A program made the position numbers and the translations under genes. The notes under the pieces are model-generated. The model searched no databases. It was not told where the DNA came from and was given only the letters and a program-made list of their open reading frames with translations. Shown here piece by piece: positions 1 to 47,040 of a stretch of DNA of 47,040 bases. Source of the stretch: Candidatus Avelusimicrobium aviculae (lineage in GTDB: Bacteria; Elusimicrobiota; Elusimicrobia; Elusimicrobiales; Elusimicrobiaceae); NCBI GenBank assembly GCA_944324655.1, contig CALUXF010000012.1, positions 1 through 47,040 on the forward strand, written 5' to 3'. Position 1 is the stretch's first letter. The number at the start of each line of letters is the position of its first letter.

Positions 1-1146
1 ACTTGTCCGTTTGGGGCGCTCTCCTTGGTGAACCGCAAAGCGGTGGCCAATGCCAGCTGCACGATGTGCGGCGCGTGCGTGTCGGTCTGCCCGGTGAAAG
101 CGCTGTCTTTGCCGGCCGCCGGCGCGGTAAAGAAAGACTTGTCCGCCTATAAAGGCGTATGGGCCTTTATTGAAATTTCCGATAACGGGCAAAAACAGTC
201 TGTGCGCCCGGTGGGCTTTGAGCTCTTGTCCAAAGGGCGTGAACTGGCCGACCAGCTGGGTGAAGAACTGTGCGCCGTGGTAATTGGCGATAATATCCAA
301 CCGTATTTTGCTGAATTGTCCTCTTACGGGGCGGATAAAATCTACGCGGTGGAAGGCCCCGCCTATCACGATTACAACACCGCCGCTTACGCCAACGCGA
401 TGGTTACTTTAATTAAAAAGTACAACCCCAGCGTGGTATTGTATCCGTCCACTTATATAGGGCGTGATTTGTCCCCGCGCATTTCCTCTGAACTGTTTGT
501 GGGTTTAACGGCGGACTGCACCGGCTTGTCCATTCAGGACGGCCTGCTTATTCAAACCCGCCCCGCCTTTGGCGGAAACATCATGGCGGACATTAAATGC
601 CCGGATTACCGGCCCCAAATGTCCACCGTGCGCCCCAATGTGTTTAAGAAAGTGGTAAGCCGCCCCGGCGCCATGGCCCAAATAGTCAACGAGCCTGTTG
701 CCGTACCGGCGGAAGCGGGCAAAGTGCGTATTGTAAGCAAACATATGGACCCGATTGCCTGCGGCGAAAAGCTGGACGAAGCCGAAGTGGTGTTGGCCGG
801 CGGCCGCGGCATGAAAGACAAAGCGGGTTTTGACCTTTTGGAAAGCTTGGCTTGCGAACTGGGCGGCGCGGTAGGCGCTTCCCGCGCGGCGATTGACTTG
901 GGCCTCAAACCCAAAGAAAAACAGATTGGCCAGTCCGGCGTAACGGTGGCGGCCAAACTGTATGTGGCGTGCGGTATTTCCGGCGCGGTGCAGCATATTG
1001 TGGGTATGGAACACAGCGACACCATCATAGCCGTAAATAAAGACGCCAACGCGCCTATTTTCAATGTGTGCAAATATGGTTTTGTGGGTGATGCCCGCCA
1101 AATTTTGCCTAAAGTGATTGACGGCGTAAAGAAAGCCAAAAACTAA
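1..1146 (+). CDS. etfA: Electron transfer flavoprotein alpha subunit with N-terminal ferredoxin domain (5' truncated)
   Basis: This is the alpha subunit of an electron transfer flavoprotein, which binds FAD and with EtfB passes electrons between acyl-CoA or lactate dehydrogenases, NADH and ferredoxin. Frame 1 is open to the window edge and begins T-C-P-F-G-A-L, the tail of a first 4Fe-4S motif. A second complete motif, CTMCGACVSVCP, follows. The gene therefore starts upstream, and the TTG at 25 is only an internal codon. The C-terminal FAD domain is recognisable from the ACGISGAVQH and NKDANAPIF stretches. Fusion of a 2[4Fe-4S] ferredoxin domain to EtfA is known from bifurcating or confurcating Etf complexes of anaerobes. 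EtfB and a dehydrogenase probably lie just outside the window. The family call is firm; bifurcation is inference. Confidence 0.93.
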   Translation, partial: TCPFGALSLVNRKAVANASCTMCGACVSVCPVKALSLPAAGAVKKDLSAYKGVWAFIEISDNGQKQSVRPVGFELLSKGRELADQLGEELCAVVIGDNIQPYFAELSSYGADKIYAVEGPAYHDYNTAAYANAMVTLIKKYNPSVVLYPSTYIGRDLSPRISSELFVGLTADCTGLSIQDGLLIQTRPAFGGNIMADIKCPDYRPQMSTVRPNVFKKVVSRPGAMAQIVNEPVAVPAEAGKVRIVSKHMDPIACGEKLDEAEVVLAGGRGMKDKAGFDLLESLACELGGAVGASRAAIDLGLKPKEKQIGQSGVTVAAKLYVACGISGAVQHIVGMEHSDTIIAVNKDANAPIFNVCKYGFVGDARQILPKVIDGVKKAKN

Positions 1147-1162
1147 GTTTTTCCTTTTTGGT

Positions 1163-1191
1163 AAAAGCCCCGCGTTTAGCGGGGCTTTTTT
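1163..1191 (+). terminator. Intrinsic terminator after etfA
   Basis: A 7-bp GC-rich stem (GCCCCGC / GCGGGGC) with a 5-base loop is followed by a run of T. It starts about 20 bases after the etfA stop codon and ends that transcription unit. Confidence 0.9.
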
Positions 1192-1292
1192 ATGCGGAAA
1201 CTTTTGATAAAAAACGCTTAGGCATTTAGGCCCAGTATCAAATAGGTCTAAAGTCTCTTGTTTCCACACCCCCTTTTTAGGATAATAAAAAC

Positions 1293-2438
1293 ATGAATAT
1301 ATCTTGGAGGAGCCTGGGGGCTTGTTTAGCGGTTATGCTGTATGTGCCGTGTTGTTGGGCGCAAAAAGACTCTTTTACCCGTGCGTTGCGTCAAGTTACC
1401 CGGCAGGTGGAGCAGTCTTCCCGGCCGCAAAGCGTGAAAAATGCCGCGGCTTCTCTGCTTCAGATGGAAAAAACGCTTGGCGGCAGCTGTGCGCGCGATA
1501 TGTTTTCGGCTTCTTTTAAATCTCTTCCAGAGCGTCTTCCCCAGGAATTTACACAGCACAACGCCCAGTTACAGCAAAAAGCTTTACATAATTTTTTAGA
1601 AAAAGAAGCGTATCTTTCCTTACAAAAAGCCTCTGTTAATAAATCGGTGCTTTTTCAGCTGTATGATAGTGTTATCCCCTATGGCAAACTAATTCCTCCT
1701 TCTGCACGTGTGGTATTGGTGGGGGAAACGCATGAACAAAGACGCGTAATGCAGGAAGTTTTGTCTATACTGGTGGATTATCAAAAAGCCCATCCGCAGA
1801 AAAAAGTGTATTATGCTTCTGAGTTTGTGGATGATTTGTCCGCGGAAGAAAACGGTTTTTACGCCATATCCAGAGAAGAAATAAACAAAGCCGTGCGTAA
1901 AAGGCCGTTTTACAGGCCTTATACAGAGTGGATTATTCGTTTCGGTATCCCGGTGGTTGGGCTGGAAAATCCGGTGGTTTCTGATCAGGCCATAGCTGAG
2001 GATTATACCCATAACGAGGGTTCCGCCGCGTACCGGGTATGGTCTTCTCCCGCTGGGGTGGATAAAAGGAACAATTATTGGGCGCGCGTTATAAAAAATA
2101 TTTTACAGAAAGATCCAAACGCGGTTGTTTTTGTGCATGCCGGGTTGGGCCACACTAATTACAATCAGCCGGGGTCGCTTGCTTTAAAGTTACGGGCCTA
2201 CCAGCCTTTTGTGTTAGAATTTAATTATGCTTTAGGGGCTAATTTAAACGGCTTGATAGAGAAATATGCCCCCTTTCCCCAAAACATTAACCAATACCGC
2301 GCCCAATTGCGGGCCAGGGATGAGTTTAGTTTTTATAATTTGCTGGCGGTGCGTGTTATGCAGGATAAGCGTTGGGCGTTGGCGGTAGGGTGTGATATGC
2401 ATGTGTTTTTCCATGACTGGGCATACTCTGCAAAATAG
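1293..2438 (+). CDS. Exported ChaN/TIKI-superfamily protein (haem-binding-uptake-like)
   Basis: A 381-residue protein with an N-terminal signal peptide (hydrophobic stretch ending near CCWAQ, residues 10-24). Residues 144-147 read G-E-T-H, after a hydrophobic strand, and residues 282-287 read H-A-G-L-G-H. These are the paired motifs of the ChaN / EreA / TIKI (TraB-PrgY) superfamily, in which the Glu and His residues bind metal or haem. Between them is a region rich in charged helices with E-F and E-N motifs. It stands alone between two terminators. Members range from iron-regulated lipoproteins to metalloproteases, so the activity here is open; a periplasmic or envelope location is likely. 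The start is the only ATG before the signal peptide. Confidence 0.72.
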   Translation: MNISWRSLGACLAVMLYVPCCWAQKDSFTRALRQVTRQVEQSSRPQSVKNAAASLLQMEKTLGGSCARDMFSASFKSLPERLPQEFTQHNAQLQQKALHNFLEKEAYLSLQKASVNKSVLFQLYDSVIPYGKLIPPSARVVLVGETHEQRRVMQEVLSILVDYQKAHPQKKVYYASEFVDDLSAEENGFYAISREEINKAVRKRPFYRPYTEWIIRFGIPVVGLENPVVSDQAIAEDYTHNEGSAAYRVWSSPAGVDKRNNYWARVIKNILQKDPNAVVFVHAGLGHTNYNQPGSLALKLRAYQPFVLEFNYALGANLNGLIEKYAPFPQNINQYRAQLRARDEFSFYNLLAVRVMQDKRWALAVGCDMHVFFHDWAYSAK

Positions 2439-2453
2439 ATTTTAATATTCATT

Positions 2454-2483
2454 AAATCCCGGGGGATTGCCCCGGGATTTTTT
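2454..2483 (+). terminator. Intrinsic terminator after the ChaN-like gene
   Basis: An 8-bp stem TCCCGGGG / CCCCGGGA with a 5-base loop is followed by TTTTTTG. It lies just downstream of the stop codon of the ChaN-like gene. Confidence 0.9.
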
Positions 2484-2500
2484 GTTTCGTTTGACGGGTT

Positions 2501-2532
2501 AAAAATAAAAACCCGGCTTTGCGGCCGGGTTT
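2501..2532 (-). terminator. Intrinsic terminator of the small minus-strand gene
   Basis: On the minus strand a 7-bp stem ACCCGGC / GCCGGGT is followed by a T-rich run (the A-run at 2501-2511 on the plus strand). It lies about 10 bases beyond the stop of the gene at 2542-2790 and supports that gene being transcribed. Confidence 0.8.
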
Positions 2533-2541
2533 ACAGGGGGT

Positions 2542-2790
2542 TTACAACGTTTGTTTAATGTTGCAAAACCAGGCACCGTGGGTAGTGCTGCCGGCCTTTT
2601 TAAGGAGGGGATTATCCGGCGTGAGGGTGCGGGTAATACGTTTGTTTTGACGGTATATGAAAGCAGCTTCTTTGGGAGAAAGATATACAATGTTCTCCTC
2701 TTGGGCAAAGGGGGCTGTATAAGGGAATTTTGCGCTGCCCTCGTGTGCGTGTCCAAACAATAAATTTTTAATTTTCTTATATGCTTTCAT
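2542..2790 (-). CDS. Small protein of unknown function
   Basis: An 82-residue basic protein beginning MKAYKKIKNLL. I recognise no family. It is likely a real gene for two reasons: a good intrinsic terminator follows directly on the minus strand, and a TATACT -10 box lies exactly 6 bases before the ATG (plus-strand 2797-2802). The frame stays open upstream to another ATG at 2832, which would add 14 residues, but nothing resembling a ribosome-binding site precedes either start. If the TATACT box is used, the mRNA would begin at or next to the ATG. No signal peptide or membrane segment is seen. The last third contains scattered Gly, His, Trp and Cys residues but no recognisable metal motif. Confidence 0.5.
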   Translation of the reverse strand: MKAYKKIKNLLFGHAHEGSAKFPYTAPFAQEENIVYLSPKEAAFIYRQNKRITRTLTPDNPLLKKAGSTTHGAWFCNIKQTL

Positions 2791-2796
2791 ACTTAC

Positions 2797-2802
2797 AGTA
2801 TA
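2797..2802 (-). promoter_or_regulatory. -10 box 6 bases before the ATG (candidate leaderless start)
   Basis: TATACT on the minus strand ends 6 bases before the ATG at 2790. There is no Shine-Dalgarno between them and the -35 is weak. Confidence 0.4.
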
Positions 2803-2918
2803 GCCTTTGCGTTGCCGCGGGGCCAGGGCCATTGGGCCCGTCTTTGAAGGGATTTTGGACCTATGTAAAATGAGGCCTTTTGGCCCCGGTTTCTATGCTT
2901 TAAGAAAGCGGGAATTGG

Positions 2919-2924
2919 TATAAT
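2919..2924 (+). promoter_or_regulatory. Extended -10 promoter of the histidine kinase gene
   Basis: TGGTATAAT is an extended -10 motif (TGnTATAAT) 16 bases before the kinase start. It is followed by an AAGG ribosome-binding site. Confidence 0.5.
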
Positions 2925-2940
2925 TTATATAAGGTTAGTT

Positions 2941-4647
2941 ATGTCTATATTTTCTAAACTTTTTAAATTATTCCTTACCGTGGTATTGATGCCGCTGATA
3001 CCTATGGCGTTGCTTCTTGTGTATTATCAGGAGCATTTAAAAGACAATATTTTGGAAACCCACGCTAACCTTGCCCAAATGGCTGCGTCTTCCATCAACC
3101 AACATATTGAAGATTTGGGGTGGCGTTTGTCTTTTGCCCAAAACGTGTCTGAAGCGTTGCAAAAATCACAAAGCCCTCAAGAGCTGTTACATAATGCCAT
3201 GGCCGCCAATCCGGATTTTTTAATGCTGGCGGTGCTTGATAAAGAAGGAAAAGAAACCTACCGCGTGGGGGAAAAAGCTTTGTTGGCTAAAATACCCCCG
3301 CTGGATTTGTCGCAAGACGATTCTTTGCCGCAAGCGGGAAGCAATGACGTGTCCGTCAGCGGGTTTGAAGTGGTGGAAGGCCGCCCTATCAGTGAGTTTG
3401 TGTACACCATGCCCAATGGGAATTATTTGTACGGCATCGTCAGTTTTTTTGGTTTGCTTACCCGCATGCAGGAACAGCGCATAGGCCGCACGGGGCAGAT
3501 TTATATTGTGGGGGAAGACGGTCAGTTCTTTTATGGGGAACATCAGCCCCGGCTGGGGATTGCGGCCGGAGAAATGAAGCGGATTTTTGAAGGGAAAGAA
3601 CGCTTTATTAAAAGCTTAAAGGGAAAAGGCTCTTCTTTTGTGGGGGCGTATGCGCCTACTCCTATTTGGGGCACCTATGCGGTGGTTCTTCAATTTAAAG
3701 ACGAAGCTTTTCGCGCCATACACTACACAAATATCATTATTCTGCTGTTCATGCTTGCCATCGCCACGCTGGCTTATTTCGGCGCGCTTACTTTTGCGGA
3801 AAGCTTGGGTGAGCCCATTGCCGCTTTGGATAAAGCCGCTAAGGAAGTAAGCGAAGGAAACTTAGACCAAAAGATAGATGAAGACATCGGCTGGGGGGAA
3901 TTTAAAAATTTAATTACTTCTTTTAATAAGATGACGGCCGATTTAAAGGATTACCAAGCGCTCCAGCTGCAAGCCCAGCTCAGCCAAATGAAAGAAGATT
4001 TATTCCGCGCCGTGGCGCATGATTTGCGCGCCCCGCTGCTTGGGTTGCAGGGATATATTTACATACTTTCCAGCGGCAAGGCCAGCCAAGAAGAAGAAAA
4101 AGAGTATTTGCGCTTAATGAGCCAGGCCGCCGCCAACTTATCCGCTTTGCTGGAAGATGTGCTGGACGTTTCCCGTTTGGAAGCCGGCATGTTGAACCCT
4201 TCTTTTAAAGAAGTGGATTTGCAGAAACTGGCGCGGGAGGCGGCCGATACGGTGGCTCCCTCCGCGCAGGAAAAAAAGCTGGAGCTGACGGTACAAGTGC
4301 CTTCCGTTTCCTTGCAGGCGGACGAACAACTGCTTCGCCGGGTACTGGTGAATTTGCTTTCCAACGCCATCAAATTTACCCAAGAGGGTTTTGTGCGTTT
4401 GGAAGCGAAGAAAGAAAAGAGCGGGGTTTCCATCACCGTGCAGGACAGCGGTATGGGTATTGACCCGAAAGACCAGCAAACCATTTTTGAAAAATACCAT
4501 CAAGTCCGTTCGGATTCCCGCGGGTACGGCTTGGGCTTATTTATCAGCAGGCAGATTGTCTGCGCGCATGGCGGGGATATTCAAGTATCATCCGAACCCG
4601 GCAAAGGAAGCACTTTTACCGTGCTCCTGCCGAAGGAGAAAAAATGA
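2941..4647 (+). CDS. Membrane-bound sensor histidine kinase
   Basis: A 568-residue two-component sensor kinase. Transmembrane helix 1 is at about residues 7-29. An extracytoplasmic sensor domain, probably a Cache-type PAS fold (GQIYIVGEDGQFFYG near its end), follows to about residue 258. Transmembrane helix 2 is at about 261-283, then HAMP, then a coiled linker. The dimerisation domain carries the phospho-acceptor His360 in AHDLRAPLLG. The ATPase domain has the N box LLSNAIKFT, G1 DSGMGI and G2 GYGLGLF, all intact. No response regulator is adjacent, so it is an orphan here; the partner must be elsewhere. The stop overlaps the start of the next gene by 4 bases (ATGA), which implies translational coupling. 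The signal it senses cannot be told from the sequence. Confidence 0.93.
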   Translation: MSIFSKLFKLFLTVVLMPLIPMALLLVYYQEHLKDNILETHANLAQMAASSINQHIEDLGWRLSFAQNVSEALQKSQSPQELLHNAMAANPDFLMLAVLDKEGKETYRVGEKALLAKIPPLDLSQDDSLPQAGSNDVSVSGFEVVEGRPISEFVYTMPNGNYLYGIVSFFGLLTRMQEQRIGRTGQIYIVGEDGQFFYGEHQPRLGIAAGEMKRIFEGKERFIKSLKGKGSSFVGAYAPTPIWGTYAVVLQFKDEAFRAIHYTNIIILLFMLAIATLAYFGALTFAESLGEPIAALDKAAKEVSEGNLDQKIDEDIGWGEFKNLITSFNKMTADLKDYQALQLQAQLSQMKEDLFRAVAHDLRAPLLGLQGYIYILSSGKASQEEEKEYLRLMSQAAANLSALLEDVLDVSRLEAGMLNPSFKEVDLQKLAREAADTVAPSAQEKKLELTVQVPSVSLQADEQLLRRVLVNLLSNAIKFTQEGFVRLEAKKEKSGVSITVQDSGMGIDPKDQQTIFEKYHQVRSDSRGYGLGLFISRQIVCAHGGDIQVSSEPGKGSTFTVLLPKEKK

Positions 4648-5357
4648 TAATTTTTTGGCGTCTGTTTTTGGCGTACTATTTGGCTGATTTTGCCCTATAC
4701 GGCAAACGGTTTTATTCCTATGGCACAAGCCACCCCTGGAAAGCCGCCGCCGCGCGCGGCGTGTTGTTTTTTCTGCTGGCATTGGCTTTGTGTTGGCAAT
4801 ACTTGAATATGCAGTGGTCTTTCTTTGGTTTGGCGCATATACGGGGCTGGGGCGCGTTGTTCCCCATTACGGCTTTGTATATATTTTCGGACGGGTGGTT
4901 TAAGTTGAGCGGGGCGCACAAATATCATAATACATTGTCTTTTGTGCTGCACGATTTGTTTAATTTGCTTGTATTGTTTTTGGCGGTGCCTTTTCGAGCG
5001 CTGTATGATACGGGCAGTTTTTTTGCTGAAACTTGGGTGATTTTCTTTGTGGGGTTATTGTTTGTTACCAAAGTGCTGGGCAATTTTATTTTTTGCGTGG
5101 AAAAAGATTTATACGGGCGCGATTTTCCCACCATGGACGAACATTGGATTATGATGCTTATGCGCGCCATTTTCTTTTTAACGGGTCTTTTGGCGGGCTG
5201 GCGCTGTTTGTTTTTTATGTCCGCCTGTTGGGTGGCGGTTATTTACGCGCGCAGAATACGCTTGATGGATATTTCTTCCTTTGCGTTTTATTTTGGTTTT
5301 GGCGTAACGTGTGTGGTAAGCTGGCTGGTGCATTGGCGGGTTTATTTAAATTGGTGA
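4644..5357 (+). CDS. Polytopic inner-membrane protein, DUF3307-like
   Basis: A 237-residue, very hydrophobic protein with six or seven predicted membrane helices. The N-terminal helix LFLAYYLADFALYG resembles the start of DUF3307 proteins, which share a conserved L-A-D-F core. The later D-E-H-W segment before a helix also fits that family loosely. It overlaps the histidine kinase stop by 4 bases and is followed after 4 bases by the exonuclease gene. It therefore belongs to a four-gene unit with the kinase, the exonuclease and gpmI. No enzymatic motif is visible. A role as a membrane partner of the kinase is possible but is inference. Confidence 0.6.
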   Translation: MIIFWRLFLAYYLADFALYGKRFYSYGTSHPWKAAAARGVLFFLLALALCWQYLNMQWSFFGLAHIRGWGALFPITALYIFSDGWFKLSGAHKYHNTLSFVLHDLFNLLVLFLAVPFRALYDTGSFFAETWVIFFVGLLFVTKVLGNFIFCVEKDLYGRDFPTMDEHWIMMLMRAIFFLTGLLAGWRCLFFMSACWVAVIYARRIRLMDISSFAFYFGFGVTCVVSWLVHWRVYLNW

Positions 5358-5361
5358 AAAT

Positions 5362-5970
5362 ATGCATTTAACGGACGCTAAATTTGCTTGCCTAGATACG
5401 GAAACCACCGGCCTTTCCCCGCTGGAAGGCGGAAAAATTTGCGAGATTGCCGTTTCCGTTACCCACCAAGGAGAGGTGGTGGAAGAGTTTTCTACCCTGT
5501 TAAACCCCGGTATGCCCATGAGCCCGGAGGTCATCAATATCCATGGCATTACCAATGAAATGGTGGCGGACGCCCCGTCTTTTGCGCAAGTGGCCCCCAA
5601 ACTGCTTTCGTTATTGGACGGCTGCGTATTGGTGGCCCACAACGCGGATTTTGACCTTGGTTTTTTACGCGAGGAGTTTGCTTCCTGCGGTTTTAGGCTG
5701 CCGGATAATCCCGTGTTGGATACGCTTAAACTGTGCCGAAAAAGCGGACGGTTTGCCAAAAATAATTTGGGCTGCGTAGCCCAGCAGCTGGGCATTAACT
5801 GCCAAGGCTGGCACCGGGCCATGGCCGATACAAAAATGGCGGAACAGATTTTTTATTATTTCTTAAACCGTTTGTACGCCCGCGGCGTGCACACGGTGGA
5901 GGATTTGCAAAAATTTCAGTTTAAGAAGTGGACGGAACTGATTTGTACTGATAAGGAGAGTATAGTATGA
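5362..5970 (+). CDS. DnaQ-like 3'-5' exonuclease (DEDDh)
   Basis: A 202-residue DEDDh exonuclease of the DNA polymerase III epsilon superfamily. Exo I is LDTETTG with Asp12 and Glu14; Exo II is HNADFD with Asp96; Exo III is HRAMAD with His151 and Asp156. All catalytic residues are present, so the protein should remove 3' nucleotides in a Mg2+-dependent reaction. It is shorter than E. coli DnaQ but matches stand-alone exonucleases and the PolC exonuclease domain. It could be the proofreading subunit or a repair or RNA-trimming exonuclease, so no symbol is given. Its stop overlaps the gpmI start by 4 bases. Confidence 0.88.
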   Translation: MHLTDAKFACLDTETTGLSPLEGGKICEIAVSVTHQGEVVEEFSTLLNPGMPMSPEVINIHGITNEMVADAPSFAQVAPKLLSLLDGCVLVAHNADFDLGFLREEFASCGFRLPDNPVLDTLKLCRKSGRFAKNNLGCVAQQLGINCQGWHRAMADTKMAEQIFYYFLNRLYARGVHTVEDLQKFQFKKWTELICTDKESIV

Positions 5971-7520
5971 AAAAAGTAGTGCTTATTATTCGTGACGGGT
6001 GGGGTAACGCCAAGCCCGGCAAATACAATGCGGTGTCTAACGCCAAGACGCCCAATATGGACAAATATTTAAAAGAATATCCGCATACGCAAATTGAAGC
6101 TTCCGGCGAGCAGGTCGGCCTGCCGGCGGGGTATATGGGCTCTTCGGAAGTGGGCCACTTAAACATGGGGGCTGGGCGCATTGTGGTGCAGGAACTTAAA
6201 CGTTTAAAAGACACCATTGAGGACGGCTCTTTATTTCAGTCCGCCGCTTTCAGCGCGTGCATAGACAACTGCCTTAAAAACAACAAACCCCTGCATGTGA
6301 TGGGGTTGGTGCAGGATGAAGGCGTTCACGCCCATCAGGATCACTTGCACGCCATTATGAAATACGCCGCCGAAAAAGGCATTAAAAATGTATACATCCA
6401 TTTCTTTTCCGACGGGCGCGACACGCCTCCCCAAAGTGCGCTTGGTTTTATCCGCACGCTGGAACAAAAAATTAAGGAATACGGCGTGGGCCAAATCGCC
6501 ACTATCCAAGGCCGTTACTACGCCATGGATCGCGGCGAAGACTGGAGCCTGACCGATAAAGCCTATAATTTAATTGTACACGCCCAGGGTTTGCACGGCG
6601 CTACCGCCGAAGAAGTAGTGGCCGAAGATTACAAAACCATGAAAACGCCGGACGGCGGCCCCATGGTGGACGAATATATTCCGCCTACTGTATTGGGGAA
6701 TTATAAAGGAATGGAGCCCGGCTCCAGCGTGGTTTTCTTTAACTTCCGGCAGGACCGCGCCATCCAGCTCACCCGCGCATTTATTGACGATAATTACCCG
6801 GGCCGCCGCGGCGAACGCGTCCCCTGCGTATACTGCGGCTTAACCAAATATTATGACGCTTTCCCCTTTAACGCTTTGCCTTCCATGACGGACGGCGGCG
6901 GCATGAACAATTTGCTGGGGGAAGTGATTTCCAAAGCCGGTTTAAAACAGCTCCGCTTGGCGGAAACGCAAAAATTCAAACACGTAACTTCCTTTTTTAA
7001 CGGGAAATTGATTAAGCCCTATCCCGGGGAAGACCGCATAGAAATTAAAGGCCGTTTTGACCCGGCCACTTTTGCCGAACACCCGGAAATGGAAGCTTAT
7101 ATTGTAAAGGACGAAGCCCTCAAACAAATCGCTTCCCAAAAGTATGACTTTATCGTCATCAACTTTGCCAACTGCGATATGGTGGGCCATACGGGCAATT
7201 TGCAATCCGTTATTAAAGCGGTGGAAACGGTGGACGAATGCACCGGCGCGGTGGCGGAAGCGGCTTTAGCCAAGGATTACGACGTGTTCATCACGTCAGA
7301 CCACGGCAACGCCGAAGAAATGTGGGACGAAAAAATCAACATGCCCAAAACCGCTCACACCACCAACTTGGTGGATTTTGTGTATTTGAGCAAAGACCAC
7401 AAAAACGCCGTTATGCAGCCCGCAGGCAACCTGGGGGATATTGCCGTAACGGTGCTGGACGTGATGGGGCTTGAAAAACCGGCCGATATGACGGCTAAAA
7501 GCTTGATCGCTTCCAAATAG
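5967..7520 (+). CDS. gpmI: 2,3-bisphosphoglycerate-independent phosphoglycerate mutase
   Basis: A 517-residue cofactor-independent phosphoglycerate mutase that interconverts 3- and 2-phosphoglycerate in glycolysis and gluconeogenesis using two Mn2+ ions. The metal-binding start is IIRDGWG (Asp10). The phosphorylated Ser60 lies in GSSEVGHLNMGAGR, where family members usually have GNSEVGH. C-terminal metal ligands are in NFANCDMVGHTG and TSDHGNAEEM. Length is normal for the family. It overlaps the preceding exonuclease by 4 bases and is followed by a strong terminator, so it is the last gene of the unit that starts with the histidine kinase. Confidence 0.97.
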   Translation: MKKVVLIIRDGWGNAKPGKYNAVSNAKTPNMDKYLKEYPHTQIEASGEQVGLPAGYMGSSEVGHLNMGAGRIVVQELKRLKDTIEDGSLFQSAAFSACIDNCLKNNKPLHVMGLVQDEGVHAHQDHLHAIMKYAAEKGIKNVYIHFFSDGRDTPPQSALGFIRTLEQKIKEYGVGQIATIQGRYYAMDRGEDWSLTDKAYNLIVHAQGLHGATAEEVVAEDYKTMKTPDGGPMVDEYIPPTVLGNYKGMEPGSSVVFFNFRQDRAIQLTRAFIDDNYPGRRGERVPCVYCGLTKYYDAFPFNALPSMTDGGGMNNLLGEVISKAGLKQLRLAETQKFKHVTSFFNGKLIKPYPGEDRIEIKGRFDPATFAEHPEMEAYIVKDEALKQIASQKYDFIVINFANCDMVGHTGNLQSVIKAVETVDECTGAVAEAALAKDYDVFITSDHGNAEEMWDEKINMPKTAHTTNLVDFVYLSKDHKNAVMQPAGNLGDIAVTVLDVMGLEKPADMTAKSLIASK

Positions 7521-7534
7521 TTTAGGTTGCAACA

Positions 7535-7567
7535 GCAAAAAAGGGGTCTTAACGGGCCCCTTTTTTG
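7535..7567 (+). terminator. Intrinsic terminator after gpmI
   Basis: A long stem GCAAAAAAGGGG / CCCCTTTTTTGC with a short loop lies about 15 bases after the gpmI stop. Confidence 0.9.
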
Positions 7568-7588
7568 CGGGTTATTCCTATAAAAAGC

Positions 7589-7594
7589 TACAAT
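7589..7594 (+). promoter_or_regulatory. -10 box 6 bases before the DUF167 ATG (candidate leaderless start)
   Basis: TACAAT is followed by ACGGTT and then ATG at 7601. There is no Shine-Dalgarno. A weak -35 (TTGCGG, 7565-7570) lies 18 bases upstream. Confidence 0.45.
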
Positions 7595-7600
7595 ACGGTT

Positions 7601-7828
7601 ATGGAACAATACCTAAAAGTAAAAGTGCACGCGGGGGAGAAAAAGAACCGTTTGGAGGTAAAATCTCCGGATAGTTTTGAGGTTTGGGTAAAAGCCCCCG
7701 CGCAGGAAGGCCGCGCCAATGAGGCCGTGCGCACTCTTTTGGCGCAGCACTTGGGGGTGTCGGAAAATAAGCTTTCCCTTATTAAAGGTGCCGCCAGCCC
7801 GGCCAAAATTTTTTTAAAACGCCCGTAA
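7601..7828 (+). CDS. DUF167 / YggU-family protein
   Basis: A 75-residue protein of the DUF167 (YggU) family. The family hallmarks are an N-terminal strand KVKVHAGEKKNRLEV, the central V-x-A-P-A-x-x-G-x-A-N-x-A segment (residues 31-43), and the C-terminal KLSLIKGAASPAKIFL. The function of the family is not established. An in-frame ATG 12 codons upstream is ignored because the family starts here and a TACAAT -10 box sits between the two starts. It is a single-gene unit: a terminator precedes it and another overlaps its stop codon. Confidence 0.82.
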   Translation: MEQYLKVKVHAGEKKNRLEVKSPDSFEVWVKAPAQEGRANEAVRTLLAQHLGVSENKLSLIKGAASPAKIFLKRP

Positions 7829-7842
7829 AGGGCTGTTTTTTT
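7820..7842 (+). terminator. Short intrinsic terminator overlapping the DUF167 stop
   Basis: A 4-5 bp stem GCCC / GGGC with a GTAAA loop that includes the stop codon is followed by TGTTTTTTT. Confidence 0.65.
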
Positions 7843-7843
7843 G

Positions 7844-7849
7844 TATAAT
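7844..7849 (+). promoter_or_regulatory. -10 box of the ribosomal protein operon leader
   Basis: TATAAT sits just behind the DUF167 terminator and would start a leader of about 135 bases in front of rpsF. No good -35 is visible because the terminator occupies that place. Confidence 0.4.
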
Positions 7850-7855
7850 AATTAT

Positions 7856-7947
7856 AAGGAAGGAATTGCCGCGGCCACTGGTGAAAAGGCGCCGGAAAGA
7901 TATTCCCTAAAGCCAAAACGGGGTGATAAACCGCCCCGCAGAGGTTT
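7856..7947 (+). promoter_or_regulatory. Structured rpsF leader, candidate S6:S18 autoregulatory element
   Basis: The region can fold into a hairpin closed by GGAAT (from 7862) and ATTCC (to 7906). Inside it, a GC-rich stem pairs CCG..GCC with GGC..CGG around an A-rich loop containing ACTGGTGAAAA. A second hairpin CGGGG / CCCCG follows at about 7919-7938, with a T-run near 7945. Many bacteria carry an RNA in the rpsF leader that binds the S6:S18 complex by mimicking its 16S rRNA site. Position and shape fit, but I could not compare it with the published motif. Confidence 0.4.
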
Positions 7948-7978
7948 TTTGACTTAACAAAAACAAACATAAAAATAG

Positions 7979-7984
7979 TATAAT
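7979..7984 (+). promoter_or_regulatory. -10 box 6 bases before the rpsF ATG (candidate leaderless start)
   Basis: TATAAT, then CAGTAT, then ATG at 7991. TTAACA at 7954-7959 could serve as a -35 with a long 19-base spacer. No Shine-Dalgarno precedes rpsF. Confidence 0.45.
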
Positions 7985-7990
7985 CAGTAT

Positions 7991-8308
7991 ATGAGAACTT
8001 ACGAAACTGTAACGATAGTTAAACCCCAACTCTCCGACGGAGAAGTGGGCGAATTCGTGACGAAAGCCAAAGAGCTCATCACGAAAAACGGTGGAGAAGT
8101 AACCAGCGAAGAAAAACTGGGCAGAAGAAAATTCACCCATGAAGTGAACCACGTTCGCGATGGTTTCTATCTCTATCTCAAATTCAAGGCTAATCCTGAA
8201 TTTATCGGCACCTGGAACGAAGCAATGAAACTTAATGAAAAAGTTCTTCGCTCTATGGTGATGCTGGCTAATGAAATTAAAGCAAAGCCGGCCGTTGCTA
8301 CCAAATAA
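7991..8308 (+). CDS. rpsF: 30S ribosomal protein S6
   Basis: A 105-residue S6 protein, which binds 16S rRNA with S18 on the platform of the small subunit. The start MRTYETVTIVKPQLS and the core GRRKFTHEVNHVRDGFYLYLKF are typical. It is first in the conserved order rpsF-ssb-rpsR-rplI. The ATG has no Shine-Dalgarno; a TATAAT box ends 6 bases before it, so it may be translated from a leaderless transcript as well as from the longer structured leader. Length is normal and there is no C-terminal extension. Confidence 0.97.
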   Translation: MRTYETVTIVKPQLSDGEVGEFVTKAKELITKNGGEVTSEEKLGRRKFTHEVNHVRDGFYLYLKFKANPEFIGTWNEAMKLNEKVLRSMVMLANEIKAKPAVATK

Positions 8309-8317
8309 AAGGACCTT

Positions 8318-8764
8318 ATGACGGCACAAATCAGATTACCGGAACAGAACCTGGTGCTTTTGGCGGGCAGACTGACGCGGGACCCCAATGTGGCGTTTAC
8401 GCAAAAAGGTCAGGCCGTCTGCCGTTTTGATATCGCGGTAAACCGCAGATATCTGGACAATACCAACAACGAATGGAAAGACGATGTGGTTTATGTTCCC
8501 GTAGTGGTTTGGGGCCCCACGGCCGAACGTTGTAAGGACCGGGTCAAAAAAGGCACGCCTGTCTATGTGGAAGGCCGCCTGACCAGCAGCGAATATACCG
8601 ATAAAGCGACAGGCCAAACCCGCAGATCCATGCAGGTAACCGCCCGCCGTATTCAGATATTGGAATCCAACGTTGCAGGCTCCGGCTCGTACGGTGCTGC
8701 AACCCAGGGAGACGCTTCCAGCGCGGATGTTGAACCCGTGATGGAAGATGACGTCCCTTTTTAA
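8318..8764 (+). CDS. ssb: Single-stranded DNA-binding protein
   Basis: A 148-residue SSB that coats single-stranded DNA in replication and repair. The OB fold occupies about residues 8-110 (NLVLLAGRLTRDP near the start, EGRLTSSEYTDKATGQ later). A short linker leads to the acidic tail ending MEDDVPF, the D-D-x-P-F tip that recruits partner proteins. It starts 9 bases after rpsF with an AAGGA ribosome-binding site. Position between rpsF and rpsR is the standard arrangement. Confidence 0.97.
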   Translation: MTAQIRLPEQNLVLLAGRLTRDPNVAFTQKGQAVCRFDIAVNRRYLDNTNNEWKDDVVYVPVVVWGPTAERCKDRVKKGTPVYVEGRLTSSEYTDKATGQTRRSMQVTARRIQILESNVAGSGSYGAATQGDASSADVEPVMEDDVPF

Positions 8765-8791
8765 CCAACACCCATTTAAGAGGGAAAAATA

Positions 8792-9109
8792 ATGTCAGAA
8801 GAAATTAAAACCCCCGCCACTAATACCGCCGCGCCGGCTGCTGCCGCCAAAACGGAACGCCCGGCCCGCCCGTATATGGCTAAGAAGCGTTTTGAAAGCA
8901 GAAGAAAAGTTTGCAAAGTCTGCGCTGAAAAAATTGACAATGTAGACTATAAGAACTTCCAATTCGTAAAGTCTTTCACTATGGAAAGCGGCAAAATTTT
9001 GTCCCGCCGCATTACCGGTACCTGCGCCAAACACCAGCGCCAGATTACCAAAGCCGTAAAGAGAGACCGGAATTTGGCCATCTTGCCGTATTCCCTGCCT
9101 AAGAAATAA
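8792..9109 (+). CDS. rpsR: 30S ribosomal protein S18
   Basis: A 105-residue S18, partner of S6 in the 30S subunit. The core runs from the CKVCAEKIDNVDYKN segment to the C-terminal TGTCAKHQRQITKAVKRDR motif. An Ala/Pro-rich N-terminal extension of about 25 residues precedes it, and the Cys pair near residues 41-44 plus the later Cys resemble the zinc-ribbon-type S18 variants. An AGAGGG ribosome-binding site precedes the ATG. It is the third gene of the operon. Confidence 0.96.
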   Translation: MSEEIKTPATNTAAPAAAAKTERPARPYMAKKRFESRRKVCKVCAEKIDNVDYKNFQFVKSFTMESGKILSRRITGTCAKHQRQITKAVKRDRNLAILPYSLPKK

Positions 9110-9120
9110 GGAGCCGCACC

Positions 9121-9633
9121 ATGAAAGTGATCTTAAGACAAAATGTTAAAAACTTGGGCATGACCGGTGACATCGTAGAGGTAAAACCCGGCTACGCGCG
9201 CAACTATTTGGTGCCGCACCGCATGGCGGAACTGGCTACCGAAGGCGCCATTAAGAACTGGCAGTTAGGCGCTGAACGCCGTGCCAAACGCATTGAAGCG
9301 GAATTGGCTGAAGCCCGCGCCATTGCCGAAAAGCTGACCGGCGTGGTATTGCCTTTCACCAAAACCGTCAACAGCGACGGTGTTGTATTCGGTTCCGTAA
9401 ACAAAGCGGATATCTTTAAAGCGTTAACCGCTTTGGGCCACAATATCGCTAAAGACTCTATTGAGCTCAACATGCCTATTAAAGCCCTGGGCGAAACCGA
9501 AGTGGGCATTTACTTAAAACCCACGGTAACCGCCAAAATTACGGTAAAAATTGAAGCGCTTACCGAAGTGGAACCTAAAATCGCCGACGCCAAAGCCGAA
9601 GAAAAAACCGAAGCCGCGGCCGAAGCCAAATAA
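9121..9633 (+). CDS. rplI: 50S ribosomal protein L9
   Basis: A 170-residue L9, which binds 23S rRNA near the L1 stalk. The N-terminal domain MKVILRQNVKNLGMTGD and the conserved VKPGYARNYLVPHRMA are present, followed by the long connecting helix and C-terminal domain. It is about 20 residues longer than usual because of an Ala/Glu/Lys tail. Ribosome-binding site AGGAG precedes the start. It is the last gene of the operon before a strong terminator. Confidence 0.97.
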   Translation: MKVILRQNVKNLGMTGDIVEVKPGYARNYLVPHRMAELATEGAIKNWQLGAERRAKRIEAELAEARAIAEKLTGVVLPFTKTVNSDGVVFGSVNKADIFKALTALGHNIAKDSIELNMPIKALGETEVGIYLKPTVTAKITVKIEALTEVEPKIADAKAEEKTEAAAEAK

Positions 9634-9654
9634 CAGTTCGTTAAGTTTATCATT

Positions 9655-9682
9655 AAAACCCCGCCAACCGGCGGGGTTTTTC
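9655..9682 (+). terminator. Intrinsic terminator of the rpsF-rplI operon
   Basis: Stem AAAACCCCGCC / GGCGGGGTTTT with a 4-base loop, followed by TT. Confidence 0.93.
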
Positions 9683-9699
9683 TTGTTTAAAAAACGTTT

Positions 9700-9975
9700 T
9701 ATACTCACCCGTAGGGCAATTTAATTTCCAAAAAGAAGTCCATGCTTTGCATGGTCCCGGCCCGGTTTTGGGAGGTGTTACTCCCAGCAGGCCGTTGGCC
9801 CAAGGAGCCGCGGTTTTATAATCTGCTAAAACCTCTCGTTAATTCAAGCGGATATTTTAGAGGCTAACATATTTTGGTTTAAGCGCTGGGAGTTTTGGCG
9901 TATTGGGGAACCGTATTCATAAGAATATCTTGCCGGAAGTTAGGCCTTGTTTATGGGGGGCAAGCCTTTTAAGTA
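9700..9975 (+). ncRNA. Candidate structured RNA, possibly 6S-like
   Basis: This 470-base gap holds no convincing gene. A TATACT box (9700-9705) could start an RNA. Inverted segments are ACTCCCAGC (9779-9787) with GCTGGGAGT (9885-9893), CGGTT (9763-9767) with AACCG (9909-9913), and a perfect CCATGC-TTT-GCATGG hairpin (9740-9754). A GC stem AGGC..TTG / CAAGCCT followed by TTTT near 9942-9975 could end it. A long irregular stem with an open middle, plus local resemblance of the left strand to E. coli 6S RNA (GAGGTGTT, then GCAGGCC), suggests a 6S-type RNA. The sequence match is by eye and weak; it may be another RNA or none. Confidence 0.3.
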
Positions 9976-10060
9976 TAACAAGAATAAGAACGGTTTTTAT
10001 GAAACGGGGGGTGTGGTATATGAAACCCAATTTGTATTTATTTAAGCAGAAAGGCAAACA

Positions 10061-10087
10061 AAAACCCCGCCGTTTGGGCGGGGTTTT
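10061..10087. terminator. Bidirectional intrinsic terminator
   Basis: AAAACCCCGCC / GGCGGGGTTTT with a 5-base loop has A and T runs on both sides. It serves the minus-strand POT gene and anything transcribed rightward from the gap. Confidence 0.88.
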
Positions 10088-10103
10088 GTGTGTAGGATAA
10101 ATA

Positions 10104-11552
10104 TTAATGTACGCCGTGCATCCATTTTTTAATGCCTTTCATGCAAAGCATCAAAATGCCCGATACCAACAGCGGCACAATCACCAGCCACAGGAAAAAC
10201 TGCACATTGCTGATTTTTTGAAAATAGCCGGAGTATACCCCCGCCAATTTGTTGGCCGCCGCGTTGGATAAAAACCACATGCCCATCAGCAAAGACACCA
10301 GTCTTGCCGGCGCCAACTTGGTCACCATGGATTTGCCCACCGGGGAAATGCACAGTTCGCTAAACGTATGGAACAAATAGGCAAAAGCCAAATAGAACAG
10401 GCTTATTTTTGCGTTTCCTATTAAGGCAAACGCGCCCAGCACCATAATGGCAAACCCAATAGCCAACAACCATAAAGAGATAACGAATTTGGCCGGGGTG
10501 GAGGGTTCTTTGCCTTTTTTAGCCAGCGCCAGCCAAATTTTGGAAAATACCGGCGCGAAAATCACAATATACAGCGGGTTTAAAGACTGGAACCAGTTGG
10601 CGGGTATTTCCCACGTTTTGCCAAACAGGTGGATGACGCGGTCCGTATATTCATAAGCAAACAGGTTTAAAGCCGCGCCGGCCTGCTCAAACGCCGCCCA
10701 AAAGAAAATGGTGAAAAACGCCATAATGCCAATAACGGCAATTTGTTGTTTTTCCGTTTTGGTGAGGGGTTGGGTCCCTTCGGATTTTTTGCCTTTTACA
10801 TTACGCATATAGAATAGGTATACAATAGCCAATATGGCAAATAAAATCCAAGCTAAAGCGTGCAGCCCCGTTAAATACAGGGCTACCAGCGCGGCGGAGC
10901 CCGCCAGCGCCCAAATGGCCGGGTCTTTATAAAACACCGGTTTTTTGGTGGGGGGGAGGCCTACGCCCGGCATGAATTTTTTGTATCCCAGTAAAAAGAG
11001 CACTAGGCCGATAATCATGCCCGCGCCGGCAATCCAAAACGCTGCGGCATAGTTGTCCGCCAGCGCAAAGGAGCCTACCGCCAATGGGCCAAAAAACGCG
11101 CCGATGTTGACGCTCATATAAAAAATAGTAAATCCGCCGTCTCTGCGGGGGTCGTTCTTTTCATACAGTTGGCCTACAATGGCGGTAATATTGGGTTTAA
11201 AAAAGCCGTTTCCTAATATAATACAGCCCATGGCGGCGTATAACATGCCCAAGCTGGGTACGCTCATTACAAACATACCGCCCGCAATAAACAAGCCCCC
11301 TATTACGATAGCCCATTTTTGGCCTAAATACCTGTCCGCTAAAAAACCGCCCAACAGGGTGGATAAATAAACCAGGCTGGTAAATGTACCATATAGGTTG
11401 GAGGCGTTTTCTTTCCCCATTCCCAACAGGTAAACCATATACAGAATTAAAATACTGCGCATGGCGTAATAGCTAAAGCGTTCCCACATTTCCGTGGCAA
11501 ATACAAGCCATAGGGCGGTGGGCTGCTTGTCCGATATTGCTTTTGCAGGCAT
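10104..11552 (-). CDS. Proton-dependent oligopeptide transporter (POT/PTR family)
   Basis: A 482-residue inner-membrane symporter that imports di- and tripeptides with protons. The N-terminal helix carries the family motif EMWERFSYY (E-x-x-E-R-F-x-Y-Y), which couples protons to transport. The PTR2 signatures LGGFLADRYLG and GFTIFYMSVNIGAFFGPL are clear, and 12-14 membrane helices are apparent. Length is typical of DtpT-like members. An AGGAGG ribosome-binding site lies 5 bases before the start on the minus strand. It is alone between a bidirectional terminator and the divergent dnaB gene. Peptide import fits an amino-acid-fermenting organism, but that is inference. Confidence 0.94.
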   Translation of the reverse strand: MPAKAISDKQPTALWLVFATEMWERFSYYAMRSILILYMVYLLGMGKENASNLYGTFTSLVYLSTLLGGFLADRYLGQKWAIVIGGLFIAGGMFVMSVPSLGMLYAAMGCIILGNGFFKPNITAIVGQLYEKNDPRRDGGFTIFYMSVNIGAFFGPLAVGSFALADNYAAAFWIAGAGMIIGLVLFLLGYKKFMPGVGLPPTKKPVFYKDPAIWALAGSAALVALYLTGLHALAWILFAILAIVYLFYMRNVKGKKSEGTQPLTKTEKQQIAVIGIMAFFTIFFWAAFEQAGAALNLFAYEYTDRVIHLFGKTWEIPANWFQSLNPLYIVIFAPVFSKIWLALAKKGKEPSTPAKFVISLWLLAIGFAIMVLGAFALIGNAKISLFYLAFAYLFHTFSELCISPVGKSMVTKLAPARLVSLLMGMWFLSNAAANKLAGVYSGYFQKISNVQFFLWLVIVPLLVSGILMLCMKGIKKWMHGVH

Positions 11553-11650
11553 GAAACCTCCTATAAAAGGATTAATTTTTAAATAAAAATATACTTTAGC
11601 AAATTTTGGGTATACTTGGCGTAAAAGGCGATTTTGATGTATAAAATTGC

Positions 11651-11656
11651 TACAAT
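11651..11656 (+). promoter_or_regulatory. Possible -10 box of the dnaB unit
   Basis: TACAAT lies about 65 bases before the dnaB start in the divergent gap with the POT gene. A TATAAA (about 11640) is an alternative. No strong -35 is seen. Confidence 0.3.
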
Positions 11657-11720
11657 ATTATGACCGCGCCTTGCTGTATGCCGGGCGCTTGGTATGGATT
11701 TTTATTATTTAAGAGGTCTT

Positions 11721-13136
11721 ATGCCTACAGCCGGAAACTTGTTGGAAGAAAAACTGCCGCCCCAAGCCTTGGACGCGGAAATGGCGGTGTTAGGTTCTAT
11801 GTTAATGGAATCTGACGCGGTGGAAACCGCTTTGGAAATTCTGAAGCCGGAACATTTTTATAAAGACGCGCATAAAAAGATTTTTTCCGCCATGAAAGAC
11901 CTGGCCGAAAAAGGCCAAGCGGTAGATTTGGTCACCCTTACCGAGGCGCTGAAAACTTCCGGCCTTTTAGCCAAGCTGGGCGGGGAAGTATATTTGACGG
12001 AACTGGTGGACAAAGTATCCACCGCCGCCCATGTGGAACATTATGCCAACATTGTTTATAAAAAATATGTCATTAGAGACCTTATCCGCACCTCTACCGC
12101 CTTGGTACAAAAATGCTACCAAGAGGCCGAAGACCCCCAACAGCTGATAGACGAAGCGGCAGACCAAATTTATAAATTGGGCCAAAAACAGAAACTGACG
12201 GGCTTTGTTTCCAGTAAAGACATGGCGCCTGAAGTGCTGGCTATGATCGAAAACGCCGCCAAAAACAAAAGCCCCATACAGGGCGTGCCCACGGGGCTGA
12301 GGGATTTTGATTATAAAACAGGCGGGTTTCGCAAGTCTGATTTAATTATTTTGGGCGCGCGCCCCAGCCAGGGTAAAACGGCTTTGGCTTTGAACATGGC
12401 GCATTTTGCCTGCGTAACCAAGGGCATTCCCGTGGCGATATTTTCGCTGGAAATGGGGCGCCACTCCTTGTTTGAACGTATGCTTGGCGCCGCGTCTATG
12501 ACGGAAATCCACAAATTGCGCAACGGCTATTATGACCGTACCAAATGGGGGGATTTGCTTCGCGAATACAGCAAACTGGCGGAAGCGCCTATGTATATAG
12601 ACGATACCTCCGGCATTACCATTACGGAAATACGCATGCGCTCTCGCCGTTTGGCAAGCGAACTGGCCAAACAAGGCAAGGAATTGGGCTTGATTGTAAT
12701 AGACTATTTGCAGCTTATCCGCGGTTCCGGCCGCAGCGAAAGCCGCCAGCAGGAAGTGTCTGAAATTTCCCGCCAGTTGAAAGATTTGGCCCGCACGCTC
12801 AATGTGCCGGTGTTGGCTTTGTCCCAGTTAAGCCGTAAAAATGAGGATAAAACCCGCCAGGATAACAAACCCCAACTTTCCGATTTGCGCGAATCCGGCT
12901 CCATTGAGCAGGACGCCGACGTGGTGGCCCTTATCCACCGCGAAGGGTATTATAAGCGCGATGACGAAAGCCTTAAACGCAAAGCCACGCTGATTATTGC
13001 CAAGCAGCGTAACGGCCCGGTGGGAGATATTGAGCTGAATTTCTTTGGCGAATACACCTTATTTACCAATCCGGCCGATGATAATATGTCCGTGCCGCAA
13101 GATGTGGGGGTAAACCCCAATCTGTTACCGGAGTAA
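11721..13136 (+). CDS. dnaB: Replicative DNA helicase
   Basis: A 471-residue DnaB hexameric helicase that unwinds DNA at the fork. The N-terminal primase-binding domain starts PPQALDAEMAVLGSMLM. The RecA-like domain has Walker A GARPSQGKTA (Lys219), Walker B LIVIDYLQL, and the C-terminal motif LSDLRESGSIEQDADVV. The start at 11721 is chosen over one 9 codons earlier because AAGAGG precedes it at the right distance and the family starts here. No intein is present. It is followed 6 bases later by alr, so the two are probably co-transcribed. Confidence 0.97.
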   Translation: MPTAGNLLEEKLPPQALDAEMAVLGSMLMESDAVETALEILKPEHFYKDAHKKIFSAMKDLAEKGQAVDLVTLTEALKTSGLLAKLGGEVYLTELVDKVSTAAHVEHYANIVYKKYVIRDLIRTSTALVQKCYQEAEDPQQLIDEAADQIYKLGQKQKLTGFVSSKDMAPEVLAMIENAAKNKSPIQGVPTGLRDFDYKTGGFRKSDLIILGARPSQGKTALALNMAHFACVTKGIPVAIFSLEMGRHSLFERMLGAASMTEIHKLRNGYYDRTKWGDLLREYSKLAEAPMYIDDTSGITITEIRMRSRRLASELAKQGKELGLIVIDYLQLIRGSGRSESRQQEVSEISRQLKDLARTLNVPVLALSQLSRKNEDKTRQDNKPQLSDLRESGSIEQDADVVALIHREGYYKRDDESLKRKATLIIAKQRNGPVGDIELNFFGEYTLFTNPADDNMSVPQDVGVNPNLLPE

Positions 13137-13142
13137 ACGCCC

Positions 13143-14249
13143 ATGTCTTTTCCTTTTTTGCGCCCCACGTGGGCAGAGGTAGATTTAAATAAATTTAAGG
13201 CCAACCTGCTAAAAGTGCGGGATATGGTGGGGCCGGATGTTAAAATTCTGGCTCTTCTGAAGGCCAATGCCTATGGGCACGGCGCGGTGGAACTGGGCAA
13301 ATTCGCCGAAAAAAACTCCCTTTGCCAGTTTTTTGGTGTGGCATCGGTGGAAGAGGGGATGGAACTTCGCCAAGCGGGGCTGCAAATGCCCACATTGGTA
13401 TTAGGCAGCATTTACCCGTTTGAAGCGTTTGAGTACGCCATTAAAAACCGTTTGGCGGTAACCATTGCCAGTATGGACGCGGCCCGCGCGGTGGCGGATA
13501 TCGCGGCTAAGATGGATGCCAAAGCTCTTTGCCATGTAAAGCAAGATACGGGCATGGGGCGCATTGGCACCCGGCGAGGCGGGGTATTACATATTTTGGA
13601 ATTTTTGGATAAAAACCCCCATGTTATATTGGACGGGCTGTATACCCATTTATCCAGCGCGGATTGCGACCCGGACTATACCGAAGAACAAATAGGTTAT
13701 TTCCGTGATACGCTTACCGGGGTCAGCCTGCAGGGGTTGCATATTAACACGTGCCACCTTTCCGCCACGCCGGGCATGATGCGCAGGCCGGATACCTTTT
13801 TTGACATGGTGCGCCCCGGCCATGCGGAGTTTGGGTTGGAAAAAGGGTTTGAGCCTATTCTGTCTTTAAAAACGCGCATTGTGTACGTAAAAGACGTGGC
13901 CGAAGGAGCCAGCCTGAGTTACGGGCGCAGTTTCATTTGCCCTAAAGCCATGCGGGTGGCTACTATCCCGCTGGGATATGGGGACGGATTTTTAAGAAGT
14001 TTATCCAATAAGGCGCAGGTACTGGTGCGCGGGCGGCGCTGCCGGGTGTTGGGAAACATCACCATGGACATGTGCATGATTGACATTACGGACGTTCCCG
14101 GCGCAACGGTGGGGGACGAGGTAACCGTAACCGGCAAGCAGGGGGAAGAAGAAATCCGCTTCAGCGAGCTGGCCCAACTGGCGGGCACGATTGATTATGA
14201 GTTAACCACCCTCATTATGCCCCGTGTGCCGAGGTTCTACAAAGAATAA
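13143..14249 (+). CDS. alr: Alanine racemase
   Basis: A 368-residue fold-type III PLP enzyme that makes D-alanine for peptidoglycan. PLP-binding Lys40 lies in LLKANAYGHG and the second catalytic residue Tyr260 in LSYGRSF. Other signatures are VKQDTGMGRIG, RPGHAEFGLE and NITMDMCMID. Length matches the family. The stop TAA overlaps the mlaE-like ATG by one base (TAATG), so the genes are translationally coupled. Confidence 0.96.
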   Translation: MSFPFLRPTWAEVDLNKFKANLLKVRDMVGPDVKILALLKANAYGHGAVELGKFAEKNSLCQFFGVASVEEGMELRQAGLQMPTLVLGSIYPFEAFEYAIKNRLAVTIASMDAARAVADIAAKMDAKALCHVKQDTGMGRIGTRRGGVLHILEFLDKNPHVILDGLYTHLSSADCDPDYTEEQIGYFRDTLTGVSLQGLHINTCHLSATPGMMRRPDTFFDMVRPGHAEFGLEKGFEPILSLKTRIVYVKDVAEGASLSYGRSFICPKAMRVATIPLGYGDGFLRSLSNKAQVLVRGRRCRVLGNITMDMCMIDITDVPGATVGDEVTVTGKQGEEEIRFSELAQLAGTIDYELTTLIMPRVPRFYKE

Positions 14250-15025
14250 TGTTTACATTAATAGGAAAACACATAGATAATTTACTTACGCAAACCGGCG
14301 GCGCGGCGGAGATGATACGCTCCGTGCTGTTTTGGCTGGGGCGTTCCCGTTTTGAGTTTAAGCAGACGGTGGAACAAAGCGTAAGCATAGGGGTGGATTC
14401 TTTTGGCGTGACGGCGTTGACCAGCTTGTTTACGGGCATGGTGCTTGCTTTGCAGGCGGGAAATACCATCGGCAATATTTTTGGAGACCCTATTTTTGTG
14501 GGCACTATTGTTTCATTTTCCTTAATACGTGAGCTGGGCCCCGTGTTGACCGGGGTGGTTATTTCCGGCCGGGCCGGCGCGGCGGTAACGGCGCACATAG
14601 GCACCATGGCGGTAACGGAACAGCTGGACGCTTTATATACGCTGGGCACCAACCCCACCCGGTATTTGGTTATTCCGCGGTTGTTTGCTTTTTTGCTTAC
14701 CATGCCGGTTTTAACGGTATTTTCCAACGTGTTTGGGGTAATAGGCGGGTATTTGGTGGCGGCGTATGCGCTGGGTGTTCCCGGGGAAGTGTATTTTACG
14801 GATATTACCACCTTTATGGGCGTAAAAGATTTTATGCATGGCTTTATCAAGTCTTTCATTTTTGCGTTTATGATTGCCACCGTATGCTGTTACAAAGGTG
14901 TCAGTACGCGCGGCGGAGCGGAGGGGGTGGGCAAATCCACCACCGGGGCCGTGGTAACCACCATTGTGCTTATTTTGGTGTTGGACTATTTTTTAACGGC
15001 TATTTTAACGGCTTTTGGAATTTAA
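14249..15025 (+). CDS. mlaE: MlaE-type ABC transporter permease
   Basis: A 258-residue permease of the Mla/YrbE phospholipid transport family with five or six membrane helices. The signature LIRELGPVLTGVVISGRAG and the following AAVTAHIGTM are intact. In diderm bacteria this subunit forms the inner-membrane channel with ATPase MlaF and MCE protein MlaD, moving lipids between the two membranes. The gene is flanked exactly so: it overlaps alr by one base, and the ATPase starts directly after its stop. The direction of lipid flow is not told by the sequence. Confidence 0.95.
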   Translation: MFTLIGKHIDNLLTQTGGAAEMIRSVLFWLGRSRFEFKQTVEQSVSIGVDSFGVTALTSLFTGMVLALQAGNTIGNIFGDPIFVGTIVSFSLIRELGPVLTGVVISGRAGAAVTAHIGTMAVTEQLDALYTLGTNPTRYLVIPRLFAFLLTMPVLTVFSNVFGVIGGYLVAAYALGVPGEVYFTDITTFMGVKDFMHGFIKSFIFAFMIATVCCYKGVSTRGGAEGVGKSTTGAVVTTIVLILVLDYFLTAILTAFGI

Positions 15026-15787
15026 ATGATAGAAATTATAGATTTAAAAAAGAATTTTGGCCCCAAGCAAGTGTTAAAAGACGTCAACTTAAAAATAGAA
15101 GACGGCACGGTAACCTGTATTTTGGGCGGCTCCGGCTCCGGCAAAAGCACATTAATAAAGTGTTTGGTGCGTTTGGAGCAGGCCACCGGCGGGCGCATTT
15201 TGGTGGACGGGAAAGACGTTACCAAAATTAACAGCGAAGTAAAACTGGCCGCCATCCGCCGTCATTTTGGGTATTTGTTTCAGGACGGGGCGTTGTTTGA
15301 CTCTATGACCGTGGGGGAAAACGTGGCTTTTGGTTTAAAATATTTAACCGATGTCCCCCCGGCGGATTATGCCAAAGTGGTAAAAGAAAAATTGGCGCTG
15401 GTAGGCTTAAAGGATGTGGAGCATTTAAACCCCAGCGAGCTTTCCGGCGGTATGCGCAAGCGCGTGTCTTTGGCGCGGGTGCTAGCCATCAGCCCCAAAT
15501 GTATTTTATACGATGAGCCCACCACCGGGCTGGACCCTATTATGTCTGACATCATCAGCGAGTTGATATTAGACTTAAAACGCAAACTGGGAGTTACATC
15601 GGTAGTGATTACGCATGATATGAACTCCGCCTTTAAAATTGCGGATAAAATCGCTTTTTTGTATGAAGGACGTATTTTAATGGAAGGTTCTCCGGACGAG
15701 CTGCGCCATACGGACAATCCGTATGTAAAACAGTTTGTAAGCGGCAGCAGCCATGGGCCTATCCAAATGAAAATCATGAAGGATTAA
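15026..15787 (+). CDS. mlaF: MlaF-type ABC transporter ATPase
   Basis: A 253-residue ABC ATPase. Walker A is GGSGSGKST (residues 34-42, Lys40), the signature is LSGGMRKRVSLAR, Walker B is CILYDEPTTGLDP, and the switch His is in VVITHD. The M-R-K-R after LSGG is typical of MlaF/Mkl proteins rather than amino acid importers. It abuts mlaE with no gap and is followed 33 bases later by the MCE gene, giving the order E-F-D. Confidence 0.95.
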   Translation: MIEIIDLKKNFGPKQVLKDVNLKIEDGTVTCILGGSGSGKSTLIKCLVRLEQATGGRILVDGKDVTKINSEVKLAAIRRHFGYLFQDGALFDSMTVGENVAFGLKYLTDVPPADYAKVVKEKLALVGLKDVEHLNPSELSGGMRKRVSLARVLAISPKCILYDEPTTGLDPIMSDIISELILDLKRKLGVTSVVITHDMNSAFKIADKIAFLYEGRILMEGSPDELRHTDNPYVKQFVSGSSHGPIQMKIMKD

Positions 15788-15820
15788 AAGCCGTTTTAAA
15801 TTCATTTAAGGTAGAATAAC

Positions 15821-17113
15821 ATGATGAAACCAGAAACCAAATTAGGTTTGTTTACAGTAGTAGGGATAGCCGTGTTGGGGTTCTCGCTCTATTTTTTGGG
15901 CGGGCTTTCCGTTACGCGCACGTATAACGTAAACGTTAAATTTCAGGACGTATCCGGCCTGCCGGTAAAAGCTCCCGTAAAACTGGCGGGGGTGGAAGTA
16001 GGTAAAGTAAAAGAAATAAAAATACAAGATGACACCGTCATCGTGGTGGCTGCCATTAACGAAGAAATTCCTTTATACCAAGGAGCGCGTTTTAGCGTGG
16101 TGATGACGGGGATTATCGGTACGAAATATTTAAAAGTGGTGCAGGGAGAGGAGTCCGCCGGTTTGATTAAACCCGGGGAATATGTGGACGGCACGGACGA
16201 AGTCCCCATGGACGTGATGATAGCGCAAACCATGTCCAGCATTAAAGAATTGGTGGACAGCGTACACCAGCAGGGCCAATTTGGGGAAAATCTAAACGCT
16301 TCTTTGCGGGAAGTGCGCCAGCTTTCCGCCAATTTAAACCAAATGGTGGCCTCCATGCGTCCCTATTTAAACAATTCCGTTCAAAATTTGGACCAAATCA
16401 GCGAACAGCTTAAAGACGTGGTGGCCAAGGCGGATAACGTGATGACCAGCTTGGATAACGGGGACGGCGTAATAGGCAGTTTAATTAAAGACCCTAATAT
16501 GAAAGAAGACGTAAAGGAAAGCGTTACTAAGCTGAAAGAAACGATGACGGAAGTAAAAACTTTTGTGGGTAAGATGAGCCGTTTCCGCATTTATTGGGAT
16601 TATGACTTCTTTTATATGCCTTCTTCTCAAATAGCCAGCAGTGATTTGGCTTTGGAAATTTATCCTTCCAGCGGTTACACTTTTTACCGCGCGGGTATTG
16701 CCAACCTGGGAAATGAGGACGACACTCCCGCCAAAGGCGATTATTTGGAACGCAATAAAATAGACCTGCGTTTTGGGTTGTATAATCATTGGGCGTCCGT
16801 TTCCGCGGGGTTGATACGCGGCGCGGGCGGCGTGGCGATGGAACTGCGCCCGTTCTATGACAAAGAATTCTTAAACCGCTTTACCGGCACCGTGGAATTT
16901 ACGGACTGGGGGCGTGACCGCGTCATTAATGACCGCCATTTCAACAGACCCAACTTAACATACGGGGTGGATTTCCGGTTTAACCGGTATTTCTCCGTAG
17001 GGGCTTGGATGCGCGACGCGCTGGAAACCAACGATTTTGCCGTAAAGGCCAATATCTCGTTTAACGACCAGGATATTTCCTCTTTCTTTGGCATGGCTAC
17101 ATTGGCCCGTTAG
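15821..17113 (+). CDS. MCE-family protein (MlaD-like) with long C-terminal beta-rich domain
   Basis: A 430-residue MCE protein. A single N-terminal membrane helix (about residues 9-27) anchors it in the inner membrane, and one MCE domain follows (about 36-115, with V-K-L-A-G-V-E-V-G-K-V). Residues about 130-250 are predicted to be mostly helical (ANLNQMV, QNLDQISEQLKDVV). From about 253 the character changes to alternating, aromatic-rich strands (DLALEIYPSSGYTFYRAG, KIDLRFGLYNHWASVSAGL, TYGVDFRFNRYFSVGAW), like an outer-membrane barrel. E. coli MlaD is only about 180 residues. The protein may span from the inner membrane to the outer. That barrel reading is inference from the strand pattern. 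Confidence 0.85.
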   Translation: MMKPETKLGLFTVVGIAVLGFSLYFLGGLSVTRTYNVNVKFQDVSGLPVKAPVKLAGVEVGKVKEIKIQDDTVIVVAAINEEIPLYQGARFSVVMTGIIGTKYLKVVQGEESAGLIKPGEYVDGTDEVPMDVMIAQTMSSIKELVDSVHQQGQFGENLNASLREVRQLSANLNQMVASMRPYLNNSVQNLDQISEQLKDVVAKADNVMTSLDNGDGVIGSLIKDPNMKEDVKESVTKLKETMTEVKTFVGKMSRFRIYWDYDFFYMPSSQIASSDLALEIYPSSGYTFYRAGIANLGNEDDTPAKGDYLERNKIDLRFGLYNHWASVSAGLIRGAGGVAMELRPFYDKEFLNRFTGTVEFTDWGRDRVINDRHFNRPNLTYGVDFRFNRYFSVGAWMRDALETNDFAVKANISFNDQDISSFFGMATLAR

Positions 17114-17122
17114 GAGTTTTAG

Positions 17123-18487
17123 ATGAAATTTAAAACCGTGTTTGTCTGTCAAAAATGCGGGTATGAATCGGCCAAGTGGTCCGGCCAATGCCCGAAATGC
17201 GGGGAGTGGAATACCCTGGCCGAAGAAGTAAAACAGCAGGAAAGTAAAAAAGAAAAGCGTGTACGTTCGTTTACGGATTTTTCTTCCGAAATCATTAAAC
17301 TTTCCGAAAGCCGCTGCGTTCCCCAAACCCGCATTCCCACCGGCTTGGGCGAGTTTGACCGCCTGCTTGGCGGCGGGCTGGTAAAAGGCCAAATCACGCT
17401 TTTGGCCGGCGCGCCTGGAATAGGCAAAAGCACGCTGATGCTGCAGGTGGCTTCTTCTTTGGCGGATAAATTAAAAGTATTGTATATATCCGGAGAGGAG
17501 AGCATTAACCAAATATCCGGCCGCGCGCAGCGCTTGGGTGTTACCAGCGAAAATATTTTTTTACATTGTGAAACGGACATACAAAAAATCGTACAGGCGG
17601 TGGAGCAGGTTTCCCCAGACGTATTGGTGCTGGACTCTATCCAAACCGTTTATCACCCGGATTTTACTTCCTCAGCCGGAACCGTCGGCCAGGTGCGTGA
17701 ATGCGCCAGCGAGCTGGTGCGCCTGTGCAAGCCCAAAGGCATTATTACGTTTGTTCTCGGCCATGTAACCAAAGACGGAGAGCTGGCCGGCCCCAAAGTG
17801 CTGGAACACATGGTGGACAGCGTGCTTTATTTTGATACGGAAAAAGACAATGTCCTTCGTTTATTGCGTCCGCATAAAAACCGTTTTGGATCTACGGGTG
17901 AAATTGGCCTTTTTAAAATGACGGGCCACGGACTGGAAGGAGTGGAAAACGCCAGCGAATATTTTGCCCAAACTTCTAAAGAGCGCGCTTTAAAAGGCCG
18001 TGCCTATTCGTTGGCGTTGGAAGGAAGCCGCCCCCTGCTGACAGAAGTGCAAGCCTTGGTGAGCCCTACCCATTACCCCTATCCACGCCGGGTGGCTACG
18101 GGGGTGGATTTAAACCGTTGTTTAATGCTTTTTGCCGCTTTGGAAAAACACATCGGCCTGGCCTTGGACAATAAAGACATTTTTGTCAGCCTGGCCGGCG
18201 GCGTAAAATTAAAAGACCCCGCCTTGGATTTAGCCGTCTGCGCGGCGGTTATCAGCTCCTGCAAGGATATTCCCATTGCGCATGACAGCCTTTTTATGGC
18301 GGAAGTGGGCATTTTGGGACAGGCGGCCAAGGTGCCTTTGCTAGATAAACGGCTGGAGGAAGCCCGCCGGCTGGGGTTTAAAAAAGCCTATACGGCGCCT
18401 TTGTCCCGTGCGGAAAAGCGGGATTTAAAAGAGTTGGAAGTGGCGGAACTGGCGGATTTGAATGATTTGTCGCTTCGGCTTCGCTGA
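17123..18487 (+). CDS. radA: DNA repair protein RadA/Sms
   Basis: A 454-residue RadA, a DnaB-like helicase that promotes branch migration in recombination. The N-terminal zinc finger CQKCGYESAKWSGQCPKCGEW is spread over residues 9-30. Walker A is GAPGIGKST (residues 96-104). The RadA-specific KNRFG motif is at residues 252-256. The C-terminal Lon-like domain starts near the KDIFVSLAGGVKL stretch. Length is standard. It follows the MCE gene by 9 bases, so it may be expressed with the Mla genes even though the functions are unrelated. A terminator follows. Confidence 0.97.
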   Translation: MKFKTVFVCQKCGYESAKWSGQCPKCGEWNTLAEEVKQQESKKEKRVRSFTDFSSEIIKLSESRCVPQTRIPTGLGEFDRLLGGGLVKGQITLLAGAPGIGKSTLMLQVASSLADKLKVLYISGEESINQISGRAQRLGVTSENIFLHCETDIQKIVQAVEQVSPDVLVLDSIQTVYHPDFTSSAGTVGQVRECASELVRLCKPKGIITFVLGHVTKDGELAGPKVLEHMVDSVLYFDTEKDNVLRLLRPHKNRFGSTGEIGLFKMTGHGLEGVENASEYFAQTSKERALKGRAYSLALEGSRPLLTEVQALVSPTHYPYPRRVATGVDLNRCLMLFAALEKHIGLALDNKDIFVSLAGGVKLKDPALDLAVCAAVISSCKDIPIAHDSLFMAEVGILGQAAKVPLLDKRLEEARRLGFKKAYTAPLSRAEKRDLKELEVAELADLNDLSLRLR

Positions 18488-18488
18488 T

Positions 18489-18520
18489 AAAAAACCCGGT
18501 TTTTAAGAACCGGGTTTTTT
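18489..18520 (+). terminator. Intrinsic terminator after radA
   Basis: Stem AACCCGGTT / AACCGGGTT with flanking A and T runs, directly after the radA stop. Confidence 0.9.
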
Positions 18521-18630
18521 ATACACTGCCCGCGTGGAGAAACTTCCCGTAAAAAACCAGCAGAAAACGCCGGGAAAGTGGTAAAATGTACATAAGGGCT
18601 TTTGCCCTTTTAATTTATATTGGAGGCCTT

Positions 18631-19578
18631 ATGCCTATTTGGATTTTTAGGATTTCTACCCTGGTAGCTTTTCCTTTTTTAACTTATAACTATATTGATA
18701 AAGACATCATGAGCCTGCTGGGCGGGCTTTTATGCGGGGCGATTGTCCTTGCCGGAGAGGTGCTGTTTAAGCGCCTGCGCCTGATTAAGATAATGATTGC
18801 CTGTTCCGGCTTGTTGCTGGGTTATATGCTGTATGTGTTTTTTGACTACGGCTTAATGAAGTTTGCCAATGAAACGGTTGCCGGGTTTTGGGGCCGTTAT
18901 GAAAGCAATATAGAAATTGGGCTTTTGATTTTCGGGGTGCTGGTAAGCATCTTTAAAGCGCGGGATTTGGAAGGCCTTTCCTACCGCGGATGCCATTTAA
19001 AAGTGGCGGATTTGTCCTCCTTAATGGACGGGCGCATCGTGGATTTGTGCGAGATTAATTTTCTGTCCGGCATTATTGTTTTGCCCGTGTTTGTAATGGA
19101 CGAATTAAACAAAATGGCCGCCAGCAAAGACCCGCTGGAACGCGCCAAAGGCCGCCGCGGGCTGGATGTGGCCTCCCGCTTGCAGGAATTAAAAGAAATT
19201 GGCGTGCGCATTACCAACAAAACCCCCAAAGCGCAGGATAACGCGGAACGGGTGGTAAAGCTGGCCAAAAGTTTAGGGGCTGAAGTGGTCACGCTGGATT
19301 TTAACGTTAACAAGGTGGGTTCTTTGTATGATGTAACCGTTTTGAATATTGCCGATTTGGCCACCGCGTTAAAGCCGGTGGTGCTGCCCGGGGAAACCAT
19401 GTCGTTGTTTATCATGAAAGACGGAAAAGAAAAAGAACAGGGCATTGGGTATTTGGATGACGGCACCATGGTGGTGGTGGAGGACGGACGCAAATACATC
19501 GGCAAACGGGCGGAAGTATCGGTTTATTCCATATTGCAAACTTCTTCCGGCCGCATGATTTTTGCCAGAACCAAATAG
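18631..19578 (+). CDS. PIN/TRAM-domain membrane protein (YacL-like)
   Basis: A 315-residue protein with four N-terminal membrane helices (about residues 5-115), a PIN nuclease domain, and a C-terminal TRAM domain. The PIN core has acidic residues in SLMDGRIVDL, the VFVMDELNK segment, the KGRRGLD helix and TLDFNVNKV. The TRAM part covers about the last 60 residues (QGIGYLDDGTMVVVEDGRKYIG). B. subtilis YacL has the same layout. These proteins are predicted RNases; the substrate is unknown. The start is chosen because GGAGG lies 6 bases upstream; an in-frame ATG 15 codons earlier has none. It is followed by ispDF, a neighbourhood also seen for yacL elsewhere. Confidence 0.9.
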   Translation: MPIWIFRISTLVAFPFLTYNYIDKDIMSLLGGLLCGAIVLAGEVLFKRLRLIKIMIACSGLLLGYMLYVFFDYGLMKFANETVAGFWGRYESNIEIGLLIFGVLVSIFKARDLEGLSYRGCHLKVADLSSLMDGRIVDLCEINFLSGIIVLPVFVMDELNKMAASKDPLERAKGRRGLDVASRLQELKEIGVRITNKTPKAQDNAERVVKLAKSLGAEVVTLDFNVNKVGSLYDVTVLNIADLATALKPVVLPGETMSLFIMKDGKEKEQGIGYLDDGTMVVVEDGRKYIGKRAEVSVYSILQTSSGRMIFARTK

Positions 19579-19588
19579 GATTTTTTGC

Positions 19589-20737
19589 ATGCACGAAAAG
19601 ACGGGTTTTGCTTCAGCGGTTCTTGTGGCGGGCGGCAGCGGCAGCAGGATGGGGCGCCCAAAACAAATGTTGCCGCTGGCGGGAAAACCCGCTTTGTTTC
19701 ATACCGTGCGCGCTTTTTTAAACACGCCGGAAATCGCCCAAGTGGTAGTGGTTACCCCAAAAGAAAACCAGCTTATTTTGCAGCAGGAGTTTGAGGGGTT
19801 AACTTATGCTTTGCCGGGGGATACGCGGCTTCGTTCCGTGATAAACGGGGTAGAAAAAACCGCCGCCGGTTTACCTGTGGTGGCCGTGCACGACGGCGCC
19901 CGCCCTTTGGTGAAGCCGGCCTTTATATCCCGTTGCGTGCGTGAGGCGCAAACCCACGGCGCGGCGGTGCTGGCCGTCCCCGTAAAAGACACCATTAAAG
20001 TGTGCCAAGACGGCGTGATAGCCCATACTTTAGAGCGCAATGTTTTATGGGCGGCGCAAACCCCGCAGTGTTACCGGCGGGAACTGCTCATGCAGGCGTT
20101 GGAAAAATACGGGAGCGAAAAAGACGCTACGGACGAATCCCAACTGGTGGAAAAGCTGGGGGTAAAGGTGCGGGTGGTAGCGTCTGACTATGCCAATAAC
20201 AAAATCACCACCCCTGAAGATTTAATTTTTGCCGAGGCGCTTATGCAGGAAAACGTATATTACCGTACGGGTTTTGGGTTTGATTTGCACCGCATGGAAC
20301 CCGGGCTTAGAATGTTTTTGGGCGGGGTGGAAATACCGCATACGAAAGGTTTTCTGGGCCATAGCGACGGGGACTTGGTCCTCCATGCCGTTTGCGACGC
20401 TGTTTTGGGGGCTTTGTGCGAGGGGGAAATAGGCATACTTTTCCCTCCTACGGATCCTTCCATTAAAGGCATTTGCAGCGTGGATATCGCCCGCAAAGTG
20501 CTGGAAATTGTGCAAAACCGCCAAGCCCAAATTGTGCATATAGACGCTACCGTCATTACCCAAGAACCTAAAATCAAGCCGCATTATGAAGCGGTAAGAA
20601 AATCTTTGGCCCGTATTTTTAATATGGACGTAAAAAATGTTAGTTTCAAATCCAAAAGCCACGAGCACGTGGGGGAAATAGGCCAAGGCCTGGCCGCCAT
20701 GTGCCACGCGGTGGCCACTTTAAAAATTAAGGAGTAA
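19589..20737 (+). CDS. ispDF: Bifunctional IspD/IspF isoprenoid enzyme
   Basis: A 382-residue fusion carrying two steps of the MEP isoprenoid pathway. The N-terminal IspD domain (about 1-225) is the CTP-dependent cytidylyltransferase, with AVLVAGGSGSRMGRPKQ and HDGARPLV. The C-terminal IspF domain (about 228-382) makes the cyclic diphosphate and has the metal ligands D-x-H in GFDLHRM and the HSDGDLVLHAVCDA motif. IspE, the step between, is not in the window. The start is the ATG 11 bases after the PIN gene stop; an earlier in-frame start lies inside that gene. It is followed 4 bases later by a lipoprotein gene. Confidence 0.96.
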   Translation: MHEKTGFASAVLVAGGSGSRMGRPKQMLPLAGKPALFHTVRAFLNTPEIAQVVVVTPKENQLILQQEFEGLTYALPGDTRLRSVINGVEKTAAGLPVVAVHDGARPLVKPAFISRCVREAQTHGAAVLAVPVKDTIKVCQDGVIAHTLERNVLWAAQTPQCYRRELLMQALEKYGSEKDATDESQLVEKLGVKVRVVASDYANNKITTPEDLIFAEALMQENVYYRTGFGFDLHRMEPGLRMFLGGVEIPHTKGFLGHSDGDLVLHAVCDAVLGALCEGEIGILFPPTDPSIKGICSVDIARKVLEIVQNRQAQIVHIDATVITQEPKIKPHYEAVRKSLARIFNMDVKNVSFKSKSHEHVGEIGQGLAAMCHAVATLKIKE

Positions 20738-20741
20738 AACC

Positions 20742-21323
20742 ATGAATGTGAAACCGATTATTTTAATACTTTGCGCGGGTGCGCTGGCTGCTTGTTCATC
20801 CACGGGGGACTACCGCTCTTCCAAAACCATCAGCCAGGGGCTGGATTACAGCATGTATACAGATTATGAAGGCCGCTATGAACTGCCTTCCGGCCCGTTG
20901 GGCGCGCCCAGCGTGTTGGACGGCTCTTATGAAGACCCTTTTGCCGTAGGGGAAACCAACGTGGTTTCTTCTGACGAAGATTTTACCGCCTCTTTACCCG
21001 CCAGCGCCTATGATACATACGGGGATGTGGTTATCCCGGTAGCTAAGAAAAAATTTCAGCTGGGGGCTAAAGCCTCTTCCAGGGAAATGGGTGTTTTCCA
21101 AAAAGCGCTTACGCGGGCCTATAACTTGGCCTTGCGTGCTTACAACCCGGCCGGGTTTACGTATTCCGTATCCAGTGTGGGCGCGGTGAACCCACTTTCC
21201 GATATTGAAGTAAGCTGCATGTTGGCGGAATCTTCCGCCAACAGCGTGGGGCAAAACACCTGCAATAAATTTTTTCAGGAATTATCTTCCAACTATTATG
21301 ATATGCTGGAGGAGGCCCAGTAA
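20742..21323 (+). CDS. Lipoprotein of unknown function
   Basis: A 193-residue protein with a lipoprotein signal peptide: hydrophobic stretch then the lipobox L-A-A-C with Cys17. After the signal it is rich in Ser, Tyr, Asp and Gly, and it has two further Cys residues in its last third (near SCMLAESS and NTCNKFF), which could form a disulfide. I recognise no family. It lies between ispDF and cysS, 4 bases after the first and overlapping the second by one base (TAATG), so it is translated together with them. A location in the inner or outer membrane facing the periplasm is likely. Confidence 0.75.
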   Translation: MNVKPIILILCAGALAACSSTGDYRSSKTISQGLDYSMYTDYEGRYELPSGPLGAPSVLDGSYEDPFAVGETNVVSSDEDFTASLPASAYDTYGDVVIPVAKKKFQLGAKASSREMGVFQKALTRAYNLALRAYNPAGFTYSVSSVGAVNPLSDIEVSCMLAESSANSVGQNTCNKFFQELSSNYYDMLEEAQ

Positions 21324-22723
21324 TGTTTTTATACAATACGTCCAGCCGTCATAAAGATGAATTTGCCCCCCAAAACCCGCAGCAGGTTACCATGTATTGC
21401 TGCGGGCCTACTGTATATAATTACGCCCACATAGGCAATTTGCGCACCTATATTTTTGAGGATTTGCTGGCCCGCACCATCCGTTTGCATTATCCGTTAA
21501 AACACGTTATGAACGTAACCGATGTGGGGCACTTGGTGTCTGACCAGGATGACGGCGAGGATAAAATGGAAGTGGGCGCCGCGCGCGAAGGCAAAAGCGC
21601 TTGGGACATAGCCAAATTTTACGAAGAAAAGTTTTGGGCCGATTTTGACGCTTTAAACTGCACCCGCCCCACGGTAATCAGCCGCGCCACCCAGCACATA
21701 AAAGAAATGATAACCCTGGTAAAAACCTTGGAAGACAAAGGCTATACGTACCGCACCAGTGACGGCATTTATTACGACACGTCTAAGTTTGACCGGTATG
21801 ACGCTTTGGTCGGTCATGCGCGCATTAGTGGTTTGCAGGGCGGCGCCCGCGTGGAAATGAGCGATGAAAAACGCAACCCGACGGATTTTGCCTTATGGAA
21901 ATTTTCCCCCAAAGACAAAAAACGCCAAATGGAGTGGGACAGCCCGTGGGGGGTGGGGTTCCCCGGGTGGCATATAGAATGTTCCGCCATGGCTATGAAA
22001 TATTTGGGCAACACCCTGGATATTCACTGCGGAGGGATAGACCACGTAACCATACACCACACCAACGAAATCGCCCAAAGCGAAGCCGCCACCGGGCAAA
22101 AATACGTGAATTACTGGGTGCATGGGGAATTTTTGATTTTGCGTTCCGGAAAAATGTCCAAATCCGGCGGTACGTTTGTCACTCTGGCCACGTTGAAAGA
22201 AAAAGGGTATGACCCGCTTTCCTACCGGTATTTATGCTTAACGGCGCATTACCGCACCCAGCTGGAATTTACGTTTGAAAGTTTGGACTCGGCCGCCAAA
22301 AGTTTGGAAAATTTACGCGCTTTAAGCCGCGGCGTTTTACAGCAAGCCCAAGGAAAAGAAGACACCGGCGGCGTGTGCCAAACTTGGAAAGATAAATTTG
22401 CCTCCGCCATGGAGGACGATTTAAACGCCCCCAAAGCGTTGGCCGTTGTGTGGGAAGGCATACGCAGCGCGGAAATGACGGCCGCGCAAAAGCTGGCTTT
22501 TCTGCGCTTTGCGGACAGTATTTTGGCATTGGATTTGTTTAAAGAAAAACCGCAGGAATCTCTCGCGCTGCCGCAGGAAGTGCAAACCCTGCTGGAAGAG
22601 CGCGCCCGCGCCCGCGCCGCCAAAGATTATAAAAAGTCTGACGAGCTGCGCGACGCTGTCGCCCGGCTGGGTTATGTGGTGAAAGACACCCCGCAGGGCC
22701 AAAAAGCGGAGAAAAAATTATGA
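21323..22723 (+). CDS. cysS: Cysteinyl-tRNA synthetase
   Basis: A 466-residue class I tRNA synthetase charging tRNA-Cys. The N-terminal signature is CCGPTVYNYAHIGNLR, which contains the HIGH-equivalent HIGN. The second zinc ligand region is GWHIECSAMA and the His ligand is in CGGIDHVTIHH. KMSKS is at residues 277-281. The C-terminal helical anticodon domain is complete. The start overlaps the lipoprotein stop by one base and the stop overlaps the adenosine deaminase start by 4 bases. Confidence 0.97.
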   Translation: MFLYNTSSRHKDEFAPQNPQQVTMYCCGPTVYNYAHIGNLRTYIFEDLLARTIRLHYPLKHVMNVTDVGHLVSDQDDGEDKMEVGAAREGKSAWDIAKFYEEKFWADFDALNCTRPTVISRATQHIKEMITLVKTLEDKGYTYRTSDGIYYDTSKFDRYDALVGHARISGLQGGARVEMSDEKRNPTDFALWKFSPKDKKRQMEWDSPWGVGFPGWHIECSAMAMKYLGNTLDIHCGGIDHVTIHHTNEIAQSEAATGQKYVNYWVHGEFLILRSGKMSKSGGTFVTLATLKEKGYDPLSYRYLCLTAHYRTQLEFTFESLDSAAKSLENLRALSRGVLQQAQGKEDTGGVCQTWKDKFASAMEDDLNAPKALAVVWEGIRSAEMTAAQKLAFLRFADSILALDLFKEKPQESLALPQEVQTLLEERARARAAKDYKKSDELRDAVARLGYVVKDTPQGQKAEKKL

Positions 22724-23949
22724 ATATGAAAAAAGTCCCCGCCGCGTTTTTACAGCGCCTTCCCAAGGCGGATTTGCATGTGCATTTGGACGGATCCCTT
22801 CGTTTGTCCACATTAATAGAATTGGCAAAAAAAGAGGGGGTAGAGCTTCCCTCCTATACGCAGGAGGGCATGCGCCGTTTGGTGTATAAAGACAAGTATG
22901 CCTCTTTGGTGGAGTATTTAAAAGGCTTTAGTTATACGGGCGCCGTGATGCAAAACGCAGAAAATATAGAACGCATCGCTTACGAGCTGGGTCAAGACGC
23001 TGTTGCCGAGGGGGTGCGCTATTTGGAAGTGCGCTTTGCCCCGCAGCTGCACGCCAACGATAAACTTTCCGCCCAGGATTCCGTGCGCGCGGTGGCTCGC
23101 GGGTTAGCCCGCGCCCAGCGGGAGCATAATCTTTCCAAAGAAGTAAAAACGGGGAAAGATTTGGAATTTCATTACGGCATTATCGCTTGCGCCATGCGTA
23201 ATTTTAATGCGTTTATGTCCCCTTATTACGGGGTATTGATGAAAGCGTTGGCGCAGTCCAGCAAAACGGAAATTTTTAATATTGCCTCTTTGGAGCTGGC
23301 TAAAATGGTGGTGCGGCTAGTGAAAGAGGAAAAACTTCCCATTGTGGGGTTTGATTTGGCAGGGGAAGAAGCCGGCTATCCCGCCTCGGACCATGTGGAA
23401 GCCTACCGCTATGTGCATAAATATTTTATGCGCAAAACCGTACACTCCGGCGAAGCATACGGCCCGGAATCCATTTTTCAGGCCATTACGGACTGCTACG
23501 CCAACCGTATTGGGCACGGTACGCATTTATTTTCCAAAGAAATGATTAAAGACCGTAAGGTAAAAGACAAACAAGCCTATGTGGACAGCTTGGCTGATTA
23601 TATTGCCAGCGAGCGCATTGGCGTGGAAGTCTGCCTGACCAGCAATTTGCAAACATTGCCGGAAATCAAATCCGTTAAAGACCACCCGGTAAAAGAAATG
23701 ATTAAGCGCGGGCTTCCTATCAGTATCAATACGGATAACCGCTTGGTTTCCAACACCACGGTTACCAAAGAGCTGGAATTATTGGTACGCAATATAGACC
23801 TGTCCCCAAAAGAGCTTAAAAACGTGGTAATCGCCGGTTTTAAAGGGGCGTTTTTCCCGGGAAGCTATGTGCAAAAGCGGGATTTTATACGCAAAGTGAT
23901 AGACCGCTACAACGCCTTAGCCAAGGAATACAATATTCCTACCTATTGA
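22720..23949 (+). CDS. add: Adenosine deaminase
   Basis: A 409-residue amidohydrolase-fold deaminase converting adenosine to inosine. Zinc ligands His20 and His22 are in DLHVHLDGSL; the catalytic HSGEAYGPESI and RIGHGTHL segments follow. The last zinc ligand is Asp339 in SINTDNRLVSNT. The next residue is Asn340, where E. coli Add has a second Asp; as I recall, this T-D-N-R-L-M-S type occurs in actinobacterial adenosine deaminases, so activity is plausible. The protein is somewhat longer than E. coli Add (333 residues). It overlaps cysS by 4 bases; a second ATG two codons in is an alternative start. A strong terminator follows. Confidence 0.9.
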   Translation: MNMKKVPAAFLQRLPKADLHVHLDGSLRLSTLIELAKKEGVELPSYTQEGMRRLVYKDKYASLVEYLKGFSYTGAVMQNAENIERIAYELGQDAVAEGVRYLEVRFAPQLHANDKLSAQDSVRAVARGLARAQREHNLSKEVKTGKDLEFHYGIIACAMRNFNAFMSPYYGVLMKALAQSSKTEIFNIASLELAKMVVRLVKEEKLPIVGFDLAGEEAGYPASDHVEAYRYVHKYFMRKTVHSGEAYGPESIFQAITDCYANRIGHGTHLFSKEMIKDRKVKDKQAYVDSLADYIASERIGVEVCLTSNLQTLPEIKSVKDHPVKEMIKRGLPISINTDNRLVSNTTVTKELELLVRNIDLSPKELKNVVIAGFKGAFFPGSYVQKRDFIRKVIDRYNALAKEYNIPTY

Positions 23950-23973
23950 GCGGAAAACCCAGTTTGTATAAAC

Positions 23974-24010
23974 AAAAAGCGGGGCTGGAAGTTTTCCAGC
24001 CCCGCTTTTA
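23974..24010. terminator. Bidirectional intrinsic terminator between add and the ClC gene
   Basis: A 14-bp stem AAAAGCGGGGCTGG / CCAGCCCCGCTTTT separates two convergent genes. Confidence 0.93.
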
Positions 24011-24022
24011 AATAAGAAGGGA

Positions 24023-25384
24023 TTATTTATCGTCCTCAAAATTTTTTGTATTGGGGATTAAGTGTTTCACCATGTCTTTAAGCGTTTTCTTAAAAAGGCC
24101 TTTGCGGGTGGGTATTTTCTTTTCAGCCGAAGCGTAGGCGGCGCTTTGCGCGGGGGAAGACTGCCCGCTTTTGTCAAACGCCAGGCGCTGGCTGGGATAA
24201 ATGCTTTGCTGGCCGGTAATCAAAAAACTGATAACGCAGGCGATGGTGGCGTAAGGGGCCACTTCCGCGCCAAAAAGTTCAATAGCCATAATGCTGGCGG
24301 AAAGGGGAGTATTTGCCGTTCCCGCCAGTACGGCCACCAGCCCTAAAGCGGCTAAAGTGGCGGGATCCACTACCAAAAAATCAGCCAGCATGCCGCCCGC
24401 TTGCGCCCCAATAAAGAAAATAGGCGTTACCACCCCGCCGATACCTCCGGCGGCAAAGGTAATGGATGTGGTGATGATTTTGTATAAAAACCCAAAGGGG
24501 CTGTCCGGCGTGGCACCGGCTAATACGTTGTCAATGCCGCTCATGCCCAGGCCTAAATAGACGGGGGAAATAAAATATCCTACGGCAATTAACAAGCATC
24601 CGCCCACCGCGCAGGCCATAAATACGGAAGTGCGCAGCGTGATATAACGAAACACCACCCGCATAAACTTCATCATTTCAATAAATAAAATGGAAATAAT
24701 GCCAAATATCATGCCCGCTATAATCACTTTTAAAAAGAATTGTTCGGAAAATACCGGCACAAAATGAATAGGGTGGTAAATGTAATTTACGCCTAAATAT
24801 TGCGTTACTTGGAAGGCCGTCATCCCGGCTACCAGCGCGGCGAACATGACTTCGTAAAAAATATGCCCCACCCATAACACTTCCAACCCAAAGAGGGCGC
24901 CGGATATCGGCACCCCAAACACGCCCGCAAACCCGGCGCTTACGCCGCAAATCATCATTTTGCGCTGGTCTTCTTTGTTCATGCGCATCAAACGCGCCAG
25001 AGTGGAACTGATGCCGGCTCCTACGTCGGCGCAAGGAGCTTCTTTGCCGGCGGAACCTCCGGTAGCCATGGTAAGGATAGAGAGGAAAAAGGCCTTGGTA
25101 ATGGAAATAAAAGAAATAGGCCGGTACGAGTTGATTTTATTTATTACGGAGTCTGTGGTATAGTCCCGGTCTTTGCGGAAAGTATGGCGGGAAAGCAATA
25201 CCCCTAAATACAGAAACAGCGGCAGCCCCACATAGAAATAAGATATATTATTGCGCCAGCTGATGGCCGCGTCCAGCAGTTTTAAAAAAGCCGCGTCCAG
25301 CACGCCCACAATTACGCCCACCAGCGTGGCAAGCGTAAACCATTTGATAATATGAAGTACATTATTTCTTTGGGAATCCCACAT
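24023..25384 (-). CDS. ClC-family chloride channel/transporter
   Basis: A 453-residue inner-membrane ClC protein with about 10-12 helices. The gating Glu115 is kept in GGSAGKEAP (E. coli has GREGP), and the inner pore segments GVPISGALFGLEVL and GGIGGVVTPIFFIGAQAG are clear, as is AGTANTPLSASIM. The usual selectivity motif GSGIP is not found where expected; the sequence there reads TTDSVINKI. The anion preferred is therefore uncertain. A charged cytoplasmic tail of about 50 residues ends the protein. It is convergent with add and divergent from marC. Confidence 0.9.
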   Translation of the reverse strand: MWDSQRNNVLHIIKWFTLATLVGVIVGVLDAAFLKLLDAAISWRNNISYFYVGLPLFLYLGVLLSRHTFRKDRDYTTDSVINKINSYRPISFISITKAFFLSILTMATGGSAGKEAPCADVGAGISSTLARLMRMNKEDQRKMMICGVSAGFAGVFGVPISGALFGLEVLWVGHIFYEVMFAALVAGMTAFQVTQYLGVNYIYHPIHFVPVFSEQFFLKVIIAGMIFGIISILFIEMMKFMRVVFRYITLRTSVFMACAVGGCLLIAVGYFISPVYLGLGMSGIDNVLAGATPDSPFGFLYKIITTSITFAAGGIGGVVTPIFFIGAQAGGMLADFLVVDPATLAALGLVAVLAGTANTPLSASIMAIELFGAEVAPYATIACVISFLITGQQSIYPSQRLAFDKSGQSSPAQSAAYASAEKKIPTRKGLFKKTLKDMVKHLIPNTKNFEDDK

Positions 25385-25463
25385 ATGCTACATATTATCA
25401 AATTGCTTTTTCGCGCACAAACTTCCCCTGTAAAACGGCGTTTTTTGCCCGGTTGTATTTTGA

Positions 25464-25469
25464 TATACT
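25464..25469 (+). promoter_or_regulatory. -10 box of the marC unit and 5' hairpin
   Basis: TATACT is about 50 bases before the marC start. Between it and the AAGGAG ribosome-binding site the leader contains a 7-bp inverted repeat GGGCGGG (25478-25484) / CCCGCCC (25498-25504). Confidence 0.4.
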
Positions 25470-25517
25470 ATTATAGAGGGCGGGCTGCGGTTATAAACCC
25501 GCCCGCAAGGAGATTTT

Positions 25518-26114
25518 ATGGATTTTTTTATTTCTTCAGTGATTACGCTGGCTTTGGTTATGGACGGATTTGGCAATATACCTCTTTTTATTGCCGCGCT
25601 TAAGAAAGTCGCCCCGGAACGCCGCAAAATTGTTTTATTGCGCGAACTGGGAATAGCGCTCTTAATTATGGTGGCGTTTCTGTTTTTAGGCAAATGGTTC
25701 TTGCAGGCGTTTGGAGTAAGGCAATTTTCGTTAAGCATAGCGGGCGGGATTATTTTGTTTATTATTTCCGTGCGCTTGGTGTTTGGCGGGGAAGAAGAAG
25801 CCAAGACGGACCCCAAAGAAGATGAGCCTTTTGTGGTGCCTTTGGCTATCCCGCTGGTGGCGGGGCCGGCGGCGCTGTCTATGGTGATGATTTTATCCGC
25901 CCAATCCCCCAACAAACTGGTTACGCTGGGGGTGGTGTTGGCGGCGTCTCTCATTAACTCGGTCATTTTGATGTTGTCTTTTCCCATCAGCACGTTGTTG
26001 GGTAAACGGGGGCTGGTGGCTATTGAACGCTTGACGGGTATGATTTTGGTGCTGATGTCCGTGGATATGGTGATGGGCGGCATCGCGGAATTTATTAAAC
26101 TGGGTAATGTATAG
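25518..26114 (+). CDS. MarC-family integral membrane protein
   Basis: A 198-residue protein with six membrane helices of the MarC (UPF0056) family. The conserved beginning VMDGFGNIPLFIA is a variant of the D-P-x-G-N-x-P motif, and VPLAIPLVAGPAALSMVM is the typical second repeat. Despite the name, the family is not shown to cause antibiotic resistance; its transport substrate is unknown. An AAGGAG site precedes the start. The C-terminus overlaps the upstream in-frame ATG of the next gene, so the two are likely coupled. Confidence 0.9.
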   Translation: MDFFISSVITLALVMDGFGNIPLFIAALKKVAPERRKIVLLRELGIALLIMVAFLFLGKWFLQAFGVRQFSLSIAGGIILFIISVRLVFGGEEEAKTDPKEDEPFVVPLAIPLVAGPAALSMVMILSAQSPNKLVTLGVVLAASLINSVILMLSFPISTLLGKRGLVAIERLTGMILVLMSVDMVMGGIAEFIKLGNV

Positions 26115-26115
26115 T

Positions 26116-27273
26116 ATGAAAAAAATAGTTTCTTTGTTCGGCGGTATTTTATTGTTTCTTTCCGGGTTACCGGCTTGGGCTTCCGTGCAGTTGGCGCAGG
26201 ACAAACCCAATTTCTGTTTGTTTGTAAGCCCCACTTGCGTGCATTGCAATAAATTAAAGCATGAGTATTGGCAACAGTTGAAAGATAAATATAAAGATAC
26301 CGTAAACTTTGTGGAGCTGGATATTTCTAAAGACGGAAACAACTTGATTTTTGTCGAAACGGCCAAAGCCTACGGCGTGACGGATTTGGGCTATCCGGCC
26401 GCCTGCGTGGGCAGTACTTTTTTAATGGGATACCCCAACGAAATTGCCACCTATGCCGACGCCGCGATAGAAAAAGCCATGCTGCTGGATGAGGATACCA
26501 TTTTAGTGCAAGAAAACGCCCAAGACACCCAGGCCGCTTTTAGCCAAATTACTTTATGGGCCATTATCGGCAGCGGGCTGGTGGACGGGGTAAACCCCTG
26601 TGCGTTTGCGGTGATTGTGTTTTTTATTTCGTTCTTGACCGTGTATAAATACACCCGCCGGGAAATTATTTTGGTGGGCGCCGCTTATTGTTTTGCGGTG
26701 TTTGTGGCGTATGTGCTGATTGGGCTGGGGTTGTTCCAATTCTTGTACGCCATGCGCGGTTTTGCGTACGTCATTAAAGCGTTTTATATTATTACGGCGG
26801 CGGTATGTTTGGCGTTTTTCTTTTTGGCTTTGTATGATTTTTGGATTTACAAAAAAACCAAAAAGGCCGATAAAATGCTCTTGCAGCTTCCTACTAATTT
26901 AAAAGTGCGTATCCATAAAATTATGGGGTTTTTCCTGCGTGATAAGCACGAAAGCAGCTGGCGGCTGGTATTGGCCGCTTTGGCGGTGGGGTTTGCCGTG
27001 TCTTTGGTGGAAGCGGTTTGCACGGGGCAGGTGTATTTGCCTACGGTGGTTTTAATTATGCAGGACCCGGCTTTCCGCGTGAAAGCGTGGCTGTATTTGC
27101 TGTTATATAATTTCATGTTTATTTTGCCTTTGGTATTAATTTTTGTATTATCAATATTAGGTTATGAATCCAAAGGATTTAACGACTTTTTAAAGAAGCA
27201 TTTAGGTTTGATGAAACTTTTGCTGTGTGTGGTGTTTTTAGCTTTATTTGTTTTATTAGTTGGTAATATATAA
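26116..27273 (+). CDS. Thioredoxin-like / CcdA-type membrane thiol-disulfide protein
   Basis: A 385-residue protein. A signal peptide (residues 1-22) leads to a periplasmic thioredoxin-like domain with redox motif C41-V-H-C44, followed from about residue 145 by six or more membrane helices. The membrane part contains NPCAF (Cys162) and EAVCTGQ (Cys302), the cysteine pair that in CcdA/DsbD carries electrons across the inner membrane. The thioredoxin domain is N-terminal, whereas in DsbD it is C-terminal. The likely job is delivering reducing power to periplasmic disulfides or haem-binding proteins. The ATG at 26116 is chosen over 26107 because it starts the signal peptide. It is 10 bases from a pilin gene whose product has a Cys pair. 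Confidence 0.85.
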   Translation: MKKIVSLFGGILLFLSGLPAWASVQLAQDKPNFCLFVSPTCVHCNKLKHEYWQQLKDKYKDTVNFVELDISKDGNNLIFVETAKAYGVTDLGYPAACVGSTFLMGYPNEIATYADAAIEKAMLLDEDTILVQENAQDTQAAFSQITLWAIIGSGLVDGVNPCAFAVIVFFISFLTVYKYTRREIILVGAAYCFAVFVAYVLIGLGLFQFLYAMRGFAYVIKAFYIITAAVCLAFFFLALYDFWIYKKTKKADKMLLQLPTNLKVRIHKIMGFFLRDKHESSWRLVLAALAVGFAVSLVEAVCTGQVYLPTVVLIMQDPAFRVKAWLYLLLYNFMFILPLVLIFVLSILGYESKGFNDFLKKHLGLMKLLLCVVFLALFVLLVGNI

Positions 27274-27283
27274 GGAGCATGTT

Positions 27284-27832
27284 ATGAAAAGCCAAGGTTT
27301 TTCCCTTATGGAACTTATTTTTGTTCTTCTTATTGTGGCGGTACTCTCTACCTTTGCCGTAAAGACTTATATAAAGGTAATAGAGCGGGCCACTATGTCT
27401 GACGCGGTGAACATGATGGCCACGGCTTCTGGCGCGCAGGACCGTTATTTTTTAAAGCGTAATGCTTATACTAATAAATGGAGCTACTTGGACTTAAATA
27501 TGAGCAATGACCCGCACCTTTTTAAAAACGAGGACGGCAGCGAGGTCTATTATACGAAAGGAGATTCACCCGATAATACCGGGGACGGTTTTGCCGTTTC
27601 TTTTCAGTTTGATTATTACCGCCGCGGTTTTGTGGTGGCGCAGCGCGTCGGCTCGGAAAAATATACATATAAATTGGTGCGTCCGTTTGGGCAGTCACAG
27701 ATATATTGTATTCCCGTTTATGAAAACGAGTTTGACGTAAACTTTTGTATGGATTATGCCGGGGTGGACGAAATGAGCCAGCTGCCCGCTAACCCCATGG
27801 TTCCGATACCGGAAAAAATAACTTTGGATTAA
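27284..27832 (+). CDS. Type IV pilin-like protein
   Basis: A 182-residue prepilin. The leader MKSQG ends at the processing Gly, followed by F-S-L-M-E-L-I-F-V with Glu at +5, then a hydrophobic helix. Such proteins are cut by prepilin peptidase and assembled into type IV pili or type II secretion pseudopili. The globular part has the T-K-G-D loop, a Y-K-L-V-R-P motif, and two Cys residues 14 apart near the end (IYCIP and NFCMD), likely a disulfide loop. The start at 27284 has AAGGAG upstream; an in-frame ATG 8 codons earlier overlaps the redox gene. A terminator follows. Confidence 0.9.
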   Translation: MKSQGFSLMELIFVLLIVAVLSTFAVKTYIKVIERATMSDAVNMMATASGAQDRYFLKRNAYTNKWSYLDLNMSNDPHLFKNEDGSEVYYTKGDSPDNTGDGFAVSFQFDYYRRGFVVAQRVGSEKYTYKLVRPFGQSQIYCIPVYENEFDVNFCMDYAGVDEMSQLPANPMVPIPEKITLD

Positions 27833-27840
27833 AACTAATT

Positions 27841-27875
27841 TTTAGGCCCGTTCCGGAAGGCGGGCCTATATTTTC
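27841..27875 (+). terminator. Probable intrinsic terminator after the first pilin gene
   Basis: Stem TAGGCCCG / CGGGCCTA followed by TATTTTCC; the T-run is imperfect. Confidence 0.65.
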
Positions 27876-27902
27876 CGTTGCCGCATGGAAGAGGATTTTC
27901 GC

Positions 27903-28481
27903 ATGAAAAAAGGCTTTACTATTAAGTCACTTTTGATATTAGTGGCGGTGATAACGTGTTTTGCCGCTTTTGCTTTTCCCCGTTATTTTTGGGAGAAAGA
28001 AAAAGCCCGCGCGCTGGCGGTGGACGCTGTTTTGTCTGATGCGGAAATAGCGCAAGATTATTTTATGCGTTTACATGGCCGTTTCGCGGCGGACTGGGCG
28101 GCTTTGGCCCGTTATTTTTCTGTTCCCGCCATATTAAATGTAACGGCGCAGGAAGTGGGCGGAACGCCGGCGGAGTTATATTTGGCGTTTATCGGCCCCA
28201 ACGGCAAGCCGGAGGCGGACGGATATATTTTGCGTTTGGAACAAGCCCCTTCCGCCGAAGAACCCGCCCGGTTGGCTGCCCGCCGCGTAGGAGGGCGTTA
28301 TAATTACCAATTGGTGCGCCCTATGTTTACAGGGCAAACCGTGTGCCAAGGGCAAGACGAGCGGGGAAATAAATTTTGTTCTTTGTTTGCTCCTTATTTG
28401 CAGAGAGAACATATCCGTTTTATTTCTAAGCCGTTTTCTTCTGAAAAGCCTGCTTCTCCCGCTTCGGCAGTAAAAAAGTAG
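27903..28481 (+). CDS. Pilin-like protein lacking the conserved Glu5
   Basis: A 192-residue protein starting MKKG then F-T-I-K-S-L-L-I-L. The leader and hydrophobic helix are those of a type IV prepilin, but +5 is Ser instead of the near-universal Glu. Pseudopilins such as GspK also lack Glu5 and sit at the fibre tip. The later part resembles its neighbours: Y-Q-L-V-R-P followed by two Cys residues (TVCQG and KFCSL). Compared with the first pilin the C-terminus is Ser/Pro/Lys-rich. An in-frame ATG six codons earlier is an alternative start. It lies between two other pilin genes and may be a minor subunit or decaying copy. Confidence 0.75.
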   Translation: MKKGFTIKSLLILVAVITCFAAFAFPRYFWEKEKARALAVDAVLSDAEIAQDYFMRLHGRFAADWAALARYFSVPAILNVTAQEVGGTPAELYLAFIGPNGKPEADGYILRLEQAPSAEEPARLAARRVGGRYNYQLVRPMFTGQTVCQGQDERGNKFCSLFAPYLQREHIRFISKPFSSEKPASPASAVKK

Positions 28482-28519
28482 ACTATCCGATGATTGGGTT
28501 TATAGGTCCTTAAAAGGGC

Positions 28520-28548
28520 TTGACATTGCTTTTTGCTACTGCTAAACT
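28520..28548 (+). promoter_or_regulatory. Promoter of the third pilin gene
   Basis: TTGACA (28520-28525), a 17-base spacer, then TAAACT (28543-28548) form a strong sigma-70 promoter. A GG at 28516-28517, ten bases before GC at 28528-28529 in TTGCT, also loosely fits a sigma-54 -24/-12 element. The sigma-70 reading is stronger. The leader holds short hairpins before AGGAGG. Confidence 0.65.
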
Positions 28549-28601
28549 AATAATGTAGCCGCTATGGCTGCAAAACTCTACGTAAAACTGTAGGAGGTTT
28601 T

Positions 28602-29135
28602 ATGAATAAGAAAGGTTTTACCTTGATCGAACTGCTCGTAGTAGTGTTGATCATTGGTATCTTGGCTGCTATGGCTATGCCGCAGTACTTCAAAGCGGTG
28701 GAACGCTCCCGCATGACGGAAGCCGACACCTTGTTGGGCAGCATTGCTCAAGCCCAGCGCCGCAAATTCTTACAGACCAACCGGTTTGTAGAGAACTACA
28801 GAGCGTTGGACGTGTCCCCGAAAGATTCCAACGGGTCCACCTATTACACCAAAGGCGATCCGGCCACTGGTGCTAACGGCAACGGTTTCGCCGTAGTGTT
28901 GGCTGGTACCACCTTCCAGGATGGTATTGCCACCGCTACCCGCCATGCCGCCAGCGGCGCTTTGCAGTATCAGTATAGCTTGTCCCGCTACTATCAGGGC
29001 GACAACGTAACCTGCAACGGCACCAACCCTGCTGGCCAGGAACTCTGCGCTGACTTCTGCGGTATTGATACGCCGACCGCCTCTTGCTGCAACAACGGCA
29101 CTGATGCCGCATGCGCTCAGCCGGCCAATAACTAA
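28602..29135 (+). CDS. Type IV pilin (major-pilin-like)
   Basis: A 177-residue prepilin with the textbook leader MNKKG followed by F-T-L-I-E-L-L-V-V-V-L-I-I-G-I-L-A-A-M-A, with Glu5 present. The globular part ends with a Cys-rich region: VTCNG, LCADFCG, ASCCN and AACAQ, seven cysteines in about the last 45 residues. It has its own strong promoter, AGGAGG ribosome-binding site and terminator, which suggests high, independent expression, so it is a good candidate for the main fibre subunit. Its Cys pair spacing resembles the two genes upstream. No pilus assembly genes are in the window. Confidence 0.93.
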   Translation: MNKKGFTLIELLVVVLIIGILAAMAMPQYFKAVERSRMTEADTLLGSIAQAQRRKFLQTNRFVENYRALDVSPKDSNGSTYYTKGDPATGANGNGFAVVLAGTTFQDGIATATRHAASGALQYQYSLSRYYQGDNVTCNGTNPAGQELCADFCGIDTPTASCCNNGTDAACAQPANN

Positions 29136-29152
29136 TTCGTTTAGTTAATATT

Positions 29153-29185
29153 ACAACCCCGCTTGGTAACAAGCGGGGTTTTTTA
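29153..29185 (+). terminator. Intrinsic terminator after the third pilin gene
   Basis: Stem AACCCCGCTT / AAGCGGGGTT with a 6-base loop and a T-run. Confidence 0.92.
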
Positions 29186-29469
29186 TTGATAGCTAATGAG
29201 TTGTTCTGTGGGTTCTTCTCCCGCCCCGCGGGAAACGCAGACGAATCCCGGTGTAAACAACGGGTTTCTTTTTATTAGCGGAAATTAATCAAAAGCCTCA
29301 TATTGAACAATAAAAACCGGGTGCAAATTAGGGTGTGCCGCTAAGTTGGGCCGTTGTTTCTTTTATACAGGCCGTTTAGAAAGAAGCCGATGTTTTTAAT
29401 TGTTGTTTTAAAAATGGGATTTTTAGGGCGCCTGTTTGATTTTTAAAATTATATTTATACAATAAATAC
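29186..29469 (+). other. Gap with no gene; inverted repeats and a promoter
   Basis: No open frame here is convincing. It holds a perfect inverted repeat TCCCGC-CCC-GCGGGA (29219-29233) and a weaker terminator-like CCCG..CGGG with a T-rich tail near 29247-29270. At its end are TTGATT (29436-29441) and TACAAT (29458-29463), 16 bases apart; TACAAT ends 6 bases before the next ATG and no Shine-Dalgarno is present. Confidence 0.45.
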
Positions 29470-30012
29470 ATGAAAACTTTACCTTTAGAAAAAGCGCTTA
29501 CGTTTATAGAGCCCGGCCCGCTTACGTTGGTTACCACTTTTGACGGTAAAAAACCCAATGTAATGACTATTTCCTGGACGGCCGCCCTAGATTTTAACCA
29601 ACATATTTTATTGGTTACCGGCCCGTGGAATTACTCTTTTGACGCTTTGCTTAAGACCAAAGAATGCGTGGTTTGCCTTCCGGGCCCGGCCCTGCTAAAA
29701 AAAGCGGTCCAAGTGGGTATGATAAGCGGGGAAACGGAAGATAAATTTAAAAAACTGCGTATAAAAACTTATCCCGCCAAAAAGGTAAAAGCCCCTCTTT
29801 TGGCCGGTTGCGTAGCCTGTTTGGAATGCCGGGTAACGGACTACATCAAAAAATATGGTTTCGTTATTTTACAGGTGATGGAAGTATGGCATAATGAACG
29901 CTGCCGGGACAAACGCTTAGTCCACGCGGTGGGAGACGGCACTTTTACCGCAGACGGAGAACATTTTAATTTGCGCGCTTTAATGAAAGAAAAACTCCCT
30001 CCCGGCTTATAG
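29470..30012 (+). CDS. Flavin reductase-like FMN-binding protein
   Basis: A 180-residue protein of the flavin reductase-like / flavoredoxin split-barrel family, which bind FMN. The segment K-P-N-V-M-T-I-S-W-T near residues 28-38 and the later LSGETEDKF-like stretch (residues about 80-87, reading MISGETEDKF) are typical. The T-x-S-W start of the pocket binds flavin phosphate. The physiological partner is unknown. It is a single gene: a TACAAT box ends 6 bases before its ATG and no Shine-Dalgarno is visible. A terminator shared with the convergent lipoprotein gene follows. Confidence 0.85.
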   Translation: MKTLPLEKALTFIEPGPLTLVTTFDGKKPNVMTISWTAALDFNQHILLVTGPWNYSFDALLKTKECVVCLPGPALLKKAVQVGMISGETEDKFKKLRIKTYPAKKVKAPLLAGCVACLECRVTDYIKKYGFVILQVMEVWHNERCRDKRLVHAVGDGTFTADGEHFNLRALMKEKLPPGL

Positions 30013-30060
30013 AAGCCCATTTGCTCTGCTTCGCGGTGAGACAGCGCAGAATGTTTTATT

Positions 30061-30091
30061 TAAAAATCCCCCGGTTATTCCGGGGGATTTT
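30061..30091. terminator. Bidirectional terminator between convergent genes
   Basis: Stem AATCCCCCGG / CCGGGGGATT, loop of 5, with A- and T-runs on both sides. It abuts the minus-strand stop codon. Confidence 0.85.
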
Positions 30092-31131
30092 CATGAAGGC
30101 AAAACGGTTTTTTCTTGGGCTGGCGGCGTATTATCCGCTGGAGTAATTTCCGCTTGGGCGGGAACAGGGGCCTGCGCAGGAGTGGAGGTTTCTGCCGGGC
30201 TGTCTGCCGTTGGTTGAACGGGGGCATCGGCCGGAGCAGCCGGCGCTTCCTTTTGTGCTGGGGCTTCTTCGTTTGCGGGCGTTTGTTTTATAGCGGGTTG
30301 TTGGGTGGAAAGGGGCTCTTCCTGCGGTTGGGCGGCGGCAGGTGTTGGCAAGGGGGTTTGTTCTTGCTCCGTTAGAGTGTTTTCTTTAGCAGAAGTTTCT
30401 TCTTGCGGCGCGGGTTCTTCGGCCGGTTCTTTGGGCGGAAATAAAATAAACGGGGGGTCTTCCGGGTCAAACACAATACCGGCGGGCGGCTGCGGCTTCT
30501 TCTCTTTAGCGGGTTTGGCGGCTGGGGCGGGTTTAGGCTTTTGTGGGGGTAAAGGCGCCGTTTGCTTCTGGGCGGAGGACGGAGAGGTGGGCTGCGGGAA
30601 GCGGCTTAATACCTGTTCGGCGGATTCTTCAAAAAAGAGCTTTCCTTCTTTCCAAGACGTATATAACGCGGCGGAAGGGGCGTCTGATAAATAAAAGTCT
30701 TTGTCTTGGGTTCGGTCCGCCAAGGCCACCGCGCGCAGGCGCACCACGCCGGCCGTGTTGCCATATCCGTCTTGGCGGGTGATGTATCCGTCCACCCGGC
30801 CCAATACTTTTACCTTATTGTTTTTGGCTATTTTAGAGGCGCGGGGTTTTTCTTTGGGAAACAATACATACAGCATTTCATAAGATAAAGAGTTTCCTTT
30901 TCCTGTAGCGTAATAGTAGAGAGGGGTGTCTATACGCAAGATGAGGCGGATGGATTTGTTGTTTTCTCTTATGCCCACTACATCTCCGTTAAAAGCCACT
31001 ACGGCCCCTTTGTAGGCGGAAGGATCTTCTTGTATACTGTAAAGATAGTCTAAATTTTGGTCTTTATAGGGTATGATGCTGCTGCAGGCGGTCAAAACGC
31101 CGGCAAGCAATAAAAAAAGCATGTGTTTCAT
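30091..31131 (-). CDS. Lipoprotein with Pro/Ala/Glu-rich C-terminal half
   Basis: A 346-residue lipoprotein with the lipobox L-T-A-C (Cys16). Residues about 25-150 form a beta-rich domain (VVAFNGDVVGI, SIRLILRIDTPLYYY, VKVLGRVDGYITR) that may be an OB-like fold distantly like Slp outer-membrane lipoproteins; this is weak. From about residue 175 to the end it is almost wholly Pro, Ala, Glu, Gln and Lys, probably an extended, disordered tether in the periplasm. Codon use stays like its neighbours, so the tail does not look acquired. A TATAAT box on the minus strand ends 7 bases before the ATG and no Shine-Dalgarno is present. Confidence 0.8.
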   Translation of the reverse strand: MKHMLFLLLAGVLTACSSIIPYKDQNLDYLYSIQEDPSAYKGAVVAFNGDVVGIRENNKSIRLILRIDTPLYYYATGKGNSLSYEMLYVLFPKEKPRASKIAKNNKVKVLGRVDGYITRQDGYGNTAGVVRLRAVALADRTQDKDFYLSDAPSAALYTSWKEGKLFFEESAEQVLSRFPQPTSPSSAQKQTAPLPPQKPKPAPAAKPAKEKKPQPPAGIVFDPEDPPFILFPPKEPAEEPAPQEETSAKENTLTEQEQTPLPTPAAAQPQEEPLSTQQPAIKQTPANEEAPAQKEAPAAPADAPVQPTADSPAETSTPAQAPVPAQAEITPADNTPPAQEKTVLPS

Positions 31132-31138
31132 ATACTCT

Positions 31139-31144
31139 ATTATA
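31139..31144 (-). promoter_or_regulatory. -10 box 7 bases before the lipoprotein ATG
   Basis: TATAAT on the minus strand in the 44-base divergent gap with msrA. No Shine-Dalgarno follows. Confidence 0.4.
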
Positions 31145-31175
31145 TAAAATAAGAAAAACGCTTTAAGGAGGGGTC

Positions 31176-31664
31176 ATGGCGCAAATGGAGACGGCTGTTT
31201 TTGCGGGCGGATGTTTTTGGGGAGTGGAATATTTGTTTAAAGATATACCGGGCGTAAAAGAGTTGCGGGTGGGGTATACGGGCGGCAGTCTGCCTAACCC
31301 GTCCTACAAGCAGGTTTGCACGCATACTACCGGCCATGCGGAAGCTTTGCGCATTGTGTTTGACCCGGAAATCGTTTCTTTTGAAACATTAGCGAAACAT
31401 TTTTTTGAAATTCATGACCCCACCCAATTAAACGGACAAGGGCCGGATATCGGCCCGCAGTACCGCTCCGCCGTGTTTTATACGACACCTTCTCAACGGG
31501 ATATTGCTTTGCGTTTGATAAATATATTAAAAGAAAAAGGGTTTAAAGTGGTTACCCAGGTGCTTGCCTTGGAGACTTTTTGGCCGGCGGAAGAATACCA
31601 TCAGCATTATTATGTAAAAAAGGGCTCCGCGCCGTATTGCCACCGGCGGGTAAAGCGGTTTTAG
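31176..31664 (+). CDS. msrA: Peptide methionine sulfoxide reductase A
   Basis: A 162-residue MsrA, which reduces methionine-S-sulfoxide in proteins. The catalytic motif GGCFWG has Cys13. The substrate pocket residues are in RVGYTGG and the EIHDPTQLNGQGPDIGPQYRSAVFY segment. The C-terminal resolving Cys is in the APYCHRR segment. AAGGAGGGG lies directly upstream. MsrB is not fused and is not in the window. It is followed by a terminator and then two tRNA genes on the other strand. Confidence 0.97.
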   Translation: MAQMETAVFAGGCFWGVEYLFKDIPGVKELRVGYTGGSLPNPSYKQVCTHTTGHAEALRIVFDPEIVSFETLAKHFFEIHDPTQLNGQGPDIGPQYRSAVFYTTPSQRDIALRLINILKEKGFKVVTQVLALETFWPAEEYHQHYYVKKGSAPYCHRRVKRF

Positions 31665-31687
31665 GCGCCATTTGAAAGATAACAAAA

Positions 31688-31718
31688 TAAAAACCCCCGG
31701 TTTATCCGGGGGTTTTTA
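31688..31718. terminator. Intrinsic terminator after msrA
   Basis: Stem AAACCCCCGG / CCGGGGGTTT with flanking A/T runs. It may also end the minus-strand tRNA transcript. Confidence 0.88.
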
Positions 31719-31736
31719 ACGCAGCATAAAGTAAAA

Positions 31737-31811
31737 TGGCGCCCTCTGGGAGAATCGAACTCCCCTTTTCGGATTGAAAATCCGACGTCCTAACCGATAG
31801 ACGAAGAGGGC
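31737..31811 (-). tRNA. tRNA-Glu (UUC)
   Basis: Minus strand, 75 bases including an encoded CCA. The acceptor pairs GCCCTCT with AGAGGGC; the anticodon stem TCGGA / TCCGA encloses loop TTTTCAA, with anticodon TTC. The T arm has TTCGATT. It is 7 bases from tRNA-Lys, so both probably come from one transcript. Confidence 0.95.
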
Positions 31812-31818
31812 TTAAAAG

Positions 31819-31890
31819 TGCGCCCGGTGAGACTTGAACTCACGGCCCCCCGCTTAAAAGGCGGATGCTCTACCACTGAGCTACGAGCGC
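31819..31890 (-). tRNA. tRNA-Lys (UUU)
   Basis: Minus strand, 72 bases. Acceptor GCGCTCG / CGGGCGC, D arm GCTC / GAGC, anticodon loop CTTTTAA with anticodon TTT, T loop TTCAAGT. CCA is not encoded (CTT follows the discriminator A), unlike the neighbouring tRNA-Glu. Confidence 0.95.
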
Positions 31891-32204
31891 AAAAGCCGTC
31901 AAATAACTTCGGGGTTTAATCTTTCGGGTTAAACCCAACATAAATATTTTACTAAAAATTTTTATCGCGTGCAAGAAAATGTTTATTTTTCCCTGCCGCA
32001 ATTTTCCTGTTAATTTATTATAGCAGTTTTGTTTTTGGCGCGCAACGCAGAAAAATTATCCTTGTTATATAAAAGCAATTTAAGGCGCGGCGAAGCGGCG
32101 TGTTTTGTTTTTTTGTTGGGTTTGACAGGCGTGTAGGGGTTTTATACCATATATTTATAACGCCTGGTATTTCCGGCGTATTTTACTTAGAGGGTTTGAT
32201 TTGT
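31891..32204 (+). other. Gap with tRNA promoter region and ridA promoter
   Basis: No gene recognised. The tRNA promoter must lie near the left end on the minus strand. On the plus strand TTGACA (32122-32127) with TATACC (32143-32148, 15-base spacer) or TACCAT (17-base spacer) is a likely promoter for ridA-malQ. An upstream in-frame ATG at 32100 overlaps this promoter and is not the start. Confidence 0.5.
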
Positions 32205-32582
32205 ATGAAAAAAGTAATTAATTCCAACAATGCACCCAAGGCTATTGGCCCTTATTCCCAAGCGATAGAAGACGGCGGTTTTGTATTTACTTCCGGCGTG
32301 TTGCCCATAGACCCCGTAACCGGTGAAATTTATAACGGTTCCGTACGTGTGCAGACGGAACTGATTTTGAAAAATTTGGAAAATATTTTAAAAGAAACGG
32401 GCTGCACGCTTAAAAATGTGGTTAAAACCACCGTTTTTTTGACGGATTTAACCCAATTTGCCGAAATGAACGAAGTGTACGCTTCTTTCTTTAAAGAAAA
32501 TCCTCCCGCCCGCAGCACTATTCAGGTGGTGGCCCTTCCCAAGGGAAGCGCGGTGGAAATTGAAGCCGTGGCTAAAAAATAG
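32205..32582 (+). CDS. ridA: RidA family enamine/imine deaminase
   Basis: A 125-residue RidA (YjgF/YER057c/UK114) protein that hydrolyses reactive enamines and imines made by PLP enzymes. Signatures are APKAIGPYSQAI near the start, TSGVLPIDP, the KTTVFLTDLTQFAEMNEVY helix (residues about 84-102), and the catalytic Arg in PPARSTIQV. Length and all key residues are normal for a trimer-forming member. The start at 32205 is chosen because an in-frame start 35 codons upstream would run through the promoter. malQ follows after 12 bases. Confidence 0.95.
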   Translation: MKKVINSNNAPKAIGPYSQAIEDGGFVFTSGVLPIDPVTGEIYNGSVRVQTELILKNLENILKETGCTLKNVVKTTVFLTDLTQFAEMNEVYASFFKENPPARSTIQVVALPKGSAVEIEAVAKK

Positions 32583-32594
32583 CCTCTAACGCCT

Positions 32595-34175
32595 ATGCCA
32601 ACCATACAGGACGAATTGCTTGCCGGCCGCTGTAACGGGATATTGCTTCCCCTTTCTGCCATGAAGAACGACGCGGACTGGGGCGTGGGGGATTTTGGCT
32701 GTCTGGAAGAATGGGTAGGGTTTTTTGCTTCTTTGGGCGCCAAATTTGTGCAGATTTTGCCCTTGCAGGAAACCGCTCCCAATGAAACCTGTCCTTATTC
32801 CGCCCTCAGCGCTTTCGCGGTGGACCCTGTTTACGCGTGTATCCCCCAGGTGGACGATATCGCCGCCAGCCCCGCCGCGCAGGAATATATCAAAAATATC
32901 CAGGGGGAAATTGCTGTATGGCATAATTCCCCCAAGGCATTGATACGCACTATTAAACAAGCTAAATTAAAAGCGCTTTGGTTTGGCTACCAGTATTTTT
33001 TAACGCAGGAGCAAGCCTGGGATACGCCGCGCGCCAAAGCGTTTGAAGCCTATTGCAGCGCCAACCGCCATTGGTTGCGCGGTTACAGCGTATTCCGCGC
33101 GCTGAAAGAATTTTTTAAATGGCAAAGCTGGACCCAATGGCCCGAAGATTTAAAAAACGCCCACCCGCAGGCCGTAGACGGTTTTGAGGCGCAATACCGG
33201 GAATATGTTCAATTCTTTTCTTACGTGCAATGGGTGTTGGACCGGCAGCTGCGCCGAGCTAAATCTTTTGCCTGCGCCAAAGGGGTATATTTGTTTGGGG
33301 ATATCCCTTTTGGCACCAATTTAGACAGCGCTGAAGTGTGGGCGGAACGCCAAAATTACCGTATTGATTATGAAGTGGGCGCCCCGGCGGACCAGTTTTC
33401 CCAGGGGGGGCAGCGGTGGGGTCTGCCGGCTTATGACTGGCCTTACCAGCACGCGCATGGGTTGGATTTGTGGAAACGCAAAATCCGCCGCGCAACCGAA
33501 CTTTACGATATTTTCCGCCTGGACCATTTGGTAGGTTTCTACCGCACTTATGTGTTTGGCCCCGGGGATGACAAAGGCGCTTTTGATATTGAGGGAGAGC
33601 AAAACCAAATAGACCGCGGGTATCATTTCTTGCGTATGGTGTTGGACGTGTGCTCCGGACGTTTACCCGTAGGAGAGGATTTGGGCGTCATTCCCAATTA
33701 TGTGCGGCGCATGCTGGTGGATTTGCGTATACCGGGTTATAAAGTATTGCGCTGGGAACGGGAAGATAATGGTTACTACCGCGAACCGCGCAATTATCCC
33801 GTCGCTTCCTTGGCCACCACTTCCACCCACGATACGGAAACCGTGCGCGGCTGGTGGGAGAGTATGCCTCAGTATGAACGGGCCAATATATGGGAAATGA
33901 TTTCCGCCCAAAAGACGGACGGTTACATTCCTTTTACCTTAGAAGTGCAATGCGCCATTTTAAGACGGGTGTTAACCTCCGGTTCCGCCTTAACGTTATT
34001 TTCTTGGCAGGATATCATTGGCACGCTGGACCGCGTCAACGTACCCGGCGTGGTGGACGATACGAACTGGACTTACCGAAGTGATGTAACCCCCGCCCAG
34101 GCGTGGGAACGTTACCGCCCCCAGCTGGAGGCCTACCGGGAATTGTTAAAACAAACCGGACGCAGCGCCTGCTAA
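32595..34175 (+). CDS. malQ: 4-alpha-glucanotransferase (amylomaltase)
   Basis: A 526-residue GH77 enzyme that transfers alpha-1,4-glucan chains between maltodextrins. The fold starts at GILLPLSAM and LGAKFVQILPLQE. Catalytic residues are the nucleophile Asp310 in FRLDHL, the acid/base Glu361 in PVGEDLG, and Asp413 in STHDTE. The donor-site loop GQRWGLPAYDW is intact. Length is typical of bacterial MalQ without N-terminal carbohydrate-binding modules. It forms a two-gene unit with ridA, a pairing with no obvious metabolic link. It points to glycogen or maltodextrin use, in keeping with the CBM48-like protein further along. Confidence 0.96.
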   Translation: MPTIQDELLAGRCNGILLPLSAMKNDADWGVGDFGCLEEWVGFFASLGAKFVQILPLQETAPNETCPYSALSAFAVDPVYACIPQVDDIAASPAAQEYIKNIQGEIAVWHNSPKALIRTIKQAKLKALWFGYQYFLTQEQAWDTPRAKAFEAYCSANRHWLRGYSVFRALKEFFKWQSWTQWPEDLKNAHPQAVDGFEAQYREYVQFFSYVQWVLDRQLRRAKSFACAKGVYLFGDIPFGTNLDSAEVWAERQNYRIDYEVGAPADQFSQGGQRWGLPAYDWPYQHAHGLDLWKRKIRRATELYDIFRLDHLVGFYRTYVFGPGDDKGAFDIEGEQNQIDRGYHFLRMVLDVCSGRLPVGEDLGVIPNYVRRMLVDLRIPGYKVLRWEREDNGYYREPRNYPVASLATTSTHDTETVRGWWESMPQYERANIWEMISAQKTDGYIPFTLEVQCAILRRVLTSGSALTLFSWQDIIGTLDRVNVPGVVDDTNWTYRSDVTPAQAWERYRPQLEAYRELLKQTGRSAC

Positions 34176-34274
34176 GCGGGCCAGAGAGGCGCTTGGTTTC
34201 GGTGCAGAGCATGTCTGTGTGGGGATTCCCTAAGTGGCCAAATAAAAAGCTTAAGAAGCAAAATGTATGTTAGC

Positions 34275-34318
34275 AGAAACCGGAAAAAGAAAAATTCTTT
34301 TTCCGGTTTCTTTTTTTA
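34275..34318 (+). terminator. Intrinsic terminator downstream of malQ
   Basis: A 15-bp stem GAAACCGGAAAAAGA / TCTTTTTCCGGTTTC followed by TTTTTTT, about 100 bases after the malQ stop. The 270-base gap around it holds no gene I can support. Confidence 0.88.
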
Positions 34319-34414
34319 ATAAAATTTTTGCCAATCTTCTTACAGGATTTGGAAAGACGCTGTTTTAAATGATACAAGCGGTGGCTTATTCAAACAGAGC
34401 CAATATTTTAAGAG

Positions 34415-34446
34415 AAAAAGTCCCTGTGTCTAGCGGCAGGGGATAT
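34415..34446 (-). terminator. Weak terminator of the minus-strand exported protein gene
   Basis: On the minus strand a short stem CCCTG / CAGGG is followed by CTTTTTCTC just after the stop at 34447. Confidence 0.4.
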
Positions 34447-35130
34447 TTATTTTTTATCAGAGGATTTTTCTTCGGCTGGTTTAGCGGATGCGTCTTTTGG
34501 TTCCGCGGGTTTTTCATCCGTTTGTTTAGATTGGGAATCTGTTTTTTTATCGGCGGCAGCGGCTGCAGACTGAGAAGAAGCGTCCGGCGTTTTCCCCTCT
34601 TCTTTTTTAGCGGAGGCTGTTCCTTCCGTTTGGGCAGAGCCCTCCGCCGGTTGTTCTTCTTGCGCTTGGGTTTCTGCGGGTTGCTCTTGAGGGGTTTGCG
34701 GCTCCGGCGGATAAAGAATCAAAGCCAATGCCTGCAACTTTTCTTGCGCGGCGGCATAATCTGCGCTGGCTTGGGCAAATTGCGGCGTAACCGCCGATCC
34801 GGGGGTGTTTTTGGCTATTTCCAGCTCAAACAAAGCTTTTTTAATCTCAAATTCCTGACGGGCAAGCAATAAATTGATTTCCGCCAGCAAATGATCTTTT
34901 TCTTCTGTTACAACCACCGGGCAGGCGTTTAGCGCCTCTCCCAATATGAACAAATTGCGGGAGGCCTTATCCAGTGATATTTCTTTTAGTTGGGGGATAG
35001 TCTGGGCCGGGTCCGGCACGGAAATAGCCGCGGCGATACTGGTGTTGCTTTCCGGCAAATAGATATTGCCTACCAGCATACCGCCCACAAAAACTAATGC
35101 TAAAGTTAAAAAATATAAAACGTAACGCAT
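34447..35130 (-). CDS. Membrane-anchored protein with charged low-complexity tail
   Basis: A 227-residue protein of unknown function. One N-terminal hydrophobic segment (residues 3-24) serves as signal anchor. A helical domain (about 45-130) contains L-L-A-E-I-N-L-L-L-A-R-Q-E-F-E-I and may form a coiled coil. The last 90 residues are Glu, Pro, Ala, Ser, Gln and Lys, probably disordered and facing the periplasm. The start at 35130 is favoured because AGGAAA precedes it on the minus strand; 35154 lacks one. It lies downstream of a lipoprotein gene on the same strand with a 45-base gap, so they may be co-transcribed. Confidence 0.68.
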   Translation of the reverse strand: MRYVLYFLTLALVFVGGMLVGNIYLPESNTSIAAAISVPDPAQTIPQLKEISLDKASRNLFILGEALNACPVVVTEEKDHLLAEINLLLARQEFEIKKALFELEIAKNTPGSAVTPQFAQASADYAAAQEKLQALALILYPPEPQTPQEQPAETQAQEEQPAEGSAQTEGTASAKKEEGKTPDASSQSAAAAADKKTDSQSKQTDEKPAEPKDASAKPAEEKSSDKK

Positions 35131-35175
35131 AATTTCCTGTCTATATTTTAACACAAAGTGGGGCCGGGAAAAAGC

Positions 35176-35844
35176 TTATTTTGCCTCTTGTTTGGGTTCC
35201 GGCTGGGCGGGGTTTTCGCAAGTAATAACTTGGGAAATTTCCTCCCCGTTTTCTCCTATGGTAATTACCGTGATGGATTTTGTTCCCGTACAGGTGATTT
35301 TCCCTTGGGGTTCAAAGCCGGAAGCGGTGCATGTTCCGTTCTGCAAGAAATCTTTTAACGGGTTTTTGGGCGCCGGTCCGGCGGAAACTTGCTGTTTGTC
35401 GGGTGATTTGGAATTATAGTAATATTGCAGGAAGTCAGCCACTTGGTTGCGTTGGGTTTCATTAAATGTACAGGTTTGCCGGATAACGTCTACTTTTTCA
35501 TTTTGTTGCCCATCGGAAGAAGAACTTGGCTTTTGGGCGGCATCGGTTTTAGAGGGGGATTGCTTGGGGGCGATTGTTTCAATGCAAAGGTTGTTTTCTC
35601 CCTCTGAAATCGTGCGCACAATGGTTAAGTTCCCAGGCAGGTTGGTCTGTTCCTGGCAAATAATGGGGGTGCAGTTTCTCAGGTTTTGCGCGTATTGCGC
35701 GTCACAGACGGGCAAATCTTCTTGCGGAGCGTTTTCCTGGGAAATTTCTTCTTGCGGGTTATTGCGCTGCATGGCGATAGGTTCGTCTTTTCCGCAGGCG
35801 CAGGTTAATAACAGAATAAAAACGGGAAGGAATACTTTTTTCAT
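35176..35844 (-). CDS. Cysteine-containing lipoprotein of unknown function
   Basis: A 222-residue lipoprotein: hydrophobic signal then L-T-C-A-C, with the lipobox Cys at residue 17. The mature part is rich in Gln, Asn, Ser and Pro and has eight or so further cysteines in loosely spaced pairs (VCDAQ, NCTPIICQ, LCIET, TCTFN, GTCTAS, ITCTG, ITCEN). These could give several disulfides. I recognise no family. GAAGGAG-type ribosome-binding sequence precedes the start on the minus strand. It sits divergent from the acidic gene at 35961 and upstream of another exported protein gene. Confidence 0.72.
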   Translation of the reverse strand: MKKVFLPVFILLLTCACGKDEPIAMQRNNPQEEISQENAPQEDLPVCDAQYAQNLRNCTPIICQEQTNLPGNLTIVRTISEGENNLCIETIAPKQSPSKTDAAQKPSSSSDGQQNEKVDVIRQTCTFNETQRNQVADFLQYYYNSKSPDKQQVSAGPAPKNPLKDFLQNGTCTASGFEPQGKITCTGTKSITVITIGENGEEISQVITCENPAQPEPKQEAK

Positions 35845-35960
35845 ATGGGTTTTTCTCCTTACTGATTACTATTATTCTAGCAAAACATGCCCGGATTGGG
35901 GAGCCGTATTTACTATAATAAAACAAATAGTTTTTATTTTTTATTACATAAGGAGCGTCT

Positions 35961-36470
35961 ATGGCTAAAATTAAATTTGGCAAAGAAGGTCATTTGGAAT
36001 TGGAAATTTCCCCTTTAACCATTTGGTCTAACCCCGGCAGCGAAGGGGAATTTATGGAATACCAAATCGGCCTGTATTGCGAGGGGGAAAGCATTTTTTC
36101 TTCTTGCGTGGCTGAAAAACTGGTGGCGGTAAAAGACGAAGAAAGCATTTATCTTTCTGATTTTATCGCCCAGGTGTTAGCCAACCGGGCGGAAGATAAT
36201 TGGACCATGCTGGAACCGAAAGTGTCTTTTTATATGCGTCCGTCCCTTGCCCCGCAGGCGTGCTGCGGCGCGTATAACCGGCCGGATGATTTTTTTATGC
36301 AAATCACCCTGGAGCAAAATATTTTTGCGGGTGAAGATAAAGTATTTGGCCCTTATTCCAACACGGGTTTAAATATTAATTTTGAAGCCCCGGCTAAAGC
36401 TTGGGCCCAGTTTGCGCAGGATATACGCGCCGAAGAAGAAGATTTTGAAGAAGAGGAAGAAGAAGCCTAG
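35961..36470 (+). CDS. Acidic cytoplasmic protein of unknown function
   Basis: A 169-residue protein without a signal peptide or membrane segment. The body looks like a compact alpha/beta domain, with W-S-N-P-G-S-E-G-E near residue 22, L-Y-C-E-G-E-S-I in the middle, and Q-A-C-C-G-A-Y. It ends in an unusually acidic tail, about 15 Glu/Asp in the last 20 residues. I cannot place it in a family; an immunity-type or chaperone-like fold cannot be excluded but is not shown. TATAAT (35914-35919) and AAGGAG precede the start. Confidence 0.7.
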   Translation: MAKIKFGKEGHLELEISPLTIWSNPGSEGEFMEYQIGLYCEGESIFSSCVAEKLVAVKDEESIYLSDFIAQVLANRAEDNWTMLEPKVSFYMRPSLAPQACCGAYNRPDDFFMQITLEQNIFAGEDKVFGPYSNTGLNINFEAPAKAWAQFAQDIRAEEEDFEEEEEEA

Positions 36471-36505
36471 CCTTTATTGCTGCAAAGGGTTTGCGCATGC
36501 CAAGA

Positions 36506-36601
36506 GGGGGCTTATTGTATAAACTATTCAAGTGTCTCAGCTGTCCAAGCGGAGGGGGGTTATTGTACACCCCACTCAAATATTTCAGCTGTTCAACCGG
36601 G
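36506..36601. repeat. Degenerate 48-base tandem duplication
   Basis: Two copies with a 48-base period. Both contain TTATTGTA (36512 and 36560) and TCAGCTGT (36537 and 36585). Over 42 aligned bases about 10 differ and most are transitions. The unit length is a multiple of three, so peptide repeats appear in both strands, but neither reading has gene-like signals. Confidence 0.7.
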
Positions 36602-36604
36602 CGG

Positions 36605-37408
36605 CTATAAGGGGATGGTTTCCAAGTCGTCCGGCACGTATACGGGGCCGTTAAATTCCTGTTTGGCTTCCTGCGTATAAAGTGTTTTGCGCTGCGGCAA
36701 GTTATTGTCTTGCGTGTGGTATAAAATCAGGTTTTTGGCTTGCAGCAAAGAAGCTGTGCGGGCCGCGTCTTTAGCGGTGCTGTGGTGTTTTTCGTAAGGG
36801 TTAAAAAGGTCTTTTTCCGCATGCAGACAGAAAGCTTCGCTAAGCAGCCAGTCTGCCCCTTGGGCGTATGGGCGGCAAAGCGGGTTGAACGGCTCGTCCC
36901 CTAGGCATACCAATATTTTACCATCGGGCAGTTGGGCGCGGTAACCAAACTGTTTCATTTTGTTTGAATGAATGTCAAAAGCCGTGCAGGAAAAATCCCC
37001 CGCGGTGAAAGAAGTCCCGTCTTGTACAGGTAAAAAGCGCACCGTGTCGTCCAGCGCGGCAAGCAGTTTGGGGGTAAGCGTCATGCGGCAAAAAGAACGC
37101 AGTTTTTCTTCGCATTCGTCATGGCAAAAGATAGTAAGGCCGGGATGCTTTCCCCGCAAGGAAAGGGAGGCCGCCAAACGGATCAGCCAAATAACGCCTA
37201 ATATATGGTCTGTATGCCCATGGGTAACAAACAGCCAGCGCACCTGGGGCAGGGAAATGGCGGCTTTTTCCAATTGGGCGAGTATGCCGTTTCCGCCTCC
37301 GGCGTCTGTTAAAAAGCAGCCGCTTAGGCTTTTTAAGGCAAAACACGTGTTATAGCATTTGGTAACCAAGGCGTTTCCGGTTCCAAGCAAGGTCAGTTCG
37401 GTTTGCAT
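36605..37408 (-). CDS. MBL-fold metallohydrolase, RNase Z-like
   Basis: A 267-residue metallo-beta-lactamase-fold enzyme. The start LTLLGTGNA and the metal motif T-H-G-H-T-D-H (His63, His65, Asp67, His68) match the RNase Z / arylsulfatase-like branch. Further ligands are expected in LGDEPFN and the final LYHTQDN. It lacks an obvious flexible arm seen in tRNA-processing RNase Z and is shorter than most, so tRNA 3' processing is not assured. No Shine-Dalgarno precedes the ATG; a TATAAA lies 8 bases before it. It is divergent from ddh. Confidence 0.82.
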   Translation of the reverse strand: MQTELTLLGTGNALVTKCYNTCFALKSLSGCFLTDAGGGNGILAQLEKAAISLPQVRWLFVTHGHTDHILGVIWLIRLAASLSLRGKHPGLTIFCHDECEEKLRSFCRMTLTPKLLAALDDTVRFLPVQDGTSFTAGDFSCTAFDIHSNKMKQFGYRAQLPDGKILVCLGDEPFNPLCRPYAQGADWLLSEAFCLHAEKDLFNPYEKHHSTAKDAARTASLLQAKNLILYHTQDNNLPQRKTLYTQEAKQEFNGPVYVPDDLETIPL

Positions 37409-37493
37409 AAATATATTTTATAAATTTACAAAGACTGGCGCGAAAGCTTTAGTTTTTTTACAATATAGTTTTATTTTAAGAACAGGAGTTTAT

Positions 37494-38480
37494 ATGACAA
37501 TAAAAGTGGGTATTGTAGGTTATGGTAATTTAGGGCGCGGGGTGGAACTGGCCCTGGCGCACAACCCGGATATGCAGCTTTGCGCTGTTTTTACCCGGCG
37601 GGATCCCAAAAGCGTTACGCTTTTAACTCCGGCGGTGCCGGTGGTTTCTTTAGATGACGCCCCGGAGTGGAAAGGCAAACTGGACGTAATGATTTTGTGC
37701 GGCGGCAGCGCTACGGATTTACCCAAACAAACCCCCATGCTGGCCCAATGGTTTAACGTGGTGGACAGTTTTGACACGCATGCCCATATTCCCGATCATT
37801 TTGCCGCGGTGGACTCCGCCTCCCGCGCCGCCCATACAACCGGCATCATTTCCGTAGGGTGGGACCCGGGCCTCTTCTCTCTTAACCGTTTATATGCCCA
37901 AGCCGTTTTGCCGCAGGGCAAACAATATACGTTTTGGGGCAAAGGAATCAGCCAAGGCCATTCAGACGCCATCCGCCGTATCCCCGGCGTGCAGGACGCA
38001 AAACAATATACTATTCCGGTTCTTGCCGCTTTGGAAAGCGTGCGCCGCGGGGATAACCCCGTTTTGTCCACCCGCCAAAAACACACGCGGGAATGCTTTG
38101 TGGTGTTAAAAGAAGGGGCGGACGCGGAACAGGTGGAAGCGCAAATTAAAACCATGCCCAATTATTTTGACGAGTATGACACCACCGTGCATTTTGTTTC
38201 CCAGGAAGAATTGACGAAAAACCACTCCGGCATGCCGCACGGCGGGTTTGTGTTCGCCAGCGGAGCCACCGGCCAAAACGGGGAGCATAAACAGCTGATA
38301 GAATACAGCTTAAAGCTGGATTCCAACCCGGAGTTTACCTCCAGCGTGTTGGTGGCTTACGCGCGCGCGGCTTTTAAACTAAGCCAAGAGAAAGCCTTTG
38401 GCTGCAAAACCGTGTTTGACGTTCCTCCCGCTTATTTAAGTGCCAAAGACCCTGCCTCCCTGCGCAAAGAATTATTATAA
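37494..38480 (+). CDS. ddh: meso-Diaminopimelate D-dehydrogenase
   Basis: A 328-residue NADPH-dependent enzyme that makes meso-diaminopimelate from tetrahydrodipicolinate in one step, for peptidoglycan and lysine. The Rossmann motif GIVGYGNLGRG is at residues 6-16. The substrate region includes CGGSATDLP, DSFDTHAHIP and the GWDPGLFSLNR segment; KHTRECFVV and MPHGGFV follow. The sequence is typical for bacterial Ddh. The ATG at 37494 is preceded by CAGGAG; a longer open frame upstream is ignored. It is a single gene followed by a strong terminator, and complements alr in cell-wall precursor synthesis. Confidence 0.96.
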   Translation: MTIKVGIVGYGNLGRGVELALAHNPDMQLCAVFTRRDPKSVTLLTPAVPVVSLDDAPEWKGKLDVMILCGGSATDLPKQTPMLAQWFNVVDSFDTHAHIPDHFAAVDSASRAAHTTGIISVGWDPGLFSLNRLYAQAVLPQGKQYTFWGKGISQGHSDAIRRIPGVQDAKQYTIPVLAALESVRRGDNPVLSTRQKHTRECFVVLKEGADAEQVEAQIKTMPNYFDEYDTTVHFVSQEELTKNHSGMPHGGFVFASGATGQNGEHKQLIEYSLKLDSNPEFTSSVLVAYARAAFKLSQEKAFGCKTVFDVPPAYLSAKDPASLRKELL

Positions 38481-38494
38481 CGCCCGCATTTACG

Positions 38495-38532
38495 CCAAAC
38501 ACCCCGCTTTATAAATAAAGCGGGGTGTTTGG
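38495..38532. terminator. Bidirectional terminator between ddh and the second MBL gene
   Basis: A 17-bp perfect stem CCAAACACCCCGCTTTA / TAAAGCGGGGTGTTTGG separates the convergent genes. Confidence 0.93.
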
Positions 38533-38559
38533 TTTTACTTTTGGTTTATCTATACAGCC

Positions 38560-39351
38560 TTAATTTTTTGCCGTAAAAGTTAAGGTTTCTCCGTCGTTAG
38601 GAATGAACAGGTTGGAAAGATTGTTTTCCTTTACCAGTTCTTTTAAATCCTGCCGGGTTACGGTAAGGTGGCTGACGGTATCCATATGGCTGGCTACAAT
38701 AGCGGCGTGGGGAGCATAACGGGATGTTTGCAAAACGTCCTCTTTCCCCATAATCAAATGTTCCCCATTGGCTACCGAGGCCGCACAGGCGTTTACCACA
38801 ACCACATCCGGCTGGTAAGTATCCAGCGCGTTTTGTACTTCCGGGCACCAAATGGTGTCTCCCGCTAAATAAAGGGTGGGCTCTTCTTGCGCTTTAAATA
38901 CAACGCCCATAGCATCATAGGGCATACCTAATTGTTCACATACGGGTTTAACAATTTCTCTTTTCCCGTGTTGTCCCTGGGTTTTAAACAGCGTAACCTG
39001 GTGCAAGCGAGCGGGGGCTTGGGTTAGAATTTCCACATTCGTAAACCCCAGGGAAGATAAAAATTGTTTGTCTGTTTCTGACTGGGTAAATATTTTGATG
39101 TTTTTATTTAAAGCTTTGGCGGCAAAATCGTCCCAATGGTCCGGGTGAACATGGGTAAGAATAACGGCATCTACGTCTACAATTTTTTCAATAGGGTAGG
39201 GTAACTCCACACGGGGCTGGCGTATTTCCGGGTGGACGGCGCCTTCAAAGCCGGGCATATAGTCTTTGGGGCCAAGCCAAGGGTCCACCAAAAAGCGGGT
39301 TTGGGCGTAATTGATAATTACCGTTGCATTTCTGATTTGGGTTATTTGCAT
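38560..39351 (-). CDS. MBL-fold metallohydrolase (UlaG-like branch)
   Basis: A 263-residue metallo-beta-lactamase-fold protein. Metal ligands are in T-H-V-H-P-D-H-W-D-D (His67, His69, Asp71, His72), and later ligands in AGDTIWCPE and ASHMD. The short beta strands at the start, ITQIRNATVIINY and FLVDPWLG, fit the UlaG-like subfamily of lactonases and nucleases. AAGGAGG precedes the start on the minus strand. It is divergent from an HxlR regulator and the gap carries palindromic sites, so it is probably the regulator's target. The substrate is unknown. Confidence 0.85.
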   Translation of the reverse strand: MQITQIRNATVIINYAQTRFLVDPWLGPKDYMPGFEGAVHPEIRQPRVELPYPIEKIVDVDAVILTHVHPDHWDDFAAKALNKNIKIFTQSETDKQFLSSLGFTNVEILTQAPARLHQVTLFKTQGQHGKREIVKPVCEQLGMPYDAMGVVFKAQEEPTLYLAGDTIWCPEVQNALDTYQPDVVVVNACAASVANGEHLIMGKEDVLQTSRYAPHAAIVASHMDTVSHLTVTRQDLKELVKENNLSNLFIPNDGETLTFTAKN

Positions 39352-39375
39352 AAAACCTCCTTGCTGTATATTTTT

Positions 39376-39404
39376 ATTGTAGGTAATTGATTTATTTTTA
39401 ACAA
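39376..39404 (-). promoter_or_regulatory. Promoter of the UlaG-like MBL gene
   Basis: Minus strand TTGTTA (39399-39404), 17-base spacer, TACAAT (39376-39381), upstream of the AAGGAGG site. Confidence 0.6.
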
Positions 39405-39407
39405 GAA

Positions 39408-39463
39408 TATACTAATTTGTATAATATTTACTTTTTTGTATAATACTTACTATAAAGTAAGTA
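39408..39463 (+). promoter_or_regulatory. Two HxlR-type inverted repeats and the hxlR promoter
   Basis: TATAC-N6-GTATA (39408-39423) and TACTTAC-N6-GTAAGTA (39444-39463) have the same 6-base gap and shared AC / GT cores. Their centres lie 38 bases apart. TATAAT (39439-39444) with TTTGTA (39416-39421), 17 bases apart, forms the regulator's promoter. The second repeat overlaps its start point, and the first covers the -35. Confidence 0.6.
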
Positions 39464-39474
39464 AAGGAAACAAT

Positions 39475-39861
39475 ATGCCTAAGAATATAAAGTCAGAATA
39501 TAAATGCCCGCTGGAAGCCACGATGGATATTATTGGCGGAAAGTATAAAGGGGTAATTATTGGGCATTTAATCGGGCGTACGCTCCGATACAATGAGTTG
39601 CAAAAGTTAATTTCCCATGCCACCCCAAAAATGCTGATACAGCAGTTAAAAGAATTGGAGCGGGATGGTATTGTCTCCCGCAAGCTATACCCGGTGGTTC
39701 CGCCTAAGACGGAATATTCCCTCACCCGCCGTGGCAAAACGCTTATCCCGGCTATTATAGAGCTAAACAAATGGGGGCTATTGTATTTAAAAGAAGAAAA
39801 AATACCCTGTGCATATAAAGGGGATTTGGCAACTATTGCCAAGCAGTATCCTTCCCGGTAA
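39475..39861 (+). CDS. HxlR-family transcriptional regulator
   Basis: A 128-residue winged-helix protein of the HxlR (DUF24) family. The start CPLEATMDIIGGKYKGVIIG is the family signature, with a conserved Cys11 that in relatives (YodB, HypR, QorR) senses quinones, aldehydes or disulfide stress. The recognition helix is in ATPKMLIQQLKELE and the wing in VPPKTEYSLTRRG. It is divergently placed from an MBL-fold hydrolase, with two matching inverted repeats between them, so local regulation is likely. The start has AAAGGAAA upstream; an ATG 13 codons earlier lies inside the operator. A terminator follows. Confidence 0.95.
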   Translation: MPKNIKSEYKCPLEATMDIIGGKYKGVIIGHLIGRTLRYNELQKLISHATPKMLIQQLKELERDGIVSRKLYPVVPPKTEYSLTRRGKTLIPAIIELNKWGLLYLKEEKIPCAYKGDLATIAKQYPSR

Positions 39862-39901
39862 TGCCTAGTTTAGCACATAATAATATGGTCTTTATTTTAA
39901 G

Positions 39902-39936
39902 AAAACCCCGTTCTGTATTTCTCAGAACGGGGTTTT
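39902..39936. terminator. Terminator between hxlR and tRNA-Ser
   Basis: A 14-bp stem AAAACCCCGTTCTG / CAGAACGGGGTTTT; usable on both strands, so it may also end the tRNA-Ser transcript. Confidence 0.9.
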
Positions 39937-39952
39937 AAAAAGTAAATACAAA

Positions 39953-40040
39953 CGGAAGGGGAGGGATTCGAACCCTCGGTGGGGGGATACCCCACATCAG
40001 TTTTCAAGACTGACGCCTTAAACCACTCGGCCACCCTTCC
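39953..40040 (-). tRNA. tRNA-Ser (UGA)
   Basis: Minus strand, 88 bases, with the long variable arm typical of tRNA-Ser. Acceptor GGAAGGG / CCCTTCC; anticodon stem GTCAGT with loop CTTGAAA, anticodon TGA; variable arm GTGGGG..CCCCAC; T loop TTCGAAT. CCA is not encoded. Confidence 0.95.
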
Positions 40041-40055
40041 TAAATCGTTTCTTAT

Positions 40056-40916
40056 TTATTTTAGTAAATTTGTTTTCCGGGCGGCAGGTTTATTTTTAAG
40101 TTCTCTTTTAAAATGAGCGCTTAGCGCTTTTTTAACTTTGGTTTGTTGTAAAACCAGCGTGCGCGGCGTGTATTTTTGAAAAGGCAATAAGCGTACCTGT
40201 TGGGAAAATTGCATAAAGAATTTTCCCGGCAATAAATTGGCAATGCCGGGCATGACGCGCAGGGCGTATAAATCAGGCCCTTTGTCGGCCCCGGCGTAAC
40301 GTACCAAAGAATAGGCAAACGCGTTGCAGTTTACGGCTTTGTCTGGCGTGCTGCGTACAGCCGGTTCAATAATGGAATATACCGTTCCGTACGGCAGCGG
40401 GTGGCGGCGGGTATATGCCATATAATACTGTGCCCGGCGCAACAGGCGCAGGGCAAAAACTTCATCTTCAAAGGGGGAATACACTTCCCCCGCGGCAAAA
40501 TTCCATTTTTTAAGGTTGGTTTGGGCAAAAAAATCACGTACGGGGCGCATTTCCCGCGGGGCGTTTAGGCGGGCCACCAGGTATCCGTCCGCATGGCCGA
40601 TGGACTGGGTGCCGTTTTCGGCATAGGCGGCTATCACAAAGCCTTTGTAGCCGTTTCCAAAATCTTTTTCCAATTCTTTAAAGTAGGCCGTTGGGTCTGC
40701 CGGGTTGTATAGTTGGGCGAAATGGGCGGGGTTTTGCGGTATGATGACCAGCAAAGAATGCCCGTAGGAGCGCACCATTCCCCAATCTTTATCCGTGTGG
40801 TAGCCAAATTGCAAGGCCATATCAATGTCGCGCCCCAGCCAATATACTTTTGCTTGGGCCCACGCCGGAAAGAAAAAAGCGGCGGCTAACAGAAACAAAG
40901 TAACAAGCTTTTTCAT
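40056..40916 (-). CDS. Exported protein of unknown function, possible cysteine-peptidase-like fold
   Basis: A 286-residue secreted or periplasmic protein with a clean signal peptide ending A-W-A-Q-A (residues 1-22). The mature part has conserved-looking segments: RSYGHSLLVI (His near residue 53), HADGYLVARL, and VNCNAFAYSLVRYAG with a Cys near residue 200 at a helix start. A His strand followed much later by a Cys helix resembles permuted NlpC/P60 or similar papain-like folds, but the residues are not diagnostic. The last 35 residues are basic. TATAAT ends 8 bases before the ATG on the minus strand. Confidence 0.72.
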   Translation of the reverse strand: MKKLVTLFLLAAAFFFPAWAQAKVYWLGRDIDMALQFGYHTDKDWGMVRSYGHSLLVIIPQNPAHFAQLYNPADPTAYFKELEKDFGNGYKGFVIAAYAENGTQSIGHADGYLVARLNAPREMRPVRDFFAQTNLKKWNFAAGEVYSPFEDEVFALRLLRRAQYYMAYTRRHPLPYGTVYSIIEPAVRSTPDKAVNCNAFAYSLVRYAGADKGPDLYALRVMPGIANLLPGKFFMQFSQQVRLLPFQKYTPRTLVLQQTKVKKALSAHFKRELKNKPAARKTNLLK

Positions 40917-41043
40917 CTCTTTTTATTATATGTTTTGCGGTTGGCCGGCGACAGGGCCAAAAGACCTGTTTTGAGGTAGGTCTACCGGGTTGTAACCTTG
41001 TACAAAAGAACTGTTAAAAACGGGGGGCGGGGCGTTCAAACTG

Positions 41044-41049
41044 CTATAA
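41044..41049 (+). promoter_or_regulatory. -10 box of the radical SAM to TPR unit
   Basis: TATAAT is about 20 bases before the radical SAM start and precedes an AGAGG ribosome-binding site. Confidence 0.45.
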
Positions 41050-41068
41050 TGTATACAAGAGGTAGTGT

Positions 41069-41722
41069 ATGAAAAAAGAAGAACAGCCTAAAATCGTTTA
41101 TCGTTTTAAAAACGCTTTGTATATTAATTTAACCAATCGCTGTCCTAATTTGTGCGCGTTTTGCATTAAAACCAAGTGGCATATGCGCTTTAACGGGTAT
41201 AATTTAAATTTAGAGGAAAAAGAACCCTCCCCCCAACAGGTATTGGACGCGCTGGAAAAAGAAATGCACCAAAATCCGGTGCAGGAAATTGTTTTTTGCG
41301 GCTATGGGGAACCCACCATGCGCTTAAACGAAATGCTGTTTATTGCCAAAACAATCAAAGGCTGGGAGGCGCAGTCCAAGTTCCCGCCGGTTAAAATCCG
41401 CCTCAACACCAACGGGCTTGGCAACATGATAAACAACCAGGATATTGTGCCTTTGTTAAAAGGGGTGATTGACGAAGTTTACGTCAGCCTCAACGCACAG
41501 GACGAGGAAACCTGGAAAAAAATCGTCCGCCCGGCCCCCGGGTATGAAGACGGGTTCAGCGCGGTGAAAGAGTTTATTTTGTTCTGCTCCCAGGCGGGGT
41601 TTCAAAAGGTGGTGGCAAGCTGTGTGGAGAAAACCGGGGCGGATACGCAAGCCGTGTGTTCTTTGGCGCAAAGTTTAGGGGCGGAGTTTTATTTAAGGAG
41701 TTTTTTGGATGAAGAAAATTAA
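41069..41722 (+). CDS. Radical SAM protein, TatD-associated type
   Basis: A 217-residue radical SAM protein. Cluster ligands are C25-P-N-L-C29-A-F-C32 in the CxxxCxxC pattern, and the SAM-binding GYGEPTMR follows. The start YRFKNALYINLTNRCPNLCAFC resembles the TatD-associated radical SAM family (TIGR04038), short proteins without extra cluster domains whose product is not known. No tatD is next to it in this window. Its end overlaps the next gene by 14 bases, so it is coupled to the CBM48-like protein. The reaction cannot be named. Confidence 0.85.
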   Translation: MKKEEQPKIVYRFKNALYINLTNRCPNLCAFCIKTKWHMRFNGYNLNLEEKEPSPQQVLDALEKEMHQNPVQEIVFCGYGEPTMRLNEMLFIAKTIKGWEAQSKFPPVKIRLNTNGLGNMINNQDIVPLLKGVIDEVYVSLNAQDEETWKKIVRPAPGYEDGFSAVKEFILFCSQAGFQKVVASCVEKTGADTQAVCSLAQSLGAEFYLRSFLDEEN

Positions 41723-42173
41723 GCTCAAAAAGCCCGGCGTATTGTTTATTGTTTTTTTAATGCTGATTTCCGTTATGCTGACTTGGTTTTTTGTAACGGC
41801 GGAAGATTATTATGATTACGCCGGAAATACCATAGAAAGCTCCGCCCGCGTGGCCCCCGTAACCAAAGAGGACGCCGCCGCCCAAACAATTCCCGTCAAG
41901 CGCGGTTTTAATACCGAGGTAAAATACCGCCGTTTTTTTATTACCGCCCCGGGAGCGGAAAAGGTGGAATTGCTGGCCGATTTTAACCGCTGGGGGGAAA
42001 ACCCCATTGAGCTGAAAAAATACCGCAAAGGGTATTTTGAAACTTCCGTGGCGTTAACCGCCGGGGATTATAAATATTTGTTTTCTATTGACGGCAAAGA
42101 AACGCTGGACCCCAGCAATAAAGACCGCATCATGCTGGGAGATAGGGAAGTTTGCATAAAAACGGTGCGCTGA
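41709..42173 (+). CDS. Membrane-anchored glycogen-binding (CBM48/AMPK-beta-like) domain protein
   Basis: A 154-residue protein with one N-terminal membrane helix (residues 10-28) and a C-terminal early-set domain like CBM48 / AMPK-beta glycogen-binding modules (about residues 70-140). Hallmarks are VELLADFNRWGENPIELKK, the aromatic GYFETSVAL, and GDYKYLFSIDGKETLDPSN. The domain would face the periplasm, which is unusual for cytoplasmic glycogen, so it may have another ligand or role. It lies between a radical SAM gene and tsaE, overlapping both (14 bases and 1 base). No catalytic domain is present. Confidence 0.8.
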   Translation: MKKIKLKKPGVLFIVFLMLISVMLTWFFVTAEDYYDYAGNTIESSARVAPVTKEDAAAQTIPVKRGFNTEVKYRRFFITAPGAEKVELLADFNRWGENPIELKKYRKGYFETSVALTAGDYKYLFSIDGKETLDPSNKDRIMLGDREVCIKTVR

Positions 42174-42649
42174 TGAAAGAAACCTCTTTGTTTACCCATT
42201 CCCGTCAGGAGACCTTGGCTTTGGCCGGGCGCTTTGCCAAAGCGTTGCAAGGGGGGGAGATTATTTTTTTGCGCGGGCCGATAGGCGCGGGCAAAACGGT
42301 GTTTGTAAAAGGCGTTGCCGCGGCGCTGGGGCTTAAAAGCTCTCCGGTCAGCGCCAGCTTTAGTTTGATGAAGGAGTACAAAAACAAAAGCGTCAAACTG
42401 TTTCATATAGATTTGTTTCGCCTGAGTGAGGGGGAAGTGTTTAACCTGGGCTTTGAAGAAATGCTGGAGGATGAAAAATCCATTATTCTAGCCGAATGGC
42501 CGGACCCGATTGCCCATATGCTTCCCGCGGACAGGCTGGAAATGGAATTTGTCTTAAAACAAGCGGACGAACGGGAAATAAAATTAGCCGCTTTCGGGCG
42601 TGTGAGCCAAAGACTGTTGGAGGAATTATGCCGGGCGTCAAAAATGTAA
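42173..42649 (+). CDS. tsaE: tRNA threonylcarbamoyladenosine biosynthesis ATPase TsaE
   Basis: A 158-residue P-loop ATPase needed with TsaB, TsaC and TsaD for the t6A modification of ANN-decoding tRNAs. Walker A is GPIGAGKTVFVKG; the family motifs SPVSASFSLMKEY and LFHIDLFRL, and the acidic EWPD near the end of the core, are present. The ATG overlaps the preceding TGA (TGATG); an ATG seven codons earlier lacks a site. TsaB follows with a 22-base overlap. Confidence 0.94.
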   Translation: MKETSLFTHSRQETLALAGRFAKALQGGEIIFLRGPIGAGKTVFVKGVAAALGLKSSPVSASFSLMKEYKNKSVKLFHIDLFRLSEGEVFNLGFEEMLEDEKSIILAEWPDPIAHMLPADRLEMEFVLKQADEREIKLAAFGRVSQRLLEELCRASKM

Positions 42650-43320
42650 TAATTGGGTTGGATACATCTTCTTCCCCCTTGCTGGCCTTGGTGGAGAAAG
42701 AAGGCAAAATTTATTCTTCCCGCCGCAAAGGCATAAAACAGGAAAAGCTTTTGTTTCCGGTGTTAAAAAAACTGTTGGATAAACAGCAGTCCTGTCTGTC
42801 CGATACCCAAAAAGTGGTTATCGTGCGCGGGCCGGGGCGTTTTACCGGTATACGCATTGCGCTTACGTTTGCCTCTATGCTTAAGTATTTAAGCGGGGCG
42901 CAGGTATATGGCGTTACCGTGTTTGAGGCGGTAAAAGAACAAGTTTTGGCTTCTAAGGCTTTTAAAAAATGGAAGGCCCAAAACCCTTCTGGCGTGCTGG
43001 CTGTGGTGCTGCATGCGTTTAGAGAGGAATATTTCCTGCAGTTTTTTACCCCGCGGCCGCAAGCGCCGCAATGGCTTTCTTGTGAGGAATTATTGGCGCG
43101 TCTGTCCGCTTGCAAAGAGTCTTTGTTTGTGGCCGGTTCAGACAAAGAGCATACCCCTCTGACGGATTTATTGCAGGGCCGCTGGCCGCTGGCGGATTTT
43201 AAGGACTGCTTAGTCCGCCCGGATACGCTGGCCGCTTTTGCCCGGCGGGAAGATTTGCGAAATGACGCCCTGGAGCCTTTGTATTTAAAACCCGCCCGTT
43301 TTGAGTTATTGGGTAAATAA
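42628..43320 (+). CDS. tsaB: tRNA threonylcarbamoyladenosine biosynthesis protein TsaB
   Basis: A 230-residue TsaB, the inactive ASKHA-fold partner that binds TsaD in the t6A complex. The N-terminal IIGLDTSSSPLLALV and the GPGRFTGIRIALTFA stretch (family S/T-F-T-G-x-R) identify it. TsaB lacks the metal-binding histidines of TsaD, as expected. The start at 42628 has GGAGG 7 bases upstream; an in-frame start at 42496 lies inside tsaE and would add 44 residues unlike the family. Next is rimI, starting one base after the stop. Confidence 0.92.
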   Translation: MPGVKNVIIGLDTSSSPLLALVEKEGKIYSSRRKGIKQEKLLFPVLKKLLDKQQSCLSDTQKVVIVRGPGRFTGIRIALTFASMLKYLSGAQVYGVTVFEAVKEQVLASKAFKKWKAQNPSGVLAVVLHAFREEYFLQFFTPRPQAPQWLSCEELLARLSACKESLFVAGSDKEHTPLTDLLQGRWPLADFKDCLVRPDTLAAFARREDLRNDALEPLYLKPARFELLGK

Positions 43321-43321
43321 T

Positions 43322-43753
43322 ATGCTTATATCCCCCGCCTGTTTAACCCAAGCAAAGCAGCTGGCTGAGGTGGAGCAAACCCAGCCGTTGGCTTCAGGCT
43401 GGGGGGAGAGCGGCTTTAAGGGAGAGCTGGGGCTGGCCTGCTCTGTTATTTTAACCGCCGTTGAGGGCGATTTTTTATCAGGTTTTATTTGCGCCCGCTA
43501 TGCGGGCGACGCGGCGGAGATTGTCAATTTTGCCGTGCGTTCGTCGCATGCGTGCCGTGGAATTGGCCGAGAATTGCTTTCCGCGTTGTTGGCCCGTTTA
43601 GCGTCTTTGGGGGTGCGTGGCGTGACGCTGGAGGTGAACGAGCAGAACAGCCCAGCCATTCATCTATATACGCAAGCCGGGTTTAACGTGTTAAACAAAC
43701 GCAAGGAATTTTATGGCGGGCAAGACGCTTTGTTAATGGGAAAAACTCTATGA
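43322..43753 (+). CDS. rimI: GNAT N-acetyltransferase, RimI-like
   Basis: A 143-residue GNAT acetyltransferase. The acetyl-CoA site is in the CRGIGRELLSALL segment, followed by the LEVNEQNSPAIHLYTQAGF helix typical of RimI, which acetylates ribosomal protein S18. Position right after tsaE-tsaB is the common bacterial cluster, which supports the RimI call; other small N-acetyltransferases cannot be excluded. The ATG is preferred to a TTG seven codons earlier that lies in tsaB. The stop overlaps the TPR gene start by 4 bases. Confidence 0.85.
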   Translation: MLISPACLTQAKQLAEVEQTQPLASGWGESGFKGELGLACSVILTAVEGDFLSGFICARYAGDAAEIVNFAVRSSHACRGIGRELLSALLARLASLGVRGVTLEVNEQNSPAIHLYTQAGFNVLNKRKEFYGGQDALLMGKTL

Positions 43754-45288
43754 AAAAATTTTTATGTTTTCTGTGTTTATGTTTGCCTTGCGCCGCGGGC
43801 GCGTTGGAATTAAGCGAAGCTTCCCGCCAGGAAGCCAAACTGTATACCACCTTTATTGAGGCCCTCTACGCCCAGCGGGAAGGGTCTTCCGACACCATTG
43901 ATTTACTTAAGGAAGCGCTTTCCTATTCTCCTGATAACCCATATCTTAAGCGCTATATTGTAGCTACGGCTATTTTGCAGAATCAATTTAAAGAAGCGGA
44001 ACCTTATGCGGATTTTATTACAGAAGAATCTGACGGGGAGGATTGGACCGTCCGCGCCGCCTATTTATTAAAAAAGAATGAAATTGCCCAAGCCGTTGAG
44101 GCCTATGAACAAGCCTTAAAACATTCTCCGGACGATACCCGCATCGCCTACCAGTATATGCTTGTGTTGGCGTATGTGGGGGATACGGAGTCTTTAGAAA
44201 AAATGGAAGAACTGGCTAAACGTTTTCCGTCCATGACTTCCAGCGTGTATTTGGAAATGGGAAATATTTATTGGCGCAGCCAAAATGCGCCTGCCGCGCT
44301 TACCTATTATAATAAAGCGTGCGAGGCGGACCCCTACTCAGCGGACGCGCGTTTGGCCCGGGCTAAATTTTATGAACGGACTTCTAACTTTTTCTTAATG
44401 CTGTATGAATTTGAGCAGTTGGAAAAAATGGGTTATACCAGTGCGGATATGTTTACCCGTATGGGATCTGTATTTTTACTTTCCAAAGATACGCTTAAAG
44501 CAAAAGAATATTTTGAAAAAGCGGTTAAGCTAGACCCGGGCAACCCCAGCGCGCTGTATTTCCTGACGGTTTTGGCTGAGGAGCAGGAAGATTATGCCCA
44601 GGCTTTGAACTATTTGCAATCCGCGCGGGATTATGAAAACACTTCCGGCAAGTGGCTGCAAGCAAGCTTTTATCAGGAAAAACTGGGTGATAGAAAGGCC
44701 AGTTTGGCTACTTTAAAAGAAGCCTATAAAAAATTTGAAGGCAGTGTTGAAATAGGTTATTTTTACGCGCTTGCCTTGCAAGACGCCGGTGAAAACCGCG
44801 CCTCCGCGCGCGTGCTTAAAAAAATTGTACGCCAGCGCCCGGAATATGCTGACGCCCGCTTGGCTTACGCGTATGTATTGGACAGCTTGCAAAAATACAA
44901 ACAGCTGGAAGAACAAATACAGGCTCTTTTGGCGCAGGACGAAAATATGCACGCCGCCATGAATTTATGGGCATATAGCCTGGCTGTACGCGGGGTGCGT
45001 TTGCAAGAGGCTCAAAAATACGCGGAAAAAGCCGTTTCTCTCTCTCCGCAGGACGCTTCCTATCAAGACACATTGGCTTGGGTATACTATCAGCAAGGCA
45101 AACTGGAGAGGGCTTTGGATTTATTACAAAATATAGATTACCAAGCCTTGTTGGATAATGCGGAAATCGCTTACCACTTAGCTGCCGTTTACGCCGCATT
45201 GGGGCAAAAAGATAAAGCGGTTTCATTACTTACCAAAGAAGCGGCTTCCTGGCCGCTGTCAAAAACATTATTGGAAAATATACAATAG
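43750..45288 (+). CDS. Exported tetratricopeptide-repeat protein
   Basis: A 512-residue protein with a signal peptide (residues 1-18, ending A-A-G-A). The whole mature part is TPR repeats, with typical W-x-x-L-G-x-A-Y / A-L-x-x-Y helices: for example IAQAVEAYEQALKHSPDD, KAKEYFEKAVKLDPGNP and LERALDLLQNIDYQ. About ten repeats can be seen. Such proteins scaffold complexes in the periplasm, for example in pilus, outer-membrane or polysaccharide assembly. Partner genes are not evident. It overlaps rimI by 4 bases and ends the unit. The cysteine-rich pilin gene lies downstream, behind a terminator. Confidence 0.85.
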   Translation: MKKFLCFLCLCLPCAAGALELSEASRQEAKLYTTFIEALYAQREGSSDTIDLLKEALSYSPDNPYLKRYIVATAILQNQFKEAEPYADFITEESDGEDWTVRAAYLLKKNEIAQAVEAYEQALKHSPDDTRIAYQYMLVLAYVGDTESLEKMEELAKRFPSMTSSVYLEMGNIYWRSQNAPAALTYYNKACEADPYSADARLARAKFYERTSNFFLMLYEFEQLEKMGYTSADMFTRMGSVFLLSKDTLKAKEYFEKAVKLDPGNPSALYFLTVLAEEQEDYAQALNYLQSARDYENTSGKWLQASFYQEKLGDRKASLATLKEAYKKFEGSVEIGYFYALALQDAGENRASARVLKKIVRQRPEYADARLAYAYVLDSLQKYKQLEEQIQALLAQDENMHAAMNLWAYSLAVRGVRLQEAQKYAEKAVSLSPQDASYQDTLAWVYYQQGKLERALDLLQNIDYQALLDNAEIAYHLAAVYAALGQKDKAVSLLTKEAASWPLSKTLLENIQ

Positions 45289-45334
45289 CGCTTTTTATTA
45301 ATTGAACTTTTCCTTGGTTAGCTGAAGATTTTTT

Positions 45335-45386
45335 ATAACAAAGCAAGGGCCGTTTTAAATAATCCTTGCTTTGTTTTTTTTTTTTT
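45335..45386 (+). terminator. Intrinsic terminator after the TPR gene
   Basis: An 11-bp stem ACAAAGCAAGG / CCTTGCTTTGT around a 15-base loop is followed by a run of 13 T. Confidence 0.88.
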
Positions 45387-45412
45387 GATATAAAGGATTT
45401 TAGCTAGAGCAA

Positions 45413-46966
45413 ATGGAGGGGATTGTGTCTAAAATTAAAACCAAAAATAAGCGTGCTTTTACGCTTACAGAGCTGCTTATCGTGGTAATTGTAATAGGCG
45501 TATTATCCGCCGTTACATTACCCAAATTCAACCGCGTGATAGAAAACCGCAAAGTGACGGAAGCGGAAGAGATGATGTCCGCGGTTCGGACGGAACAGGA
45601 AAGACGGTGTACGTTGGACCAGAACTACACGACGAACTTTTCAGCGTTGTCTGACGTCATAGCGTCTGCCAATACCAAAAACTATACGTATAGTTTGCAG
45701 GCTCAGGGTATTTCGGCCAAGAGCGCGAGTGGGGACTATACGCTTAAGATTTTGTCTTACGAAGACGGCAGCTACTGCTGCACGGGTGAAGGGTGCAAAA
45801 AATTAAACAAAAACTATCCGGATTGCGCGACGCTGAGCTTTCCCGCGTCCAATTGTGCGGGTACGGAAGGGGAGACCACTCCTCCCGGAACGGAGCCTAC
45901 GCCTGTGGAGCCGGAAGAACCGGAATGCGTAAACGGGCAGGTAACCGGCAACCAGGTATGTAACGGGTGCGGGACGCAGACGACGAAGGCTTGTGTAGGG
46001 GGGAAATGGGTCAATAGTTTAGGAGCCTGCTCCAAGACGGCGGAAGAATGCGCGCCGGACCCTGAATGCAGCGGGACGCAGCCTGCGGACGCTGTAAAAC
46101 AGTGTGAATGCGGAACGGTAAAAGCTTCTTATAAATGTGACGCTTCCACCAACTACCAATGGGTACAGGAAGAATTCCCCGAATGTCCCGCCAAGCCGGC
46201 CGATATAACGGAAACGTGTTCAGACGGGAAGACGGAACGCACGAAAGCCTATACCTGTGTGAATAATGTATGGACGGAAGGCGACTGGGACAAAGAATGC
46301 CCGGAAGACTGCCCGGAAGGACAACATAGGGATCCGAATACGGGGGAATGTGTTGGACAATATATCTTTGTTCCTAAAATTGAAACAATTGGGGCTTATT
46401 CTCAATGCCGGGTATGGATGCTAGATGTGATGTGTCAGGATGTAGGCTTGATAGAAAAAAACTATCCGCCCTGTTTGCATGATAAAATGCCAACAAAGGC
46501 TGAACAGGTATATTATTTAAAAAATCCTGAGAGAGTAGACGGCACTGTTACGAACAATCAGTGTTATCAGCCTCCATCTGCTATGGGGGGTGGCCTTGGC
46601 GTAGGTAATGATATACCTGGAGCAATAGGTGGGGGGCCTGGTGTAACGGAGTTCCGCCCTTATTATGCCCAAAGATCCACTCCTACGCAATATGTTGGAA
46701 AAAGAGTCAGCACTTGGTGCCCTGCGGGATCTTCCGATGAAGAATTATGCACTAACAATTGTGACCCCAACAGTCCTACCTGTTCTTATGAATGTATAAA
46801 ATCGGCAAGTGTGTCTATGGAATGTGGAAGAAGTGTAACAAGTACTGTATGTAGTTATATGAATTGCGATCCCAATGTTGCTTGCCGTGGTTTTATTGCT
46901 TATCATGAAATACAATTTGAACCTCAGGTAGGAAGTGGAAAGTTATTAACTTGCGTAGCTAAGTAA
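45413..46966 (+). CDS. Large cysteine-rich pilin-like protein with three tandem modules
   Basis: A 517-residue protein with a type IV prepilin N-terminus. The processing site reads K-R-A15 | F16-T-L-T-E20, with Ala rather than Gly at -1 and the conserved Glu at +5, then a hydrophobic helix. A pilin-like head (about 40-145) ends in GYCC-type Cys clusters. A Pro/Thr/Glu linker (about 150-170) leads to three modules of about 38 residues (172-206, 219-258, 258-296) sharing C..C-G-T..K..C..W..C. A C-terminal region of about 200 residues follows with a Gly-rich linker (about 391-410). A GTG at 45425, behind GGAGGGG, is an alternative start. It is far longer than usual pilins and may be a tip adhesin. 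Confidence 0.8.
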   Translation: MEGIVSKIKTKNKRAFTLTELLIVVIVIGVLSAVTLPKFNRVIENRKVTEAEEMMSAVRTEQERRCTLDQNYTTNFSALSDVIASANTKNYTYSLQAQGISAKSASGDYTLKILSYEDGSYCCTGEGCKKLNKNYPDCATLSFPASNCAGTEGETTPPGTEPTPVEPEEPECVNGQVTGNQVCNGCGTQTTKACVGGKWVNSLGACSKTAEECAPDPECSGTQPADAVKQCECGTVKASYKCDASTNYQWVQEEFPECPAKPADITETCSDGKTERTKAYTCVNNVWTEGDWDKECPEDCPEGQHRDPNTGECVGQYIFVPKIETIGAYSQCRVWMLDVMCQDVGLIEKNYPPCLHDKMPTKAEQVYYLKNPERVDGTVTNNQCYQPPSAMGGGLGVGNDIPGAIGGGPGVTEFRPYYAQRSTPTQYVGKRVSTWCPAGSSDEELCTNNCDPNSPTCSYECIKSASVSMECGRSVTSTVCSYMNCDPNVACRGFIAYHEIQFEPQVGSGKLLTCVAK

Positions 46967-47002
46967 TTTTCACGAGACCTCCTTGCTTTACTATGCAAAG
47001 AG

Positions 47003-47037
47003 GAAACGGCCTCCCCAAAAGGGGGGCCGTTCTCGTT
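47003..47037 (+). terminator. Hairpin after the cysteine-rich pilin gene
   Basis: An 11-bp stem AACGGCC-CCCC / GGGGGGCCGTT with an AAAA loop (47005-47031). The following TCTCGTTT is a weak T-run. A smaller CTTTG / CAAAG inverted repeat precedes it. Confidence 0.6.
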
Positions 47038-47040
47038 TCA

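What the first reader, a model, noticed from the sequence alone, without database searches (positions are those of the whole stretch)
15821..17113. MCE protein fused to a barrel-like C-terminal domain
The MCE gene next to mlaE and mlaF encodes 430 residues instead of about 180. After the MCE domain and a helical stretch, about 180 residues have amphipathic strand patterns like an outer-membrane barrel. One polypeptide could thus reach from the inner membrane to the outer, replacing separate periplasmic and outer-membrane parts (MlaC, MlaA), neither of which is seen here.
Basis: partly seen in the sequence, partly recalled or inferred. Interest (0 to 1): 0.6.

Follow-up and report, generated by a model that had tools for sequence, protein, structure and literature searches.

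The report
Barrel-tailed MlaD lipid bridge, known type
This gene makes a lipid-transport protein predicted to be anchored in both membranes of a gut Elusimicrobia bacterium, an architecture published in 2023 for Veillonella, so it is a real member of a known kind; a useful extra is that a related family carries mlaA, mlaC and an MMPL transporter at the same chromosomal spot.

Summary
Window 15821-17113 encodes a 430-residue MCE protein in an alr-mlaE-mlaF-mlaD-radA run: an inner-membrane helix, an MCE domain, about 120 helical residues, then about 165 residues that AlphaFold2 folds as ten beta strands (pLDDT 74, pTM 0.70). The nearest solved folds are almost all outer-membrane barrels. The genome (Elusimicrobiaceae MAG, about 95% complete) has one MCE gene, no mlaA and no mlaC, but has an Omp85 protein and lpxC.

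This is a new member of that kind.

Two additions: (1) the barrel is spread across the phylum (34 of 37 sampled loci); (2) in one family of the same class the same slot (dnaB-alr-[ ]-radA) holds mlaA-mlaC-MMPL instead, in four genomes, one of which has no MCE gene detected anywhere. That swap suggests the two systems are alternatives. Localisation, oligomeric state and direction of lipid flow are untested here.

The parts
15821..17113 (+). mlaD, long form with C-terminal barrel, 430 aa
15830..15898 (+). N-terminal transmembrane helix, residues 4-26 (inner-membrane anchor, inferred)
   Evidence: AlphaFold2 helix; hydrophobic in all homologues
15917..16147 (+). MCE domain, residues 33-109
   Evidence: PF02470 E 1.3e-16; Foldseek to MlaD structures
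16205..16570 (+). helical linker, residues 129-250; about 18 nm if fully helical and extended (arithmetic)
   Evidence: low model confidence (pLDDT about 25-46)
16574..17071 (+). ten-strand beta-barrel domain, residues 252-417
17072..17110 (+). conserved C-terminal tail after the last strand, residues 418-430, short helix in model
14249..15025 (+). mlaE, ABC permease, 258 aa; start codon overlaps the stop of alr
   Evidence: PF02405 E 6e-74
15026..15787 (+). mlaF, ABC ATPase, 253 aa
   Evidence: PF00005
13143..14249 (+). alr, alanine racemase, conserved upstream neighbour
17123..18487 (+). radA, conserved downstream neighbour

Best explanation
It is a three-gene MlaEFD phospholipid transporter with the long, barrel-tailed MlaD already described from Veillonella parvula. 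MlaE and MlaF form the ABC engine in the inner membrane. MlaD is anchored there by its N-terminal helix; its MCE domain most likely forms a hexameric ring, the helical stretch a tunnel or tether across the periplasm, and the C-terminal ten-strand barrel sits in the outer membrane. Lipid would pass along this bridge without the MlaC shuttle or the MlaA-porin complex, most likely from outer to inner membrane, keeping the outer leaflet free of phospholipid. Shown here: gene order, domains, predicted fold, conservation, absence of mlaA and mlaC. Inferred: membrane location of each end, hexamer, tunnel, direction of transport.
For: Domain content and order. C-terminal domain predicted as a ten-strand barrel whose best solved structural neighbours are invasin/intimin barrels, the designed barrel TMB10 (TM 0.61 by target), FapF, OmpA and OprF. 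V. parvula MlaD has 419 residues, the same domain order and ten strands (PMC10665443). Only one MCE and one MlaE gene in the genome, no MlaA or MlaC. Omp85 and LpxC present, so an outer membrane with lipid A is likely. Barrel domain homologous in 34 of 37 further loci, barrel length nearly constant (153-169) while the linker varies (115-148). 145 of 149 sampled genomes of the phylum have no MlaC and 147 of 149 no MlaA, while 147 of 149 have an MCE protein. In family f8 the same slot is filled by mlaA-mlaC-MMPL.
Against: The full-length model is weak (mean pLDDT 56.5; linker below 50) and was made from relatives within one genus. A monomer model cannot show a hexameric tunnel. The last predicted strand is followed by a conserved 13-residue tail, so a classical C-terminal outer-membrane signal ending in Phe is not seen. 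No TamB was found, unlike V. parvula, where TamB is the functional counterpart. A direct sequence comparison with V. parvula MlaD could not be made. Three short MCE proteins of the phylum lack the barrel without having MlaA or MlaC, so a barrel is not indispensable everywhere.
Confidence: 0.87

Rival explanations
1. The C-terminal domain is an outer-membrane barrel that only anchors or docks the bridge; lipid leaves or enters at its periplasmic face and does not pass through the barrel. (A variant of the main explanation, compatible with it, so its score is conditional on that.)
For: A ten-strand barrel is narrow; Grasekamp et al. state that the predicted V. parvula barrel is too narrow for a phospholipid and that a ring of six barrels seems unlikely (PMC10665443). 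Linker length varies while the barrel does not. Some phylum members dispense with it.
Against: Nothing here separates anchoring from conduction.
Confidence: 0.6
2. The C-terminal domain is a soluble periplasmic beta fold (for example lipocalin- or calycin-like) that binds lipid or an outer-membrane partner.
For: A soluble phycobiliprotein lyase appears at rank 8 in the PDB fold search; the domain is rich in Arg and Asp (9% each); no classical C-terminal outer-membrane signal.
Against: Ranks 1-7 and nearly all others are membrane barrels; strands alternate; glycines and aromatics are conserved; the corresponding V. parvula domain fractionates with the outer membrane.
Confidence: 0.07
3. The system moves another lipid, or moves phospholipid outward; the mla name misleads.
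For: Direction and substrate are not readable from sequence; TamB, a usual outward route, was not found.
Against: V. parvula mutants of the corresponding three-gene system show disrupted lipid asymmetry suppressed by tamB mutations, as expected for retrograde transport (PMC10665443).
Confidence: 0.15

Closest known systems
Long MlaD of the Veillonella parvula MlaEFD system (Grasekamp et al. 2023, PMC10665443)
   Same: Three genes mlaE-mlaF-mlaD; MlaD about 420-430 aa; TM helix, MCE, long helical region, ten-strand C-terminal barrel; no MlaA, no MlaC
   Different: Elusimicrobiota instead of Negativicutes; flanked by alr and radA instead of tolC and tamB; linker about 120 instead of about 150 residues; no TamB found by Pfam
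Escherichia coli MlaFEDB-MlaC-MlaA/OmpC
   Same: MCE domain and ABC core
   Different: E. coli MlaD is 183 aa with no barrel; uses the shuttle MlaC and the outer-membrane lipoprotein MlaA
Mycobacterial Mce1 (8fed/8fef)
   Same: MCE ring followed by long helices forming a tunnel; best fold match of the full model
   Different: Heterohexamer; each chain gives one strand to a small shared barrel (as described in PMC10665443), no whole barrel per chain

Membership tests
MCE / MlaD protein family | PF02470 MCE domain above the curated cut-off | tested here: met
   61 bits against 25.1
MCE / MlaD protein family | N-terminal transmembrane helix | tested here: met
   helix 4-26
Proteobacterial-type MlaD (TIGR04430 equivalog) | score above the NCBIfam cut-off of 135 bits | tested here: not met
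   73.6 bits
Long transenvelope MlaD of the V. parvula type | operon with mlaE and mlaF | tested here: met
Long transenvelope MlaD of the V. parvula type | long helical region between MCE and C-terminal domain | tested here: met
   residues 130-243; placement of low confidence
Long transenvelope MlaD of the V. parvula type | C-terminal ten-strand membrane barrel | tested here: met
   predicted only:
Long transenvelope MlaD of the V. parvula type | mlaA and mlaC absent from the genome | tested here: met
   MAG about 95% complete
Long transenvelope MlaD of the V. parvula type | C-terminal domain located in the outer membrane | not testable with these tools
   needs fractionation
Long transenvelope MlaD of the V. 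parvula type | hexameric tunnel spanning the periplasm | not testable with these tools
   no multimer prediction available
Long transenvelope MlaD of the V. parvula type | sequence homology of the barrel to that of V. parvula | not tested

The most novel reading that the evidence does not exclude
Within the Elusimicrobiota a one-piece trans-envelope MlaEFD bridge and an MlaA-MlaC-MMPL pathway replace each other at the same chromosomal slot, so the two are interchangeable solutions of one task, and an MMPL pump can take the place of the MCE-ABC engine.
Probability: 0.4. Interest if true: 0.55.

Novelty: new member of a known kind. Interest (0 to 1): 0.34.

Why it matters
It extends the barrel-tailed MlaD across a phylum that the main text of the original paper does not mention, supporting the view that the six-part E. 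coli Mla system is the exception. The swap at one locus in a sister family gives a natural comparison: which lipid pathway replaces which, and whether an MMPL pump can do the work of an MCE transporter.

Tried and rejected
MlaC candidate at G000:C2:62855 (14.9 bits): lies in the triosephosphate isomerase gene, rejected. MlaA candidate (12.2 bits, 48-aa frame): rejected. PDB sequence match of the barrel to an antibody VH domain (7jwb, E 8.5e-10): sum of three identical 15.5-bit matches in a tandem chain, rejected as chance. No Pfam family matches the C-terminal domain. A literature search for Elusimicrobia with MlaD and barrel gave one unrelated paper; none held HpnN, MlaA and MlaC together. 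The viral fold library gave general outer-membrane barrels only.

Full report
Observation. Window 15821-17113 (+) encodes 430 residues behind mlaE (14249-15025) and mlaF (15026-15787) and ahead of radA (17123), with alr upstream. The stop of alr overlaps the start of mlaE, and the following gaps are 0, 33 and 9 bases, so the run looks like one operon. Pfam finds one MCE domain at residues 33-109 and nothing in the C-terminal part. Relatives show the organism to be an uncultured Elusimicrobiaceae bacterium of the Avelusimicrobium/Elusimicrobium group.

Structure. AlphaFold2 with 43 sequences of the genus gives a TM helix 4-26, the MCE fold, helices 130-243 and strands 254-265, 272-281, 287-295, 313-321, 325-332, 335-342, 354-362, 378-386, 391-400 and 406-416, plus a small hairpin near 367-374. 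Overall confidence is low (56.5), but the C-terminal domain folded alone reaches pLDDT 74 and pTM 0.70 with the same ten strands. Foldseek against the PDB finds mainly outer-membrane barrels: invasin, designed TMB10, intimin, FapF, OmpA, OprF, OmpM1 of V. parvula, PagL. The full model's best matches are Mce1 and MlaD. In a 35-sequence phylum-wide alignment the alternation of large hydrophobic residues along the predicted strands was 0.38 against 0.21 (SD 0.045) in shuffles, none of 5000 reaching it; the strand limits came from the model, not from this test. Conserved positions in the barrel are largely Gly, Asp, Arg, Trp and Tyr.

Genome context. The assembly has one MCE gene and one MlaE, no MlaA, no MlaC (the only weak match is in tpiA), no TamB by Pfam, but an Omp85 protein and LpxC. 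It is about 95% complete, so single absences carry some risk. But MlaC is also missing in 145 of 149 and MlaA in 147 of 149 sampled genomes of the phylum, while an MCE protein is present in 147 of 149.

Spread in the phylum. Of 37 loci taken from the genome search, 34 carry a C-terminal domain alignable with this one (E from 1e-103 to 3e-8). The barrel has 153-169 residues, the linker 115-148, as expected of a fixed membrane part on a tether of variable length (inference). Three loci from families f11-f13 have MCE proteins of 277-302 residues that end after the helices. They keep the mlaE-mlaF-mlaD-radA order, and those genomes have no MlaA or MlaC hit either.

A swap at the same slot. In family f8 of the same class the slot dnaB-alr--radA-PIN holds mlaA, mlaC and an MMPL-family transporter. 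Genomes G115, G167, G165 and G164 have the whole arrangement; G166 has mlaA alone there; G168 has the trio without these flanks in the stretch read. G115 has no PF02470 match in the whole genome; the other f8 genomes were not searched for it. Two of eight f8 genomes had no MlaA hit. G158 (family f7) has a long MlaD at the usual place and a separate mlaA-MMPL pair elsewhere, so the two can also coexist. This in-place swap supports the view that the systems serve the same task, but does not prove it.

Comparison with what is known. Grasekamp et al. (PMC10665443) described V. parvula MlaEFD: MlaD of 419 residues with TM helix, MCE, a helical region of about 150 residues and a ten-strand C-terminal barrel, without MlaA and MlaC; TMD-MCE located to the inner and barrel to the outer membrane; mutants with disrupted lipid asymmetry; 85% of MlaD homologues long, and barrels inferred in 103 sequences. 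Its main text does not mention Elusimicrobia; its supplements could not be read here. The feature is therefore a new member of a known kind.

What is shown and what is inferred. Shown: genes, domains, predicted fold, conservation, presence and absence of partners. Inferred: membrane location, hexamer, tunnel, retrograde phospholipid transport. Whether lipid passes through the barrel or the barrel only anchors the bridge is open; the latter seems likelier given the narrow ten-strand barrel.

Noticed in passing
L128 2459-6440 (G115), L138 4151-7944 (G167), L141 3530-7354 (G165), L143 6725-10550 (G164): mlaA-mlaC-MMPL sits between alr and radA, exactly where other Elusimicrobiota have mlaE-mlaF-mlaD; in G115 no MCE gene was found at all.
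   Followed up: partly
L124, L125, L126, L127: Families f11-f13 have short MCE proteins (271-302 aa) without barrel at the same locus, often with a second MCE gene elsewhere, and no MlaA or MlaC; what reaches the outer membrane there is unknown.
   Followed up: partly
G000 (whole assembly of the window): No TamB (PF04357) was found although Omp85 and LpxC are present; the outward phospholipid route of this organism is unclear.
   Followed up: no
G011 (same genus, 99% complete): No match to the 430-residue MlaD, only a weaker MCE match (E 4.7e-9); possibly a gap, a broken gene or a divergent copy.
   Followed up: no
L117, L118 (G031, G027); also L114, L116, L119: MlaC-like proteins in genomes that also have the long MlaD; in L117 and L118 the next gene reads like a TolC-type channel, so they probably belong to other export systems (judged by reading).
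   Followed up: partly
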